DNA from: Blastopirellula sediminis
Lineage (GTDB): Bacteria > Planctomycetota > Planctomycetia > Pirellulales > Pirellulaceae
Assembly (NCBI RefSeq): GCF_020966755.1
Contig: NZ_JAJKFT010000004.1
Span: forward strand, 1,240,001-1,304,000
Length of the DNA: 64,000 bases
Direction of reading: 5' to 3'
The notes under the pieces were generated by a model. That model saw nothing but the letters and a program-made list of their open reading frames with translations, did no database searches and had not been told where the DNA came from. Shown here piece after piece: positions 1-64,000 of this stretch (the stretch's first letter is position 1; each line of letters starts with the position of its first letter). Both the position numbers and the translations under genes were made by a program.

Positions 1-478
1 AACCAGGCCAGGCGTCAGCATGCATGACGAAAAAGCGGAGGTCATCGTGGGGGCCGATCGGAATGGAGACGACCGTTTGCGAAATCTTTCGATTGTCAGG
101 GGGGCGACTGGGGCCGTCCGGATCTCTGTTGGAGAATTCAAACTTGGGGACGCCGTGCGTCTCGTAGGTGAGCTCATAAACGTCAACGTCCACCCCTCCG
201 TGCTGTTCGCGGGAAAGTTGCCCGATGCTGACTTCGCGATAGTTAAACAGACGAGCGTCGTGAAAGACGTCCTCCAGGGACGCTTCGACTTTCGTGGGAG
301 TTCCACGTTCGGAGAAATGCACGATGGAATCCGTTAACCGCTTGCGATCGGCCCACTGCGTCACGATGAAGCTGATGACGGCGAACAGCACGGTCGCGAT
401 GACGGCCGCTGCAATTTGGGCCCAATGACCTCCTCCCCATAGATCGAAAACGTCCGAGAAAATCAACAACGTGCTCAT
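1..478 (-). CDS. Membrane protein paralog A (partial, C-terminus beyond window)
   Basis: A minus-strand frame opens at the ATG ending at 478 and stays open to the left edge, giving about 159 residues without a stop. A hydrophobic segment covers roughly residues 20-42. The rest matches blocks in the next two genes in the same order: FHDARLF, IGQLSRE, VYELTYE, ISQTVVSIPIGPHD. It is therefore the third member of a tandem family. The start matches paralog C (MSTLL against MSALS), and the bases just upstream of the two starts are also similar. Function is unknown. Confidence 0.75.
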   Translation of the reverse strand, partial: MSTLLIFSDVFDLWGGGHWAQIAAAVIATVLFAVISFIVTQWADRKRLTDSIVHFSERGTPTKVEASLEDVFHDARLFNYREVSIGQLSREQHGGVDVDVYELTYETHGVPKFEFSNRDPDGPSRPPDNRKISQTVVSIPIGPHDDLRFFVMHADAWPG

Positions 479-536
479 GGGAGAGACCTGCAGTGGTGTT
501 GCATTCGTTGCTGGGCGAGATTTCTGACGCCGCTAA

Positions 537-1670
537 CTACATCTTCCTCATCCGCCGCCGCGCCGCCTCTTCCGCCGCAGCCGACAACTCGGCGGCGTCC
601 GTTGCTCGGCCGACCGCCGCCGGGTCATGCAAGTTCATGCCCGCGACCGAGTGCGATCGCCGCATCAGCCATTTAAAGATGAAGACGGCTGACCCGCCCC
701 AGACGAGCATTGTCGCGGCCATCAGCCCGAACATTATCGGCCCGGGCGCTTGCTCGATCAGTCCTGATAGACCAATGATCAAAAAGCCGCATACCGAGAA
801 AACGACAGCGACGCCCCACGATCCGAAGCCGGAGATCGCCAGATAGATAACCAGGTTGTGCGCGTTTGACATCGTCGGCGCTTGGACGACGATGGCCGGC
901 GAATCGCTCGATTTGTGCGCTGCTAGTTTTCGCATTAACGCGACGGCGTCATTGGCGAGCGACTCGCGCGCCGCTGGATTGGCGACCGTCTCCGGTATCC
1001 AAACGAGCAGGCGGCTTTCAGCCAATTCGAAAGCGAGATGCTTGCGAGTTTTTAGCCAATTCAGCAACGAAACGTCTAATAGCTGTTCGATTCGCGTCTG
1101 GTTGGCGGAATCGATCTGCGAGACGGCGTAGGCCTGGTTGAACCAGTCGACCGACTCGCGATCGTAGGCGGTTGCGTGTCTCCGGCTGTCGATCTTTCCC
1201 GTCAAGCCAAGCAGCCTGGCGAGCTTGCCCGACCAACCATGTAGCGGAGCGACGGTGAAGCGAAGTCCGTCATGCGGTCCGATCGGAAGAGAAGCGACCG
1301 TTTGCAAGATGGTCCTCGTCTCGGTTCCTCCGTCGCCATTGCTGGTCGTCGACTCGTAGGAAAGTTCGTAAACCTCCGCTTCGACGCCGTCGTACGTGGC
1401 GCGAGAAAGTTGCGTTATTTGCACGCGGTGATTTTGAAAGAGACTTGCGTCGTGAAAGACGTCGCCGATTGCGGCTTCCGCTTGAAAAGGAACTCCCCGT
1501 TCCGCGTAGTGTTTTCGGTTTTCTTCCAGTCGTCGCCGGTTCGATCGCGCTGTCCAAATCGCCGATACGATCGCGATAACGATCGACGTCAGGACTACCG
1601 CGCCGATGACCATCCAAAAGTAACGGTCCAACCCGCCGAATCCGGCTGCGAAAATCAAGGTGGCGTACAT
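537..1670 (-). CDS. Membrane protein paralog B, unknown function
   Basis: A 377-residue protein with one hydrophobic segment near residues 18-39 and a paired hydrophobic region near residues 273-336, enclosing a soluble domain of about 230 residues. The soluble part has the family blocks FHDASLF, TQLSR, VYELSYES and PIGPHDGLRF. It then has a WFNQAY / LLDVSLLNWL / LLVWIPETV segment, and the protein ends in a conserved MNLHDPAAVG tail followed by RRRMRKM. It lies 58 bp upstream (in transcription) of paralog A and 71 bp downstream of paralog C, so an operon is likely. The organisation loosely recalls DUF3137-type proteins, but that is only an impression. Confidence 0.85.
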   Translation of the reverse strand: MYATLIFAAGFGGLDRYFWMVIGAVVLTSIVIAIVSAIWTARSNRRRLEENRKHYAERGVPFQAEAAIGDVFHDASLFQNHRVQITQLSRATYDGVEAEVYELSYESTTSNGDGGTETRTILQTVASLPIGPHDGLRFTVAPLHGWSGKLARLLGLTGKIDSRRHATAYDRESVDWFNQAYAVSQIDSANQTRIEQLLDVSLLNWLKTRKHLAFELAESRLLVWIPETVANPAARESLANDAVALMRKLAAHKSSDSPAIVVQAPTMSNAHNLVIYLAISGFGSWGVAVVFSVCGFLIIGLSGLIEQAPGPIMFGLMAATMLVWGGSAVFIFKWLMRRSHSVAGMNLHDPAAVGRATDAAELSAAAEEAARRRMRKM

Positions 1671-1741
1671 GGTGGTAATCCGAAATGGCCTTTACTTGTA
1701 GCGGCTCCAGCCTAGCGACGCGTAATCGCTATCGCCGCTGC

Positions 1742-2911
1742 TTACGGTTTCCTCATCCGCCGGCGAGTCGCTGCTTCTTCCGCAGCGGCGGATCGACTTG
1801 TCGCGAGCGAACTGCCGACGGCGGCTGGGTCATGGAGATTCATCTCCGCGCGTGTTCGCGACGACCGCGTGATTAGTTTCAGTAGGAAATATCCCGATCC
1901 CAACCAGATCACGCTGGCAGCGACGAGGATGACGATTGTCGTCTCCAGCGGGACTTGCTCGAGCGCGCCAAATGCGAAGGCGCTTAAAAAGCTCGCGATC
2001 AACACGATACTCACAATTGGCGTCGCGCCGAATGCCGATACGAAAATGTTCACCATCAGGCTTGGAGGAGTCTGGACGATCGGCTTATCGACGAAGATGA
2101 GCGGAGGGACTCGCTCTCTTTTCTGTCGCAAGGTGCGCATCAGCTCGATAGCTTCCTGGGCCAACGCTTCGCGCGCCGCGGTAGCTACGACCGTCCCAGG
2201 AATCCAGACCAGCAGATGGTTATCGGCGAATTCGAATTCCAGATGCTTGTGCGCCATTAACCAAGAGAGCACGGTTAAATCAAGCGTCTGTTCGACCTGC
2301 GTTCGGGTCGTGGCTTTGAACAGCCTTACGCCGAAATGCTGATTGAACCAAGTAGACGCAGCCTCCTCTTCAGGCGTTGCGTTTTGGGCGATTCGGAGGG
2401 AACGGAACAGGCCAAATGGTTTTGCGCATTTGCCATTCCAACCGCCCACACGTGTGACGCCAAAGCGGAGACCGTCGTGCGGTCCAATCGGCAGCGCGAC
2501 GACCGTTTGCGAAATCTGCCGCGAAACGGACTCGTTTCCGTCGGTTTGGCCGAACTGAGTCACGGTCGACTCATTGTCGCCGGAATCGTAGGTTTGATAC
2601 GTCAGTTCATAAACGTCAGCTGTGACGTTTCCGTACTTTTCCCGCGATAGTTGCCCGATGCGGACGTTGCGGTTCGTAAACAGATCGGCGTCGTGAAAGA
2701 CCTCTTCGATCTCCGCCGAGACTTCAAAGCGAATGCCGCGCTCGGCGTAATGCTCGCTATTGGCCGTCGCCCGCTTTCGGTCCTCTCGACTCTTCGCGAT
2801 GGTCGTGACGATGGCGAGGATCACAAATCCGAGGACGATGGCGCCGCTCACGATCCAAAAGTTGGGGTCCCATGGCATGAGATCTTTCGCAAGGATCGAG
2901 AGTGCGCTCAT
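1742..2911 (-). CDS. Membrane protein paralog C, unknown function
   Basis: About 389 residues starting MSALSIL. An upstream in-frame start at 2947 exists, but the ATG at 2911 is preferred because it matches the start of paralog A. The layout is an N-terminal membrane segment (FWIVSGAIVLGFVILAIV), a soluble domain with FHDADLF, IGQLSREKYG, VYELTYQTY and PIGPHDGLRF, then WFNQHFGV and LLVWIPGTV, a two-helix membrane region, and the MNLHDPAAVG...RRRMRKP tail. It is probably the first gene of the three-paralog operon. No catalytic motif is visible. Confidence 0.85.
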   Translation of the reverse strand: MSALSILAKDLMPWDPNFWIVSGAIVLGFVILAIVTTIAKSREDRKRATANSEHYAERGIRFEVSAEIEEVFHDADLFTNRNVRIGQLSREKYGNVTADVYELTYQTYDSGDNESTVTQFGQTDGNESVSRQISQTVVALPIGPHDGLRFGVTRVGGWNGKCAKPFGLFRSLRIAQNATPEEEAASTWFNQHFGVRLFKATTRTQVEQTLDLTVLSWLMAHKHLEFEFADNHLLVWIPGTVVATAAREALAQEAIELMRTLRQKRERVPPLIFVDKPIVQTPPSLMVNIFVSAFGATPIVSIVLIASFLSAFAFGALEQVPLETTIVILVAASVIWLGSGYFLLKLITRSSRTRAEMNLHDPAAVGSSLATSRSAAAEEAATRRRMRKP

Positions 2912-3264
2912 CGTAGAGACTCGTAGTGGAGCGCCAACGTGTTGCATCCGCGGGCGGTCGAAAGTTTCGAGCGAACGCTTGCCGCTGGCTTCGACGTTAT
3001 TTTATCTCGACGACGGATTACGCAATCGGCAAACTGATCGAGATTTGCCGTAATGAAATCGGGAAGGGTTTTTAGCGAATTGGCAAAGTGCCCATTAACC
3101 AAGGGGGGGTGGTGAGGGACGATTCCCCTGGGCGACGAAGCGACGCTTCGCTTGCTAGAGGGGATTTCTCGGAATATAACGGACCCCGGTACTCAGTTCC
3201 GCATGCCGAACTTCGTCTTCGCTTCTTGGTAGTCCCGTCGGCCAGGCTTGGAAAGCCCCTAGTA
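2912..3264. other. Divergent intergenic region
   Basis: This 353 bp gap separates the leftward paralog operon from a rightward secreted-protein gene and should hold promoters for both. Apart from the hairpin at 3124-3163 nothing specific is recognised. An open frame extends the downstream gene upstream to 3088, but it lacks coding character. Confidence 0.4.
3124..3163. repeat. Intergenic nested palindrome
   Basis: An inner perfect palindrome CGAAGCG-A-CGCTTCG (3136-3150) lies inside an outer CCCCT/AGGGG pairing. It has no T-run, so it is not a typical terminator. It resembles the other small palindromes scattered through this window. Confidence 0.45.
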
Positions 3265-4092
3265 ATGCCAGCTCAACTCTTTGCATTTGCCGCGATCCTT
3301 TCCCTTCTCATCGCCGTGAGTCCGGCCTGGGCTCAAGAGCCGAAGATCAAGGATCCCGCGATTCAGGCCGCATGGGAAAAGTGTCTCTCGGATACCGCGA
3401 ATGCAAAGAAGTCTCTCCAAGATCAACTGCAATCGAAAAAGGAAACGGCGGTGCTCCGCGGCGATCTAGAGCTCGTCGACGTCGTGACGAAAGAAACGGC
3501 TGCGTTCAAGGAGACTGGCGCCCTTCCTACGACGGTCTCGACCGATCGCTACGTGAGTGCGCTGCAGCGTGCGATTGCCGGGCTGGAAAACGCCTACGAA
3601 CGCGTCATCAAAGAAATGGTGCGCGACGGCAAGGTGGAAGAGGCCCGCGCCGCTCTGGAAGAAATTGAACAGTTGAAATCGTCCAAAGCGTTTCAGCCTG
3701 AATTCGCTGCTGCGGAAGTTGAAATCATCTCCGGAGCTGAAAAATTTCAGACGCTCGCCAACGGCGGCAAAGCGTTGTCCGATCGAAAGTACGTTTGGAT
3801 CGACGTGCCCCAAGACTTTTCGCTCAAGCGCTTTGCACGCGTCGCTGGCGATGGGAAGGGGGCGATCGTAGTCAAAGTCACAAAACCCGGTTATGCGTAT
3901 TTTGCCTTGGCGGAAAAGGCGGCCCTGCAGACCCCGTTCATTCGCGAAGGGGAATGGGAGCCGACCGGGGAGAAGTTTGCATATAGCGATCGAACGAGAA
4001 CGGTCCTGTATGTATTTCGACGCGTGGTCCCTGTCGGACAATATGAAATCCCACGTCTTGGTTTTACTGGACCGACCTGGCTTGCCCCTTGA
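3265..4092 (+). CDS. Secreted coiled-coil protein, unknown function
   Basis: Translation is placed at the ATG at 3265 because it opens directly into a signal peptide (MPAQLFAFAAILSLLIAVS, cleavage likely after AWA). The mature protein of about 250 residues has a charged helical region rich in Lys, Glu and Ala, including EARAALEEIEQLKSS, consistent with a coiled coil. A beta-rich C-terminal half of about 100 residues contains ALSDRKYVWIDVPQDF. No catalytic motif is seen. It stands alone on the plus strand between two regions of unknown function. An exported, envelope-associated role is inferred only from the signal peptide. Confidence 0.75.
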   Translation: MPAQLFAFAAILSLLIAVSPAWAQEPKIKDPAIQAAWEKCLSDTANAKKSLQDQLQSKKETAVLRGDLELVDVVTKETAAFKETGALPTTVSTDRYVSALQRAIAGLENAYERVIKEMVRDGKVEEARAALEEIEQLKSSKAFQPEFAAAEVEIISGAEKFQTLANGGKALSDRKYVWIDVPQDFSLKRFARVAGDGKGAIVVKVTKPGYAYFALAEKAALQTPFIREGEWEPTGEKFAYSDRTRTVLYVFRRVVPVGQYEIPRLGFTGPTWLAP

Positions 4093-4347
4093 TTACCTTA
4101 GGCAAGTTTTTTTTCGGCGATGGTTTCGACAACGTAGGAGTTCGTCAAATCGACGGTCCGGTTGGACGACCGAATTGAACGACCGACAAGCAAGGCCGTA
4201 ATGCCGACTTCCTGCACTCTGGCGAGAAGGATCATTGCCTTGGCTGTGGCAGAGGAGTACCTTGAAATTTGCTGGGGCAGGGTAGAGCGAATCGGCGCGG
4301 TTCGCTCCCCATCAGGTACGGTGTTACCGAACAGAGGAGTCTGCCCG

Positions 4348-4770
4348 ATGGTAAAGCAGCTTTCTTCGGCGTTGGTCGCCATCTTGGTTTTCGGAACGCT
4401 CGCTCACGCCCAAAGTCCCTTCGCCTCCAGCCGCTCCTTTGGCGGACCAAGCTTCGGAGCCGGTGGATTCCGCGCGCCGAGCGTCATTAGCCGGCCTGGC
4501 TACCCGACGTATGGCGGCAGAATGAACTATTCCGCTCCGAACACCTACGGCGGTTTTCGCTACTACCAACCGGGCGGCGGCATGACCTACAGTTCGACCA
4601 GCGGCTACAGCGGACCCGACTACTACAACTTCTACCTGTACAACGGGCCGCGGAACTACATGACGAACAGCACGTTCTACCGTGGGCCGAATCCCGCCTA
4701 CGGCTACCAGCCGGGCGCCTTTAGCCCGCCGAGCGCCTTTGGGGGTGGTGGAACCGCGTTTGGGCATTGA
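4348..4770 (+). CDS. Small secreted Gly/Tyr/Ser/Pro-rich protein
   Basis: The start at 4348 follows a good ribosome binding site (GAGGAG near 4333) and gives a 140-residue protein with a signal peptide ending at AHA. The mature part is low in complexity and rich in Gly, Tyr, Phe, Ser and Pro, with many GG, YY and PG pairs, and almost no charged residues. Such composition is typical of surface or matrix-forming polypeptides. No family could be named. A hairpin downstream (4826-4853) may end the transcript. Confidence 0.75.
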   Translation: MVKQLSSALVAILVFGTLAHAQSPFASSRSFGGPSFGAGGFRAPSVISRPGYPTYGGRMNYSAPNTYGGFRYYQPGGGMTYSSTSGYSGPDYYNFYLYNGPRNYMTNSTFYRGPNPAYGYQPGAFSPPSAFGGGGTAFGH

Positions 4771-5146
4771 TTCTAGGCAGCTCGATCTCAGCGCCCCCAG
4801 CGACGATCCGCCGTAAGAACGAACCGCCGCCGCCGGAACCATCCGGGGCGGCGTTATGCGTTCAAGTCTCTCTTTTTCGCCAAAGTCCATGAATCGGCAG
4901 GAATTTTGACCACTTGTCGGCCTCAATTCCGCTTCTGTTTGTGGTAGGCGAATGACGGATCGCCCTTTTCACGCGGCTCAGGGTACGGATCTCATTCGTA
5001 CGTATAGGGTTAAGTGTCAATGTGGCGGCAAGTTGTGCGTTGGCCGGAACGACGAAACAGCTTCTCAAATGCACGACAACGCGGGCAGGTGGAGAAGTTC
5101 TCGCCTTACGGGGCGAACAGGGGCAGAGAGGAATAGGGAGAGAAAG
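4771..5146. other. Intergenic region
   Basis: A 376 bp stretch holding a GC-rich hairpin at 4826-4853 and the ribosome binding site (GGGAG) of the next small gene. Longer open frames cross it but show no coding features. Confidence 0.4.
4826..4853. terminator. GC-rich hairpin, possible terminator
   Basis: CGCCGCC and GGCGGCG arms with an inner CCGGA/TCCGG pairing form a stable stem 55 bp after the Gly/Tyr-rich gene. There is no clear T-run, so a terminator role is uncertain. Confidence 0.4.
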
Positions 5147-5350
5147 ATGGAGTCAGGGGTGATGGGGCCTGCGGTGATTCCGCTGACGCTGATCGTTAGC
5201 GGAATCGTTTGGAATACGGCCTGTTATATGATCGCTGGGAGGCCAGAGCCTTCGACACCGCGCGCGGATCGGTTGCGTTTGGTTGGTTGGATCGGCTACG
5301 GACTAGCGTTAGCGGTCGCAGCCGCGCTATTCGTCATACGATGGTGGTGA
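5147..5350 (+). CDS. Small two-helix membrane protein
   Basis: A 67-residue protein starting at an ATG preceded by GGGAGAG. Two hydrophobic segments (about residues 6-25 and 48-65) are joined by a short polar loop, and the C-terminus is VIRWW. It converges on the similarly small membrane gene at 5369-5554, only 18 bp away. Function is unknown and no family is recognised. Confidence 0.6.
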   Translation: MESGVMGPAVIPLTLIVSGIVWNTACYMIAGRPEPSTPRADRLRLVGWIGYGLALAVAAALFVIRWW

Positions 5351-5368
5351 CGTAGGAAACGCCGTAGG

Positions 5369-5554
5369 TCAGCTTTTCGCTCGAATTCGCCAGAGCCAAA
5401 CCGCCGCGGCACAGGCGCCCAAAGCCGTCGACAAATACAACGCTTGGCGTCCAACGCCAGCCGCTTCCGGCGTCACCGCAAAGAAGAATGCGGCGATCAA
5501 GACGTAGAGGCCCGCACAAAACAGGAGGACGTTCTTGCGGTCTTGAGATGTCAT
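5369..5554 (-). CDS. Small two-helix membrane protein
   Basis: 61 residues from MTSQDRK, with hydrophobic segments around residues 9-27 and 38-56, ending in WRIRAKS. A start seven codons further upstream is also possible. It converges with the preceding small membrane gene. Composition supports a genuine gene, but no function can be assigned. Confidence 0.55.
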   Translation of the reverse strand: MTSQDRKNVLLFCAGLYVLIAAFFFAVTPEAAGVGRQALYLSTALGACAAAVWLWRIRAKS

Positions 5555-5692
5555 GCGCTCTGCCACAACCCGCAATTTTTTTGATGCACGAATCGATGTG
5601 CGAACGATTTACAAACGAACTGGCGCCAAAGCGATCAGACTGGCTCGTGCGCGATCAACGAGCAGCGTTCGCGTGGCGATTCGCCGCTAACT

Positions 5693-7240
5693 CTAGTGGT
5701 GGATACGCAACGTGTTGATCGCCGCAGCGACCTGCTGATCGAGATCCGCCGCGGCGTCGATCTTGTGACTCTCCACGCCTTCCGGATCAGGTTCCTCCCG
5801 TTGTTGCTGTGCCGCCAAGATATCCAAGTGCGATTCCGAGAGGGAGTTCCCTTCCTGGGCTCGTCGCACGATTCGCACTTTGGCGATCTCTTCCGGACAC
5901 TCGCAAACCAGCAGCGCCGGCGTCGCGTTGTGTTGTTCGGCTAACTCGACGGCGCGACTTCGCTGGGCCGCAGTGAGAAACGTCCCGTCGATGATGGTTG
6001 AATGCCCTTGTTGCAAGCGCTCGGCTGCGGCGGAAAAGAGTTGGTCATAGACGAACTCCCGATTTTCCGGACGATAGATCGCCTGGCCGTAACCGGCGCG
6101 CTCGTCGCTAGCGCCGAATAACTCGCGGCGAATCGCGTCGGTTTGCAGATGGTCGACGGCGTAGGTTGCGGCCAGACGCTCGGCCAGCGTCGTTTTGCCG
6201 CTGCCGGTGAGCCCGCGGATGATGATCAATTGCGGACGGCTCAACTGCCGGGCCGCTTTGTCGGCGATCTCCAGCCGCGCTTGTGCGCCTGCGAGCAGAC
6301 TTCGCTGTACGTCTTCCGGCGCCGCGCCGGCTTGGATCGCGTTTACCTTGGCCCGCACGCAGGCCCGGTAACTGCGATAGAAGTGAGAGAGGGAGTCAGG
6401 CGGGTTGTCGTCGCTCGCTCCTTGGTAAGCCTCCAACAAAAACTCGCCAATCCAACCGGCGCCAAGCGTTTCGCATTCGACTGCAAAGAAACAGAGTTCG
6501 TCCCACAGATCGATCCGGCGGTAGTCGGCGTTAAACTCGATGCAGTCGATCACGACCGGTTCGGCGAGCAGAAACGCATGTTCAGGACGTAAGTCGCCGT
6601 GACCTTCCACAATTCGCCCTGACTCGACCCGCTCGTCAAAGAGATGGGGATGATGAAGGAGCAGCCGAAGCTGCGCTTGATGAATCCGGCGAATTGCGCC
6701 CTGATCGAGCGAAACGTCGCTATTGGCGAGATCATGCAAATTGCTGCGAACATGCTCCTCGAAATGGCGGCGATACTCGGCAGGTGCAATTTCTAGCGGA
6801 GGCTGAGCCGCGTAGAACCGCGAAAGGGTTTTCGCGAGCGGTTCGATGTCGTGCGGCTTCAGACGCTCTTCCGCAATCAGGCGGTCAAGCGAGCGATCGG
6901 CCGGCAGCCGCTTCATCTTCACCAGCCAATCGATGGGCGTCCCCTCGCCATCGATCGCCAAGCCGGCGTCCGACTGGGTGATCGGGACGACCCCGAGGTA
7001 CGTATCACCTCCCAGACGGCGATTCAGGCGCACTTCCGCTTCGCACGCCGCACGGCGCATTTGCGGCGTGTGAAAGTCGAGAAAGTCGAACCGGACCGGC
7101 TTCTTCAGCTTGTAAGCGAACCGATTGGTCAGAAAGATCCACGAAATGTGCGTCTCCAGACGCTCGACGCGGGTTGTGCCGTCCGCATAGGCGGACGGCG
7201 TCATAAGCCACTCGACGAGGGCGTCGGAATCAATCGACAT
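5693..7240 (-). CDS. APH-like kinase domain fused to P-loop NTPase (COG2187/COG0645 type)
   Basis: 515 residues from the ATG at 7240. The N-terminal two thirds look like an aminoglycoside-phosphotransferase-fold protein: YKLKKPVRFDF near residue 45, and HGDLRPEH near residues 214-221 in place of the usual HGDLHxxN catalytic loop. The C-terminal third is a P-loop domain with GLTGSGKT (about 343-350) and TIIDGTFL, as in small-molecule or gluconate-type kinases. This two-domain order is a known uncharacterised bacterial family, and its substrate is unknown. The gene lies 22 bp downstream of the YbaK-type gene and probably shares its transcript. Confidence 0.85.
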   Translation of the reverse strand: MSIDSDALVEWLMTPSAYADGTTRVERLETHISWIFLTNRFAYKLKKPVRFDFLDFHTPQMRRAACEAEVRLNRRLGGDTYLGVVPITQSDAGLAIDGEGTPIDWLVKMKRLPADRSLDRLIAEERLKPHDIEPLAKTLSRFYAAQPPLEIAPAEYRRHFEEHVRSNLHDLANSDVSLDQGAIRRIHQAQLRLLLHHPHLFDERVESGRIVEGHGDLRPEHAFLLAEPVVIDCIEFNADYRRIDLWDELCFFAVECETLGAGWIGEFLLEAYQGASDDNPPDSLSHFYRSYRACVRAKVNAIQAGAAPEDVQRSLLAGAQARLEIADKAARQLSRPQLIIIRGLTGSGKTTLAERLAATYAVDHLQTDAIRRELFGASDERAGYGQAIYRPENREFVYDQLFSAAAERLQQGHSTIIDGTFLTAAQRSRAVELAEQHNATPALLVCECPEEIAKVRIVRRAQEGNSLSESHLDILAAQQQREEPDPEGVESHKIDAAADLDQQVAAAINTLRIHH

Positions 7241-7262
7241 ATCGTTGTTGTTTCTGGTCGCG

Positions 7263-7721
7263 TTAGCGGGCGAAATGGCCGACCAACGGCGATTCAATCA
7301 TGCGGAAATCGCTCGCGGTCATCTGGATCGCCTCGTGGTGCGTGTTGCCTTCAAACACGATATTCTCGTATTCCAGCAGGCTCGCGTCCATAATCGTATG
7401 CATATGGTACTGCGAACCAAACGGGGGCAACGCGCCCACTTCGCAATCGGGACAATGTTGAGAGATTTGCTCCTCGGTGGCGAGCGTCAACTTGCAATCG
7501 CCGAGCATCTGCGCCGCGGCCCTCAAATCGACCGACTTATCGGCCGGCAAGACCGCCACGACCGAGGTGTAGTCTCCATCTGCATTCAGCAAAACCGTCT
7601 TGGCGACTTGATGTCCAGACACCCCAAGCGTCTGTGCCAGACGATTGGCGCCGTAGGCGTTCGGGTGCAGGATCTTCTCAAAGTTGACCTGTTTTTCATG
7701 CAGGTATTCGGTGACGTTCAT
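7263..7721 (-). CDS. YbaK/ProX-type aminoacyl-tRNA deacylase-like protein
   Basis: The start at 7721 is set by a strong ribosome binding site (GAAGGAG). The 152-residue protein has the YbaK/EbsC fold pattern: an early HPNAYGANRLAQ segment, VAKTVLLNADG containing the conserved Lys, AVLPADKSVDLRAAA, and the GALPPFGSQY motif near residue 107. Family members hydrolyse mischarged aminoacyl-tRNAs in trans, but which tRNA this one acts on cannot be read from sequence. It is the first gene of a probable two-gene unit with the kinase-like gene downstream. Confidence 0.88.
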   Translation of the reverse strand: MNVTEYLHEKQVNFEKILHPNAYGANRLAQTLGVSGHQVAKTVLLNADGDYTSVVAVLPADKSVDLRAAAQMLGDCKLTLATEEQISQHCPDCEVGALPPFGSQYHMHTIMDASLLEYENIVFEGNTHHEAIQMTASDFRMIESPLVGHFAR

Positions 7722-7909
7722 GGTAATTTCTCCTTCAATCGAGCGATGGGATAGGTCTTCAATATTTTGCTGCAAATCGAGCGCCCAAAGCATGCGTCGA
7801 TGGCCGGCCAAGAACGTGTCAGGCATTCCCCGACTCGTCAATTCTTGACTTTGTGAAAAAATGGTACAAGGGACGCAAAACGCTCCAACCATTTCAGCAG
7901 GGTAATGTC

Positions 7910-8413
7910 ATGAACGCCGCCACTGTCTTCCGTCCCGTCGCGCTGCTGGCGATGCTCGCTTGTTTCCCAACCTCGGTCCTTTGGAGCGCTGAGCCGATGC
8001 GAGGCCCACTCCCCCCAGAGCAGCAAGCGCTGATTCACTACCTTGCTGACCATCACAAGGAACTGACGCGCGAAGTGAAGTTGCGCGATGATGGGTACGA
8101 AGCGACGACCACCACCAAAAACAAAGAAGTCGCCGCCAAGCTGAAACAGCACCTCGCCTATATGCAAAAGCGACTCGGTAGCGGCGCGATGGTCCGCCGT
8201 TGGGATCCGGCCTTCGTCGAATTGGTCAAATACCATGACCAGATCACGACGAAAGTGGAGCAACTGGATAACGGGATCAAAGTCGTCGTCACCGGCAAGA
8301 CGCCTGACGCGGTAAAGGTCGCCCAGAACCACGCGAAGGTCGTCTCGGAATTCGCCGCGCTAGGCTACGACGCCGTTCGTGAAGCGCACGATCCGGCGCT
8401 ACAGGGCAAGTAG
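7910..8413 (+). CDS. Small secreted protein, unknown function
   Basis: 167 residues from the ATG at 7910. An N-terminal signal peptide (VALLAMLACFPTSVLWSA) is followed by a small alpha/beta-looking domain of about 140 residues with alternating charge (YEATTTTKNKEVAAKLKQH) and the repeated idea KVEQLDNGIKVVVTG. No cysteines remain after the signal peptide, and there is no recognisable catalytic motif. It converges on the chemoreceptor gene across a hairpin. Confidence 0.75.
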   Translation: MNAATVFRPVALLAMLACFPTSVLWSAEPMRGPLPPEQQALIHYLADHHKELTREVKLRDDGYEATTTTKNKEVAAKLKQHLAYMQKRLGSGAMVRRWDPAFVELVKYHDQITTKVEQLDNGIKVVVTGKTPDAVKVAQNHAKVVSEFAALGYDAVREAHDPALQGK

Positions 8414-8455
8414 GCCGGAGTCGCCTGGCGATCCCGCAGGTCCCGCCAGGCCTAC
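8410..8455. terminator. Hairpin between convergent genes
   Basis: GCCTGGCG (8423-8430) pairs with CGCCAGGC (8444-8451), and the flanking GTAGGCC/GGCCTAC can extend the stem. Its position between two convergent stop codons fits a shared terminator. The GTAGG...CCTAC edges also resemble the palindromic repeats elsewhere in the window. Confidence 0.5.
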
Positions 8456-8459
8456 CCAC

Positions 8460-10502
8460 CTAGATCTTGAATTGTCCCACCAGCGCCCGCAGGTTGGCGG
8501 CCAGGTCCGATAGTTCGCGCCCCGCGGTTCGGGTCTGCTGGGCACCTTGCGACGTTTGCAGATTCGATCGACTCACGCCGTTGATGTTTCGCGAGATTTC
8601 TCCGCTGGCCTGAGCCGACTGGGCGATGCCGGTGGCGATCGACTCGGTGGCGTTGGAGGTTTGCGAGATGTTGGTGGCGATCTCGCGCGTCGTCACGTTT
8701 TGCTCTTCGACCGCCGAGGCGATCGTGCGAGAGATTTCATGGACGCGTCGAACGACGCCGGTGATCTGCTGGATCGACTCGACCGCGTTGTCGCTGGAAC
8801 CTTGAATGCCCAGGATTTTGGCGCGAATCTCTTCCGTAGCGATCGCAGTCTGCTTCGCCAAGTCTTTCACTTCCGACGCGACGACGGCGAAGCCTTTTCC
8901 CGCTTCTCCAGCCCGGGCCGCTTCGATCGTCGCGTTTAACGCCAACAGGTTGGTTTGCTCGGCGATCTCCTGGATCACTTGGATCACTTTGCCGATGTCG
9001 GTGGCCGCTTCCCCCAGTTCCGTGATGGTCACGTCGCTCGCATGCGCCAGATTGGCCGCTTCGCCGGCGACGGTCGACGCATCGGCGGCGTTTTTGGCGA
9101 TTTCGGCGATGCAAGTCGTCATCTCTTCAGTCGCAGAAGCGACGTAGCGGATCTTCATCGTCATCTCGTCCGACGCGGCGGCCATGCTCGACATGGTCAT
9201 CGACATCTGCTCCGACGCAGCAGCGACGTCGGAAGATTGATGCGTCGTCTCTTCCGCTCCGCTGGCCAGTTGAGTCGCCGTGTCCGAAAGGACGGCGGAC
9301 GAACTCGCTAAGGTGTGCGTGTTGAGCGACAGTTCGGCGACGATTCCCTGCAGTTTGGCGATGAACGTGTTGAACCAGCGGGACAACTCGCCGATTTCAT
9401 CTTGCGAAGAGTCGTCCAACCGTTTGGTCAAATCCCCTTCGCCTTGGGCGATGTCTTTCAACAACTCGACCGTTTGGCCAAGCGGGTAGGAAATCGAGTG
9501 GGAAACGTAGCAGGCGATGATCGTCAAAATGACCAGCAACAGTCCGATTCCGCCGGCCAACAGCCAACGAAATTGGGCGTAGCGGTTCAGCATGCTCGTC
9601 AGGTCGGTCGCAACGACGACGGCGCCGATGTTCTCTCCTCGATAGTCGAGCACCGGCGAGATGGCGATCTGATAAGAGCCGACGCGCTGAATCACTTGTT
9701 CAGTGGCGCTAAGGTCGAGAATTTCTGCGTCGATCAAAGCGTCGGTCAGTTCCGCATTCGACGTCATAACGCGGATATGACGCTCATCTAGCAGCGGATA
9801 CTTTTCGCGATCGTTCAGTTTTGTCGCGACTGGCGCGAGTTTCGCATTCATGTAGACGGCGATATCGTCTTCTTCCCGATCCTGCGCCGTCATGATCACC
9901 GGCAAATAGTCCGAGAGAACTTCCACCGAGCCGAGATGCTCGCCAGCAGGACCGGTCACCGGAGCAATGCCCCGGATGGCGAATCCGCCGCGGCCGACTT
10001 CGATGCCGACGATCGGATCATGATCGCCGTCGTTGATGTCGACGATCGTCTGGCGGAAGTCGGAGATGTCGTCGCTGGTCGTTTGATCGCTCTTCCAAAG
10101 TCGCAACAGGCTGCGCCCGGTCGGCAGATGGAAGTGGAGATTAAAAGGGCGCCCGTCGGTCGCGGCGGCGTAGCCATCGGCGAACGGTGTGAACTCAGTA
10201 CGTAACAGCTCGCGCGCTTCGGCCGAGCGGGGATCGTCAGCGTCCTCCATCGAGCCTTGATGGGCGATGGCGTACGCCGCTTGCACTTTCGGCGCCTGGC
10301 TGAAAAGCGACGCGAGGACCAGACAGCGTTCGGCGACTTGGCGCTCCTTCTGCTGAATGTCCGTCAGCTTGGCGACGGTCGTATCGATCCGGTTGCGGTC
10401 GGTCTCGGCGTAGAACATGTAGTCCAGCGAGACGAATGCGACCAGCGAAACGACCGCGACGGACGTGATGATCGGCACGAGAATACGATTACGAATCTTC
10501 AC
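8460..10502 (-). CDS. Methyl-accepting chemotaxis protein
   Basis: 680 residues. A membrane helix lies at about residues 9-29, then a periplasmic sensor domain of roughly 280 residues (double-Cache-like by size and layout). A second helix ([21 protein letters not shown], about 315-336) is followed by a HAMP linker and a cytoplasmic signalling domain. The hairpin tip is clearly visible: [18 protein letters not shown] followed by [18 protein letters not shown], which binds CheA/CheW in characterised receptors. No CheR-docking pentapeptide ends the protein. No che genes are nearby, so it is an orphan receptor. The ligand is unknown. Confidence 0.95.
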
Positions 10503-10851
10503 GTTTTGGATTCCTTCGGATGGCTGCGGAAATCAGTTCACCAAACCAGATGCGCGGGCCAAGCGGGCCGGCGTCTGGCAAAGATAGCACCCCATTTTGG
10601 GCGAGGACTCCTGCCGAGATGGCTGGGGAGCGGCCGACAGGGCGCAGTCGACAAAGCCGGAAAACGTGGTGCAGCCGTATTACGCAGCGCTGACTTTAGG
10701 ACGGGATAATCGCAGATATTCCGCTGTTGGCGGGGTCTGGACGCACGCGTGCGACTTGCCGCATCTTTTGCGCGGATTCGGTGGAAACGGCGTATCGAGA
10801 AGCGCATTCCGCGTGATGACGTAGGTCAGGTCTCGGCCTGACGCTCTCCGC
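10503..10851. other. Intergenic region upstream of chemoreceptor
   Basis: 349 bp between two minus-strand genes. It should hold the chemoreceptor promoter. A short palindrome GTCAGG...CCTGAC occurs at 10825-10842 just after the DUF1028 gene stop. Nothing else is recognised. Confidence 0.4.
10821..10842. repeat. GTAGG-type palindrome
   Basis: GTAG followed by GTCAGG-TCTCGG-CCTGAC. The layout (GTAGG lead, short inverted arms, CTCGG-like loop) matches the palindrome at 13886-13911, so it may belong to the same scattered family. It could also terminate transcription. Confidence 0.4.
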
Positions 10852-11646
10852 TCATTCCTCATCCGACTCGCGGCGATGCGCATGGGCGAAGAATTCCTTG
10901 TGCACTTCCAACAGCCGCGCAAGCTCCTTCTCCGGCTCCTGGTGATCGTCCACTCGCAGATCAATGTAACGATCATTGCCGCCGTAGCCCGCGCCAGCCC
11001 GGTAGACCATCAGCGCCGCCGATTGTTTGCCTCGTTTGTCCCCGCCGGCGGCGACTCCGGCACCGAGGGCCGCCGCCAACCAGTCGCCCAGTTCCCCTTC
11101 GCCGCTTTCGCGGGCGGCGCGGTAACTGTCCGCCATCGCTTTCAGCACCTCTTCGCCGGTTAGCAGATTTCCCTGCACGGCGAAGTTCTCACCAACGATC
11201 TGTCCGGCCCATGCGTCGCAGCCGGCGCCGGTATAGCTGGCGACTCTTCCTTGGGAGTCGACGATCCCAAGTTGGCGAAAGTCTCTCCCCGGATCGGCGG
11301 TCGTCAGCAGTTCGACCACTTCGCTCGCCGACTTTTCCTTCAGCAGTTCCAGTCCCAGCGGACCATAGGCGGTGTTGGCGTGCGACTGCGTCGCGATCGC
11401 GCCGACGCCTGCTTTTCCCCAGGGAACGATGCAGCCGACGCCGAGCACCTTGCTCGCCACTGCGACCCCCAGATCGCCGTTCTTCGGGTCATAGGCGACG
11501 ATCGAAAGCGTGTTGGCGGGAGGATCATCGGATGGGAGCGACTCGCCGGCGTACGGTTCACGCGGACTCCGTAACAACGGCCAGGCGGCGAAAAAAAAGA
11601 GCGAGAGCGTCATAACGGCGAAGAGGATGCGAAGCATGGCGGTCAA
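10852..11646 (-). CDS. DUF1028 family Ntn-hydrolase-like protein
   Basis: 264 residues with an N-terminal membrane anchor or signal (LFAVMTLSLFFFAAWPLL), then the DUF1028 domain: NTLSIVAYDPKNGDLGVAVASK, the VGCIVPWGKAGVGAIATQS block and the YGPLGLELL block. Near the C-terminus are RYIDLRVDDHQEP and a long acidic helix. The family is thought to share the Ntn-hydrolase fold; its substrate is unknown. Start may be the first Met or the Met three codons later. It is a monocistronic minus-strand gene. Confidence 0.88.
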   Translation of the reverse strand: MTAMLRILFAVMTLSLFFFAAWPLLRSPREPYAGESLPSDDPPANTLSIVAYDPKNGDLGVAVASKVLGVGCIVPWGKAGVGAIATQSHANTAYGPLGLELLKEKSASEVVELLTTADPGRDFRQLGIVDSQGRVASYTGAGCDAWAGQIVGENFAVQGNLLTGEEVLKAMADSYRAARESGEGELGDWLAAALGAGVAAGGDKRGKQSAALMVYRAGAGYGGNDRYIDLRVDDHQEPEKELARLLEVHKEFFAHAHRRESDEE

Positions 11647-11760
11647 CTGTTGTAATAAGGAAGGTGATGTCTCAGCGAATTACGCGCGAACCGTAACGCG
11701 GCCGCCATTCTTTGCTAGTATAATCTGCCGACGTCCCGCAAGTTTCTAGGAGAATCGATA

Positions 11761-12054
11761 GTGAACTGGCCATTCCCGGATGAACCTAACGTTGTCTGCT
11801 TCACGAGCAAAAGTGTTGTCGAGGAAGGAGCTTGGATTCATTACGTCAGCCATGATGAAGAGGACGGGGCATGGCAGTTCCACTCTCTCGACGGCATTCC
11901 CGAAAGCGAATCGGACGCTCGCATCGTCTCGCTGCGTACTATGTTGCGAATTGACCCGCGATTGGCCGAAATCGCCGATCTGCCGCTCGGCTGGATCGCT
12001 TGGCGAGACTCCGTCGACGAACCTTGGAAACGCTGCCGAAGTCCGGAAGATTAG
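11761..12054 (+). CDS. Small acidic cytosolic protein (DUF2185-like)
   Basis: A GTG-initiated 97-residue protein. It has no signal peptide and is rich in acidic residues and Trp. The pattern GAWIHYVSHDEEDGAWQFHSL followed by LPLGWIAWRDSVDEPW recalls the small DUF2185/immunity-protein-like family, but this is a visual resemblance only. GGAG appears about 10 bases before the GTG. It faces the convergent alpha/beta hydrolase gene. Confidence 0.7.
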   Translation: MNWPFPDEPNVVCFTSKSVVEEGAWIHYVSHDEEDGAWQFHSLDGIPESESDARIVSLRTMLRIDPRLAEIADLPLGWIAWRDSVDEPWKRCRSPED

Positions 12055-12063
12055 CCGTTCGGG

Positions 12064-12939
12064 TTACTGGTGAATGTCGTCCGTACGTACTTTCTTGTGC
12101 TTCTCAAAAAACTCCTGAATCGCCGCCGCCGTGGGACGCGCGTCGCCAATAAAAAAATCGTGCCCGCCGAGCATCGCTTGTTCGTCGAGCAAGTCGCCGT
12201 ACAGCTTACGCGTCTTGTCGAACTCCCACGGCTGAAAGATATAATCGCTCTCGCTGTAGAGAAGCAGTTGCGGCATGTCCTGCCGTGAGATCTTCGGCCG
12301 CAGCAACCAGCGAAAGGTAAGCTGCAAATACGACCAGAAGGGAGAGTGGGTCAGCTGACTGGTAGTCCGCCGGACCACTTCCATGTTGGCCGTCTCGTGA
12401 AAGAAGAGGCGCTTCACTTGCTCTGGCGTTTTCGCCAGCGAAAGCACGCTGAACGTCAGCGCCGCTTTGAGAAACGCGAAGGGATAATCACGCAGCAGTC
12501 GGAGCGAAGTTCGCAGCGCTCCGTTCTGAGGGATCGGCGCCATCATTACCGTCGGGCGCCGCAGTTCGGGATATTTCTCCCGCGTCTCTTCCCATATCTC
12601 GCCCCCCATCGAATGAACGGCGACGATCCCGATTTGCAGCGGCTCTTCGCTCGCGGCCAGCGCCGTTCGAATCGCGACGAGCGCGTCTTTCATCCCTTCG
12701 GCGTAGGCCCCCATCCCGATGCAGTTTCGCCAAAAGCCTGCGTCTTGCGATTGCTGCTCGATCATCACCGCATGGATTCCCAACTGGTTCAGCGCGGCGA
12801 TCAAGTCGAGAAAAGTCGCCCGGGTGTGCAGGATTCCATGATGCAAAACCACCACCTGCGAACGGCTCGCGCTTTCTGCGAGATGCAGACTATACGTCAC
12901 GCGTAGCTTCGAGCTCGTTTTGACCGGGACCGGCTCCAT
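12064..12939 (-). CDS. Alpha/beta hydrolase
   Basis: 291 residues from the ATG at 12939 (an upstream in-frame start at 12990 is less likely). The alpha/beta-hydrolase pattern is present: VVVLHHGILHTRATF as the oxyanion-hole strand-turn, and VHSMGGEIWEE as the nucleophile elbow with Ser as nucleophile. Likely acid and His residues come late (LLYSESDYIFQPWEF, then GGHDFFIGD). No signal peptide is seen. Substrate cannot be assigned; esterase or lipase-like action is the default for the fold. Confidence 0.85.
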   Translation of the reverse strand: MEPVPVKTSSKLRVTYSLHLAESASRSQVVVLHHGILHTRATFLDLIAALNQLGIHAVMIEQQSQDAGFWRNCIGMGAYAEGMKDALVAIRTALAASEEPLQIGIVAVHSMGGEIWEETREKYPELRRPTVMMAPIPQNGALRTSLRLLRDYPFAFLKAALTFSVLSLAKTPEQVKRLFFHETANMEVVRRTTSQLTHSPFWSYLQLTFRWLLRPKISRQDMPQLLLYSESDYIFQPWEFDKTRKLYGDLLDEQAMLGGHDFFIGDARPTAAAIQEFFEKHKKVRTDDIHQ

Positions 12940-13118
12940 CGGCAGACTCTTTCGGCAAGCGGACCAGGATCGTTGGCGGCGTCCCACCAAGGTAGCGGGC
13001 TGAAAAGTTGGCGTCCAGGAAAATCGGCGCCGGCCTGTGTGGCGCCGGGCGTTGCCAGAGAGTAGGGTAAACGAATCGCGGCATCCCCCGTCATGTCAAA
13101 TCGTTCAGGAAGACTACC

Positions 13119-13817
13119 ATGCGAAAGTCGACTCTCGTTGCGTTTGGGTTTTGCTCCCTTCTGATGACCTCAGTCACCATGGCGAAAGAGCCGGCCGCGT
13201 CGTCCAGCCAGGCGGAGACGCTGATGTGCGAGCGAGGCAAGCAGCTGCTCAATGACTCGTTTGCCACCGGCGTGAGCAAACCTTGGCGAGCCGCCAAAGG
13301 AAAATGGGAAGCGGTCGACGGCGCGACGCAAGGTTCAGAACTGACGGAAGACATGCATGGCGCGGTCATTCGAGCCAATCTGAAGCAACGCAACGTGGTG
13401 GTTCAATACTCCTTCAAGCTGGAAGGCGCCAAGACGACGACGCTCAGCATCAACGACGCGAAAGGGCACAACTCGCGCGTCATCGTGAACGCACAAGGAT
13501 TCACCCTCCGCAAAGATGACCACGACCATGCCGGCCCCGACAAAGCGGCGACGCTGCAAACGGTCAAAACGGCGATCGCGCCCAACGAGTGGCACACGCT
13601 GGTCGTCGAACTGAACGGTCCCGAGTTCCTGGCCCGACTCGATGGCAAACAAGTCGGCTACGGTTCGCACGAAGCGATCGACGTCGACAAAACCAACTTC
13701 GGCCTGACCGTCAGCGGCGAATCGGTCTCGTTCAAAGACTTCGGTGTTTGGGAAGCGACGCCGAAATCAGACTGGGCGTCGACGAAGAAGAAGGTGGTCG
13801 CCGAGTCGGGCAAGTAG
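13119..13817 (+). CDS. Secreted LamG/3-keto-disaccharide-hydrolase-like protein
   Basis: 232 residues with an N-terminal signal peptide (LVAFGFCSLLMTSVTMA). The mature domain has the beta-jelly-roll pattern common in planctomycete DUF1080-like proteins: DSFATG...KPWRAAKGKWEAVDGA near the start, then VVQYSFKLEGAKTTTLSIND, EWHTLVVELNGPEFLARLDGK, and a closing FKDFGVWEA. Such domains bind or act on carbohydrates. No catalytic residues can be assigned. The nearby sulfatase and sialidase fit a polysaccharide theme. Confidence 0.8.
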   Translation: MRKSTLVAFGFCSLLMTSVTMAKEPAASSSQAETLMCERGKQLLNDSFATGVSKPWRAAKGKWEAVDGATQGSELTEDMHGAVIRANLKQRNVVVQYSFKLEGAKTTTLSINDAKGHNSRVIVNAQGFTLRKDDHDHAGPDKAATLQTVKTAIAPNEWHTLVVELNGPEFLARLDGKQVGYGSHEAIDVDKTNFGLTVSGESVSFKDFGVWEATPKSDWASTKKKVVAESGK

Positions 13818-13840
13818 AACGCTTCACTTGTCCGGGCGCC

Positions 13841-13911
13841 ATGGCCACAGCCTTACGTGGCCATGAATGTGCGGGAAAGATTCTTGTAGGCTGGGGCTCG
13901 GCCCAGCCTAC
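13841..13911. repeat. Two hairpins between convergent genes, one GTAGGCTGGG-type
   Basis: ATGGCCAC/GTGGCCAT (13841-13864) is followed by GTAGGCTGGG-GCTCGG-CCCAGCCTAC (13886-13911), a perfect 10-bp stem. The second belongs to the same sequence type as the arms at 19181-19250. Both lie between convergent genes and may also stop transcription. Confidence 0.65.
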
Positions 13912-13927
13912 GCGATCAAAAGCCTGC

Positions 13928-15472
13928 TTACTTCTTCGCCGTCGCTTTCACCTTCGGCTTTTGCGTGTGCGGGATCTTCGGCCGGGCCACTTTTTCTTTC
14001 GGCTCGCGGAAGACGTACGGTTCCCACGCCGCTTTCACCTTTTTCCATTCCTCCAGCGTCCGCGTCGGGTACCAGCCGGGGAGCCCGGTCTTGCGGAAGT
14101 CGTACTCGTCGCCGTGGTCGAACGCCCATTGGCCGACGGTCGGAGTGGGGCATGATTCGGGGAAAACGCCGACGGCGCGGAACTCGTCCGAAACCCCCTG
14201 GTCGTGGATCACTTCTTTCCGCCACGTTTCGAGCTCGGCTAGCATCTCCGCTTTGACGGCGGCATAGGCCGGATCGTCGGCGACGTTGTTGATTTCGTGC
14301 GGATCTTTGGTCAGGTCGAACAGCTCAATCGGCGGTTTGCTCTTCGCCATGAACGCCGCTTGCACCGGCGTCAGCTTTCCTTCCAGGTTCAGAATATTCA
14401 TCTCGGCGAGCGGCGGATAAGAACCTTCCTTGTAGAAGCTCAGTTGGCAGTAGGCCCGCTCCGGCATCAGGTTCAGAATCAACTTGTGCGTCTTCGAGCG
14501 AATCGAACGCATCGCGTCGTGCGTGTCGTCCATCTTGTCGCGGGCGGCGAACAGGTACTTCCGCTCTTTGACGTCGTTGCTAAACAAGCTCTTCCCATGC
14601 AGCGGAACCGGCGGCGTCACGCCGGCCACTTCAAGCAGCGTCGCGCAGATGTCGATCGAGTAGACGAGGTCGTCATTGACCTGGCCCGGCTTCACGCGTT
14701 CGGGCCAACGAAAGATCATCGGGATCCGCGTCCCTTCGTCATACAGGAACTGCTTGCCCCGGATATGACAGCGGCCGTGATCGCCGATGAAGAAGACGAG
14801 CGTGTTCTCCTTTAGCCCTTCGTCTTCGAGACGCTTCAGCAGGGCGCCGACTTCCCGGTCGACCAACTGCATCTGCTCGAGCCCGTTCGCCCAGTCGCGG
14901 CGAATGAACGGGGTATCGGCGTAGTACGGCGGTAGTTCGACATCCTTGCCATCGATCGGGCGAACCGGATCGCGGTTCCACGGCCGGTGCGTCCCTTGAA
15001 AGGTAATCCGGGCGAAGAAGGGCTGTCCCGGTTTCCGCTCGCTCCAATCTTTCCCCTGGAACAGTTCTTTGGGCGAGTCGGGCAAAAAGTTGCAGTCGGT
15101 CTTCTTGCTCATCAGGCAAGTGAAGTAGCCAGCGTCGGCCATCAGATGCGGGATAGGCCGAATGCCATAGGGGAGCGGCTGCTTGTCGTCGGTGCGATGT
15201 TGATGGGCCCCAATATAGTTCTGGTGAAACCCGGTCATCATCGCCGAACGGGACGGGGAGCAGACCGGCGCCGTCGTAAAGGCCCGCTGATATCGAATCC
15301 CTTCGGACGCCAGCTTGTCGACATGCGGCGTCTCAATCCCCTTCGTTCCATAGCAAGAGAGATCAGGACTCCAATCTTCGATCGTGATCCAGAGAATATT
15401 CGGGCGATCGTCGGCGGCGGCGATATTCGTCCAGGCCAACGCCAAGAGCAGGAGGAAGAAGACTCGCGTCAT
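13928..15472 (-). CDS. Sulfatase (alkaline phosphatase superfamily), exported
   Basis: 514 residues from the ATG at 15472, which opens a signal peptide ending near AAADD. The open frame continues 125 codons further upstream into the sialidase gene but that part is not coding. Metal ligands appear in NILWITIEDW. The formylglycine motif CSPSR has its Cys at residue 71, as in type I sulfatases that need maturation by a formylglycine-generating enzyme. GDHG and DEGTRIPMIF mark the rest of the active-site region. It is predicted to hydrolyse sulfate esters on polysaccharides outside the cytoplasm. The sialidase gene lies upstream on the same strand. Confidence 0.93.
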   Translation of the reverse strand: MTRVFFLLLLALAWTNIAAADDRPNILWITIEDWSPDLSCYGTKGIETPHVDKLASEGIRYQRAFTTAPVCSPSRSAMMTGFHQNYIGAHQHRTDDKQPLPYGIRPIPHLMADAGYFTCLMSKKTDCNFLPDSPKELFQGKDWSERKPGQPFFARITFQGTHRPWNRDPVRPIDGKDVELPPYYADTPFIRRDWANGLEQMQLVDREVGALLKRLEDEGLKENTLVFFIGDHGRCHIRGKQFLYDEGTRIPMIFRWPERVKPGQVNDDLVYSIDICATLLEVAGVTPPVPLHGKSLFSNDVKERKYLFAARDKMDDTHDAMRSIRSKTHKLILNLMPERAYCQLSFYKEGSYPPLAEMNILNLEGKLTPVQAAFMAKSKPPIELFDLTKDPHEINNVADDPAYAAVKAEMLAELETWRKEVIHDQGVSDEFRAVGVFPESCPTPTVGQWAFDHGDEYDFRKTGLPGWYPTRTLEEWKKVKAAWEPYVFREPKEKVARPKIPHTQKPKVKATAKK

Positions 15473-15595
15473 GTCGTCACTTTTCCGTGGTGTTCGGGGC
15501 GTAAGCGGGAGCAATTCGTGCGTCGAACTGTTTGGGAATCTACCTACAGTAACGGAAATGGATCGCCGTTTCAAAAAGAACGTGGACGAAGTCTG

Positions 15596-15620
15596 GGTGG
15601 CGCTGTCGTCTGCGACAGTG
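15596..15620. repeat. CACTGTCG-TCTG-CGACAGTG family palindrome, copy 1
   Basis: A near-perfect copy (one base changed) of a 20-bp palindromic core found three more times in this window (20719, 25523, 25680). The bases after it (GTTCTTC) match those after copy 3 (GCTCTTC), so the similarity reaches beyond the core. It sits between the sialidase and sulfatase genes. Confidence 0.75.
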
Positions 15621-15644
15621 TTCTTCGGTGAGCCGTGCCGTCCT

Positions 15645-17225
15645 CTATTTCTCCGCCTGCGGGGCCGGCACTTCCGCAACGAAGACCGACGTATCCGGCG
15701 CCGCACCGGAGTAGTACGAGATGAAATGCTTGTCGCCGATCCACGTAGCGTTGGCGTTCCCGGCGTCGACCGTGAGCTGACTCCCGGCGGCGATCGCTTC
15801 CGACGCGGGCCAACTCTGCGGATGGTCGAAGATGAAGTTCGGATCAACCACGCGTCGCCGCAGCAGGCCGCGCGGGCCGCGCTGATAGTAGTAGTTGCTT
15901 AGTAGGCCCGTGTCAGCGTCAAGGATCAGGCTCGGCGTCGATATGACGACGTCGCTGATATTGGTCGGCGACCGTTTCCAGGTGGCGCCGTAGTCGGTCG
16001 AGACCATCTGGAATTGCGAACGCGTTGTGGAGTTGCCTCCCACTTCCGTTCGCCCGATCGCCAAAAGCTTGCCGTCTCCCAGGTAAACGGCCGACGGCTC
16101 GGTCGGCCAGTTCTCTTTGGTCAGTTCCGCTTCGATGACGTTCTGTTTCCAGGTCTTCCCATCGTCGCTGCTGGTCAGCGTTCCCCACGAGTGATTGGGG
16201 CCGGGGTCGCCGTAGCTTCCAGCGAACCAGAGCGCCATCAGCCCGACTGTCGGGACATCGATGACGTCGGTGATCTGGATCGGCGTCACTTCCATCTCTG
16301 GCGTCGCGATCAACTCAAACTTTACTCCGTCGGTGGTCCGGTAGAGATCATGATGCCACTGCTTGCCGACTCGCCGCACCCACAACAGCATCGCCCCGGT
16401 CGAGTCCAGACCCTTGCCGACGGTGACGTCGCCGTAGCCTGGCGAATTGGCGACCACCGTTTCCGGCGTCCAGCTCTTTCCCTGGTCGGTCGAAGTCCGC
16501 GCGTAGACGGCGCGGGCGTCTTCGCCGATCGTATGGCCCGAGCCGCGGCTGTAGGTGCAAACCAGCTTGTCGCCCATCGCTTGCATCATCGGCCACGAGT
16601 CATAACCTGGTCCTTCTTGCACGACCAACGGCTTGGCGAGCGCCGGCAGCGGCGTGACTCTCACCAGCGCCAAGCCGGTCGGCCGAGTGAAGGTGTCGGC
16701 CGGATCGCCTGGCTCGCGCTGCACGCGGACCGTGATCGGCGCGTGCGGCTTCACTTCGTAATACGACTCAAGGAGAATGGTCCGCGCGTAAAGAGGCGCC
16801 GGCGGCAGCGTCGTTCGCACGACGTCGCCCAAAAAATTCCGAGCGGTGAACGGGGCGCCCTCGACCATTTGCGAAAGGTGAACTCGGTAGACGTCGGAAA
16901 AATCGGAGCTCGTCTCTTTGTCGTTCGTGGTGACGACGATCTCGACTTTCACCGCGGCGACATCGCTGGGGAAGCCATCCACCACGCCGGAGACCGACTG
17001 CCCCACCGTACCTCCGGACAACGACCAGACCGGCACATGCGTCGAGCCGCTCGACATCAGCACCAGCGAAGGCTGGCCGGTCGCAATCGACATCTCGTTC
17101 GCCGTCAGCGAGACCGGCGTCCCGTTCCAGACGCTAGAAGTCGGCGTTTCCGCCTTCACGCTGTCGAACTCGCCGACTGCCAACATGGCAAGCAAACAGG
17201 AAAGGATAGAAATGGGGCGCGTCAT
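15645..17225 (-). CDS. Exported sialidase/BNR-repeat protein
   Basis: 526 residues from the ATG at 17225, beginning with a signal peptide (ISILSCLLAMLAVGEF). Three Asp-box (BNR) motifs are visible: STDQGKSWTPE, SSDDGKTWKQN and STDYGATWKRS, which define a six-bladed propeller of the sialidase/neuraminidase superfamily. An N-terminal beta domain of about 200 residues precedes it. The true substrate may be a sialic-acid-like sugar or another glycan. It is followed on the same strand by the sulfatase, suggesting joint breakdown of sulfated glycans. Confidence 0.88.
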   Translation of the reverse strand: MTRPISILSCLLAMLAVGEFDSVKAETPTSSVWNGTPVSLTANEMSIATGQPSLVLMSSGSTHVPVWSLSGGTVGQSVSGVVDGFPSDVAAVKVEIVVTTNDKETSSDFSDVYRVHLSQMVEGAPFTARNFLGDVVRTTLPPAPLYARTILLESYYEVKPHAPITVRVQREPGDPADTFTRPTGLALVRVTPLPALAKPLVVQEGPGYDSWPMMQAMGDKLVCTYSRGSGHTIGEDARAVYARTSTDQGKSWTPETVVANSPGYGDVTVGKGLDSTGAMLLWVRRVGKQWHHDLYRTTDGVKFELIATPEMEVTPIQITDVIDVPTVGLMALWFAGSYGDPGPNHSWGTLTSSDDGKTWKQNVIEAELTKENWPTEPSAVYLGDGKLLAIGRTEVGGNSTTRSQFQMVSTDYGATWKRSPTNISDVVISTPSLILDADTGLLSNYYYQRGPRGLLRRRVVDPNFIFDHPQSWPASEAIAAGSQLTVDAGNANATWIGDKHFISYYSGAAPDTSVFVAEVPAPQAEK

Positions 17226-17285
17226 TGGTTGTTCTTTCGTATCGATCATTTCTGGCGGCTCAAGCATTGGGACCTGTTTCCGCCG

Positions 17286-18602
17286 CTATTTCTTCTCGGA
17301 CGCCGCAACCGCCTTCGCGGCGGCTCGCTGGATATCGGCGTCTGGATCACGTAGCAATTCCAGCAGCACTTCGCTTGATTCAGGGGTGGACCTTTTGATT
17401 TGCGACAACAGCTCCAGCGCGAAGAGGCGTTCCTCTTTGGGACGTTCCGTCGCGGCGAACTGAGCCAAGGAGACGACCGCCCACGCGTCCTCGCTACCTC
17501 GGCTGTAGACGAAAGATTGAACCGTCTGACGTGTGGGCGCCGCTGCCGACTTCCGGGCGGCGACCAGGACCGGCAGCACCGTTTCCACCTGGTGAGCGCA
17601 CTCCCACAGAGCTGTCGCAGCGGCCAGACGCACGTTCTCGTCCTTATCGGCCAACAGCGCGGTCAACTCGGGCTCGGCTTCCGCCGCTTCGGCTCCATGT
17701 TTCGCGAGCGCTGTCGCGGCGCCGGCTCGAATGAGCCGCTCCGGACGCTGCAGCGCTTCCGTGAGTGGAGTCACGACTAGATCCGCGTCCGCCGCGGCCA
17801 GGTGAGTGATCGCCGCTTCGCGCGTTCCATCTCCCAGGTGATTGATGATTAGCGGGATCGTTTGTTCATTGATGGGGATCATGCCAACCCCGGCAGTCGA
17901 GCGGCCACCGAGCATCGCCGCTACATAATACTCCACCGCCTCTTGATCCTCCGGCCACAACCGGTAGAGCAGCTGGGCTGCCCATGGACCAGTTTCATTT
18001 CCCCAATTGCAGAACTGCGGCAACACGTCGCGCGCCTTGTCTGCGGCCGGCGAGCCTGGTTCAATTTGCATTGCGGTCAGAACCGTGATGGACTGCTTCA
18101 CGACTTCCCCCTGCCGACAACCGTCGATCGCGTCCAGCAGTCGCTCGGCGCCAGGCCGCGCCTCAGCGCCGAACTCGCCAAGCAGGCGTGCCGCCATGCT
18201 GGACGTATACCAATCGGAGTCTCCCTTGGTGGCGATGACCGAGATCAACGCGTCCACCGCTTCTGGGCCGCCGATTTGCCCGATCGCTTTGGAGGCGGCG
18301 TTCCGGACGTAGTGCTCTTGGGGAAAGATCAGCATGGCGGTCGTCATGTAGACGCCGTCGTCGTCGAGCGCTGCGACTAGCGGCGGCACGGCAGGCCGCG
18401 CCGCCGCTCCCATTTCTCCCAATTCTTCCGCGGCCGCGTAGCGATCCTCCGCCTCCTTCGCTGTTTGCAACTGCCGGATAAGCCGCTGAAGACGCGGCTG
18501 GAACAAGCCCGCTTGCCAAGCCGCCAAGAAGGCAATCCCGATGAAACCGCTTGCGAAAACGGTCAACACGATTCCGGGCTTGGTCAGCAAACGTCGATTC
18601 AT
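17286..18602 (-). CDS. Membrane-anchored HEAT-repeat protein
   Basis: 438 residues from the ATG at 18602. One N-terminal membrane helix (GIVLTVFASGFIGIAFLAAW) is followed by helical repeats running to the C-terminus, each recognisable by a pattern such as AEELGEMGAAARPAVPPL, ASKAIGQIGGPEAVDAL, AATALAKHGAEAAEAEPEL or AAATALWECAH. These are HEAT/PBS-lyase-like repeats that usually serve as protein-binding scaffolds. It lies 60 bp upstream of the sialidase on the same strand. No enzymatic domain is present. Confidence 0.88.
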   Translation of the reverse strand: MNRRLLTKPGIVLTVFASGFIGIAFLAAWQAGLFQPRLQRLIRQLQTAKEAEDRYAAAEELGEMGAAARPAVPPLVAALDDDGVYMTTAMLIFPQEHYVRNAASKAIGQIGGPEAVDALISVIATKGDSDWYTSSMAARLLGEFGAEARPGAERLLDAIDGCRQGEVVKQSITVLTAMQIEPGSPAADKARDVLPQFCNWGNETGPWAAQLLYRLWPEDQEAVEYYVAAMLGGRSTAGVGMIPINEQTIPLIINHLGDGTREAAITHLAAADADLVVTPLTEALQRPERLIRAGAATALAKHGAEAAEAEPELTALLADKDENVRLAAATALWECAHQVETVLPVLVAARKSAAAPTRQTVQSFVYSRGSEDAWAVVSLAQFAATERPKEERLFALELLSQIKRSTPESSEVLLELLRDPDADIQRAAAKAVAASEKK

Positions 18603-18834
18603 TGGCGGGGCGAGAGCAGGGAAGGTAGAAGGGAAGTGAACAATTCGACTTGGCGTTATGGTTAGGTTGCAGCGCCAAGACCGCGAAGGGATGAACTTGA
18701 TAGTATAGTCCAAGAGAATGACATTGGATTCTTCCCATCGTCCGTTTTGGCCCGTGCTTCCGTCAAACGTTTGCGGCTACCTGAGCCGCGTGGAACGAAA
18801 ATTCCCTCACACTAACCGCCGACGGAGAACTCCA

Positions 18835-19167
18835 GTGGATGCACGTGAAGTCCGCCAGCTAGTCCTGCAGGAAATCGACGACCGGTGGGACGAATCCAAT
18901 TCGCACGCCTTCAATCTCCGCACGGCGCTGATCAAGCCGACGCCCACGCCGATGATCCACCGCCTGGTCCGCAACGGCAAAATCAAAGACGCGATCGTCG
19001 ACGTCTGGATCGTGCTCAAAGAATTGCCGGAAGGGGACGGCTACCTCATCTTCTACGACGAAGATCGCAATCAATTTGGACTCGCGTCGAAAGGCTTTCC
19101 GGAGGATCGGTACCCGGTAATTTCCGGATACTACGGTAGCTTTTGGAATGCGTTCAAAGGGATGTGA
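18835..19167 (+). CDS. Small cytosolic protein, unknown function
   Basis: A GTG start at 18835 is chosen because GGAG lies just upstream and the coding character begins there; a longer frame from 18718 is open but unconvincing. The 110-residue protein has an N-terminal helix (DAREVRQLVLQEIDDRWDE) and a C-terminal segment (DVWIVLKELPEGDGYLIFYDEDRNQFGLASKG) that looks like an antiparallel sheet. No family is recognised. Confidence 0.7.
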   Translation: MDAREVRQLVLQEIDDRWDESNSHAFNLRTALIKPTPTPMIHRLVRNGKIKDAIVDVWIVLKELPEGDGYLIFYDEDRNQFGLASKGFPEDRYPVISGYYGSFWNAFKGM

Positions 19168-19180
19168 CCGGAGAAAATCG

Positions 19181-19250
19181 CGTAGGCTGGGTCGAGACCC
19201 AGCGTTCTTAAGTCCAAGCGTCAATATGCTGGGTCTCGACCCAGCCTACG
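19181..19250. repeat. Inverted repeat pair, GTAGGCTGGGTC type
   Basis: Two identical 23-bp arms in inverted orientation (19181-19203 and 19228-19250) flank 24 bp. Each arm begins CGTAGGCTGGGTC and holds its own inner GCTGGGTC/GACCCAGC pairing. Part of the 24-bp spacer (read from the other strand, GACGCTTGG-CTT) recurs at 20899, next to another version of the arm, so arm and spacer together are a repeated unit. It lies between convergent genes. Confidence 0.8.
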
Positions 19251-19296
19251 GAACTTTTGTCTTTCCAGTGACGAGGAAATATCGTGCGCGCCTGCT

Positions 19297-20658
19297 TCAC
19301 TTTTGCGGAAAGAGCTCCATCAATGCATCGGCGAAGATGCTTAGTCCCTCTGGTCCGGGATGATTGATGCAATTGACCATCAGGCTGTTGTAGGGAATCC
19401 CTTGGCGCCACAAGCGGCCATACCGTAGCGACGCATCGGCCAGCGCCACTGGATGCTTGGCGGCGAATTCGCGTAGCCCTTTCACATAGGGACGCGGGTC
19501 CTCATCGACGTCATTCTGCCGATCCAGTCCCATCCAGTCGGGGCGCACATAGTGCGGCGTCAAAATAATCCACTCGGCGTTGATCGCTTGAAAGTCGGCC
19601 AACAGTTTTCCGTAGCGCTCTTCGACCATCGCCGGGCTGAGACCTGCGTCGTTCACAAACTCACTGATGACCAGGTCCGGCTTGGCCCCCAAGACCGTTT
19701 CCTGGTAGTTGTGCTCCGCACCTGGCGGAACGCCCAGGTAGGAGGCCGTCGTGCGTCCACCCCAAGCTTCGGTCACCAATTCAATCTTCGCCATCGGGAA
19801 ACGCTGCCGCAGCCGTGCGACGAACTGCTGCTGCCAGTGATCACGTTCTCGGTTCGACAAATACGCCCCCTCGGTCACGCTGTCCCCCCAAGCCAAAATT
19901 CGTAGCGGCTCGCCCGCACGCAACTTGGCCATGGCGTGCGGAATCTTCTGCTCGGCCAGCGAAGGCGAAGCTGCCGGCGGCTCTGGATACGCCGTTTCCA
20001 ACAGCGGAAACAGATTCTGTTTGGTCAGCCGCTCGATTCGGCCCGGGATCCAGACGTTCGCCAAACGACGCTCGGATGCGACGATCTGGGGCGGGGCTGG
20101 CGCCGTGGCGGCCGGCTCGCCGGTTCGATATTCAATTTCTCCGGCGGCGTTCAGCACCACCGAATCGATTCGCGACAGCGAATGTTGGTAGCTGATGTAG
20201 ACCGGGCTCCCCTCCGCAATTCGCCCGCCGACGATACGGCCCATCCCACCCCAGCGATTTTCAAATTCATAATCGCGACCACGTACGTAGGTTTCATCCG
20301 TATCGGCTGGTCCGCCGCGCACGACGACGCTGGACGGATCCAACAAGTCGGGCGCGGTCAGCGATTCCGCAATCAACGCCGTCAATCGTTCGCCTCGCAG
20401 ATACTGCGGTCTGGCCGGGTCATAGACCGGCAAACTCGCGTGCCGCTCGGCCGTCACGGTATACAAGCCCGGCAATTCAACCGCGACCAGCGCCGAAAGT
20501 CCCGGCTCCGCCCCGTTGCCGACGAGATCGACCTGGACTTCCCAATCCCCCTTCAAAGCGACCTTCGCCGGCGACTCCGCCGCCGCAGCGTGCGACGCGG
20601 CCAGACCGCACAGGAGAATTGTCATTGCCGACAAACAAACGACTATCCAGCTTTTCAT
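19297..20658 (-). CDS. Exported SGNH/GDSL hydrolase with N-terminal beta domain
   Basis: 453 residues from the ATG at 20658, starting with a signal peptide (IVVCLSAMTILLCGLAASHA). Residues about 30-180 form a beta-rich domain. The SGNH domain starts at LRILAWGDSVTEG (catalytic Ser near 260), continues with TEAWGGRTTASYLG and SEFVNDAG (block III Asn), and ends with the HPGPEG block carrying the catalytic His. SGNH enzymes remove acyl groups from carbohydrates or lipids. Together with the sulfatase and sialidase this suggests polysaccharide processing outside the cytoplasm. Confidence 0.88.
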   Translation of the reverse strand: MKSWIVVCLSAMTILLCGLAASHAAAAESPAKVALKGDWEVQVDLVGNGAEPGLSALVAVELPGLYTVTAERHASLPVYDPARPQYLRGERLTALIAESLTAPDLLDPSSVVVRGGPADTDETYVRGRDYEFENRWGGMGRIVGGRIAEGSPVYISYQHSLSRIDSVVLNAAGEIEYRTGEPAATAPAPPQIVASERRLANVWIPGRIERLTKQNLFPLLETAYPEPPAASPSLAEQKIPHAMAKLRAGEPLRILAWGDSVTEGAYLSNRERDHWQQQFVARLRQRFPMAKIELVTEAWGGRTTASYLGVPPGAEHNYQETVLGAKPDLVISEFVNDAGLSPAMVEERYGKLLADFQAINAEWIILTPHYVRPDWMGLDRQNDVDEDPRPYVKGLREFAAKHPVALADASLRYGRLWRQGIPYNSLMVNCINHPGPEGLSIFADALMELFPQK

Positions 20659-20718
20659 AGCATCACTCTGAGGTTGCGGACCGGCGGCGGGGCGGCGCCA
20701 TTTACGCTTCTTTTCTAT

Positions 20719-20790
20719 GGGCGCCACTGTCGTCTGCGACAGTTTCTGTAAGTCAGCACATTATTGCATCGGGGGTAGGAAGTCAAAACA
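20719..20790. repeat. CACTGTCG palindrome family, copy 2 with extended homology
   Basis: The core lies at 20719-20743. Downstream bases (TCAGCACATTATTGCAT...GGAAGTCAAAA) match the reverse strand of 25618-25705 (TCAGCACAGTATTGCAT...GGAAGTCAAAA). The repeat is therefore longer than the palindrome, consistent with a half copy of the element at 25480-25753. Confidence 0.7.
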
Positions 20791-20870
20791 GTCGCCGGAT
20801 GGCAGTTGAGCGAACTTGTTAAGGCGCTGAGTTGATGGCGTGATTCGGCAGAAGGGCACTATCGCAGTCG

Positions 20871-20920
20871 CGTAACTTGGGTCGTGACCCAACACGCTGA
20901 CGCTTGGCTTGAAGATTGCT
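20871..20920. repeat. Diverged GTA-TGGGTC palindromic unit
   Basis: TTGGGTCGTGACCCAA is followed by CACGCTGACGCTTGG-CTTGAAG. Aligned with the reverse complement of 19181-19250 it keeps both the palindrome and the GACGCTTGG spacer block, so it is a further copy of that unit. Confidence 0.6.
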
Positions 20921-21188
20921 TGACGATCAAGACAGTCGCTACGAAACTGTTGCTGTACAAAAGCGTCTCGACTTCGCGGTCACAAAGGGAAAGGACGATA
21001 CCGGATTGCTGGCCGCATTCACAGCCACGCAAGGCCGTGACCATGGTGCCTGCGCTTGGACTTGATCCAGACGCTACAGATGCCCGATTTGATCGAAATC
21101 TGCAGCTGTATTACGGCAGTTCCAAGATGTGAGCCGTTGGGAAATGAGCGAGAACTGCTTTGCGTCATGTTGGCAGTAAATTGAAAAA

Positions 21189-22121
21189 ATGGAGAGTCTA
21201 GATAAGATGCCGCCGACGCTTCCCCCTCACTTCGTTGAACTCTTATACGATGCGTTGCTGAAATCGTATTGGCGAAAGAAAGCGCTTCGCAACTTCCTGC
21301 GGCGATCGCATATTTCGGAGAATTTCTTGGCGGGATGTTCTGATGATGAAACAAAGCGAGATTGGCTGGATCGCCTCTTTCCAATACTAGAGCGATCAGA
21401 TCGAGGTCAACGCTTGCTTCAGCAGATAGCTTGGTCACTTGCAGAGCAGGATTCATTTCCAGACCTTAGTAATTGGGAAGACTCTGCGGAGAAAATTAGG
21501 GATGCCAAGAAGGCCGTTGCTGCTCTCAAGGAATACCTTGAGAGGAAAGAAGAGGAAAGGCGTAATGACGCGGAGATTATACGGCGACGCCATGATGCGG
21601 AACAGCGTAAACAAAAGGCCTTGAGCTCTGCGAGCACTTTTGAGTCCTTGAAACAGCGACTTGATTCGCTTTGCAGTGGATTGGGAACCCAGCAAGCGGG
21701 TTACGACTTTCAAGACTGGTTCTACGACTTGATGAACTTTTTCGATATTGATAACCGACGCCCCTACGTGGTTGATGGACGTCAAATCGATGGTTCGATT
21801 ACGCTAGACGGGACGACGTATCTCGTTGAATTAAAGTTCACCAGCAGTCAGGCCGACGCGACTGCGATCGACTCGTTGCTAAAAAAGGTGAACGATAAGG
21901 CGGACAATACGATGGGAGTTATCGTGTCCATGTCCGGATATTCTTCGGTTGCCATGCGGGAAGCTTCGTTTTCTAGAAGCCCGTTGCTGCTGTTCGATGC
22001 AAGTCACCTGTACTTTGTATTGAACGGAGTAGAGTCGTTTCCTGATGTGCTTCGTCGTGTACGTCGTCACTCCTCACAAGAGGGCGCATCCTATTTGCGT
22101 GTTTCCGACTTTGGAAAGTGA
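21189..22121 (+). CDS. PD-(D/E)XK nuclease-like protein with helical N-terminal domain
   Basis: 310 residues. Residues about 1-110 form a helical domain (LPPHFVELLYDALLKSYWRKKALRNFL...LDRLFPILE) of the size and position seen in effector-associated or adaptor domains. A charged coiled coil follows (about 113-155, KEYLERKEEERRNDAEIIRRR). The C-terminal domain has the restriction-endonuclease-like core: QDWFYDLMNFF, then RQIDGSITLDGTTYLVELKF, where D...ELK fits the PD-(D/E)XK site. Codon use is more AT-rich than that of the flanking genes. It could be a defence nuclease, but no methylase or partner ATPase lies beside it. Confidence 0.78.
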   Translation: MESLDKMPPTLPPHFVELLYDALLKSYWRKKALRNFLRRSHISENFLAGCSDDETKRDWLDRLFPILERSDRGQRLLQQIAWSLAEQDSFPDLSNWEDSAEKIRDAKKAVAALKEYLERKEEERRNDAEIIRRRHDAEQRKQKALSSASTFESLKQRLDSLCSGLGTQQAGYDFQDWFYDLMNFFDIDNRRPYVVDGRQIDGSITLDGTTYLVELKFTSSQADATAIDSLLKKVNDKADNTMGVIVSMSGYSSVAMREASFSRSPLLLFDASHLYFVLNGVESFPDVLRRVRRHSSQEGASYLRVSDFGK

Positions 22122-22625
22122 CTACTGCGTCACGCTGCGCTACTGCAACTTGTTTTTCTCGCAGGCGGAATCTCTACCGAGTTTGCGATAAGTCCTCGAA
22201 ATATACGAGAACTGCAACGGCGATGTTTGGCGTCTTGCAATTTCGGGTCAGGCGTTTGGCGATTTTATGAGCAACGGCTTTCCGCGCCGTGGTTTAAGCG
22301 TTTCGACTTGCGAAATGATATCTCAATGAACCGCTGGATACGGGAACCGCGGTAATCCTTGCATAGTTAGGGGCAGAATTGACGTTTTACATAGAAGAAC
22401 GACGATAAGTAGTGGCTCGATATAGCATTCGCTTCAGTTACGAAGCGAGCCGGGATCTGTCTTGCTTATTCCGTGTTACTGAAACAGAGTCTTCTCGTAC
22501 CGTCCGATCATATATTGACGTCCAAAATTGCGGTCCCTATTCTTTATTAAAAATGACGATGTACGATTAACTGATTTTGCTCAATTCTCGATAGAAAACT
22601 CGGGGAAAGATATCGCAAGGAACTC
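22122..22625. other. AT-rich intergenic region
   Basis: 504 bp between the nuclease-like gene and the next orphan gene. Base composition is visibly more AT-rich than elsewhere. No open frame, palindrome or repeat could be supported. It may hold the promoter of the downstream gene or be decayed sequence. Confidence 0.4.
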
Positions 22626-23105
22626 ATGATGGATTATCAGATTGGCAAAGATATTCAGGCGTTAATAGAGCGGGTCGATCGACTCGAACAGATGATCTTG
22701 AATGCCTCAAACGCTCCCAGTCCTGACGTGCAATGTCCCGACAAATACTGGGAGGACGGTTCTACTGGAACGAAAGTTCATCTCGACAGAGCGAGAAATG
22801 ATTTAACCAATTCTTGCTATCGAAAGAATGCTGAAGTTCACTTGGGGCAGAGTGTCGCTGTACAGATAACTCAAGGAGTTTCCGAGGCAACGCGAGCGAT
22901 TGGTGGAGCGCTAACCGCATCTGGGTGCGGCGTTGCCGGCGTGTGGGTGATTGTTGCTGGTGAGTTGGTTAGGATTGGATACAATGCATTGAAGAATCAA
23001 GATGGTAGTATTGACTTGAAAATAGATTACACATCCATCAAGGCGAGCGGTTTTCCACTCGCGATCGATGCCGCAACGGCCGGTCAGGTATTAGATTCGT
23101 TTTAG
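22626..23105 (+). CDS. Orphan protein with coiled coil and hydrophobic segment
   Basis: 159 residues starting MMDYQIG (either Met is possible). An N-terminal helix (DIQALIERVDRLEQMILNA) has a heptad pattern. The middle is Gly/Ala-rich and hydrophobic (IGGALTASGCGVAGVWVIVAGELV) and could cross or insert into a membrane. The C-terminal part is polar (DLKIDYTSIKASGFPLAIDA). No family is recognised. It shares the AT-rich composition of the nuclease-like gene 500 bp upstream, so the two may have arrived together. Confidence 0.6.
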   Translation: MMDYQIGKDIQALIERVDRLEQMILNASNAPSPDVQCPDKYWEDGSTGTKVHLDRARNDLTNSCYRKNAEVHLGQSVAVQITQGVSEATRAIGGALTASGCGVAGVWVIVAGELVRIGYNALKNQDGSIDLKIDYTSIKASGFPLAIDAATAGQVLDSF

Positions 23106-23899
23106 TGTGTTATCTATAGTGTTAGATTGGTAACCAGGGCTGTGGCGAAATCCCTGTTGGACTTGCGCCACAGCACCCTTTCGTTAGGGGAGCTTTTATA
23201 GTTTTGTCGGGACTGGCTAGGCCCATTTCAGCACCGCCGCTCCACTAATACTGCTCCCTTCGCGAAATGCGGGATTTTTCCCGTCCGTTTGTCTCGTCGG
23301 AATCCGCTTATTTATTTACGGCGTCTGCGCTTTGCGTTCACTCGTGAAGGTGCGTCGGTGTTGTTGGGTGCAAAGATGTTGCGCTTCGCCGGCGCAGCGA
23401 CGTTTGGGGACGGCGGGCAGGTCCGGACCGGATGGATGCAGGCTTCGAGAGTGCGATTTTGATCGCGATCTACATGATCGCCGGGGTTGACTTTTCTGGA
23501 ATATCGCGTGCGTTGGCGTCGCACAGGTGACCGAAGACTGCAGCAAGGGGACGCGAACGACCTATTGGCTTCGCCCGGCTTGCTGGATCGGTTACACGGC
23601 GGCGATCGCCACGTCAGGCGTCATCTTTGTTCTGGCGATGCGGTGAACGGGAGGGTGCGCGGCGCCAAGGCCCGCGCCGAACAAAGCTTTGTCCATTGAA
23701 GTAAGAAAAGGGGACGGGGGGCATTTCCGAGCACGACTTAAAAAGACCCCCGTCCCCTTTTCTTCACGCCATGGATTCACCGCCTTTGAAAGCTTCTTCA
23801 GCCGCTCGCCGCTGAGGATTAATTGGTCGCCTCGCGGAGCTTCACAAACTGGCGGACCTTGAAGTTGCGCTGATTGGCGATCACGGCACAGCTGGCTCA
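23106..23899. other. Long intergenic region with a 17-bp hairpin
   Basis: 794 bp. It contains the perfect inverted repeat at 23704-23763. The stretch 23310-23500 is GC-rich again and has short frames on both strands but no gene that can be defended. It may be remnant sequence. Confidence 0.4.
23704..23763. repeat. Long hairpin, AGAAAAGGGGACGGGGG arms
   Basis: Two perfect 17-bp inverted arms (23704-23720 and 23747-23763) enclose 26 bases. The wording GGGGACGGGGG with a TCTTTTTAAG-type loop on the minus strand resembles repeats often found near REP-associated tyrosine (Y1-type) transposases in planctomycetes and other bacteria. No transposase gene is visible here. Confidence 0.75.
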
Positions 23900-24443
23900 T
23901 TATAACTTTTTTTCATTTGTCTTGTCGCCGAGTAGGAACTCGGACGTCTCCTTCAATGCAATCAGGTGATGCGCAAAAATTACTCTGCCAATTTGGCCCA
24001 CCTCATTCGCCGGTTCGATCCGCTTATCCAGTGGCGCCCATCGCCAATAGGCGACTCGGCCCGACAAATAGCTACGAGTCCGACATTGACAGGCGCCTTT
24101 GTTGAAATAGTCGAGATCAACTCCGAGTGCACACCCGATCTTTCCGCCAGCAATCTCTTTTTCAAAATAGCGATCCGGGAGCACAAAGACTTCCTTCTCT
24201 CCGCCGCCACGCGAGGGAGGTTCCGCAGCGATCGGCGAAAGCGTTGGATCCCAGCCAGCAACTTCGTCGAAGCCTTCATCTTTGAGAATCGCGATCAACC
24301 GATTTTCAACCTCTTCCTCGGAAAGACCGAGGTATTCCACGTAAACGTCCTTGTCGCTTCGCGCTTCGGAAGTGACTAGCCGAAGCGAATACAGCGGCCA
24401 TCGCTAGAATGCCGACAAACATCCACTTGAGCGAGAATCGCAT
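23900..24443 (-). pseudogene. Secreted/membrane protein gene split by an apparent frameshift
   Basis: An ATG at 24443, only a few bases after the stop of the LRR lipoprotein gene, starts a convincing membrane or signal segment (MRFSLKWMFVGILAMAAVF), a common opening for planctomycete envelope proteins. That frame stops after 45 codons. A second frame, off by one base, carries the rest: EYLGLSEEEVENRLIAILK to the stop at 23900 (146 codons counted from a GTG at 24340). The second frame is closed by a TAG about 65 bases upstream, so the shift must lie between about 24341 and 24405. It is either a real lesion or a sequencing error; otherwise the second part would need to start at the GTG without a signal. 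Function is unknown. Confidence 0.6.
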
Positions 24444-24447
24444 CTGC

Positions 24448-25335
24448 TTACTGTCCTGGAGGCTGACGTTCAAGGTTTCTTTTTCGGTCTCTGTTCATGC
24501 TCTCATCGTGATAGTATCGGTCCTTTTCCGACATGTTGGCGTAGCCGTCATACGGGACGACGTCGTCGGTGGGAACTTTCTTGCCCTGTTCACGCGCAGC
24601 TTTGCGGGCTTCGAGATGAAGCCGATGCAGTTCGAGCCCCTCGCTCGAAAGTAGTCCTGGGTCATAAACCTTCTTTAGGGACGTGAAATCGACGAGATGT
24701 CGCAAGCCTCTTGCCGTCACTTGCGTCTGATTTAAGTTGATTGACTCTAACCGGGGCAACCTTGGTAGGTTTTTCAGACCTTCGTCCGTAATTGGGCAAA
24801 AAGTAAGTACGATTTCCTCTAATGCATCTAGGCCATTGAGATAACGCAAGCCATCACCGTGGATCTGATTTCCGTGCAAACGAAGATATCGCAGGTTCCT
24901 AAAATGCGACAGAATTCGTAAATCCTCGTCGTCAAACCCAGAAGGGGACGAATAGATTTTCTCTACCGTCGTGTTGAGAGGAATGCCCTCAAAGTTCTCC
25001 GCAGTAGTCGTGCAATTGGTAAAGGTCACCTCTTTGACGGAGAGTTGCGACAGCAATTCCAATTCCTTGGGGGACAGCGCAAGATTTCCGAAAGTGAAGT
25101 GGTTTAACTCTATCTCGCGCAGTAGCGGCATCGCTTCGGGCAGAGCCGCTTTATCGGTAATGCCTACGGTGATGTTACGGAATCCGTTCTTCTCCAGCAC
25201 TCTAACGTGAAGATGCTCATTCTTTTCCGCAAGAGCTTGCAGTCTCTCCAGGGGAGAGCTACAGCCGAGACATAGACATAGAAGCAAAGGAACTTGCCCA
25301 CAGAGAAAGGAGTCCGAAATGCGGACGCGAATCAT
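24448..25335 (-). CDS. Leucine-rich-repeat lipoprotein
   Basis: 295 residues. The N-terminus has a lipobox-like LCLGC around residue 25, pointing to a lipid-anchored envelope protein. Residues about 70-230 are leucine-rich repeats, for example LRILSHFRNLRYLRLHGNQI, LNGLDALEEIVLTFCPITDEG and LPRLPRLESINLNQTQVTARG. The C-terminal 60 residues are charged and polar. LRRs mediate protein binding; a partner is not evident. It is followed within a few bases by the frameshifted gene at 24443, as in an operon. Composition is more AT-rich than that of the core genes. Confidence 0.82.
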   Translation of the reverse strand: MIRVRISDSFLCGQVPLLLCLCLGCSSPLERLQALAEKNEHLHVRVLEKNGFRNITVGITDKAALPEAMPLLREIELNHFTFGNLALSPKELELLSQLSVKEVTFTNCTTTAENFEGIPLNTTVEKIYSSPSGFDDEDLRILSHFRNLRYLRLHGNQIHGDGLRYLNGLDALEEIVLTFCPITDEGLKNLPRLPRLESINLNQTQVTARGLRHLVDFTSLKKVYDPGLLSSEGLELHRLHLEARKAAREQGKKVPTDDVVPYDGYANMSEKDRYYHDESMNRDRKRNLERQPPGQ

Positions 25336-26004
25336 TGGTACGTACTCCCAAAGCCAGTCTTCTGTTTAATGCCAACCCAAAACTGGAATGTCGAGGCGGC
25401 ATCGTGATGGAACTGGAAGGAGTGACTAGAGAACTTTCCACGAAGCGTTTTGTTGAGAGGATCAGGATCCGCTGGATCAATGTACATCGGCGGGGTGGCA
25501 CTGTTAGCCAATCACTTTCTTCGGGCGCCACTGTCGTCTGCGACAGTGCTCTTCAACCAGTTCACGCGATGGGGTTGGTATCGCAAAACGTCCAGGCAAT
25601 TACGATCCAGCCATTCTTTTGACTTCCCCTCCACAATGCAATACTGTGCTGAACTGAAGCTCTACCGGCAGGCAAAAGACACTGTCGCAGACGACAGTGG
25701 CGCCCGAAGCAAGAAACGTTAACAGTGCCACCCTGCCGCGATTAACATCGTCGTCATGAACCCTCGAAGCCCGCGCATTGGGTCATCAAGGGGAGTTTGG
25801 TTTGCGGTTAGATTGGCCACGAACATCTAAACGCTCGGATGGAAGTGGTTCTAGCGAAGTAGTAGTGTACGCTGGGGCGACGCCCACCACACTAAGTTTT
25901 TTCCGGGAAAGGAGAGTAAGCGTCGCTTTACCCGTGAAGTTCTTATGCATGTACGAACCGTCCCGTCCTAACGCCCTACGATGTAAAGCGACAAAGGAAT
26001 AGCC
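25336..26004. other. Intergenic region containing a MITE-like element
   Basis: 669 bp between the LRR gene and the DUF4240 gene. Most of the middle is the inverted-repeat element described separately. The remainder (25754-26004) holds a weak palindrome around 25866-25890 and the ribosome binding site region of the DUF4240 gene. Confidence 0.5.
25480..25753. mobile_element. MITE-like element with long terminal inverted repeats
   Basis: Two arms of about 60 bp in inverted orientation (about 25491-25549 and 25680-25735) share GGGTGGCACTGTTA, then about 10 variable bases, then CTTCGGGCG and the 20-bp CACTGTCG...CGACAGTG core. Weaker similarity (ATGT-ATCG) extends each arm outwards. About 130 bp lie between the arms and encode nothing convincing. 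Size and structure fit a non-autonomous, transposase-less element. No clear target-site duplication was found. Confidence 0.65.
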
Positions 26005-26502
26005 ATGGATCGAGAACAGTTCTGGACAATGGTCGATCAGAGCAGACGCGGAACCGATCGTATTGATGAGCAACTCGGTAAGCTGATCGCTCTCGTCACA
26101 ACGCTCGACACAGAAGAGATTCTCGCCTTTGACCGCTGCTTTCACGAATGCGTGCGGGACGCGTTTCGGTCCGACTTGTGGGCGGCGGCCTACATCATCA
26201 ATGGCGGCTGTTCTGACGATGGTTTCGACTACTTTCTCGGGTGGCTCATCACCCAGGGGCACGCCTATTATCTGGCGGCATTGGAAAACCCCGAGCGAGC
26301 CGGGGATCGCGTCGAACCAGGCGATTTTGTTGAGTGCGGAACGATGTGGTCCGTCGCCGCTCTGGCGTACGAAAAGAAGACGGGAAATTCCGATTTTTAC
26401 GACATCGCCCCGGTTGTCCCCCGTACGTTGATCGGCGAGTTATTCGACGAAGAGAATGTCGCTGCTCTCTACCCTGAACTCGCAAAACGATTTCGATTCT
26501 GA
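26005..26502 (+). CDS. DUF4240 domain protein
   Basis: 165 residues starting MDREQFWTMVDQSRRG, the usual opening of DUF4240 proteins. Conserved-looking blocks are LDTEEILAFDRCFHE, RSDLWAAAYIINGGCSDDGFDYFLGWLI and GHAYYLAALENPE. Most of the family are stand-alone cytosolic proteins; some associate with polymorphic-toxin or immunity contexts. No toxin gene is visible here. It stands alone between repeat-rich intergenic regions. Confidence 0.85.
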   Translation: MDREQFWTMVDQSRRGTDRIDEQLGKLIALVTTLDTEEILAFDRCFHECVRDAFRSDLWAAAYIINGGCSDDGFDYFLGWLITQGHAYYLAALENPERAGDRVEPGDFVECGTMWSVAALAYEKKTGNSDFYDIAPVVPRTLIGELFDEENVAALYPELAKRFRF

Positions 26503-27837
26503 TTGGAACCGAAGAGGAGTTGCGTAGGGCCGGGGCGAAGTTGCTATACGTGACGCCCGAAAAGGGATGGGCGTCTGTGCCACTCTGCCGCTCAATCGGT
26601 GCTACTCATCCACCGCAACCGCGGCCCCAACATTCTTGCTTGACAAAGCGCACGGATTCGTGATCGATTGCGGGGTGCTGTTCGTCGCGCTGCGAGAGAT
26701 CGGGCGGCGGGCAGCGCCGCGGGTTCCTAAAGCGTCGGGTGGCAACCGACGGGGCTCCGAAAAAAAATGCGCGGTCCAGTCCACTGTTCGTTTCGGCGCA
26801 AAAGAATCGTGTGGGTCCGGTTGGCAATTTCCGTGATGAAAAAAAAGTGCGGTCCAGTCCACTCGGTCATAAAAAAATGAAACGCTGCAGTCCACATGCT
26901 GGGAGGTGTAGGAGAGATGCGAAAGCATCGAAAGGCTGCCGTTTATCAGGCGAGCGTTTTTAACGTCTTCAGATTGCTGCCGGAAAAAAAGTGCGCCGTC
27001 GAGTCCACTGTTCGTTTGGGGGCGAACGGTCGTTTGGTTGATGGGGATGAAAAAAATTGCGTGCGGTCCAGTCCACTCCGTGGATCAAAAAAATGGAGCG
27101 CAGCGGTCCACATCATGGGTGGACTGGGCAGGATGCGAGGCGGCTAGATTTGCCTTGTTAGTCACGCGAGCTTTGGAGACGGAAAAAAAGATGCGCCGCG
27201 GTCCAGTCCGGTGGTTGAAGACATGCTCTTCTCGGGAAGACACGATAAGAGCATGGCGCCAGTCACCAGGAGGCAGAAAAAAAATGCGCTGCGGTCCAGT
27301 CCACTCACAGGCGGTGGTTGATCGATTGGACACGCGGATGGCGCTGCATCTTGTCGCTGCGCGACCCGCCCGGTTTTGGGAAGCCGGACGGGCCACCCGG
27401 TGAAAAAAAATTGGCGATCTGGTCCAGTCCTGGTTAGCGAGCCGACGGGGCGTCCCCGGCGATTCCGGCTTCCTTAGACATTAGTTATTAGGCATTCGTC
27501 ATTTCCCCGATCTTGCGGCCGCATTCCCTCGGCTCGCGCCTCGGGTTAGTGTTCGTTGGCGTTTCGGTCAGTGGCCTGGATCTTGCCGCTAATGGGTTGA
27601 ATTCTTCTTTCCTGGGGGCGGCGGAGGGAGAATTGGGTCGATTGGGGCGTTTTGACCAGATTAAGGGGGCTTTTCAATTACGCAAAAACTAGACAAGGGG
27701 AAGCATTTCTACGTAACTGCTGATTGATTGGTGGGAGAAACTAGTTTAGGCTGTGGGTTTGGGAATTTTCCCTCTCCTGCCCAAAGATTCTCACCTCTTG
27801 CATTTCTATCTCTAAGATTCCGGAGGATACCCGCCTC
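26503..27837. other. 1.3 kb gene-free region
   Basis: No open frame has coding character on either strand. The central part carries the A-tract/GGTCCAGTCC array (26757-27435). At 26571-26600 a short GTGCCACTCTGCCGC stretch resembles the outer end of the MITE-like element. The last 350 bp probably contain the promoter and leader of the oxidoreductase gene, with its ribosome binding site GGAGG near 27821. Confidence 0.6.
26757..27435 (+). repeat. Array of A-tract plus GGTCCAGTCC units
   Basis: At least seven main units and two shorter ones in the same orientation. Each has a run of 7-8 A, then TGCG or similar, then GGTCCAGTCC, usually followed by ACT. Exact GGTCCAGTCC occurs at 26773, 26851, 27065, 27200, 27293 and 27421. 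Variants occur near 26887, 26997 and 27103. Spacing is irregular (36 to about 135 bp), unlike CRISPR. A higher-order duplication of about 214-224 bp is evident: units at 26773/26851/26887 correspond in order to 26997/27065/27103, including shared flanks such as CACTGTTCGTTT and CAGTCCACAT/CGGTCCACAT. Confidence 0.8.
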
Positions 27838-29226
27838 ATGTCACAAGAGTCCAGCGCGAAACCCGCCGAACAAACCAGCGACGCCTCGACGTCGTCACGG
27901 CGCAATTTCATTAAGACCAGCTCTTCCCTGTTGATCGCCGGCGGCGCGATGGCAGGCTCGTTGCCGCTGGCCCGTGCGGCGCATGTCTTCGGCAGCGACG
28001 TGATCAAACTTGGTCTGGTTGGTTGCGGCGGTCGCGGTACCGGCGCTGCGACGCAGGCGATGAACACCGAAGGCCCGACCAAGCTGATCGCGATGGGCGA
28101 TGCGTTTGGCGATCGTCTCCAATCGTGCTTGCGCGGCGTCACCTCGCGTCATGCCGACAAAGTCGACGTTCCGCAAGAGCGTCAGTTCGTCGGTTTCGAC
28201 GCTTATAAGAAGGTGCTCGAACAAGACATCGACCTGGTCATCCTGGCGACCCCGCCTGGCTTCCGCCCGCTCCACTTCGAAGCGGCCGTCAACGCCGGCA
28301 AGCACGTCTTCATGGAAAAGCCGGTCGCGACCGACGCCCCGGGGATCCGCCGCGTGTTGGCCGCCAACGAAATCGCCAAGCAGAAGAACCTGGCGGTCGC
28401 CGTCGGTCTGCAACGTCACCATGAGCCGCGTTATGTCGAAACGATCAAGCGTCTGCACGACGGCGCGATCGGCGACATCATTTTCGCCCGCGCTTACTGG
28501 AACAATGACGGCGTCTGGATGAACACCCGCGACGCCAAGCAGACCGAACTCGAATACCAAATGCGCAACTGGTACTACTTCAACTGGCTCTGCGGCGACC
28601 ATATCGTCGAGCAGCACATCCACAACCTGGACGTGATCAACTGGTTGATGCAAGGCTATCCGACCATGGCCGAAGGCATGGGCGGTCGCGAAGTTCGCGT
28701 CGGCAAAGACAGCGGTCAGATCTTCGACCACCACATGATCGAGTTCACCTACGGCGATCATGGCAGCGGCACGAAGATGATGAGCTGCTGCCGCCACCAG
28801 CCGAAGACCTGGAGCAGCGTCTCGGAACATGCTCACGGTACCAAAGGCTACTGCGACATCAGCGGCGCCAAGATCTTCAAGCCGAACGGCGAAGTCGCTT
28901 GGGCCTATGGCAACGGCGGCGGCAACGGTCACCAGGAAGAGCACCACGACCTGTTTGCGGCGCTGCGTCGCGGCGAAATCCCGAACGAAGGGGAATACGG
29001 CGCGATGAGCACCATGACCGCGATCTTCGGTCGTATGGCGACCTACTCGGGCAAGAACCTGAGCTGGGACGAAGCGTTCAACTCGCAAGAGGCGCTCGCC
29101 GACTTCGACAAGCTGACCGCGATGGCGGACGAAGCTCCGGTTCAACAGAACCCGGAAGGGAAGCCGACCCGCGTCGACGGTTCGCCCTACCCGACGCCGA
29201 TTCCGGGCAAGACCGTCAAGGTTTAA
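27838..29226 (+). CDS. Tat-exported Gfo/Idh/MocA family oxidoreductase
   Basis: 462 residues. A twin-arginine signal (SSRRNFIKTSSSLLIAGG, Arg pair at 21-22) is followed by the Rossmann motif GLVGCGGRGTGA (about 59-70), then VILATPPGFRPLHFEAAVNAG, the cofactor/substrate motif MEKPVATD, and the C-terminal alpha/beta domain. Ribosome binding site GGAGG precedes the ATG. Family members use NAD(P) to oxidise or reduce sugars and related compounds. Planctomycetes have many exported copies of unknown substrate. A terminator follows. Confidence 0.93.
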   Translation: MSQESSAKPAEQTSDASTSSRRNFIKTSSSLLIAGGAMAGSLPLARAAHVFGSDVIKLGLVGCGGRGTGAATQAMNTEGPTKLIAMGDAFGDRLQSCLRGVTSRHADKVDVPQERQFVGFDAYKKVLEQDIDLVILATPPGFRPLHFEAAVNAGKHVFMEKPVATDAPGIRRVLAANEIAKQKNLAVAVGLQRHHEPRYVETIKRLHDGAIGDIIFARAYWNNDGVWMNTRDAKQTELEYQMRNWYYFNWLCGDHIVEQHIHNLDVINWLMQGYPTMAEGMGGREVRVGKDSGQIFDHHMIEFTYGDHGSGTKMMSCCRHQPKTWSSVSEHAHGTKGYCDISGAKIFKPNGEVAWAYGNGGGNGHQEEHHDLFAALRRGEIPNEGEYGAMSTMTAIFGRMATYSGKNLSWDEAFNSQEALADFDKLTAMADEAPVQQNPEGKPTRVDGSPYPTPIPGKTVKV

Positions 29227-29255
29227 TGCGGCGATTGCCGTCCAGTAAAAATGAA

Positions 29256-29290
29256 AGAGGGGCCGTTCTTCGGAACGGGCCCTTTTTTAC
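29256..29290 (+). terminator. Rho-independent terminator after oxidoreductase
   Basis: A GC-rich stem (GGGGCCGTTC-TTCG-GAACGGGCCC, one imperfect position) is followed directly by TTTTTT, about 30 bp after the stop codon. Confidence 0.85.
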
Positions 29291-29310
29291 GTTGTGGGTT
29301 ACAAGAAGTT

Positions 29311-29433
29311 CCTGTGAAGAGGCTTCTCAATATCGGCAGATCCGACTAGGTTACGAGATTACGCCGGTTTCGCGGGTTCGCATCCGCATGACGGCGTACC
29401 CCTGTTCCCCTGACGTACGAAGGCCTCTTCAGG
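29311..29433 (+). promoter_or_regulatory. Self-complementary leader of phoR-like gene
   Basis: CCTGTGAAGAGGCTTC (29311-29326) is nearly complementary to GAAGGCCTCTTCAGG (29419-29433), which lies immediately before the ATG at 29435 and includes its only ribosome-binding-like bases (AGGA). Pairing would hide the start site. A regulatory role is speculative. Confidence 0.35.
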
Positions 29434-29434
29434 A

Positions 29435-31201
29435 ATGCTTCAATCTCGAATCGGCTGGGCCCTTTTTTTCTGGCTTGGGCTGATCATCTTCCTGTTTACG
29501 ACCGGGGCGATCGCTCTCTTTTTGCTCGACGGGATGGAGCATTCGCGTTTGCGGCAGCTCGATGCGTTGCAAACGTCGGCCCGCTTGTTTCGCCGCGAAC
29601 TGGAGACGATTGGTCTCCCGCTCACTTCGCCCAAGCTGGACGAACTGGTTCAGCTGCAAGCGAAAGAGTCAGGGCTGTACATCACCGTCGCCAATGAAGA
29701 CGGCAACGTGTTGATCGATTCGCGGCAAGACGCCGCGCGGATGGAGAACGTCTTGCGGCTCTCCGAGTTCAAGGAGGCGCAGGAGAACGGATTCGGCGAA
29801 GCGACCAGCGACCCGCAATTGCCGGGACGCCCGTTTCACTTCATCGTGCTCCCGCTCGAAGCGGACGGCAAACCGATCGGCTTCGTCCGGGTCGGCCAGG
29901 ACATCGAAGCCGGCGGACTGCATGCGTCTTACCATTTGGTGGTCGGCTCGATGGCGCTTGGGCTGGTGATTTTGACCGGCGCTTACTTTATCGCGCGGCG
30001 GTTTGAAGAGCGGGTCGTCGCTCCGGTTCAGCAACTGACAAGAGCCTGCGCCGGCGTTGAGCGGGGCGACTACACCGGCCATGTTTGGGCCGCCGCGGAA
30101 GACGAATTGGGAGATACTGCGCGGCAGTTTACCCGCATGCAGGCGGCGATCGACATGCGTGTCGATCAGCTGACGGCCGAGTCAAACCGCTTGAAGACGG
30201 TGCTCGGCAGTATGGTGGAAGGGGTGATCGCGGTCGACGCCCAGCAGCGCGTGCTGTTGGCCAACCGCGCCGTGCGGAAGCTGCTCGCGATTCGCGCCGA
30301 TGACGTGGTGGGACGACCGCTGTTGGAGCTGACGCGTAACCGCTCGCTCGATGATTCGTTCCGCGCGGCGATCGCCAGCGACGAGCCGTATCGTCACGAG
30401 TTTGAAGTATCGACGACGCCACGCCGCATTTTGAGCTTGCAGGCGAATCGCTTGCCGGGCGATCCGTGCCCCGGCGTGGTGATGGTGCTGCATGACGTGA
30501 CCGAGCTGCGGCGGCTGGAAAACATGCGCCGCGAGTTCGTCAGCAGCGTCTCGCACGAATTGAAGACGCCGCTGGCCGCGGTGCGGGCTTATACCGAGAC
30601 GCTACAACTGGGCGCCGTGGAAGATGTCGAGAACCGCGGCTACTTCCTATCGCAGATCATGGACTCGGCCGATCGGCTGAACGACCTGATTCAAGATATG
30701 CTCCACTTGGCGCGGATTGAGTCGCGCGAGGAAGCGTTCGACATCACCGAAGTGCCGGTCGCCGGCGTGATCGAGAAGTGCCTCCATACGCAACGCGATA
30801 CCGCCGCCGCACGTCAGATCGCGCTGCGGATCCATCCGCCGGACGAGGAGATCTCGGTGCTGGGGGACGAGGAAGGGGTTCGCACGATCCTGAGCAACCT
30901 GATCGACAACGCGGTGAAGTACACGTCCGAAGGGGGAACGGTCGACGTTGCGTGGGGTGAGGAAGGCTCGCACGTCGCGATCACGGTGAAAGACACCGGG
31001 ATCGGCATCCCGCAGGCGGCGCTCGAGCGGATCTTTGAGCGGTTCTACCGCGTCGATAAGGCCCGTTCGCGGGAAATGGGAGGAACGGGGCTGGGGCTCT
31101 CGATCGTTAAACATACCGCCCAGGCGATGGAGGGCGAGGTGACCGTGCAAAGTCAGGTAGGGGAGGGAAGTACCTTTACCGTGCGGCTTCCCCGGGGATG
31201 A
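29435..31201 (+). CDS. phoR: PhoR-type sensor histidine kinase
   Basis: 588 residues. First membrane helix about 11-31, an extracytoplasmic region of about 135 residues, second helix about 168-188, HAMP (189-242), PAS domain (about 250-357), HisKA with SVSHELKTPLAAVRAY (His near 374), and HATPase with NLIDNAVKYT, DTGIGIP and GGTGLGLSIVK. The order is that of PhoR kinases. The downstream phoU and PhoB-type regulator support a role in phosphate sensing. Unlike short PhoR proteins it has a sizeable extracytoplasmic domain. Confidence 0.92.
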   Translation: MLQSRIGWALFFWLGLIIFLFTTGAIALFLLDGMEHSRLRQLDALQTSARLFRRELETIGLPLTSPKLDELVQLQAKESGLYITVANEDGNVLIDSRQDAARMENVLRLSEFKEAQENGFGEATSDPQLPGRPFHFIVLPLEADGKPIGFVRVGQDIEAGGLHASYHLVVGSMALGLVILTGAYFIARRFEERVVAPVQQLTRACAGVERGDYTGHVWAAAEDELGDTARQFTRMQAAIDMRVDQLTAESNRLKTVLGSMVEGVIAVDAQQRVLLANRAVRKLLAIRADDVVGRPLLELTRNRSLDDSFRAAIASDEPYRHEFEVSTTPRRILSLQANRLPGDPCPGVVMVLHDVTELRRLENMRREFVSSVSHELKTPLAAVRAYTETLQLGAVEDVENRGYFLSQIMDSADRLNDLIQDMLHLARIESREEAFDITEVPVAGVIEKCLHTQRDTAAARQIALRIHPPDEEISVLGDEEGVRTILSNLIDNAVKYTSEGGTVDVAWGEEGSHVAITVKDTGIGIPQAALERIFERFYRVDKARSREMGGTGLGLSIVKHTAQAMEGEVTVQSQVGEGSTFTVRLPRG

Positions 31202-31211
31202 TTTTTACAAA

Positions 31212-31271
31212 TTAACGAAGTTGCTCACCTAGTGTTAACATGTTCTTAACGGGCCGTCGTTAATTTTTAAC
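31212..31271 (+). promoter_or_regulatory. TTAAC repeats, candidate Pho-type operator
   Basis: TTAAC occurs at 31212, 31235, 31246 and 31267 on the same strand, with steps of 23, 11 and 21 bp, close to whole helical turns. Tandem 5-7 bp repeats at 11-bp steps are how PhoB/PhoP-type regulators bind in other bacteria. The site lies between phoR and phoU. Direct evidence is only the repeats; the role is inferred. Confidence 0.4.
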
Positions 31272-31290
31272 CCATCAGGAGATACGCCCC

Positions 31291-31306
31291 CCGGCTAAAC
31301 AGCCGG
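31291..31306. repeat. Short palindrome before phoU
   Basis: CCGGCT-AAAC-AGCCGG, 25 bp before the phoU start. It may be a small leader hairpin and is too far from a T-run to be a terminator. Confidence 0.35.
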
Positions 31307-31330
31307 CCCCCCCGATTGGAATCGCCCCGA

Positions 31331-31996
31331 ATGAGCCGCCACTTGCAACGCGACCTGGACTCTCTCCATCGAGAGATTCTGTCGCTGTCCGGGCTTGTGG
31401 AAGAGATGATCGAGAAATCGATCCAGTCGCTGTTCAACCGCAGTTTTCCGCTGGCCGAAGAAGTAATCGCAGCCGATGAGCTGACCGACCAGAAGGAAGT
31501 GCTGATCGAAGAAGAGTGCCTGAAGATGCTGGCCCTTCACCAGCCGGTCGCGGTCGACCTGCGTCGCATCGCCACCGTGATGAAAGTGAACAACGACTTG
31601 GAGCGGATCGGCGACCTGACGGTCAACATCGCCGAGCGAGCCAAGTGCCTGGTCCAATACCCGAACTTTGAGATCCCGCGCCGCATGGAGCGGATGGTCG
31701 ACATCACGCGCAAGATGGTCGCCGGAGCGCTTGACGCGTTCGTCGGGCTCGACAGTCAAGCGGCGATGAACGTACGTCATCTGGACGACGACGTCGATAC
31801 GCTCAATCGCGAAATCATTTATGAGTTGCAAGAGCGGATGAAGGCCTCCCAAGCGGAGATCGAACCGGGCTTGCATTGTTTCTCGGCCAGCCGCCACATC
31901 GAGCGGATCGCCGATCACGCGAGCAACATCGCGGAAGACGTGATTTACCTGGTCGAAGGCGAAATCGTCCGGCATCAGCCGGGACTTTCGAGTTAG
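31331..31996 (+). CDS. phoU: Phosphate signalling protein PhoU
   Basis: 221 residues from the ATG at 31331 (a TTG at 31316 is in frame but lacks support). Two PhoU three-helix repeats are visible: the first ends with RIATVMKVNNDLERIGDLTVNIAERA, the second with SASRHIERIADHASNIAEDVIYLVEG. These are the metal-binding E/DxxxD motifs of the family. PhoU restrains the Pho kinase and phosphate uptake when phosphate is sufficient. It sits between the kinase and the regulator, but no pst transporter genes are in the window. Confidence 0.95.
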   Translation: MSRHLQRDLDSLHREILSLSGLVEEMIEKSIQSLFNRSFPLAEEVIAADELTDQKEVLIEEECLKMLALHQPVAVDLRRIATVMKVNNDLERIGDLTVNIAERAKCLVQYPNFEIPRRMERMVDITRKMVAGALDAFVGLDSQAAMNVRHLDDDVDTLNREIIYELQERMKASQAEIEPGLHCFSASRHIERIADHASNIAEDVIYLVEGEIVRHQPGLSS

Positions 31997-32070
31997 CAGG
32001 CATAGCCGACTAACGGCATCCAATACGCAACAGCCCTTTATTGCAACATAACGTTGAGGATTGACAACTG

Positions 32071-32814
32071 ATGGCCCGTTTGAAGGTTCTTATCGTCGAA
32101 GACGACCGCTCTCTCGCCGACGTCCTGGCGTACAACGTGCGTCAAGCCGGATACGAAGTGATCTCGGCGTACGACGGCCAAGACGGACTGACCCAGGCTC
32201 AGATCAAAACCCCTGACCTGGTCATTCTCGACCTGATGCTGCCGGTGATCGACGGCCACGAAGTTTGCCGCCGACTGCGAGCCGATGCGTCGACCAAAGA
32301 TATGATGATCCTGATGCTGACCGCCAAGTCGGAAGAGTCGGATCAGTTGATCGGCTTCTCGCTCGGCGCCGACGACTACGTCACCAAGCCGTTCAGCGTG
32401 AAGGTTCTGCTGGAACGAATCAAAGCCCTCGTTCGCCGCAAGCGTGGCGCCGACAACTCGCACGACGACGTGATCGCCAGCCAAGGGATCACGATCGATC
32501 GTCGCCGTCACCGTGCGACCGCCAGCGGTCGTCCGCTGCAACTGACCCGCAGCGAATTCCGCTTGCTCGAAACGCTGACCCGTCAGCCGGGCCGCGTCTT
32601 TGAACGCTCGGAGCTGATCGATGCCGCCCTCGGCGAAGATACCGTCGTGATGGAACGAACGATCGACGTCCACATTCGCGCCCTGCGTCGCAAGATGGCG
32701 GACGAAGCGGAACTGATCGAAACGGTTCGCGGCGTCGGCTACCGCTTCCGCGATCCGGGGGCCGTCACTGACACCACCGACGATGCCGACATCGACCACG
32801 CCGTCCAGCACTAA
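32071..32814 (+). CDS. phoB: PhoB-type response regulator (OmpR family)
   Basis: 247 residues. Receiver domain 1-120 has the acidic pair (EDD, residues 10-12), the phosphoacceptor Asp near 54 in VILDLMLPVIDG, and the conserved Lys in YVTKPFSVK. The winged-helix DNA-binding domain (about 135-230) contains LTRSEFRLLETLTRQPGRVF and RTIDVHIRALRRKM, followed by VRGVGYRF. It is preceded by phoU and is the likely partner of the upstream kinase. A terminator follows. Confidence 0.93.
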   Translation: MARLKVLIVEDDRSLADVLAYNVRQAGYEVISAYDGQDGLTQAQIKTPDLVILDLMLPVIDGHEVCRRLRADASTKDMMILMLTAKSEESDQLIGFSLGADDYVTKPFSVKVLLERIKALVRRKRGADNSHDDVIASQGITIDRRRHRATASGRPLQLTRSEFRLLETLTRQPGRVFERSELIDAALGEDTVVMERTIDVHIRALRRKMADEAELIETVRGVGYRFRDPGAVTDTTDDADIDHAVQH

Positions 32815-32838
32815 GGCGAAAATGAGCCCAAAAGAGCG

Positions 32839-32872
32839 ATAGGCCAGCCCGCAAAGCTGGCCTATTTTCTTT
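32839..32872 (+). terminator. Terminator after phoB
   Basis: ATAGGCCAGC and GCTGGCCTAT pair perfectly around a 7-base loop and are followed by TTTCTTTC. Confidence 0.85.
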
Positions 32873-32957
32873 CTATCGCCCCTTACCGCGGTTGAGCCGA
32901 ATGCGAGGATTTTCTAAAATCGCTCGGTTCAGCTAACCCTTTTGAGATTAAATAGAT

Positions 32958-33416
32958 ATGGAACGCTCGCTCATTCTCCTGAAACCCGACTGCGTCCAGC
33001 GCCGTCTGATCGGCCGGATCATCAGCCGCTTTGAAGACAAAGGGCTGAACATCGTCGGCATGAAACTGATGCAGATCACCCCGGATCTGGCCAAACAGCA
33101 CTACGCCGAACATGTCGCCAAGCCGTTCTACCCCGGCCTGGAAGCGTTCATCACCGCGTCGCCGGTCGTGGCGATGGTGCTGGAAGGTCTGGAAGCGATC
33201 CGCGTGATCCGCGACATCCTGGGCGCGACCAGCGGTCTGAAAGCGGCCGCCGGCACGATCCGCGGCGACTTCAGCAGCAGCCGCCAGATGAACCTGGTTC
33301 ACGCCTCCGACGGCCCCGAAGCGGCCGCCCGCGAGATCAAACTCTACTTCACGGACGCCGAACTGTGCGACTGCACGCTCAGCCTGACCCCGTGGCTGCG
33401 AGCCGACGACGAGTAA
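32958..33416 (+). CDS. ndk: Nucleoside diphosphate kinase
   Basis: 152 residues. It begins ERSLILLKPDCVQR and contains GTIRGDF and the catalytic NLVHASDGPEAA segment, with the phosphorylated His at about residue 115. It transfers the gamma phosphate of ATP to other NDPs in the cytoplasm. The usual NP after GAT is replaced by SG in ILGATSGLKAAAGTIRGD, and PGT becomes AGT; other active-site residues are intact. A terminator follows. Confidence 0.96.
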   Translation: MERSLILLKPDCVQRRLIGRIISRFEDKGLNIVGMKLMQITPDLAKQHYAEHVAKPFYPGLEAFITASPVVAMVLEGLEAIRVIRDILGATSGLKAAAGTIRGDFSSSRQMNLVHASDGPEAAAREIKLYFTDAELCDCTLSLTPWLRADDE

Positions 33417-33451
33417 TCTCGTCGCGATAAACTCGCCCCAAAACAGCGATG

Positions 33452-33481
33452 CGGCGTCCTGACAGGTCGGGACGCCGTTTT
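33452..33481 (+). terminator. Terminator after ndk
   Basis: CGGCGTCC and GGACGCCG form an 8-bp stem followed by TTTTC, about 35 bp after the ndk stop. Confidence 0.75.
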
Positions 33482-33719
33482 CGTTTCTTGGCCTGTTGGG
33501 GACTCCAGGCTCGTAAAAATCCTTAGGCGGGCCGCCCCTCTTTGCTCCTAGTTCCGGCCGCCGCCGCGAAATGGGAGAATCTCTAGGAAATTCGCTTCGC
33601 TACGCAACCTTTGCCCCAGGGGGCTGGGTACGTCTATAGTGAACGATAGATTACGTGCCGACTGGGTGGAGCAAGCTGCTGGGTGCAGGTTTCGCCGGTC
33701 GCCTAACGGAGTGAAGATC

Positions 33720-35627
33720 TTGAACACGGATCGAATTGCCATCGCCGCTTTGTTGTCGCTTTCTCTCTCTTGGGTGAGCTTACACGCGGCCGAGCCGAAT
33801 CCCAGCAAGCCGCTGGCCGAAAACATCTCGCTGCTTGACGCGACCGGCCAGATCCATCCGCTGGCGACCGTCTCCAAAAAGAAGCAGGCCCGCGTCTTCG
33901 TCTTCGTCACCGGCGAGTGCCCAATCTCCCGCAGCTACTTTCCGCTCCTTGGTCGGCTCGACAAAAAGTGGAACACGCCCGATAGCCCGGTCTCGCTGAC
34001 CGCCGTCTGGGCCGACGTCACCGATACTCCGGCCGAGGTCCGCAAGTTCGCCCAAGAGTTCTCGGTCGATCTGCCGATCCTGATCGATCGCGATGGCGAG
34101 CTCGGCAAGCGTTTCCAAACCAAGTTTGTTCCGGAAGCGTTTGTGCTCGATAGCGAAGGCCAACTGGTCTATCGCGGCCGGATCGACGATATGTATCGCG
34201 AGATCGGTCGCAAACGTCCCGAAGCGACCGAGCATACGCTGGAAGACGCCGTCGCCGCGGTCGTCGCCGGTCAGCCGGTCAAGGAAGCGAAGACCGAAGC
34301 GGTCGGCTGCTTCTACGAATCATACGCTCCGCTGCCAGGCGAAGCGGCCGACGTCACCTATACCCGCGACGTAGCGCCGATTCTTTTCGCCAACTGCGTG
34401 CAATGTCATCGCGAAGGGGAGGTTGGTCCCTTCTCGCTGGTCACCTACGAAGACGCCGCCAAGCGGGCTCGCCAAATTTCACGGGTCTGCGAGTCGCGGC
34501 TGATGCCTCCCTGGAAAGTGGCTGAGCGTCACGGCGAGTTTGAAGGGCAGCGGACCCTGACCGACAAGCAGATCGAAACGCTCAAAGCGTGGGTCGCCGC
34601 CGATCGAGCGAAAGGGGACCCGGCCGACATGCCGGAACTGCCGAAGTTTCCGGAAGGTTGGTACTTGGGCGAGCCTGACTTGATCGTCGAGATGCCGATC
34701 GAGTTTGAAGTGCCGGCCGACGGCCCTGACCTCTATCAGAACTTTGTGATTCCGCTCGATGTGCCGGAAGACAAGTATGTCGCGACCGTCGAGTTCAAGC
34801 CGGGCGCCGCGAGCGTCGTCCATCACTCGCTCCTTTACCTCGACAAAAACGGCGCCGCGCGGAAGCTCGACGCTAAGACTCCAGAGCCAGGCTACGGCAC
34901 CTTCGGGGGCCCCGGCTTTTTGCCGACCGGCAGCATCGGCGGTTGGTCGCCGGGCAAAACGCCGCGCAAGTTGCCGGAAGGTTTGGGACGCTTGCTCGGC
35001 AAGGGCTCGGACCTGGTGATGCAGATTCATTACCATCCGAGCGGCAAAGTCGAGAAAGATCGCTCGAAGGTCGGCATCTACTTCGTCGACAAGCCGAAGC
35101 AAGAGGCGTTCGCCCTGTGGACATCTTCCTTTCTGCATGACATTCCGCCTGGCGAAAGCGACTACAAGTTGAAAGCGGTCTACACGCTGACCGAAGACGT
35201 GACGATGCTCAGCATCATTCCCCACATGCACTTGTTGGGACAGACGATGAACGTGGTCGCCGAGTTGCCTGACGGTACGACTCGCGATCTGCTCCACATG
35301 CCGCAGTGGGACTTCAACTGGCAAGACGAATACGTCTACGCTGAGCCATTCTTCCTGCCGAAGGGAACCCGGATCGTCTCGGAAGCGACTTACGACAACT
35401 CCGAGAACAATCCGTCGAACCCCAGTTCGCCGCCGCAGCGCGTTACCTGGGGAGAAGAAACGAACGACGAGATGCTCTACTGCTTCTTCCTGGTGACGAC
35501 GGAGAAGAAAGAAGTGATCGAGCCGATGGTCGTCGACCGACTGACCCGCGAAGGAATCGACCGCGCGGCGGCTCGTCTGCGGCTGAAAATGGCCTACCCC
35601 AGCGGACAGCTGAAATTATCGAAATAG
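33720..35627 (+). CDS. Redoxin / haem c / copper type II monooxygenase-like fusion, exported
   Basis: About 635 residues. Start is uncertain: TTG at 33720 (with GGAG at good spacing) or GTG at 33711; both lead into the signal peptide IAIAALLSLSLSWVSLHA. Residues about 30-190 are a thioredoxin-fold redoxin domain (VFVTGECPISRSYFPLL; single Cys, no CxxC). A haem c motif CVQCH follows in RDVAPILFANCVQCHREGEV. The C-terminal half resembles copper type II ascorbate-dependent monooxygenase domains, with VVHHSLLYLD and IPHMHLLGQTM supplying His ligands. This architecture recurs in planctomycetes; its substrate is unknown. Confidence 0.87.
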   Translation: MNTDRIAIAALLSLSLSWVSLHAAEPNPSKPLAENISLLDATGQIHPLATVSKKKQARVFVFVTGECPISRSYFPLLGRLDKKWNTPDSPVSLTAVWADVTDTPAEVRKFAQEFSVDLPILIDRDGELGKRFQTKFVPEAFVLDSEGQLVYRGRIDDMYREIGRKRPEATEHTLEDAVAAVVAGQPVKEAKTEAVGCFYESYAPLPGEAADVTYTRDVAPILFANCVQCHREGEVGPFSLVTYEDAAKRARQISRVCESRLMPPWKVAERHGEFEGQRTLTDKQIETLKAWVAADRAKGDPADMPELPKFPEGWYLGEPDLIVEMPIEFEVPADGPDLYQNFVIPLDVPEDKYVATVEFKPGAASVVHHSLLYLDKNGAARKLDAKTPEPGYGTFGGPGFLPTGSIGGWSPGKTPRKLPEGLGRLLGKGSDLVMQIHYHPSGKVEKDRSKVGIYFVDKPKQEAFALWTSSFLHDIPPGESDYKLKAVYTLTEDVTMLSIIPHMHLLGQTMNVVAELPDGTTRDLLHMPQWDFNWQDEYVYAEPFFLPKGTRIVSEATYDNSENNPSNPSSPPQRVTWGEETNDEMLYCFFLVTTEKKEVIEPMVVDRLTREGIDRAAARLRLKMAYPSGQLKLSK

Positions 35628-35634
35628 ACAAGGT

Positions 35635-35767
35635 AGGGTGCGTCTGGACGCACCACGCCCTGCTAGAATCTTAAGGTATCGATTCGCGTGGTAACGCAAT
35701 TGCCTCTTTAATTGCACTACCATGCTTTGCACCTCATGCCCATCCCCGGCGCGTCCAGACGCACCCT
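35635..35767. repeat. Inverted pair of GGTGCGTC palindromes
   Basis: AGGGTGCGTCTGGACGC (35635-35651) and its exact complement GCGTCCAGACGCACCCT (35751-35767) flank 99 bp. Each arm contains the palindrome TGCGTC-TG-GACGCA. A related palindrome occurs at 36713. The pair resembles a REP-type bipartite element between two genes. Confidence 0.7.
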
Positions 35768-35794
35768 CCCCAAGCTTCTCACAAAGGCCCCGTC

Positions 35795-36691
35795 ATGCTG
35801 CGCAAGATTTCGGTTCCAGCGTTGTTCGCCTTGTTGGTCTTCCTTGTGGCGCCGCTGTCGGCCGAGTTGCCAAAAATCGAACGGGACGTCGTCTACGGCA
35901 CGGTCGGCGACTTGAAGTTGCTCGCTGACGTTTACTCGCCGGCCGAAGAGTCGGACGAGCCGCGGCCGGTCGTCTTGTTGATTCATGGAGGGGGGTGGCG
36001 CGGCGGCAACAAGACGGCAGGGGCTGAAGTCGCCCTCGGAAATGCGCTGGCCAACCGCGGCTTCGTCGCCGTCAGCATCAGCTATCGTTTGGTCAAAGAT
36101 GCCGGCAACGGCAAGTTCGTCAACCAATGGCCCGCCGCGATTGACGATTGCCGTCAGGCCGTTTGCTGGATTCGTGAGAACGCCGAGAAGCTGAACGTCG
36201 ATGCGACCAAGATGGGCGCCGCCGGCGATTCGGCCGGAGGTCACCTCGTCTCGCTCCTCGGCACCACCGACGCCGCAAAAGAAGGCGAAACGTCGACCCG
36301 CGTCCAAGCGGTCGTCAACATCTACGGCCCCGGAGACCTGACGAAGGATTGGACGAAGTACGAGATCAAAGCGAACGTCGCCGTGCAGGGGATGATCGAC
36401 AACTTCCTCGGCAAAGGAAACGAGGAAAACCAGAAGGCTGCTTCCCCAACGCTGCATGTCGACGACGAGAGCGCCAGCTTCCTGATCCTGCAAGGAGGAG
36501 AAGACCAACTCGTCCCGCCAGAACAGACGAAAGCGCTGCACGACGCCCTCACCAAAGCCGGCAGTTTTTCGGAGTTCGTCCTCTACGAAAAAGATGGTCA
36601 CGGCTTCGGCCCAAACACGGCGCTGCGAGCGCTGGCGAAATCGATCGAGTTCTTCGAGCGTGAGTTGAAGGCGGTTCCTGCGACCAATTAG
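35795..36691 (+). CDS. Exported alpha/beta hydrolase, carboxylesterase-like
   Basis: 298 residues with a signal peptide (ISVPALFALLVFLVAPLSA). Key motifs are VVLLIHGGGWRGGN (oxyanion-hole HGGG), ISYRLV, MGAAGDSAGGHLV (nucleophile Ser in GDSAG), then SFLILQGGEDQLVPPEQ (catalytic Asp region) and KDGHGFG (catalytic His). It fits the BD-FAE/acetyl-esterase type of the hormone-sensitive-lipase-like group. An exported esterase acting on acylated carbohydrates is plausible but not shown. Confidence 0.9.
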   Translation: MLRKISVPALFALLVFLVAPLSAELPKIERDVVYGTVGDLKLLADVYSPAEESDEPRPVVLLIHGGGWRGGNKTAGAEVALGNALANRGFVAVSISYRLVKDAGNGKFVNQWPAAIDDCRQAVCWIRENAEKLNVDATKMGAAGDSAGGHLVSLLGTTDAAKEGETSTRVQAVVNIYGPGDLTKDWTKYEIKANVAVQGMIDNFLGKGNEENQKAASPTLHVDDESASFLILQGGEDQLVPPEQTKALHDALTKAGSFSEFVLYEKDGHGFGPNTALRALAKSIEFFERELKAVPATN

Positions 36692-36712
36692 CGGCGGAAT
36701 CGACGATTCTTT

Positions 36713-36740
36713 GGTAAGGTGCGTCCGTACGCACCATACC
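36713..36740. repeat. GGTGCGTC-type palindrome
   Basis: GGTAAGGTGCGT-CCGT-ACGCACCATACC forms a stem broken only by one mismatch. It shares the GGTGCGTC/GACGCACC wording of the pair at 35635-35767. It follows the esterase stop by 20 bp and may also act as a terminator. Confidence 0.65.
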
Positions 36741-36753
36741 GAAAGATACGACC

Positions 36754-37203
36754 GTGGACGAGTGTTTGCCGGCAAAACGCCTGCTCGACAAACTGGCCTG
36801 TTCTTCCACAGAGGATTCGCCAGAGCGTCATGTCTTCGACCTGCCATGTCGTCCCGACGTCGGCGGGACGTTTCTCATCGTTTGGATCTATGTTCCAGTG
36901 AATAGGTTGATCCCGGCGCTGGTGGAGCGTTTGGCGAAGGATTGCGTGAAGGCGACATCGCCGCTACTAAAAGATTCGTGGCTGGCTCCCCGCTCCCATC
37001 GCGATATTCGCGGCGTTCAGATTGCGTTTGGCAATTGGGAAACGCGATACGGGAAACGGGTATGCGTTGATGTGCGGAGAGATGCCAGCGAGGAGTTGCT
37101 GAGTCAACCCTCGGCGTGGTTCGCGTCGGAGCATGTAGGTGAGGGCGTTTCCGTTTATTGGTACAAACGCACCTACTATCTGACTTCCTGTTCATCGATC
37201 TGA
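36754..37203 (+). CDS. Hypothetical protein
   Basis: 149 residues from a GTG at 36754; no clear ribosome binding site, so the start is uncertain. The sequence looks like a folded cytosolic protein (GGTFLIVWIYVPVNRLIPALVERLAKDCVKA; GVSVYWYKRTYYLTSC) but matches no family I recognise. Its 3' end overlaps the convergent membrane protein gene by 28 bp. Confidence 0.5.
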   Translation: MDECLPAKRLLDKLACSSTEDSPERHVFDLPCRPDVGGTFLIVWIYVPVNRLIPALVERLAKDCVKATSPLLKDSWLAPRSHRDIRGVQIAFGNWETRYGKRVCVDVRRDASEELLSQPSAWFASEHVGEGVSVYWYKRTYYLTSCSSI

Positions 37204-38030
37204 TATAGCCAGCATATCCCATTGGATCGAAGGGCGAAGTTGAGCCCGTATAGCTGCATGGCGAACAAGCCCAGGATCAAGGCCTGCATCCCGTAAGAAT
37301 CGGCAAGTCCACTGTCGAGTTGTCGCCCGATCAGATAGTTTGCGACCACTCGCAACAGCGGAGCCCAGACCGCCGCGCCGAGACAAACCGCCGTAACGTA
37401 CGATCGCCGCTGCCGGTCTTTAACGCATAGCGGCAAACCAACCGCGGCAAAGCCAAAGGCGCTTGTTGCGGGAAACGCCCAGCAATCGATGAGCAACGCG
37501 ACGTAACGTTGGCGGTAGTCGTCGCTCCACTCGGGGCTAGGTCGGTTCAATTCAAGAAAGAGCTTGTCCATTCCGGCAAGAAACGACTCCTTGTAGCAGG
37601 CCAGGGTGATTGCGACGCCGGCGACCATGGCGACCAGTTGCCAGATCGAAAACTTCCACCACGACCACTTCGCTTGGCGAACTACGCAAATAATGGCGAC
37701 GGCGGTGTAATTGGCGATGATCGACATCAGCAGCAACTTGGCGAGCCAATGGTTATGTGGATCCCCAGGCGTCGCGCAGGAATAAGTGTTGGGAGAAAGT
37801 AAGTTCCAGGTCGAAATCGCCGCAAAGAGCATGCCCCACTTCAGCCAGAAGTTGATCCGAGCGAAACAGAAGAGGAAAGCGACGAAGCCGACTTGCGCAA
37901 AAGCCGAGACCTGAAACAGCGGCGTTTGCGGTAGAAGAAGCCAGATGGATAGGATCACAATCGCGACGATCATTGCGCCGATACGCGGCGGGAGCTTGGG
38001 AGGCGTTTCGATTGGCGATGGAGATATCAT
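37176..38030 (-). CDS. Multi-pass membrane protein, unknown function
   Basis: 284 residues with about seven or eight hydrophobic segments, starting with MIVAIVILSIWLLLPQ and ending in a final helix near LILGLFAMQLYGLNFAL. No signature of a known transporter or enzyme is visible. It overlaps the convergent gene at its 3' end. The upstream gene at 38112 is on the same strand, 81 bp away. Confidence 0.75.
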   Translation of the reverse strand: MISPSPIETPPKLPPRIGAMIVAIVILSIWLLLPQTPLFQVSAFAQVGFVAFLFCFARINFWLKWGMLFAAISTWNLLSPNTYSCATPGDPHNHWLAKLLLMSIIANYTAVAIICVVRQAKWSWWKFSIWQLVAMVAGVAITLACYKESFLAGMDKLFLELNRPSPEWSDDYRQRYVALLIDCWAFPATSAFGFAAVGLPLCVKDRQRRSYVTAVCLGAAVWAPLLRVVANYLIGRQLDSGLADSYGMQALILGLFAMQLYGLNFALRSNGICWLYQIDEQEVR

Positions 38031-38111
38031 TCAGCTGTAGCGGAGAGTCGAACAGGGCTCTGATTTGACGGATTGCTGGCGTGCTCTAGTTTTGGCGCGA
38101 CCGCAGCAAAC

Positions 38112-38555
38112 TCAACTCTGCTCTCTTGTAAAAGCGATGCACCGGACCAATTCCGGATACCGGCTAGGAAATTCTAGTACTTCTGTCGGAACTTTCGCAT
38201 CTCCCTGAATCGATTCAAAACCATCGCCCGCGAACAGGGCGATATTGCTGGCGAGCGCCGCGAGTAACACTTCGGCGTGAAAGCCGGTTTGATCGTTTCG
38301 GCGATAGGAAACCACCCGCTCGAAAACTTCGCGCGGCTCGGCGACATCCTCCGTCCAGTTGCGGTCGCTTCCTAAGATCGTCCAATCGCCAATCTGTTGG
38401 CAAATGACGAGGGCCCCCGGCATCGTTTGCAGATCGAGCAGCAACCGATTGGCGAGCGCCGTGGCGCTGGTGTCTCCGCCGGCGAGATACATCTCGGGAC
38501 GCTCGCGGATATGTTCCAGCGGATCGACTATTTCGAGATCGGACTCGTCGTACAT
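38112..38555 (-). CDS. Protein with GyrB-like N-terminal motif
   Basis: 147 residues. The N-terminus DPLEHIRERPEMYLAGGD closely resembles the LEAVRKRPGMYIG motif that opens the ATPase domain of type IIA topoisomerases. The expected ATP-binding GHKL motifs (DNxxD, GxxGxG) do not appear in the remainder, which has VICQQIGDWTILGS and LLAALASNIALFAGDGFESI. It is therefore more likely a small regulatory or derived protein than an ATPase. Function is unknown. Confidence 0.7.
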   Translation of the reverse strand: MYDESDLEIVDPLEHIRERPEMYLAGGDTSATALANRLLLDLQTMPGALVICQQIGDWTILGSDRNWTEDVAEPREVFERVVSYRRNDQTGFHAEVLLAALASNIALFAGDGFESIQGDAKVPTEVLEFPSRYPELVRCIAFTREQS

Positions 38556-38762
38556 CGAGAAAAGATCCCCCAGATTAGTGCGGCGGCAGACTTGATTATA
38601 CTTGGCTATTCTCCGTCGCCGATTTCACGCAGGGTGTCGCGTGACGAATCAGACCCAAATCCGGGGGATTCCCGCAACTCTTCCCAAACCCTCAAATTTC
38701 GCTTTAATTTCTTTCCCTGCTCGCCCCTTCATGGCTGCTTCGCATCGTGATAAATTGTCGCG

Positions 38763-41376
<2,614 letters not shown>

Positions 41377-41384
<8 letters not shown>

Positions 41385-42291
41385 TTTTGCAGAACGATTG
41401 GCGACGGCGGTCCGGCAAAAAGGGACTCCGACCTTGGTCGGAATCGATCCCCGCTTTGAGCAACTTCCTCCCTCGCTGCAAACTGACAGCTCGCTGGCCG
41501 GTCAGGCCGCGGCGTTCGAGAAGTTCTCGTGCGAGTTGATCGACGCGATCGCCGACCTGGTCGCCGTGATCAAGCCGCAAGCGGCGTTCTACGAACAGCT
41601 CGGCCCGCTCGGCATGGCGGCGCTGGCGAAGACGGTCAGCTATGCCCGCGAAAAAGGGCTGCTGGTGATCCTCGACTGCAAGCGGGGCGATATCGGCAGC
41701 ACCGCCGAAGCGTACGCCAAGGCCTACCTCGGCGACGTCAGCGCCTGGGGCGCCGATTGCTTGACGGTCAGTCCTTACCTGGGTGACGACAGCCTGACGC
41801 CGTTCGTCGATCAATGCACCGCGACCGACTCCGGCATCTTCGTGCTCGTGAAGACTTCCAATCCGGGAAGCGGCACGCTGCAGGACCTGTCGATCGACGG
41901 CAAGACGATCTATCGACGGATGGCCGAGCACGTTGAGTCGCTCGCCGCGGCGACGAAAGCGCCGGGTCAGCAATATGGCGCCGTTGGGGCGGTTGTGGGA
42001 GCGACCTATCCGGAGCAGCTTTCGGAACTGCGGGAAGTGATGCCGTCGGCGTGGCTGTTGGTGCCGGGCTTCGGCAGCCAAGGGGGCGGGCCGAAGGATG
42101 TCGCCGCGGCGTTTGACGCCGATGGCCTCGGGGGGCTGATCAACAACTCGCGCGGGCTCAACTTCGCCTTCGCGAAAGAGCCGTACAAGTCGACCTACGG
42201 CGCCGCACGTTGGCAAGACGCCAGCGCGGCCGCGACGCGCGACATGATCGCAGCGTTGGCCGCCGAAACGACTGCCGGGCGATTGGCCTAA
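41377..42291 (+). CDS. pyrF: Orotidine 5'-phosphate decarboxylase, type 2
   Basis: 304 residues from a GTG inside the end of mutS. Features of the longer (group 2) PyrF are present: TLVGIDPRFEQLP, the catalytic Lys/Asp region DCKRGDIGSTAEAYA, VLVKTSNPGS and LLVPGFGSQGG. It decarboxylates OMP to UMP, the last step of pyrimidine synthesis. Translational coupling to mutS is likely from the overlap. Confidence 0.95.
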
Positions 42292-43003
42292 GGCTAGTCT
42301 TTGAATCGTATCGGATGGTGCGGTCCCGATTCTGTGGGGCCGCCCGTTGTGCTGAATTCGCCGCTTCTCGGCGAAACTCACTAGCGCGTTCTCAGCTGGC
42401 ACGCTTTGTAATCAAGGTCACACCTGCGCCAGAAAATTGCGCAGAGTTTTACGAACGATTGCGATGCGCCTAGATAAAAGCCGGTGCTTCTCTGGTTTCT
42501 CATTAACGGACGATTGACCGCATCAGGCGTCAAAAAGCGGGAGACAAGGGGGGCGAAACCATCGTCTTCAACCACATCTTTCGCTCGAAGTCAAAAAAAA
42601 TGTCGAAATAATTGCGAGTGATGATCAGGGGGGACAGAGAAGAAACGGGCAAAACTGCGCGTTTATTTCCAACTGCTGCAAAGCCCATGCTTCTATCACG
42701 ATCGCGATGAGAAGGCGTAAATCCCTATCAGCCTCGCGTATTTGATCATAAGCGACTTTTGATAGGCTACGCCTCGCCGGGATGCAGATTTAGAGATGAA
42801 GAAAGATATTTTCCTGACGTCATGTTACGCAAAAGCGGCCCCCCAATCGGCAGTATAGATGCGTTTAAATCCCGTTCGTATTTTATCGTCTGCCCTCACA
42901 GTTGCAGCGTTTCCCCATCATGCCCACGCTTGCGAAACAACCGCCTAGCGCACGTGCGACAGGCGTCAACGTAATTATTTCCAAGTCTTAGGGGACGCTC
43001 ACA
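42292..43003. other. Intergenic region before DUF1559 gene
   Basis: 712 bp without a defensible gene on either strand. It is somewhat AT-richer than its flanks, with A-runs at about 42593-42610. It should contain the promoter of the DUF1559 gene. No palindrome or repeat family member was recognised. Confidence 0.4.
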
Positions 43004-43993
43004 ATGCAGATTTCTTGGTTCGGCGGTCGTCGCCGTAGCGCTTTCACTCTGGTCGAGTTGTTGGTGGTCATCGCGATCATCGGCGTCTTGATCGCCTTGC
43101 TGCTGCCGGCCGTTCAACAGGCCCGCGAAGCGGCTCGTCGCATCAGCTGCACCAACAACTTGAAGCAGTTGGGCCTGGCGATGCATAACTATCACGACAC
43201 CTATCAATCGCTGCCGGCCGGGCAGACGAACATGGGGCTGATGTCTTCGGACCCGATGAGCGGCGGCATGCAGGACAATCCGGCGGAATTCCCGCAGGGT
43301 GGGACCTGGTTCCAGGCGGTTCTGCCGTTCGTGGAACAAACGGCGATGGTCGATTTGATTCGAACCGAAATGATGACCATGCCGATGCGTCAGGTGAACG
43401 CGACGGTCCGCAACACGGTGGTTCCGGGATTCGTTTGTCCTTCCGATCCAAATGGCGGCAAGGTCGGCGCTTTCGGTTTCCAGGGAAATTATCTCGGTAG
43501 CTGCGACGTTCAAGTGCCGAACGCCGGTACCGTTCATGCGGCGAACCGGGTGGCCGGTCTGTTCTTCGTTCGCTCGCATATCAATTTCCGCGACATCGTT
43601 GACGGTACGACGAACACCGTAATGATGGGCGAATGCGTCCAAGGGGCTCCGGATGCGGCGGGGGCTTCGCAGTACGACGATATCGCCAGCTATTGGGACG
43701 GCGCCAATCTTCAGGCGGTCTTTACCGCCGCTCCGTGGTACGGCTTCAATAACTCCGTTCCGGACCTCGCTGGGCCGAATGGGTGTATCCCGCCGGGAAA
43801 TCAAGTCGCCAAGAAACCTTGCAATCCCGGTCCGGGTTCGGCTTCGTGGTACCTGCTCCGCAGCTATCATCCGGGCGGCGTGATGGTAAACCGAGCTGAC
43901 GCTTCGGTTTCGTTCCTCCCCAACACGATGGATGCGACGCTGTTTTCGAACTATATCAATCGAAACGACGGCAACGTGGTCGCCGCATTCTAG
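43004..43993 (+). CDS. DUF1559 protein with prepilin-type N-terminus
   Basis: 329 residues. The N-terminus is the prepilin-like helix typical of planctomycetes: [18 protein letters not shown], followed by [15 protein letters not shown] and [17 protein letters not shown]. The Glu five residues into the mature form, required in pilins, is present. The C-terminal DUF1559 end contains [19 protein letters not shown]. Planctomycetes carry dozens of such proteins; a surface or pseudopilin role is suspected. It is followed by a small lipoprotein gene, a common pairing. Confidence 0.95.
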
Positions 43994-44174
43994 TTCCTGT
44001 TGGACGAGAAGCTCTTGTCCGCTGGATAAAACGAAATCGTCGCAGCGATCAGCCTGCGACGATTTAGGCGTTTCTCCCCACGGGGAAATTGCCAATGGCC
44101 TGGCGTGAATTGCTCGCTATTGGGGCGACATTCGCGCAATAACAATTGCAGGTTGCTTTAGGGGTACATCTAAA

Positions 44175-44570
44175 ATGAAATTATATAAGACATACGTTGC
44201 GTTAGTACTGGTCGTCGCCTCTGTCGGCGCGATCGGCTGTTCTCGAGGTCCTGAGATGATTACCGTCGTCGGGACCGTGACGCTCGATGGCGATCCTTTG
44301 CAATCGGGTTCGGTAATCTTTTCGCCGAAGGCTGGCGCGGTTAATGATGCGACGTCCGGTCAAATTATTGACGGCAAGTACGAGTTGGACTGCGTGCCGG
44401 GCGAAAAGAACGTCATGGTGACGGGTACGACAGCGAGCAAAAAGATGGCGCCGTTTCGCTACCTTTCTCCTTCGGCGGAACTGACCGCCAGCGTTGAGAG
44501 CGGCTCCGAGCAGATGGAGTTGAATCTCGCCCTCTCCTCCAAGTCGACTCGCCGCGGTCGTTCGCGTTAA
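44175..44570 (+). CDS. Lipoprotein with carboxypeptidase-regulatory-like fold
   Basis: 131 residues. The signal ends in a lipobox (VGAIGC). The mature part has the beta-sandwich pattern seen in proteins paired with DUF1559: VVGTVTLDGDPLQSGSVIFSP, then GQIIDGKYELDCVPGEKNVMVTG. It ends with a basic tail (SKSTRRGRSR). It probably forms an envelope-associated partner of the preceding DUF1559 protein, inferred from recurring gene order in the phylum. Confidence 0.85.
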   Translation: MKLYKTYVALVLVVASVGAIGCSRGPEMITVVGTVTLDGDPLQSGSVIFSPKAGAVNDATSGQIIDGKYELDCVPGEKNVMVTGTTASKKMAPFRYLSPSAELTASVESGSEQMELNLALSSKSTRRGRSR

Positions 44571-44600
44571 GCGTAGCGACGCTTTCAGTTGGTAGAATAA

Positions 44601-44637
44601 AAAAGGGAAGCGGCGAGTTTCGCCGCTTCCCTTTTTT
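44601..44637. terminator. Bidirectional terminator
   Basis: GGGAAGCGGCG and CGCCGCTTCCC pair perfectly around a 5-base loop, with AAAA before and TTTTTT after. It serves the convergent lipoprotein and DUF423-like genes. Confidence 0.92.
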
Positions 44638-44651
44638 CGTAGCGGCAATGA

Positions 44652-45143
44652 TTACTCGCGGGTCGAGATGCAGGCGAGTCCCGTAAGTCCTGCCCATCCG
44701 GCCGCCAAGCAGAGAGCTCCGAGTCCGGAGAAGATCGCAAGCAGCGGTTGGTCGAAAACCGCGGAGGAGGCTAAGCCGAAGCAGTAGAAAATTACGCCCG
44801 CGGTGAAAGCGCCGCCGCTGATCCGCGAAACGAGTCGATTGCGCCCCGATGCGGCCGGAATCAAGCCGAGTGCAAGCATTGCGAACGACGCGTAGGTCAG
44901 GTTCCGCACTCCCAATTCGTAGTGCTGCCAACGCTGCTCGCTGTAATCGCGGTCGAGGTCGCTGATGACCAGTTTCTTCGGAGCGAGTACGTTTCCGTCT
45001 TCGTCCCTCTGTTCTGGAATTTCGACCGCTTTCGCAACCAACTCATCATCGAGTTTCGCTTTAACGCTCGGCTCAAAAACAAGTCCGACGAGTACCGCCG
45101 TCAGTCCGAAGAGGCTTCCGGCGATGAGATTGTACCGCAACAT
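44652..45143 (-). CDS. DUF423-like small membrane protein
   Basis: 163 residues. A helix near residues 5-23 is followed by a polar loop of about 60 residues with many charged residues (AVEIPEQRDEDGNVLAPKK), then three helices with LTYASFAMLALGLIPA, GGAFTAGVIFYCFGLASSAVF and SGLGALCLAAGWAGL. The last three resemble the DUF423 (YgdD) pattern, but the family assignment is tentative and the long loop is unusual. Confidence 0.7.
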   Translation of the reverse strand: MLRYNLIAGSLFGLTAVLVGLVFEPSVKAKLDDELVAKAVEIPEQRDEDGNVLAPKKLVISDLDRDYSEQRWQHYELGVRNLTYASFAMLALGLIPAASGRNRLVSRISGGAFTAGVIFYCFGLASSAVFDQPLLAIFSGLGALCLAAGWAGLTGLACISTRE

Positions 45144-45582
45144 GCTTAGCCCTTAGTGAAGCTGGCCCTTGGTAAAGATGGATAGCGTAGAAGGGGCGTC
45201 TCTATTGTAAGTTGTTTGATGGATTTTGGTAGTACTGAATTGAACGTTTGCGATTAGATGTTGGGTGAGAGGGTTATACTGGATGTTATAAAATGTCGCG
45301 ACAATTTAAGATTTGTCGCCTAACGTGTTTCGCCCGCTAAACGCTGCTGTGGGGCCAGTTTCTCGCGCTGGACGCCCTTTTTGCGGCCGTAGGCCGCGAC
45401 GCAATTCCGCCCCAATTTCGCAGTTTTCTGAAGTACACTAGCGGGTAGCGGACGTTTCTGTCTCAGAGTCGACTATGCGGACTGCCTCCCGGTCGGTGTT
45501 CGTTCCTTTGTTGAACTGCGCGGCGAGGGACGTTCTAATGTTCGCTCCCCCAATTGCATTGCCCCCCGCTGGAGTTTCTCGT
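45144..45582. other. Intergenic region
   Basis: 439 bp. The first half is AT-rich with short A/T runs and probably carries the promoter of the minus-strand DUF423-like gene. The second half precedes the LecA-like gene and ends with its ribosome binding site GGAG. An open frame from 45475 runs into that gene but lacks coding character before its signal peptide. Confidence 0.4.
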
Positions 45583-46254
45583 ATGCACTTCCGGTACCTT
45601 CCGGCAGCCGCGCGACTGTTGGTTTTGGTCGTCGTCGCCGCGTTGTCGTTCGTCTCTTCGTCGCTGGCGCAAGGACGTGGTCGCCCACCGGCGCAGACTC
45701 CGCCGGAGCCGACGACCCTGGATCCGCGCTTGCTAAAGTTCCAGAAGGAGTTCGTCGAGAAGGCGGAAGACCTGGGAGACGAGTACGCTCGTAAACAGGA
45801 ATGGGGTAAAGCGAAAGCGGTCTTCACCGAGATCCTGAAGCTGGCGCCGCAGTACAAAACGGCCCAGGACAAGATGGACGCGATCAATCGCAACTTGATT
45901 GGCTCGAATCGGAAGACCGTGACGATCGCGGCCAGCGGCGATTGGCGCGACACCGGCATTAACGTCAGCAAGGGGGCGCTCCTCAAGATTGCGGCCGAGG
46001 GAAAGTGGACCTTCGTTTTTGAGGGTGACGCTGACGGCATTGAGCCTCCGCGCGAACTGCGCGACATCAAGCTGGGAAGCCTGGTCGGGTATATCGCGAT
46101 ACCCGGCGATAAGAAGCCGCAACCGTTTATGATCGGCAAGTCGAAAGAGTTTAGCGCTCCGGCGACTGGACGTCTGTTCCTGAAGATGTTCGACATCGAC
46201 AACTCGGATAATCAGGGAACGATGACGGTCGAAATCGGCGGCGAGTTCGAATAA
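45583..46254 (+). CDS. Exported TPR-like plus LecA/PA-IL-like lectin-fold protein
   Basis: 223 residues from the ATG at 45583, which follows GGAG and opens a signal peptide (AARLLVLVVVAALSFVSSSLAQ). Residues about 45-100 are helical and TPR-like (ARKQEWGKAKAVFTEILKLAPQY). The C-terminal 120 residues have the PA-IL-like pattern: ASGDWRDTGINVSKG, LKIAAEGKWTF, LVGYIAIPGDKKPQPFMIG and GRLFLKMFDIDN. Such domains bind sugars. The gene lies 9 bp upstream of the SLC13 transporter gene, so the two are probably co-transcribed. Confidence 0.83.
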   Translation: MHFRYLPAAARLLVLVVVAALSFVSSSLAQGRGRPPAQTPPEPTTLDPRLLKFQKEFVEKAEDLGDEYARKQEWGKAKAVFTEILKLAPQYKTAQDKMDAINRNLIGSNRKTVTIAASGDWRDTGINVSKGALLKIAAEGKWTFVFEGDADGIEPPRELRDIKLGSLVGYIAIPGDKKPQPFMIGKSKEFSAPATGRLFLKMFDIDNSDNQGTMTVEIGGEFE

Positions 46255-46263
46255 GATTCCGAC

Positions 46264-47772
46264 ATGAGTGAGCAACCTGTAGAAGGCGCCGGCGGAATCG
46301 CTACGTTCGGACGCTGGGCGGGACTAGCGACTGCAATCGCGTTCATCGTCTCGCCGAGCTTCGGCTGGCAATTGCATCCGGTCGATCCAAAACTGAATTA
46401 CATGGCGGGGATCGCTGCGCTGATGGCGATCTGGTGGTTGACCGAGGCGCTGCCGATGGCGGCGACGGCGCTCGTGCCGCTCGCGCTGATGCCGCTGTTT
46501 GGAATCGCGTCGATGGCCGACGTTTCGGCCAGCTACGGCAGTCGCTTCATCTACTTGTTCCTGGGCGGCTTCCTGATCGCCTTGGCGGTGGAAGAAAGCG
46601 GACTCCATCGCCGTTTAGCTCTTTCGATCGTCTACGCGATGGGAGACAAGCCGCGGCGAATCGTGCTCGGCTTCATGATTGCGACGGCGGCGCTGTCGAT
46701 GTGGATTTCCAATACGGCGACCGCGCTGCTGATGCTGCCGATTGCGGCGAGCATTTTGACGCGCGTCGACGCGGGGAAGATGTCGCTGGAACGTCGCGTC
46801 AATTTGGGAGCGGCGCTGATGCTGGGAATCGCCTACGCGGCGAGTATCGGCGGGGTGGCGACGATCGTCGGCACGCCCCCCAACGTCGCCTTCGCGAGTT
46901 TTTACGCAACCGAATACCCAAACGGAGAACCGGTCAGCTTTTTGAGCTGGATGTTGGTCGCGACTCCATTCTCGATCGCCTTTCTCGCGATCGGCTGGTG
47001 GATGATGACCTATTGGATTTTTCCGTGCGGGTCGGAAGCGTCGATCGGCGGTCGTTCGGTCATTCGCGAGGAACTCGACAAGCTCGGCGCGATGGTGGCG
47101 GCCGAGTGGCGCGTCGGAGCGATTTTCCTGATCACCGCGCTCCTCTGGATCATGCGCGAGCCGGTGAAAGGTTGGGGCTGGGGACCGCTACTACAGAACA
47201 AGTTTGTCGACGATGGAACGGCGGCGATCTTCATGGCCCTCTTCTGTTTTCTACTCCCCAGCGGCAAAGAGGATGGCAGTCGGCTGCTGAATTGGAAATC
47301 GACCGCCAGGATTCCGTGGGGCGTGTTGTTGCTGTTCGGCGGCGGTGTGGCGCTGGCCGGCGGCCTGGAGGATACCGGGCTCGATCGTTACCTCGGCGAT
47401 TTTCTCGCCACGACGATGCGCGGACTGCCGCCGGTGGTGATGGCGGCTCTGACCGCCAACGGTATGATCTGGCTGACCGAGTTGACCTCGAATCTGGCCA
47501 GCGTGCAGATGCTGAATCCGATTTTGGCCAGCACGGCCGACGAGTTGCAGGTGAGTCCGCTCCTATTGCTGATTCCCTCGACCTTGGCGGCCAGCTGTGC
47601 GTTTATGATGCCGGTCGCGACGCCCCCGAACGCAATCGTCTACAGTTCGGGCCGGGTGACGATGCGGCAGATGGTGAAGGCCGGGTTCCTGCTGAACCTG
47701 GTTTCGCTGGCCCTGATCATCCTGGTCATCTCGACGATCGGACCCCTGATTTTCGAGTCGCTGACGATGTAA
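46264..47772 (+). CDS. SLC13/DASS-family anion symporter
   Basis: 502 residues with about 11-13 membrane helices. Family signatures are clear: SNTATALLMLPIAASIL (SNT motif), GGVATIVGTPPNVAF, and near the end CAFMMPVATPPNAIVYSSG. These proteins import di- or tricarboxylates, or sulfate, usually with sodium. Substrate cannot be chosen from sequence alone. It follows the LecA-like gene by 9 bp. Confidence 0.93.
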   Translation: MSEQPVEGAGGIATFGRWAGLATAIAFIVSPSFGWQLHPVDPKLNYMAGIAALMAIWWLTEALPMAATALVPLALMPLFGIASMADVSASYGSRFIYLFLGGFLIALAVEESGLHRRLALSIVYAMGDKPRRIVLGFMIATAALSMWISNTATALLMLPIAASILTRVDAGKMSLERRVNLGAALMLGIAYAASIGGVATIVGTPPNVAFASFYATEYPNGEPVSFLSWMLVATPFSIAFLAIGWWMMTYWIFPCGSEASIGGRSVIREELDKLGAMVAAEWRVGAIFLITALLWIMREPVKGWGWGPLLQNKFVDDGTAAIFMALFCFLLPSGKEDGSRLLNWKSTARIPWGVLLLFGGGVALAGGLEDTGLDRYLGDFLATTMRGLPPVVMAALTANGMIWLTELTSNLASVQMLNPILASTADELQVSPLLLLIPSTLAASCAFMMPVATPPNAIVYSSGRVTMRQMVKAGFLLNLVSLALIILVISTIGPLIFESLTM

Positions 47773-47875
47773 TCTCCGCCCAGTTGGGGGCGAATTTGTC
47801 GCCCGGGCGATGCGTTGGTATCCTAGAAAGTTCAATGTCCCCCGCTTCTTCCTACCCTTGCTGTGAGAGTTGGTC

Positions 47876-48280
47876 ATGAAACGCGCCATCTGTCTTTCCT
47901 TTTTCGCTCTATTGGCCCTTGCGGTGGTCGCTATGAATTCTCGTTCGAACGCCGAAGAAGCGGCGAAACCGGAAAAGCTGCTGCGTCACGTCGTCTGTTT
48001 CAAGTTCAAGGAAGAAGCGAAGCCGTCGGACAAGAAGGCGGTCGAAGATGCGTTCGCCGCGCTGCCGAGCAAGATCAAGCAGATCTCCGACTTTGAATGG
48101 GGAACCAATAACAGCCCCGAAATGCTTGATCAGGGTTACACCCATTGCTTCCTGGTCACTTTCAAGAGCGAAGCCGATCGCGAAGCGTATCTGCCGCACC
48201 CCGCACATAAAGAGTTCGTCGAGTTGCTGCTGCCGCACTTGGAAGAAGCGTTCGTCATCGACTACTGGGCTACGAAGTAA
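47876..48280 (+). CDS. Exported Dabb (dimeric alpha-beta barrel) protein
   Basis: 134 residues from the ATG at 47876, with a signal peptide (ICLSFFALLALAVVAM). The mature protein has the stress-responsive A/B barrel pattern: LRHVVCFKFKEEAKPSDKKAVEDAFAAL, FEWGTNN, HCFLVTFKSEADREAYLPHPAHKEFV. Such proteins dimerise into a barrel, but the ligand is unknown. The SDR gene starts 6 bp downstream. Confidence 0.87.
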   Translation: MKRAICLSFFALLALAVVAMNSRSNAEEAAKPEKLLRHVVCFKFKEEAKPSDKKAVEDAFAALPSKIKQISDFEWGTNNSPEMLDQGYTHCFLVTFKSEADREAYLPHPAHKEFVELLLPHLEEAFVIDYWATK

Positions 48281-48286
48281 CTCGCC

Positions 48287-49093
48287 ATGCGACCAACAGG
48301 TTCCGTTCAATTTGACAACTCCGGTCGCGTCGTACTCGTCACCGGAGGCGCCGGAGGTATTGGTCTGGCGATCTGTCAGGCCTTCGCCGCTTCCGGCGCG
48401 ACCGTTTACGCCGTCGACGTCTCGCAGCCCGAAGGGGAATTGCCGGCCAAGCTGATCTCGGGAGACGTCTCTAATCGGGACGATTGTCGGCGCGTCATTG
48501 CGCAGATCGTCGTAGAAGCGGGCGCCGTCGACGTGCTCGTCAACAACGCCGCGATCCAGCCGCCGGCCTCGTACAAGCCGATCGACGAATTGCCGACCGA
48601 AGTTTGGGACAAGATGGTCGCGATCAATCTTTCCGGCTACGCCTATATGGCGATGGAAGCGGCCGCCGTTATGCGCAAGCAGCACAGCGGAGTGATCGTC
48701 AATATGGCGAGCGCGCAAGGTCACCGTACCGCGCGCGAGGTCCCTGCCTACGGCCCGATCAAGGCGGCCAATCTGATGCAGGCCAAACAGTGGGGAGTTG
48801 AACTAGCGCGAGAAGGCGTGCGGGTCGTATCGGTTTCTCCCGGGGCAGTGGGAACACCGCTGTTGCGGGCTTCGCTCGCCCAACAAGGGGGCGAGGAATC
48901 GCTGGCGAACCGACATCCCTTGGGACGAATCGCCGAACCGTCTGAGATTGCGGCGGCCGTCCTCTGGTTAGCGAGCGACGGAGCCTCCTTCGTTACCGCT
49001 ACAGATCTCGAAGTCGATGGCGGATTGGGCGCATTTGCCGCATTTGCTGACCCTTTTTCTGTTACCACCATGCCTGGTAAGAACGACTGCTGA
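48287..49093 (+). CDS. Short-chain dehydrogenase/reductase
   Basis: 268 residues. Classical SDR motifs are VLVTGGAGGIGLAIC (cofactor-binding GxxxGxG), DVLVNNAAIQPP, and the catalytic Ser/Tyr/Lys with AYGPIKAAN as YxxxK. It probably uses NAD(H) or NADP(H); an Asp after the second strand (VYAVDVS) favours NAD. The C-terminus is GLGAFAAFADPF, slightly longer than usual. It is co-directional and nearly adjacent to the Dabb gene. Confidence 0.93.
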   Translation: MRPTGSVQFDNSGRVVLVTGGAGGIGLAICQAFAASGATVYAVDVSQPEGELPAKLISGDVSNRDDCRRVIAQIVVEAGAVDVLVNNAAIQPPASYKPIDELPTEVWDKMVAINLSGYAYMAMEAAAVMRKQHSGVIVNMASAQGHRTAREVPAYGPIKAANLMQAKQWGVELAREGVRVVSVSPGAVGTPLLRASLAQQGGEESLANRHPLGRIAEPSEIAAAVLWLASDGASFVTATDLEVDGGLGAFAAFADPFSVTTMPGKNDC

Positions 49094-49215
49094 AATCGGC
49101 ACAGCCGGCGCCACCAGCATTCGGGCGATCTTAATATTCGGTTATGCCGTCTCTGCCCGATGATCGCGACATGACGAGATTGATTGTTCTTCTCCCTATG
49201 TCGCGGATGGCTGAA

Positions 49216-50802
49216 ATGTCGATGTTCCCAAATAAGATTGCTAGCACGGTTGCAGCGGGCCTTTTGCTCTATGGTGTGACGACGTTCGTTACGCCAGTGG
49301 AGGCCCAAGAAACCTACTTCAGCAGCTATGCGGCCGAGCAATACTCAGCCCCGCCGCAGGATGACTTTAGTCGCCGGCTGATGGACCTTGAGCGTCGGAT
49401 CGATCAACTGGATGCGGCCCCGCCGCAAGCCGGACCGATGTCGCCGCCGATTCCCGGCAGCGCGATGCCGAACATGCAAAACATCCAAAACGTGCCGACG
49501 ACCAACGTCTCGCACCTGATGGAACGGATCGAGCGGTTGGAAGCGGCTCAAACGGCGCAGTCGGCCAACTTGGCGAAGGCCATGGCCGAATACGAACCGC
49601 CGAAGAAGCCGACCTTCAAAATCGGCGGCCGCGTCCACTTCGATACGTGGGATTTCCCAACCAACACGCCGGGGATCGGCTACTTCGAGAATCCGACGAC
49701 TGGCGACGATCCGCAGAACCGTTGGGCGTTCCGCCGCGTTCGTCTCGAAACGAGCGGCGATATCTTCGAGACGATGTTGTGGCGCATTCAAGTCGACTTC
49801 GCCGATCCGAGCGAACCGTCGATCAAAGACGTTTACATCGGCTGGGACGAACTGCCGGGCAACACCACGGTGCTGCTGGGTAACCAAAAGCGTCCGCTCG
49901 GTTTGGATCACTTGAACAGCTCGCGTTACAACATCTTCATGGAACGTCCGCTGGTGATCGAAGCGTTTAACGAAGACGCTCGTCGTCTCGGCCTGTGTGC
50001 GTACAGCTATTCGGACGACCTGGTCTACAACTGGCGGTACGGCATTTTTAACTTAGAAAACGTATCGCAGAGCGGCGCCTACATTGGCGATGCGTTCCAG
50101 GGAAGCGGCAACGCTCGTCTGGCGAGCAGCCCCTGGTACGACGATTCGTCGGACGGCCGCGGTTGGTATCACTGGGCGATTGCCGGTATGGTCGCCAATC
50201 CGGACGGCGACGCGTTGTCGAACGCCCCGCACAGCAATCAGGCCCGTTTCCGTACTCGTCCTGAAGCTCGCACCAGCAGCCGTTGGATCGACACCCGTAC
50301 GATCGCCGATTGCCACTGGTACGAAGTATTGGGCGTGGAATCGATGTTGAACGTCGGCGCCTGGAATTTCTGCGGCGAATACCAGGCCAACTTCCTGCAA
50401 CGCGACAATGGACGTTCGGACGCCACCTTCCATGGCGGTTATCTGCAAGTCGGCTACTTCCTGACCGGCGAACACATGGTCTTGGATCGCAAGAGCGGTA
50501 CGCTCGATCGCGTTCATCCGTATGAAAACTTCTTCCTGGTGCCCGATTGCTACGGCGGTTGCGGCGGCGGCTGGGGCGCCTGGCAGGTTGCGGCTCGCAT
50601 CTCGTATCTCGATCTCACCGATCAGGATATCCAGGGCGGTCTCGAGACCAATGCGACGCTCGGCCTGAACTGGTTCTGGACCTCGCACTCGAAGATGCAG
50701 TTCAACGCCATCTACGGCGACATCAGCGAACACGCTCCGGTGAATGGATACACGGGAGGCAACTTCTGGATCCTGGGTTGCCGCTTCATGGTCGACTTCT
50801 AA
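49216..50802 (+). CDS. Outer-membrane porin, phosphate-selective O/P type
   Basis: 528 residues from the ATG at 49216 (another Met is two codons on). Signal peptide (ASTVAAGLLLYGVTTFVTPVEAQ), then a coiled-coil-like region (RRLMDLERRIDQLDAA; LMERIERLEAAQTAQ) and a beta-barrel of about 380 residues typical of planctomycete OprO/OprP-like porins, with FKIGGRVHFDTWDF at its start and a C-terminal aromatic end (FMVDF). The N-terminal helix may trimerise or anchor the barrel to the envelope, as in SLH-free porins. Confidence 0.88.
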   Translation: MSMFPNKIASTVAAGLLLYGVTTFVTPVEAQETYFSSYAAEQYSAPPQDDFSRRLMDLERRIDQLDAAPPQAGPMSPPIPGSAMPNMQNIQNVPTTNVSHLMERIERLEAAQTAQSANLAKAMAEYEPPKKPTFKIGGRVHFDTWDFPTNTPGIGYFENPTTGDDPQNRWAFRRVRLETSGDIFETMLWRIQVDFADPSEPSIKDVYIGWDELPGNTTVLLGNQKRPLGLDHLNSSRYNIFMERPLVIEAFNEDARRLGLCAYSYSDDLVYNWRYGIFNLENVSQSGAYIGDAFQGSGNARLASSPWYDDSSDGRGWYHWAIAGMVANPDGDALSNAPHSNQARFRTRPEARTSSRWIDTRTIADCHWYEVLGVESMLNVGAWNFCGEYQANFLQRDNGRSDATFHGGYLQVGYFLTGEHMVLDRKSGTLDRVHPYENFFLVPDCYGGCGGGWGAWQVAARISYLDLTDQDIQGGLETNATLGLNWFWTSHSKMQFNAIYGDISEHAPVNGYTGGNFWILGCRFMVDF

Positions 50803-50866
50803 TCGGTACCAGTAACCTTACTTCCTAGATAACCATCGCTGCGGCGAAATGATAAAAGGACGAGAA

Positions 50867-51433
50867 ATGATGCGACGGATTGCGATCTTCATGTTGTCGG
50901 CCGTGTTGGCGGCCGCCGCCGGTACGACCTACGGGGGCGAAATGATGGGAGGCGGCTGCGGCCGTCCGACCGCTCACGGTCCCTGCTGCTGCGAACATCC
51001 CTGCGTCGAGTGCGCTCCCTTCTTGCTGAAGAAGTCGTGCGAAGACGAAACGAAGCATTGCTGGACGACTCGCTGCAAGCAAGTCGAAATCCCGCCGATT
51101 CGATTCCCCTGGGAAAAGTCGGATTGCTGCGGTTGCGAGCCGCCGCTGGTGAAGTGCGGCAAGGTTCGCACGGTCAACCAACTGTGGCAGAACGAATACA
51201 AAGAAAAGGCGCCGAAGTACGAATGGATTCGGACTTGCTTGAAGTCGTGCGTCCCTGCCTGCCTCTCGCCGTCGGAACCATGTGCTCCGACTGCTGAGCC
51301 GGCCGTCGATCCGGGCCTTCCGCCGGTTCCGCCGGTTGTGGAGCCTCCGGTCAGCGCCGGGGTGATTCCGCCGTACGACATCCTGCCGAGCGGCTATATC
51401 GTTCCGATCCTTTTGCCGGCCCCGACCAACTAA
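50867..51433 (+). CDS. Cys- and Pro-rich secreted protein
   Basis: 188 residues from MMRRIAIF (GGACGAG upstream). Signal peptide ends near TTYGG. The mature protein has about 17 cysteines, clustered as CCCEHPCVEC, CWTTRCKQ and CCGCEPP, then a proline/valine-rich C-terminus (GLPPVPPVVEPPVSAG). Such composition fits the disulfide-rich proteins of planctomycete cell envelopes. The porin gene lies 64 bp upstream. No homologous family is named. Confidence 0.8.
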   Translation: MMRRIAIFMLSAVLAAAAGTTYGGEMMGGGCGRPTAHGPCCCEHPCVECAPFLLKKSCEDETKHCWTTRCKQVEIPPIRFPWEKSDCCGCEPPLVKCGKVRTVNQLWQNEYKEKAPKYEWIRTCLKSCVPACLSPSEPCAPTAEPAVDPGLPPVPPVVEPPVSAGVIPPYDILPSGYIVPILLPAPTN

Positions 51434-51456
51434 CGCCTACCTAATGCGGCGATGAG

Positions 51457-51500
51457 ATAGGCTTGCCTTCCCGACCAGTGGTCGTCGAAGGGAAGCCTAT
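51457..51500 (+). terminator. Hairpin after Cys-rich gene
   Basis: ATAGGCTTGCCTTC and GAAGGGAAGCCTAT pair with one mismatch, with an inner GACCA/GGTC pairing. Only a weak T-run follows, but the position after a stop suggests termination. Confidence 0.65.
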
Positions 51501-51725
51501 TCGTCGTTAAAAAAATTAACATCGGAAGAATTCATCTCTGGGGGAATCTTGCCGATATCTCTTTATGAACATTGAGTTGCGCCGCTTCGTATCCACTCTA
51601 TGGGCGGAAATCAGACTTGACTTTCCAGCGCCTAGAGACGTAAATTTCTATACGTGATGTTGGCGGGATACCTTGGGTAGTCCCCCATTTTTCGGTCCAA
51701 TTAACGCGAAAAGAAGGGGAGCCCA

Positions 51726-52037
51726 ATGAGACGCGACGTTCGTCACTCTCGTTTGTCGATCGCTCCCCTCTTTTTCATGTTGCTGGCGATGGTCGTTGGT
51801 ACGGTCGCCCCTCCTCGTTCCTTGGTCGAACAGGAAACGGAAACCTCGCGAGAGGTCGAAGTCGTCCTGGTTGGTCAACTCGTTTCGAGCGAGTTCCGAC
51901 CGAAAATCGCCTCGGGCGATCGATCCGCCGACGTTCTTTCGGCGCCCCTGCCGGGCCGCATTTCGCGGACGGCCTCCAAGGCAATTCGCGGTGAGCGAAG
52001 CGCTTGGAATGGGATAGGCGCTGCGCTTCGGCTCTAA
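51726..52037 (+). CDS. Small exported protein, unknown function
   Basis: 103 residues with a good ribosome binding site (AGGGGAG) and an N-terminal signal or anchor (IAPLFFMLLAMVVGTVA). The remainder is polar with Glu-rich (EQETETSREVEVVL) and Arg/Ser-rich stretches. No family. It precedes the carbon cluster by 200 bp and could be part of it, but no direct link is visible. Confidence 0.5.
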   Translation: MRRDVRHSRLSIAPLFFMLLAMVVGTVAPPRSLVEQETETSREVEVVLVGQLVSSEFRPKIASGDRSADVLSAPLPGRISRTASKAIRGERSAWNGIGAALRL

Positions 52038-52236
52038 GCCTGCGCTCATTCTTGCCCCTCTCTGGGCTCTCGTTTGATTGTTGATTCAAACGTCCTTGTT
52101 TTCGTATTCGTCCGCCGCTGCGCGCTTGTCGAATGAACCGTAGGTTCCGCCCGGTTCCGGCGTGCGTCGGCGCGAATTCCAAGTCTTAGCAACTACTGAC
52201 TGGCGCGCACTGGTGCGCCGAGAGAATAATCAAAAT

Positions 52237-52893
52237 ATGCAAAAGCTAATTCACGGCATTCGTCAATTTCAGCAATCCGAATATCGCCGCAAGCAATCGC
52301 TGTTTGAAGAGCTCGCAGGGGGACAAGCTCCTCCCACGATGTTCATCACCTGCGCTGACTCACGGATTGATCCCAATCTGATTACCGGCAGCGACCCGGG
52401 CGAGCTCTTCGTCCTGCGAAACGCAGGGAACATGATTCCTCGCCAAGACATGGCGAGCGGAGAAGCGGCGACCATCGAGTTCGCCGTCAAAGCGCTCAAA
52501 GTCGAGCATATCGTCGTCTGCGGTCATTCGCAGTGCGGCGCCATGAAGGCGACGCTCGAGCCGGAGTCGTGCGAGTCGCTCCCGTCCGTCGCCGGCTGGC
52601 TGCGAAACGTGAAGGGGGTGGTCGAACGGACGCTTCGCCGGCACGGAGAACAATCGCCGGAGCGGATGCTTGACTTGGTCATTCAAGAAAACGTCCGGAT
52701 GCAGTTAGAGAACTTGCAGTCGCTGCGCTGCGTCGCCGAAGCGCTGGCCAGCGAGCAACTGCAACTGCATGGCTGGACGTACGACATTGGTCGCGGCGAA
52801 ATCGAGTCGCTCGATCACGAGCGAAACGAGTTTGCGACGCTATTCAACGACGAGTGCTATCAGCCGGACGAGTCGGCCACTGGCTTCGCCTAG
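52237..52893 (+). CDS. Beta-class carbonic anhydrase
   Basis: 218 residues from the ATG at 52237. Zinc ligands and the Asp/Arg pair are present: TCADSRIDP (Cys 39, Asp 41, Arg 43) and VCGHSQCGAM (His 97, Cys 100). It interconverts CO2 and bicarbonate in the cytoplasm. It lies 55 bp upstream of a SulP transporter, a pairing well known in bacteria (sometimes as one fused protein). This supports a role in bicarbonate supply. Confidence 0.95.
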   Translation: MQKLIHGIRQFQQSEYRRKQSLFEELAGGQAPPTMFITCADSRIDPNLITGSDPGELFVLRNAGNMIPRQDMASGEAATIEFAVKALKVEHIVVCGHSQCGAMKATLEPESCESLPSVAGWLRNVKGVVERTLRRHGEQSPERMLDLVIQENVRMQLENLQSLRCVAEALASEQLQLHGWTYDIGRGEIESLDHERNEFATLFNDECYQPDESATGFA

Positions 52894-52948
52894 TCGAGAC
52901 TGTCGCCGTTTCCCGTTGATCAAGTTCGGCAAAAAAGGGCGTAGTGCG

Positions 52949-54586
52949 ATGTCAGATCAAACCAAGAGTTCCGAGTTTTTCCGTTGGCCAGCGATCCGCA
53001 ACGACATTTTTCCGTCGATTGTGGTGTTTCTGGTTGCGCTCCCTCTTTGTTTGGGCATCGCGATTGCGTCTGGCGCTCCCCCGGCGGCCGGCTTGATCAG
53101 CGGGATTGTCGGCGGTCTGGTGGTCGGATTTTTGGCTGGGTCGCCGCTGCAAGTGAGCGGACCCGCCGCCGGCTTGACCGTGATCGTTTACGGCTTGTTT
53201 GAGAAGTACGACATCCAACTGGTGATGTTGACGGTTGTTTTGGCGGGGCTGATGCAGATCGCCGCGGGATCATTGAAATTGGGGCAGTGGTTCCGGGCGG
53301 TCTCGCCAGCCGTCGTCAAAGGCATGTTGGCCGGGATCGGCATGCTGATTTTTTGCAGTCAGTTTCACATCATGATCGACGACCAGCCGCGGAAAGGGCT
53401 GGAAGTCGGCGGCGTTCATCTCGAAGCGGGTCTGGCGAACTTGCTGACGATTCCGCAGGCAATCGGCCGCGTCTTCGCGTTCGACGAATCGAAGTCGCAT
53501 CACCTGGCGGCGGGACTGGGCCTGCTGACCATCGTCGTGATCGTTTGTTGGAAGATGACTCCCAAGAAGTTTCAGTTGGTTCCGGGACCGCTACTAGGCG
53601 TGTTAGCGGCGACGTTGATTTCAGAGTTCTTCGACGTGCCGATCCGGCGACTCGGGGAAAGCATTCCGGACAGTTTCCTGAGCAGCTTCGTCTTTCCAGA
53701 CCTTGCGATCTGGGGGACGGCGCCGTTCGGAGCAATTCTGGCGTCGGCCGCCGGTCTGGCGCTGGTCGCTAGCGCCGAAACGCTGCTGTGCGCAACTGCC
53801 GTCGACCAGATGCACGACGGACAGCGGACGAACTACGATCGCGAACTGCTCGCGCAAGGGGTCGGGAACTCGGTCTGCGGACTGATCGGCGGCTTGCCGA
53901 TCACTGGGGTTATCGTCCGCAGCGCCGCGAATGTCGGAGCAGGGGGGAAGTCGCGCTGGTCGGCGATTATGCACGGAGCGTGGTTGCTCCTCTTTGTGGC
54001 GTTTCTCCCATTCTTATTGAAACAGATTCCTGTAGCGTGCCTGGCGGCGGTGTTGGTTTACACCGGCTACAAGCTCGTGAATCCGGCCTCGATTCGCGAG
54101 CTGGCCCGCTACGGGAAAAGCGAAGTGGCCATCTACTTTGCGACCATGATCATGATCGTCACGACCGATTTGCTGATCGGCGTGATGACCGGAATCGTAC
54201 TGGCCGCGTGTAAGTTGCTCTACGTTTTTTCGCACCTGGAGATCAAACGGGTCGAAGATCCGTCTGGCGAGAACTTGACGCTCTATCTGATCGGCACGGC
54301 GACGTTCATGCGACTGCCGATGTTGGCGTCGGAACTGGAGAAAGTTCCGGCCAACTCGCAACTGCATATCAACCTTGAGCGGTTGAGCTACATCGATCAC
54401 GCGTGTCTCGACCTGCTGATGACGTGGGAGAAGCAGCACGAAGCGACCGGCGGAAGCCTGGCGATCGATTGGGACGGCCTGGCGGCTCGTTTTTATGAGC
54501 GATATGGCGACAAGCGGCGGACGGAATCCAGCGGCGAGGCGGAAGATAGTCGCACTGCGATCAAAAATACGGTTGGCTCGAAATAA
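52949..54586 (+). CDS. SulP family anion transporter with STAS domain
   Basis: 545 residues from the ATG at 52949. N-terminal motifs VVFLVALPLCLGIAIASGAP and VSGPAAGLTVIVYG are typical of SulP transporters. About 12 membrane segments are followed by a C-terminal STAS domain (TLYLIGTATFMRLPML; INLERLSYIDHACLDLL). Size is close to BicA bicarbonate transporters. With a carbonic anhydrase just upstream, bicarbonate uptake is more likely than sulfate, but this is inference. Confidence 0.92.
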   Translation: MSDQTKSSEFFRWPAIRNDIFPSIVVFLVALPLCLGIAIASGAPPAAGLISGIVGGLVVGFLAGSPLQVSGPAAGLTVIVYGLFEKYDIQLVMLTVVLAGLMQIAAGSLKLGQWFRAVSPAVVKGMLAGIGMLIFCSQFHIMIDDQPRKGLEVGGVHLEAGLANLLTIPQAIGRVFAFDESKSHHLAAGLGLLTIVVIVCWKMTPKKFQLVPGPLLGVLAATLISEFFDVPIRRLGESIPDSFLSSFVFPDLAIWGTAPFGAILASAAGLALVASAETLLCATAVDQMHDGQRTNYDRELLAQGVGNSVCGLIGGLPITGVIVRSAANVGAGGKSRWSAIMHGAWLLLFVAFLPFLLKQIPVACLAAVLVYTGYKLVNPASIRELARYGKSEVAIYFATMIMIVTTDLLIGVMTGIVLAACKLLYVFSHLEIKRVEDPSGENLTLYLIGTATFMRLPMLASELEKVPANSQLHINLERLSYIDHACLDLLMTWEKQHEATGGSLAIDWDGLAARFYERYGDKRRTESSGEAEDSRTAIKNTVGSK

Positions 54587-54628
54587 TTTTCGCAACTTGG
54601 TTTGGGGATATGTAGGCGCACGGCGGCA

Positions 54629-55444
54629 ATGAAGAATTTACTTGTACATCTTTGCAATTCCGGTCGGACGCAGTCCGTGATTCAGTCGGCGGTCGAACTG
54701 GCGTCGAACGCCAACGCAAGGCTCCGAGGCGTGACGATCGTCGATACGCGTCGCTTTTTGGAGAAAGCGTCGATGGAGTCATCCGGATATGCCGGGGTCG
54801 AAGCGACTCGTTTGACTTTGGCCAAACGCCGGCAGATGGAATCTCGGGACGAATTGCTCCGGCTTTGTCGAAGCCGCGCAGTGCGATGCGACGTGCGGGA
54901 TGAGCGGGGCGATCCGCTCGACCTGCTGGCCGACGAGGCGAAGTACCACGATTTGACGATCGCATCTTACGCGGGAAAAGAAGGACGTCATGACGCGGGG
55001 CTCTCGGCGCAAGACTTGATTGAACTGGCGCAGCGACTCGTGCAGCCGCTGTTGATTCTGCGGCGCCGGCCGGCCCGACTCGATCGCGTGTTGCTGGTCT
55101 ACGACGGTTCAGGCGCATCAAGTCGCGCCATTCGGTCCTTCGCGGCGCACTCGTCTTTTCTTGGCAGACAGTATCGACTAATTTGCGTCGGCGAAGCGGC
55201 CGATTCGCAGAGCGGCGCCTATCGCGAGATGACGGAATATTGCCATTCGCGAATCGCATCGCTGGAGACCGGACGCTTGCCAGGTTCGCCGCTGAAGACG
55301 GTCACAAAATACGCCCAGAAATGGGAGGCCGATTTGCTGGTGCTGGGGATTGCTCGCTCGGCCAACTGGTGGGGATCGCCTTACGGCCAACTCGCCAGCG
55401 ACGTTTTGCAACAAACCGAATTTCCGATTTACGCGTTCGCATAG
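54629..55444 (+). CDS. Universal stress protein family, two-domain
   Basis: 271 residues from the ATG at 54629. It has an early beta strand (KNLLVHLCNSGRTQSVIQSAVELA) and a second Usp-like unit starting DRVLLVYDGSGASSRAIRSF, ending with DLLVLGIARSANWWGSPYGQLA. The nucleotide-binding G-2x-G-9x-G motif of ATP-binding Usps is not clearly present. It is co-directional with the SulP gene and lies 42 bp after it. Confidence 0.85.
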   Translation: MKNLLVHLCNSGRTQSVIQSAVELASNANARLRGVTIVDTRRFLEKASMESSGYAGVEATRLTLAKRRQMESRDELLRLCRSRAVRCDVRDERGDPLDLLADEAKYHDLTIASYAGKEGRHDAGLSAQDLIELAQRLVQPLLILRRRPARLDRVLLVYDGSGASSRAIRSFAAHSSFLGRQYRLICVGEAADSQSGAYREMTEYCHSRIASLETGRLPGSPLKTVTKYAQKWEADLLVLGIARSANWWGSPYGQLASDVLQQTEFPIYAFA

Positions 55445-55504
55445 ATTGCGACGGCTCGGCGGTTCGGTTCCTGGAAGAGGCTTTTTTTAAAACGGGTTTG
55501 GTGG

Positions 55505-56485
55505 ATGTCTCGATACGAATTTTGGTTAGAAGTTTTCCGGCTGCGTGGCTCGGCCACGCCGTTGATTGCTGGTCGCGTGTTAGGGTTTACGCTGTTTTCG
55601 CTGTTGGTCACCTTGGTGATGACTTACCTAGGGAAGACGCACCTATTGGCCAACTCGCACTACGAATATATCGGCGCCGTGTTGGCGATATTGCTCGTGC
55701 TGCGGACCAACGCCGGCTACGATCGCTGGTACGAAGCGCGCAAAATTTGGGGAGGAATCGTCAACCAGTCGCGCAATCTTGGCCAAATGGGCGTGATCTA
55801 CGGTCCCAGGGACCAGGAATGGCGAGAATCGTACGTTCGCTGGGTCGCCGCTTTTTCGGCCATTTGTCGCCATAGCTTGCGGAATCAACGGACCTACGAC
55901 GAAATCGTCGATTTGGTTCCAATCGTCGGCAAGGTCGAAACCGAGCGTTTGGCCAAATCGAATCATATGCCGATGTATGTCGTTCGTCGCGTGGGAGAGT
56001 TGCTCCGTCAGGCGGTCGAAACCGGCGAGATGGACCGCTTCTTCTTCTTGAAAGCGGAAGAGGAACGCGCGAAATTGATCGACCATATCGGCGGTTGCGA
56101 ACGCATCCTGAAGACGCCGTTGGCGGTCGCCTTTTCGATTAAGATCCGGCGATTTCTCTTTTTGTATCTGTTGTTCCTGCCGATGGCAATGATCGATTAC
56201 GTCGGCGCATTCACGCCGCTGTTGACGATGCTAGTCACCTATCCGCTTCTGTCGCTTGATCAGATCGGCGTCGAACTGCAAAATCCGTTCTGCCATCGCC
56301 GGCTAAATCACTTGCCGCTGGGAGACATCTCGAAGACGATTCGCGAGAATCTGTTGGCGTCGATCGAAGAGTTGCCGGAGATGGTTCCGTTTGACGACGG
56401 CGACAACGACGCCGTTACGAACGGGGCGCCGAGAAACCCACGCAGCTTACGCGGGTTCGCCGTCCATGCGACTACCGGCAGCTAA
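55505..56485 (+). CDS. Bestrophin family anion channel
   Basis: 326 residues. Bestrophin hallmarks are RTNAGYDRWYEARKIWGGIVNQSRN and, in the C-terminal third, PLAVAFSIKIRRFLFLYLLFLPMAM and LDQIGVELQNPF. Four membrane helices are expected, forming a pentameric channel. Bacterial homologues conduct ions of either sign; in algae some carry bicarbonate. It is the last gene of the carbonic anhydrase/SulP/Usp cluster and ends at a shared terminator. Confidence 0.92.
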   Translation: MSRYEFWLEVFRLRGSATPLIAGRVLGFTLFSLLVTLVMTYLGKTHLLANSHYEYIGAVLAILLVLRTNAGYDRWYEARKIWGGIVNQSRNLGQMGVIYGPRDQEWRESYVRWVAAFSAICRHSLRNQRTYDEIVDLVPIVGKVETERLAKSNHMPMYVVRRVGELLRQAVETGEMDRFFFLKAEEERAKLIDHIGGCERILKTPLAVAFSIKIRRFLFLYLLFLPMAMIDYVGAFTPLLTMLVTYPLLSLDQIGVELQNPFCHRRLNHLPLGDISKTIRENLLASIEELPEMVPFDDGDNDAVTNGAPRNPRSLRGFAVHATTGS

Positions 56486-56503
56486 TCGAGGATAGCGCAA
56501 AAG

Positions 56504-56540
56504 AAAACGGGGCGCTGGAATTGTTCCAGCGCCCCGTTTT
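56504..56540. terminator. Bidirectional terminator
   Basis: A perfect inverted repeat of 17 bp arms (AAAACGGGGCGCTGGAA) around a 3-base loop, between the convergent bestrophin and TlpA-like genes. Confidence 0.9.
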
Positions 56541-56561
56541 GCGTTCGAATGGATCGGCCGC

Positions 56562-57689
56562 CTAGTTTGCGCCGAGCAGCTTTTTGATCTCGGCGGTCAG
56601 GGCCTTGGAGTTGGCTTCGCCGAAGCCGACCTTCACCATCGCGATCTTTCCTTCCTGGTCGATCAGGACCATGTGCGGAATTCCGCTCACCGCGTAGTAC
56701 TTCGACATGGTTCCTTCCGGATCGACGGCGAACACATGTTTCAGTTCATACTTTTCGGCGAACTTGTGCAGCATCGCTTGTTCTTCTTCCGCCGACACCA
56801 TATCGCCGCGGACCGGTTCCGGAGCCATCTTCTCTTCGTTCCAGCCGTAGTTGTAGTAGCCGGTAACGCCGATGATCACCAACCCTTTGTCGCCGAATTC
56901 TTCGTTCAGTTCACGCAGGTGAGGGAACGACATGATGCAGGGGCCGCACCAGATGGCGAAGAAGTCAAGCAGCACGACTTTCCCCTTCAGCTCATCGTCG
57001 GTCAGCGGAGCGCCGTTGACCCACGCTTGGGCCGACAGCGGCATCGCCGGCTTGCCGATCAACTCGGCGAGCTTCTTTTGGCGTTCCAGGTTCGGAACGA
57101 GACGCGAGATCATGTTCTGGGCGCCTTGGATCGCCGCTTTCGCTTCATCGGTTTCCGCCGATTCCGCCAGCGACTTCAGATAGGCGGTCTCCGCATCTAA
57201 GGTCTTCTCGGCCTTCTGCCAATCTTCGTTGATCTCCGTCGACAACTCCATCATCACTTTGGTGCTGTACTTACCGATCAGGCTGACGTCTTGTTTGGCG
57301 GCGTCCAGCTGCGCACGCAGATCATTGAGCGAAATCTGCTGCAGTTCGACGCGTTGGATCAGCGCGTCGAGCGTGCGGTCCATTTGCCGGAAGTTGGCGA
57401 CCGCCAGCGGTGCGGTCGGTTCCAGTTCGGAAAGAGCCTTCTTGACCTCTTCCAATTGCTTCAGCGCCCCTTTGGGGTCGTCGACGCTTTGTTTCATCGC
57501 GGGGCTGATCGTCGCTTGCAGGTAAGCGTTCAGCGCGGATTGGTCGTTCGGATCAGCCTTGAGCGCATCATACAGGCCGCTGGCCGATTCTTGGTCTTCC
57601 GCAGCGGCCGCTTCGGCGGCGTTTAGGAGCGAAACGGTGGGAAGCATGGCCAGTAGGAGGGCGGCCAAGGCAAGATGAGTGATCTTCAT
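56562..57689 (-). CDS. TlpA-like thioredoxin with long helical N-terminus
   Basis: 375 residues from the ATG at 57689, opening a signal peptide (LALAALLLAMLPTVSLLNA). Residues about 30-215 are helical and coiled-coil-like. The thioredoxin-fold domain starts near 225 and has the active site WCGPC (247-251) in LLDFFAIWCGPCIMSFPHL, plus a cis-Pro segment SGIPHMVLIDQEG. It acts as a disulfide reductase or oxidase outside the cytoplasm. The helical part may bind its partner. Confidence 0.9.
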   Translation of the reverse strand: MKITHLALAALLLAMLPTVSLLNAAEAAAAEDQESASGLYDALKADPNDQSALNAYLQATISPAMKQSVDDPKGALKQLEEVKKALSELEPTAPLAVANFRQMDRTLDALIQRVELQQISLNDLRAQLDAAKQDVSLIGKYSTKVMMELSTEINEDWQKAEKTLDAETAYLKSLAESAETDEAKAAIQGAQNMISRLVPNLERQKKLAELIGKPAMPLSAQAWVNGAPLTDDELKGKVVLLDFFAIWCGPCIMSFPHLRELNEEFGDKGLVIIGVTGYYNYGWNEEKMAPEPVRGDMVSAEEEQAMLHKFAEKYELKHVFAVDPEGTMSKYYAVSGIPHMVLIDQEGKIAMVKVGFGEANSKALTAEIKKLLGAN

Positions 57690-57952
57690 ACGATGTCCTT
57701 TTGCGGTAGGGAATAACGGCGCCGAACTGAACCGTGATCGGCGCGTCGTCAAAGGCGCTCGCCGTATCGTAGCGATCCGCCGGGAAGGAGTCAGTGAACT
57801 CGGCAACACCCGACTGTCAGTTGTCATTGTTATCCCCTACGTGCCGGGATAACAACGTGAAGTTCAACGCTTTGCGCAAATTACGGGAAGCGTGCTGGAT
57901 TTGTACAAATGGGGCGGACGCCCTCTGGCGGGGCTCCGCGGTCACTTTGCAT

Positions 57953-59224
57953 TTACGGTCGCCACTGGGTCACCGCCGGCAGCATTCCCTGGCTGTCGAG
58001 TGGGATTTCGAGCGGCTCAAACAAAACTTCCAGGTCGTCCCGCGACTTCGCTTCGGCCAGAAACGCTTCGCTGCAGACGACTTCGTCGATCGAGAGGGTA
58101 TGGGGAATCCACATGACGCGCGCGTCTTGCGGGGGACGGAGCCCGATCGTTTGCAGTGCGTTTTCGAGGATTTCGCGGTCGGTGTCGTAATAGATCGGAA
58201 TCATCGCCGCAGTGACGTGTCCCGAGGTGACGCTGTTGATGTTGGTGATGTTGCGGTCCATTTGCTCGACCATCCGGGTCAAGCAGAACTCGCACATCCC
58301 TATACCTGACGCGTTACCATGCGTCTCTTCGGTCAGACCACGCAGCGCGATTCGTTTGATTCGGGGTTTTTCGTCGCCGGTGGCGGCATGATCGTTGAAT
58401 TTGCGACCGACGATGTTGGTATCCATCCCGGCGCCGCTGATGTTCTTGCCAATCTCATCGATGATCAGCAGGTCCGCTTCTTCAAACGGCAATTTCGGCA
58501 GTAGGGTATTGGCCAGTCGCAACAGTTCCGGTTCCCGCTTTTCGATCTGATCGGCCGGGACGCCGATGATGTGCCCCGTCTCGTCATAGCCATTTTCGAT
58601 GATGGCCAGACCGCAGAGGATGTTGCACTGGCTCAGCACTTCCCGCGCGACGCTTTGGACGATCTGCGTGAAGGTGTTGTCCATGATCGCTTTGTGATAG
58701 ACCTTGGCGCCGTTGTGCTTGCCAAGACCGATCAGCATCATCTTCATCAGTCCGCTTTGGATTTCGCCGGTGAAGTCGGTATGCGCTTTGACGCGACCGC
58801 AGACGACGACATGGTCCGCTTCCGACGCATGCTTGTCAAAGTGAACCGGGAACCCTTCCTTCGCCTGGCAAACGATGATCGTCTCCATGCTGGCGCGAAT
58901 TTCGCAGCCGCAGTATTCGGGCGTGATGCCGTACGACGCGAGAACGCCCAGTTGCCCTTCGGCGGTGCCGCCGCCATGGCTCCCCATCGCCGGCACGATA
59001 AACGGCTTGGCGCCGATTCCCTTCAGGTGGTCGACGATCGCTTTGATGATCTCTTTGATATGAGCGATGCCGCGGCTGCCGGCGGTGATCGCGACCGTTT
59101 CGCCCGGCTTGACCTGCTTGCTCAGCTCTAGCGACGCCAGTTGGCTATCGACTTCGGCGGGAATGTCGTCGACCAGGGGGCGGGGAAAGGTTTGACGCAG
59201 ACGAAAGAGTTTCGGGAGTTGCAT
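57953..59224 (-). CDS. LarA/DUF2088-type protein
   Basis: 423 residues from the ATG at 59224 (a longer start at 59257 is less likely). It has the lactate-racemase-like N-terminal domain: GETVAITAGSRGIAHI, PFIVPAMGSHGGGTAEGQ, VVCGRVKAHTDF, and LLIIDEIGKNISGAGMD. Nickel-pincer lactate racemase LarA belongs to this superfamily, but other members have other substrates and the LarB/C/E maturation genes are not nearby, so enzyme identity is open. Confidence 0.83.
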   Translation of the reverse strand: MQLPKLFRLRQTFPRPLVDDIPAEVDSQLASLELSKQVKPGETVAITAGSRGIAHIKEIIKAIVDHLKGIGAKPFIVPAMGSHGGGTAEGQLGVLASYGITPEYCGCEIRASMETIIVCQAKEGFPVHFDKHASEADHVVVCGRVKAHTDFTGEIQSGLMKMMLIGLGKHNGAKVYHKAIMDNTFTQIVQSVAREVLSQCNILCGLAIIENGYDETGHIIGVPADQIEKREPELLRLANTLLPKLPFEEADLLIIDEIGKNISGAGMDTNIVGRKFNDHAATGDEKPRIKRIALRGLTEETHGNASGIGMCEFCLTRMVEQMDRNITNINSVTSGHVTAAMIPIYYDTDREILENALQTIGLRPPQDARVMWIPHTLSIDEVVCSEAFLAEAKSRDDLEVLFEPLEIPLDSQGMLPAVTQWRP

Positions 59225-59324
59225 AAAACTGTGCGCAAGGGAATACAGGGAGGCCAAAACTGTATTCTACCGCCGAAGCCAAAGGCCGTCGATTGACGTT
59301 CGACGGCCAAATCGGAAGTGGGGG

Positions 59325-59567
59325 CTACTTTTGCGGCTGCAAAAAGAGGTGCGGTTCCAGCTCGGTGTAGTACATCGCGCTGGGGTCGATTCCGGCCGCT
59401 TTCATCGTTTGAATGTGGCGTTTGACCGGCGGCGCATCGGCCAGTCTGGGGAGGACGACCAGCCAGGTAAACGCCACCAGGCCGACGGCCAACCCCAAGC
59501 GGATCCAGCGCCGCCGCAGGTCGACCGGGCCTTGGTTCGTTTCGTATTGGACGTTAGTTGCCGCCAT
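59325..59567 (-). CDS. Small membrane protein next to YeiH-family exporter
   Basis: 80 residues with one clear hydrophobic segment ([22 protein letters not shown]). Its start overlaps the end of the upstream YeiH-family gene by 14 bp, indicating translational coupling and possibly a subunit-like role. No family known to me. The C-terminus is polar ([20 protein letters not shown]). Confidence 0.7.
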
Positions 59568-60981
59568 TGAACATCTTCTCGAGATAATCGCGGAACAACC
59601 AGCCGAACATCACGTACGCCATCAGGAAGGTGAGCAGCAAGTTGAGCGTCTGGCCGCAGACGTACAGGATCAGCGGCTTTCCCCCTTTCAGGTAGACCGC
59701 CAGTTCGCGGAAGTTGGTCTCCAGCCCAATGCTGACGAACGCCAGGCAGAAGAGCCAACCGCGGAGCGACTTGGTCATATCGGTCATCGCTTTCACCTCC
59801 GCTTCGCCGGTCGGCAGGAAGTAGGCGATCGCCGAGAAGACGACCGACGCCGCGACGAAGCCGAGCACAAACTTCGGAAAGCGATACCAGATTTCCATCG
59901 CATTGGGACGAGCGCCATCCTTCGTCTTTTCGACGAAGGCGACCCAGTACAGAGCGACGCCGAACGCCACCACGCCGATCAAGACGTTTTGAATCATCTT
60001 GACGGTGACCGCCACTTTCTCGGCTCGTTCGCCGAGGGCATTACCGGCGGCGACTACCGCGCCGGTCGCGTCGATCGTCCCACCGATCCAGGCGCCGCCG
60101 ACCAGGTCGTCGATCCCGGCGATGCGAATCAAAGCAGGCTGGACCACCATCATGATTACGGTAAACGCAAGCGACATGCCGATCGCCAGCGACAGTTCTT
60201 CCTTTTTCGCGCGACATGCTGCGCCGGTCGCGATGGCGGCCGAAACGCCGCAGACCGACATGTCGGCCGAGATCACCATGTTGAGCGACGGCGAGGCCAT
60301 CCGCAGAATCTTCTGTCCGAAGATGAAAGTCGTGATCAACACGATCGGCGTGACGATCCACGCGACCGCGATCCCCGGAACCGACAGGGCGAAGAGCTTG
60401 GCGAGCAAAACCTCGGCGCCAAGCAGCACCAGGCCGGTCTTGATATAGAACTCGGTGAGGACCGCCGGCTTCCATGACCCCGGAGTGCCGATCGTATTGC
60501 TGATGATCAAGCCGACCAACAGCGCCCAGAGAGCGTACTCCAGGTTGTAATACTTGATCACTTCCTGCGTTGATAGGAGATAGGCGAGCAGCGCCAGGGG
60601 AAAGACGGCAAGAAATCCCAGGGCGAATTTCGGGACTGACTTTCCCATCACCAGTTGGGCGACGGCGAACATCGCTAGAATCGCCGCGCCGACGGCAAGC
60701 ATGCCGGGGATCAGCGACTTGCCTCCTTTGCTCAGCGAGTCGAGCGGGTTTTCATTCCAGGAGCTCGGTTTGACGATCCACGGCTTGAGCGCGCTGGTCG
60801 CTTCGACCGTCGCCTCGGCGCCATCCTTGCCAGGGACCTCCGTCATCTGTATCGAGAAAAAAACGACGGCCAGGATCAACGCGCCCAGCCAGATCGCCCA
60901 CCAATCATCTTTGGTGCGCATTTCTAACAGGAGCGGGCGATGTTCATCGGCGGGCGCAGGGGGAGGAGAGGTTTCGCTCAT
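59554..60981 (-). CDS. YeiH/PSE family putative sulfate exporter
   Basis: 475 residues with about 10-12 hydrophobic segments. Family-like stretches are [54 protein letters not shown] and [19 protein letters not shown]. Members of this UPF0324/YeiH family are annotated as putative sulfate exporters; evidence for substrate is thin. The gene overlaps the small membrane protein downstream. The N-terminal 30 residues are polar and cytoplasmic. Confidence 0.9.
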
Positions 60982-61289
60982 CAGGTGTGATCTGTTCAGG
61001 GCGGGATGGGTAACGGGAGGGATTGATTATCGCGACTAAAAAAGAGACTGGTCAACCCTTCTTGTAGTATTGTTCCGACATATCGTAGCAAATCGGCCCA
61101 GCCGAGACCAAGTGCAATGGGAGAGCGAATGTGCCGATTGGCGCGATTTGACGATCTGAACGCTTGGTCGGCGCTACGAAATCGCCGGCTCCGGTCGCAT
61201 GGCGACGGCTTGGTTTAGGGAAGCGGCCTAACTTTGAAATAGGGCCGTTTGGGCCGCAATTGTAATGGAACTCACCGAAAGGGAATCCC
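60982..61289. other. Divergent intergenic region
   Basis: 308 bp between divergent genes (YeiH-family exporter and TerB-like gene), with promoters expected on both strands. No palindromic operator was recognised. Confidence 0.4.
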
Positions 61290-62261
61290 GTGTCTTCAGC
61301 CGATTCGACGCTGGCCTGCAATCAGAAGAAGAATGACGACGTAGAGTCGCGCGTACGTGCGATTACCGATCTTCTCGAAAGAGCGCTGGCCCAAGACCCG
61401 GAATCGTTCTCGGTGTCGACCGCCATGGCGGTCGGTTCGTACGATCCGCAGCAACTCGACCAGGCGAAGCAGGCCGTCTATCGCAAAGTGATTGTGCGAG
61501 CCTGGGAAGATGGCCAGTTGACTCCGGACGAACAGGAGACGGCTCGCTGGATCGCCGAAAAGCTGGAACTTCCGGAAGGGGAGTACACGGCGATTGAGCT
61601 GGAATTGGCGAAGAAGCAATTTGCGTCGGCGCTGAGCCGCGCGATGGCGGACGGCGTGCTCGACGCCGACGATCAGCGACGTTTGCAAAAGATCAGCGAC
61701 ACGATCGGCATGCCGATGTCGACCTTCGCCGGCGTCTTCTTCCAGGCCGAGGGAGAGAAGTTTCTCCGCGGCATGTTTTTGGAAGCGATCGCTGACAATC
61801 ATTTGATGAGCGAAGAGTGGGCCTCGCTCCTCAGTTCGGCCGACAAGTTGGGAATCTCGCATCAGGAGTTCCTGCAAGCGATTCGCTTTCAAGCCCGCGA
61901 GTTCGTCGAGCATGTGATCGTCGACGCCAAAGCGGACGGAGTGATCTCGCCGCACGAAGAGGAGACGATGGTTTGGCTGCTCCAGCAACTGGAAATGCCG
62001 AGCGACTTCTGCCAGTACGCGGTGGGAGAGATGGCCCGCTTGAAATCGCGCGTCGAAGGTTCGCCTGCGCTCGAAGTGATGACGATCTCACGCGATTTGC
62101 GCGATCGCATTTGGCGAAAATACAACGGCCGCTGCGGCGCCTGCGGCGCGGGCAACTATCTGGAGATGGTCCGGATCATCCCGAAGGCGATGGGGGGCGG
62201 AGATGACGAAGCCAACATTCAACTGCTCTGTCGTCGCTGCGTGGGGCAGACGCACGCGTAA
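61290..62261 (+). CDS. TerB-like repeats with degenerate HNH domain
   Basis: 323 residues from a GTG. After a polar N-terminus come three TerB-like helical units, each with an acidic turn similar to AWEDGQLTPDEQETARWI, AMADGVLDADDQRRLQKI or AKADGVISPHEEETMVWL. Residues about 270-323 form an HNH-type zinc region (YNGRCGACGAGNYLEMVRIIPKAMGGG...LLCRRC) with two CxxC pairs intact. The first catalytic His of HNH (usually in DHI) is replaced by Arg in MVRII, so nuclease activity is doubtful. Function unknown. Confidence 0.8.
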   Translation: MSSADSTLACNQKKNDDVESRVRAITDLLERALAQDPESFSVSTAMAVGSYDPQQLDQAKQAVYRKVIVRAWEDGQLTPDEQETARWIAEKLELPEGEYTAIELELAKKQFASALSRAMADGVLDADDQRRLQKISDTIGMPMSTFAGVFFQAEGEKFLRGMFLEAIADNHLMSEEWASLLSSADKLGISHQEFLQAIRFQAREFVEHVIVDAKADGVISPHEEETMVWLLQQLEMPSDFCQYAVGEMARLKSRVEGSPALEVMTISRDLRDRIWRKYNGRCGACGAGNYLEMVRIIPKAMGGGDDEANIQLLCRRCVGQTHA

Positions 62262-62289
62262 CGCGGCGCGATCCAACTGAACAAGAACG

Positions 62290-62325
62290 AAAAAAGCCGA
62301 CGGCTCGAAAGCCGCCGGCTCTTTT
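62290..62325. terminator. Bidirectional terminator
   Basis: AGCCGACGGCT and AGCCGCCGGCT pair around CGAA with one mismatch; AAAAA precedes and CTTTTT follows. It lies between convergent genes. Confidence 0.88.
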
Positions 62326-62354
62326 TCATTTCGGTCGGGGCAAATTACGTCGTC

Positions 62355-64000
62355 TTAGCATCCGCACTTCGGTACGGTGATCGTCTTGGGCACCATCTTG
62401 CAGACGGGAACCTGGACTTCTTTGGTCACTTGAACCGGAACCATGCAGGTGTACGAGACGACCTTTTCTTCCGGAACTTGCTTGTAGGTGGTGACGTTGC
62501 AGGTCTTTTCACGGGTTTCCGGACGGCAGACCGTGTACGGCACTTCCTTCGTCAGCACTTCGTTAACGTATTCGCACGTCTGAACCGTGCAGGTCTTTTG
62601 AACCGGCTTCATCACGCAGACCTTGTAGGTATACGGGACTTGCTCGGTGACCGGCTTGCAAACGGTGTAGGTCACGTCTTTCGACATCACTTCGTTCACG
62701 TATTCGCAAGTTTTCACCGTGCAGGTCTTTTCGACCGGCTTCATCACGCAGACCTGGTAGGTGTACGGGACTTGTTCGGTGACCTGCTTGCAAACGGTGT
62801 AGGTCACGTCTTTCGACATGACTTCGTTCACGTATTCGCAAGTTTTGACCGTGTAGGTCTTTTCGACCGGCGTCATCACGCAGACGTTATACGTGTACGG
62901 GACTTCTTCGGTAACCTGCTTGCAGACGGTGTAGGGGACTTCCTTCGTGACGACTTCCTTTTCATAGGTGCAAGTCGCAACTTCGTAGGTCTTTTCAACC
63001 GGCTTCATCACGCAGACCTTGTAGGTGTACGGGACTTCTTCCCGAACCGGTTTCATCACCGTGCAGGGGACTTCGACCTGGACGACGTTCGGAACCCACT
63101 TACGGCAAGTCTTTTCGCAACCGCAGCAGTCGGTCACGACGACGTCTTGCCAGCAGCCTTGGTCCTTGCAAACGGTCTTGGTGATCGTTTCCGGAACCAT
63201 CTTGCAGACGGTGTGGGTCCCTTCACGTTCTTCGTACGACGGAACCATCACGGTTTCGGTGACGGTCTTGGTGCCGTGGACCGGTTTGCAAACGGTGTAT
63301 TCGACCGTCTTGGTCGCCGTTTCAGAGACCGTCTTGCAAACGTTGCGAACTCCTTCGCGGGTTTCTTGCGTCGGAACCATGACCGTCTTGGTCACTTCTT
63401 TGGTGCCGTAGACCGGCTTGCAAACGGTGTAGTTTACCGTCTTGGTCAACGTTTCCGGAACGGTCTTGCAAACGTTGCGGACCCCTTCGCGGGTTTCATA
63501 GGTCGGAACCATCACCGTCGTGGTGACGTCTTTGGTGCCGTAGACCGGTTTGCATACGGTGTAGTTGACCGTCTTGGTCATCGTTTCCGGAACCATGCGG
63601 CAGACGTTGCGAACCCCTTCGCGAGTCTCGTAGGTCGGAACCATGACCGTCGTGGTGACGTCTTTGGTTCCATAGACCGGCTTGCGAACGGTGTACTCAA
63701 CGGTCTTGGTCAAAGTTTCCGGGACCATCACCGTGTAAGTCCGCGTCACGGAAGTCGTTTCCGGCACGCAGCGATAGACGGTGATCGTCTTCTGGCGGAC
63801 CTCAGGACGCATCTCCGTGCAAGTGATGGTGCGCGTTTCGTACGATTGCACCGGGACCATGATCGTCTTTTCGACGTAGGTAACTTCCGGTTCGCAAGGC
63901 GAACCGCAAGGCGCCGCACACGCGGGCGCACAGCCCGGGCGACAGTGACGACAGGCTTCGGCTACGTTCGCTGCGCCCAACGAGGCGGCGATCGTAGCGA
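62355..64000 (-). CDS. YTV-repeat cell-wall-type protein (partial, N-terminus beyond window)
   Basis: The minus-strand frame is open past the right edge. The first visible residues (ATIAASLGAANVAEACRHC) look like the end of a signal peptide; a TTG at 63980 is therefore not taken as the start. After a Cys-rich segment (CRPGCAPACAAPCGSPC) the protein is built from Tyr-Thr-Val-rich repeats with regular cysteines: YTVCKPVYGTK units, a central Cys-rich linker (DCCGCEKTCRKW), then VPYTYKVCVMKPVEK units. YTV-domain proteins are known components of the planctomycete proteinaceous cell wall. Confidence 0.9.
   Translation of the reverse strand, partial: ATIAASLGAANVAEACRHCRPGCAPACAAPCGSPCEPEVTYVEKTIMVPVQSYETRTITCTEMRPEVRQKTITVYRCVPETTSVTRTYTVMVPETLTKTVEYTVRKPVYGTKDVTTTVMVPTYETREGVRNVCRMVPETMTKTVNYTVCKPVYGTKDVTTTVMVPTYETREGVRNVCKTVPETLTKTVNYTVCKPVYGTKEVTKTVMVPTQETREGVRNVCKTVSETATKTVEYTVCKPVHGTKTVTETVMVPSYEEREGTHTVCKMVPETITKTVCKDQGCWQDVVVTDCCGCEKTCRKWVPNVVQVEVPCTVMKPVREEVPYTYKVCVMKPVEKTYEVATCTYEKEVVTKEVPYTVCKQVTEEVPYTYNVCVMTPVEKTYTVKTCEYVNEVMSKDVTYTVCKQVTEQVPYTYQVCVMKPVEKTCTVKTCEYVNEVMSKDVTYTVCKPVTEQVPYTYKVCVMKPVQKTCTVQTCEYVNEVLTKEVPYTVCRPETREKTCNVTTYKQVPEEKVVSYTCMVPVQVTKEVQVPVCKMVPKTITVPKCGC
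62508..63035 (-). repeat. Four tandem 132-bp repeats in YTV gene, C-terminal set
   Basis: The coding sequence has four units of 44 codons, each of the form VPYTY-VCVMKPVEKT...C-Y...KDVTYTVCK-VTEQ. The middle two are nearly identical at nucleotide level, which suggests recent duplication or conversion. Confidence 0.85.
63168..63695 (-). repeat. Four tandem 132-bp repeats in YTV gene, N-terminal set
   Basis: Four units of 44 codons of the form YTVCKPVYGTKDVT-TVMVPTYETREGVRNVCK-VPET-TKTV. Unit length equals that of the C-terminal set though the sequence differs, so both may descend from one ancestral 44-residue module. Confidence 0.85.

Follow-up and report, generated by a model that had tools for sequence, protein, structure and literature searches.

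The window, a 64-kb stretch from a 7.05-Mb Blastopirellula genome (G000), contains a region between the end of an upstream gene at 26502 and a gene start near 27838 in which a simple gene caller called no gene, as the first-pass annotation had indicated. Nine A-tract units are located on the plus strand of this region at 26760-27430. Six of them have the exact core GGTCCAGTCC, which starts at 26773, 26851, 27065, 27200, 27293, and 27421, whereas the other three are variants with their own A7 tracts at ~26884, 26997, and 27104, as recognized by inspection of the sequence. The count of six exact and three variant units, each with its tract of 7-8 A, their single orientation, and the absence of the exact core from the rest of the window all agree with that annotation. 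When one mismatch was allowed, the core gave 10 matches in the window against 3.36 expected, and 10 or more were reached in none of 100 shuffles. The unit spacings recorded are 78, 146, 68, 135, and 93. A promoter-like block lies upstream on the same strand, and the distance from this block to the first core is 133 (Table 1).

Table 1. Features of the array region (positions in the window)
Feature	Position	Strand	Basis or remark
Promoter-like block TTGACAAAGCGCACGGATTCGTGATCGATT	26640..26669	+	-35-like element at 26640-26645; -10 position TCGATT at 26664-26669
Presumed transcribed leader, block to first unit	26670..26759	+	position inferred from block
Unit 1: A8 + TGCGC + GGTCCAGTCC, then ACTGTTCGTTT module	26760..26782	+	sequence
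Unit 2: A8 + GTGC + GGTCCAGTCC	26839..26860	+	sequence
Unit 3: variant, GCTGCAGTCC	26871..26893	+	sequence
Unit 4: variant, CGTCGAGTCC	26984..27006	+	sequence
Unit 5: A7 + GGTCCAGTCC	27050..27074	+	sequence
Unit 6: variant	27087..27111	+	GGTCCAC able to pair with GTGGACT at ~27119
Unit 7: A7 + GGTCCAGTCC	27183..27209	+	sequence
Unit 8: A8 + GGTCCAGTCC	27277..27302	+	sequence
Unit 9: A8 + GGTCCAGTCC	27403..27430	+	sequence

A segmental duplication had been proposed within the array. Both pairs of blocks are real: 26759-26802 and 26983-27026 are 86% alike, and 26871-26922 and 27087-27138 are 75% alike. However, they are better regarded as recurring modules. The module beginning with ACTGTTCGTTT occurs 28 times in 19 of 47 G000 loci, with GTCC directly before 27 of the occurrences, and the hairpin block GGTCCAC...GTGGACTGG occurs 23 times, also in 19 of 47 loci; up to six substitutions were allowed in each case. 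The GTGGACTGGG arm of unit 6 was reported as paired with unit 5. Outside the array, a hairpin element around CACTGTCG...CGACAGTG was seen by eye at 25520-25549 and 25680-25709, the two copies being inverted relative to each other; this is apparently another intergenic repeat.

The array is one of approximately 45 intergenic arrays in G000. In the whole genome, GGTCCAGTCC occurs exactly 151 times, largely in clusters, against 32 times for the reversed word. When an A tract was required with the core, there were 242 matches in G000 (overlapping starts counted) against 1 for the control, and 176, 247, and 89 matches in three other genomes of the genus (G001-G003; G002 is Blastopirellula marina DSM 3645). 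Beyond the genus, 1-2 matches were found in 5 of the 56 genomes searched. The motif is thus multi-copy in each genome of the genus, and the searched relatives have almost none of it. In G000, 46 places (L009-L054) were fetched, chosen by units only, and 43 of these and the window gave units; L011, L026, and L034 have isolated words without units, and L014 has a single unit. With two later-fetched places included, there are 45 noncoding and 13 coding elements in G000, where one of the noncoding elements (L179) contains an ATPase fragment and the place lists are not exhaustive. The array counts for G001-G003 are lower bounds, because the loci were taken from listed exact-word matches (in G002, from 20 of about 29 listed places).

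All 207 units of the 44 G000 arrays lie on the strand of their array, and their spacing is irregular, with a mode of 35-38 nt. This is in accordance with the earlier view that the array in the window is neither a CRISPR, a feature of which is regular repeat-spacer spacing, nor a simple REP, since REPIN/BIME units are palindromic or paired in inverted orientation. The strands of the neighbouring genes look random, with same-strand genes upstream in 24 and downstream in 18 of the 44 arrays, and a gene-neighbour rule was dropped. The array L102 of G002 has 28 counted units, largely in tandem with a period of 39 nt. In two other B. marina loci, a 432-codon transposase gene lies between two parts of an array (L104, 4520-5818; L111, 4288-5586), and a DDE domain was detected in the L104 copy.

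At the head of most arrays stands a promoter-like block, TTGACAAAGCGCACGGANTNGTGGTCGATT, which is on the array strand and usually precedes the first unit by 100-330 nt. The approximate consensus of this block (type I; the GGTCGATT block) is TTGTCNNTTGACAAAGCGCACGGANTTGTGGTCGATT. The copy in the window has one mismatch to the family word, for which 0.00 matches were expected in shuffles. Counts of the 15-base block word in the four genus genomes are 39, 30, 21, and 19; among 292 other genomes of the order, three have the word, with a single occurrence in each. A same-strand type I block was found within 900 nt upstream of 91 of the 128 arrays with two or more units: 30 of 43 in G000, 23 of 33 in G001, 15 of 22 in G002, and 23 of 30 in G003. 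Among the fetched places, L084, L105-L108, and L154 were picked by the block itself, and those of G000 by units only. The remaining 37 arrays have no recognizable type I block, and some arrays of this kind start with a different promoter-like sequence having a TATA-like -10 (by eye). In 86 of the 91 block-headed arrays the block is 90-330 nt before the first core; the range of leader distances is partly a matter of choice, because the 86 type I leaders are those with a block at this distance. The block word is the search word itself (up to two mismatches), and the conservation outside this word amounts to 32.8 bits. The loci fetched by then contain 124 distinct block-like words. Units follow 97 of these, ATPase genes follow 13 (10 genes, tandem blocks being present at some), and a phage portal gene follows 1; the other 13 precede none of these, and several of them are within other genes. 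Judging from its position and form, the type I block is a putative promoter. However, its -10 position, TCGATT, does not resemble that of sigma-70 promoters, and no promoter was found when 26400-27900 was scanned with a consensus.

A second type of leader is common to noncoding and coding loci; it opens with a hairpin that has UGAUCA as its loop word. The stems of this hairpin differ among subtypes but still pair. Cognate arms pair better than swapped ones: 11 of 5000 permutations were as good in a set of 12 leaders selected in part by folding energy, and 0 of 5000 in a set selected without the energy filter (n = 17; this test drew on 18 leaders, of which L029 and L091 may not belong). The invariance of the loop is no evidence, because the second-type leaders were found by TGATCA. 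From 21 rows of such leaders, we removed 7 that lay away from any element, and L053 was included as well; 15 leaders, including that of the coding locus L064, were aligned, and their RNAalifold consensus was weak (-6.77 kcal/mol). In the type I leaders, a motif near CTCTTTGAAAATT, selected after inspection of these same leaders, is present in 22 of 86 (up to three mismatches); shuffled sequences gave 1.25, and the reverse strand gave 0. We take this motif to resemble the boxA antitermination site. Two exact GCTCTTTGANAATT sites exist in G000, one in a type I leader and the other just past the last unit of another array. The folding energy shows no strand preference: the mean z values for 42 arrays are -1.95 on the plus strand and -2.02 on the minus strand.

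The blocks and leaders of the arrays also stand in front of helicase-like ATPase genes (DnaB-N/AAA_25) of ~400-640 codons, which form an amplified family. By our own grouping, these genes occupy 11-16 distinct places per genus genome (22, 16, 14, and 17 match rows), and 1-3 rows were found in 19 of 115 other genomes of the family, with up to 11 candidates scored per genome. One of the B. marina genes lies at G002:C1:682828-684366. AAA_25 was above the cut-off in all five ATPase proteins scanned and the DnaB N-terminal domain in two of the five; these Pfam domains place the ATPase in the DnaB/AAA_25 helicase family. The C-terminal region is helix-turn-helix-like in our reading, and there is a variable tail. 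In eight genomes of other genera, our own gene caller gave the homologues a length of 378-776 codons, and at least two of them begin like prim-pol proteins (by eye); the GTCCRGTCC core was not found near these homologues. The PADLOC models of known anti-phage systems gave no match for three ATPase proteins, and the PDB gave no sequence match for one (E up to 0.01).

Units within the ORF were found in 21 of the 36 coding loci examined, all of them within the last 23% of the ATPase ORF, and 15 loci have none by the strict test. The 35 separate in-ORF units are distributed over frames 0, 1, and 2 as 4, 14, and 17 (the raw tally of 5/17/17 includes overlapping matches), and seven coding loci have separate units in two or more frames. 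A peptide constraint would hold the units in one frame. Therefore, the motif is kept as nucleic acid and not as peptide. A coding reading of the array in the window was rejected on these three frames and on the lack of a gene call described above. In L154 of G003, a csrA-like short ORF (7092-7472, by eye) is directly downstream of the coding element.

A syntenic element in another species exists for 31 of the 58 fetched G000 elements. Among 65 syntenic pairs, 57 keep side and orientation, five are flipped on the same side (these come from two slots), and three are on the other side. Four slots differ in kind between species, being array-only in one and coding in another; in this count L106 and L198, which hold ATPase matches, were taken as coding. 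In 26 syntenic pairs hand-picked from the synteny listing for gap alignment, the type I block is present in both species in 18 (17 of which align at the block), in neither in three, and in one only in five. The slot of the window is among these five: its counterpart, L094, has a different leader type and is without the type I block. Many of the 26 pairs align at units; L020/L139 and L040/L065 have no alignable unit among the matches listed. What aligns in the noncoding gap of the more distant pairs is mostly the block and the units, and longer leader alignments are seen in the close pair G002/G003. The block and the repeats of the array look preserved by evolution. The elements are resident, with signs of constraint, but the occupants of the slots are exchanged, and exchange between copies could itself keep the element parts alike.

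No credible remnant of the ATPase core was detected in 43 array-only intervals: there were 17 matches at E up to 1, all short, the best at 0.01. The arrays therefore do not look like fresh decay. Decayed ATPase genes were rejected as an explanation of these intervals, the core matches being weak and partly on both strands. Queries with the ATPase tail gave 119 weak matches, in 32 intervals on the plus strand and in 22 on the minus strand.

In a prophage of B. marina DSM 3645 (L055/L190; NZ_CH672376.1, ~3.97 Mb), the block occurs twice between the terminase and portal genes. One copy is the end of a 53-codon helix-turn-helix-like ORF, and the other starts 37 nt before the portal start. Only one viral contig has the block, and over 13,855 bases its sequence is identical to that of this prophage. 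The phage link is a single case. The unit pattern was found in nine viral contigs, with one unit in each and no array.

The typical element consists of a promoter-like block, a leader of usually 100-330 nt, and several direct copies of A tract, short gap, and GGTCCAGTCC, all on the same strand. In the coding subset, the same blocks and leaders precede a DnaB-N/AAA_25 ATPase gene, and many of these genes have units near the 3' end. On this basis, the array in the window may well belong, as one copy, to a multi-locus family of transcribed elements that is specific to Blastopirellula and mostly noncoding, and we favour this reading tentatively, at somewhat less than an even chance. An RNA carrying the units is the simplest account, because the block and the same-strand downstream units are jointly conserved in loci without a gene. 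The type I block would act as a promoter, the array would be transcribed as a long untranslated RNA, and the units would serve as repeated sites for docking, placed near the 3' end in the noncoding RNAs as well as in the ATPase mRNAs. The existence of coding members suggests the ATPase, or a common factor, as the reader of the units; the docking factor might be a common protein, for which the ATPase family itself is the most plausible candidate. The noncoding members might then act as decoys or partners of the coding members, or be their non-autonomous passengers. It is doubtful that they make up a genus-wide RNA system, in which ~45 array-only elements of G000 would yield long untranslated RNAs that bind the ATPase in trans, the promoter, the structured leader, and the repeated GGUCCAGUCC sites being common with the ATPase mRNAs.

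The units might instead act in the DNA, as iteron-like docking sites for the ATPase, which would once have been the replication helicase of a phage or plasmid. The elements would then be resident mini-satellites, perhaps activated together with a prophage. This seems rather unlikely, and yet it keeps substantial weight, as does a selfish role, because the folding energies do not separate the strands and the RNA account is one that we infer. The units are directly repeated in one orientation, each adjoining an A tract, and the arrays resemble iteron-type origins in having direct repeats beside A-rich DNA and a replication-type helicase in the family: the ATPase has AAA_25 and partly DnaB-N domains, and its PHROGs matches are to primase/helicase families. 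The two copies of the block at the terminase-portal junction also count in favour of this reading, but this is the only prophage case. An iteron system has direct repeats with a cognate initiator gene nearby; here the direct repeats are present, and an ATPase gene is found at the coding loci only. Unlike such origins, the arrays are chromosomal and occupy more than 40 loci, most of them without a gene. Furthermore, a search of the plasmid collection with the ATPase gave nothing at E 1e-5, a single-sequence query against viral contigs yielded no close relative, and the noncoding elements keep the promoter-like block too, which would be unneeded for docking on DNA alone.

It is unlikely that the family consists of repeats that are selfish or relics, without present function, and have spread through ectopic recombination and gene conversion. 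Such repeats would account for the change of slot occupants between species, as in the five of 26 pairs, including that of the window, with the type I block in one species only, in the four slots that are array-only or coding depending on the species, and in the five flipped pairs; the local expansion to 28 units in L102 and the transposase genes in L104 and L111 are also in their favour. However, the block and units are often the alignable part of a diverged gap, although concerted exchange could also produce this, and the units are kept across reading frames. In addition, the lack of a credible ATPase core remnant is unlike fresh decay. Far less probable is a terminator series or phased bent DNA, both of which the first-pass annotation had raised. 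Every unit has an A tract, and the modal spacing of 35-38 nt is accompanied by a weak helical phase (Rayleigh R 0.15-0.23 at periods 10-11), so that bending finds weak support; the spacing is nevertheless irregular. Serial transcription stops on the minus strand were not borne out: no terminator-like site coincides with any unit in 26400-27900, and the GC hairpin and T-run of an intrinsic terminator were not found at the units of the window. Both ideas leave the core and the linked block unexplained. A protein-binding array and an expanding repeat had also been listed there, correctly, as possible; the same-strand block at 26640, the sister arrays, the unit-bearing ATPase genes, and the conservation across species are additions of the present analysis.

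The family of transcribed elements that we favour shares features with several other known systems. Like REPIN/RAYT, it has many intergenic noncoding copies, slots common to species, and a related protein family in the same genome; it differs in that the array units are direct, a promoter-like block stands at the head, and the partner would be a multi-copy ATPase that itself carries block and units. The proposed mode, one RNA with many short copies of a motif, is that of CsrB/RsmZ-type RNAs, but the arrays are found at dozens of loci, have a different motif, and include a coding subset, and binding is here a proposal. As in LINE/SINE-like pairs, the coding and noncoding members have a common 5' promoter region and a common 3' tail motif; unlike in these, no reverse transcriptase domain was detected in the coding members scanned, and many slots are common to species. 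Rfam gave no match at the gathering score in 14 fetched loci scanned whole, three sub-threshold matches (E 0.99 or worse) in the window at 26000-28500, and none in L037 at 4600-5400. No description of these arrays was found among the open-licence papers listed. A 'Rhodopirellula-1' motif has been named in Proteobacteria and Planctomycetes (PMC2864571).

This large family of intergenic elements links dozens of noncoding loci with an amplified ATPase of the replication type, and in one species also with a prophage. Should the units act in RNA, the family would be a noncoding RNA system of a kind unusual in bacteria, its coding and noncoding members being made of the same parts; should they act in DNA, it would be a chromosomal satellite family.

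A variant of the unit, GGTCCGGTCC followed by YATTTTT, was seen in 11 cases in nine G000 loci (L012, L014, L021, L022, L030, L031, L040, L042, and L188). Among the array loci scanned it is confined to G000, and eight of the 11 cases are without a further unit within 500 nt.
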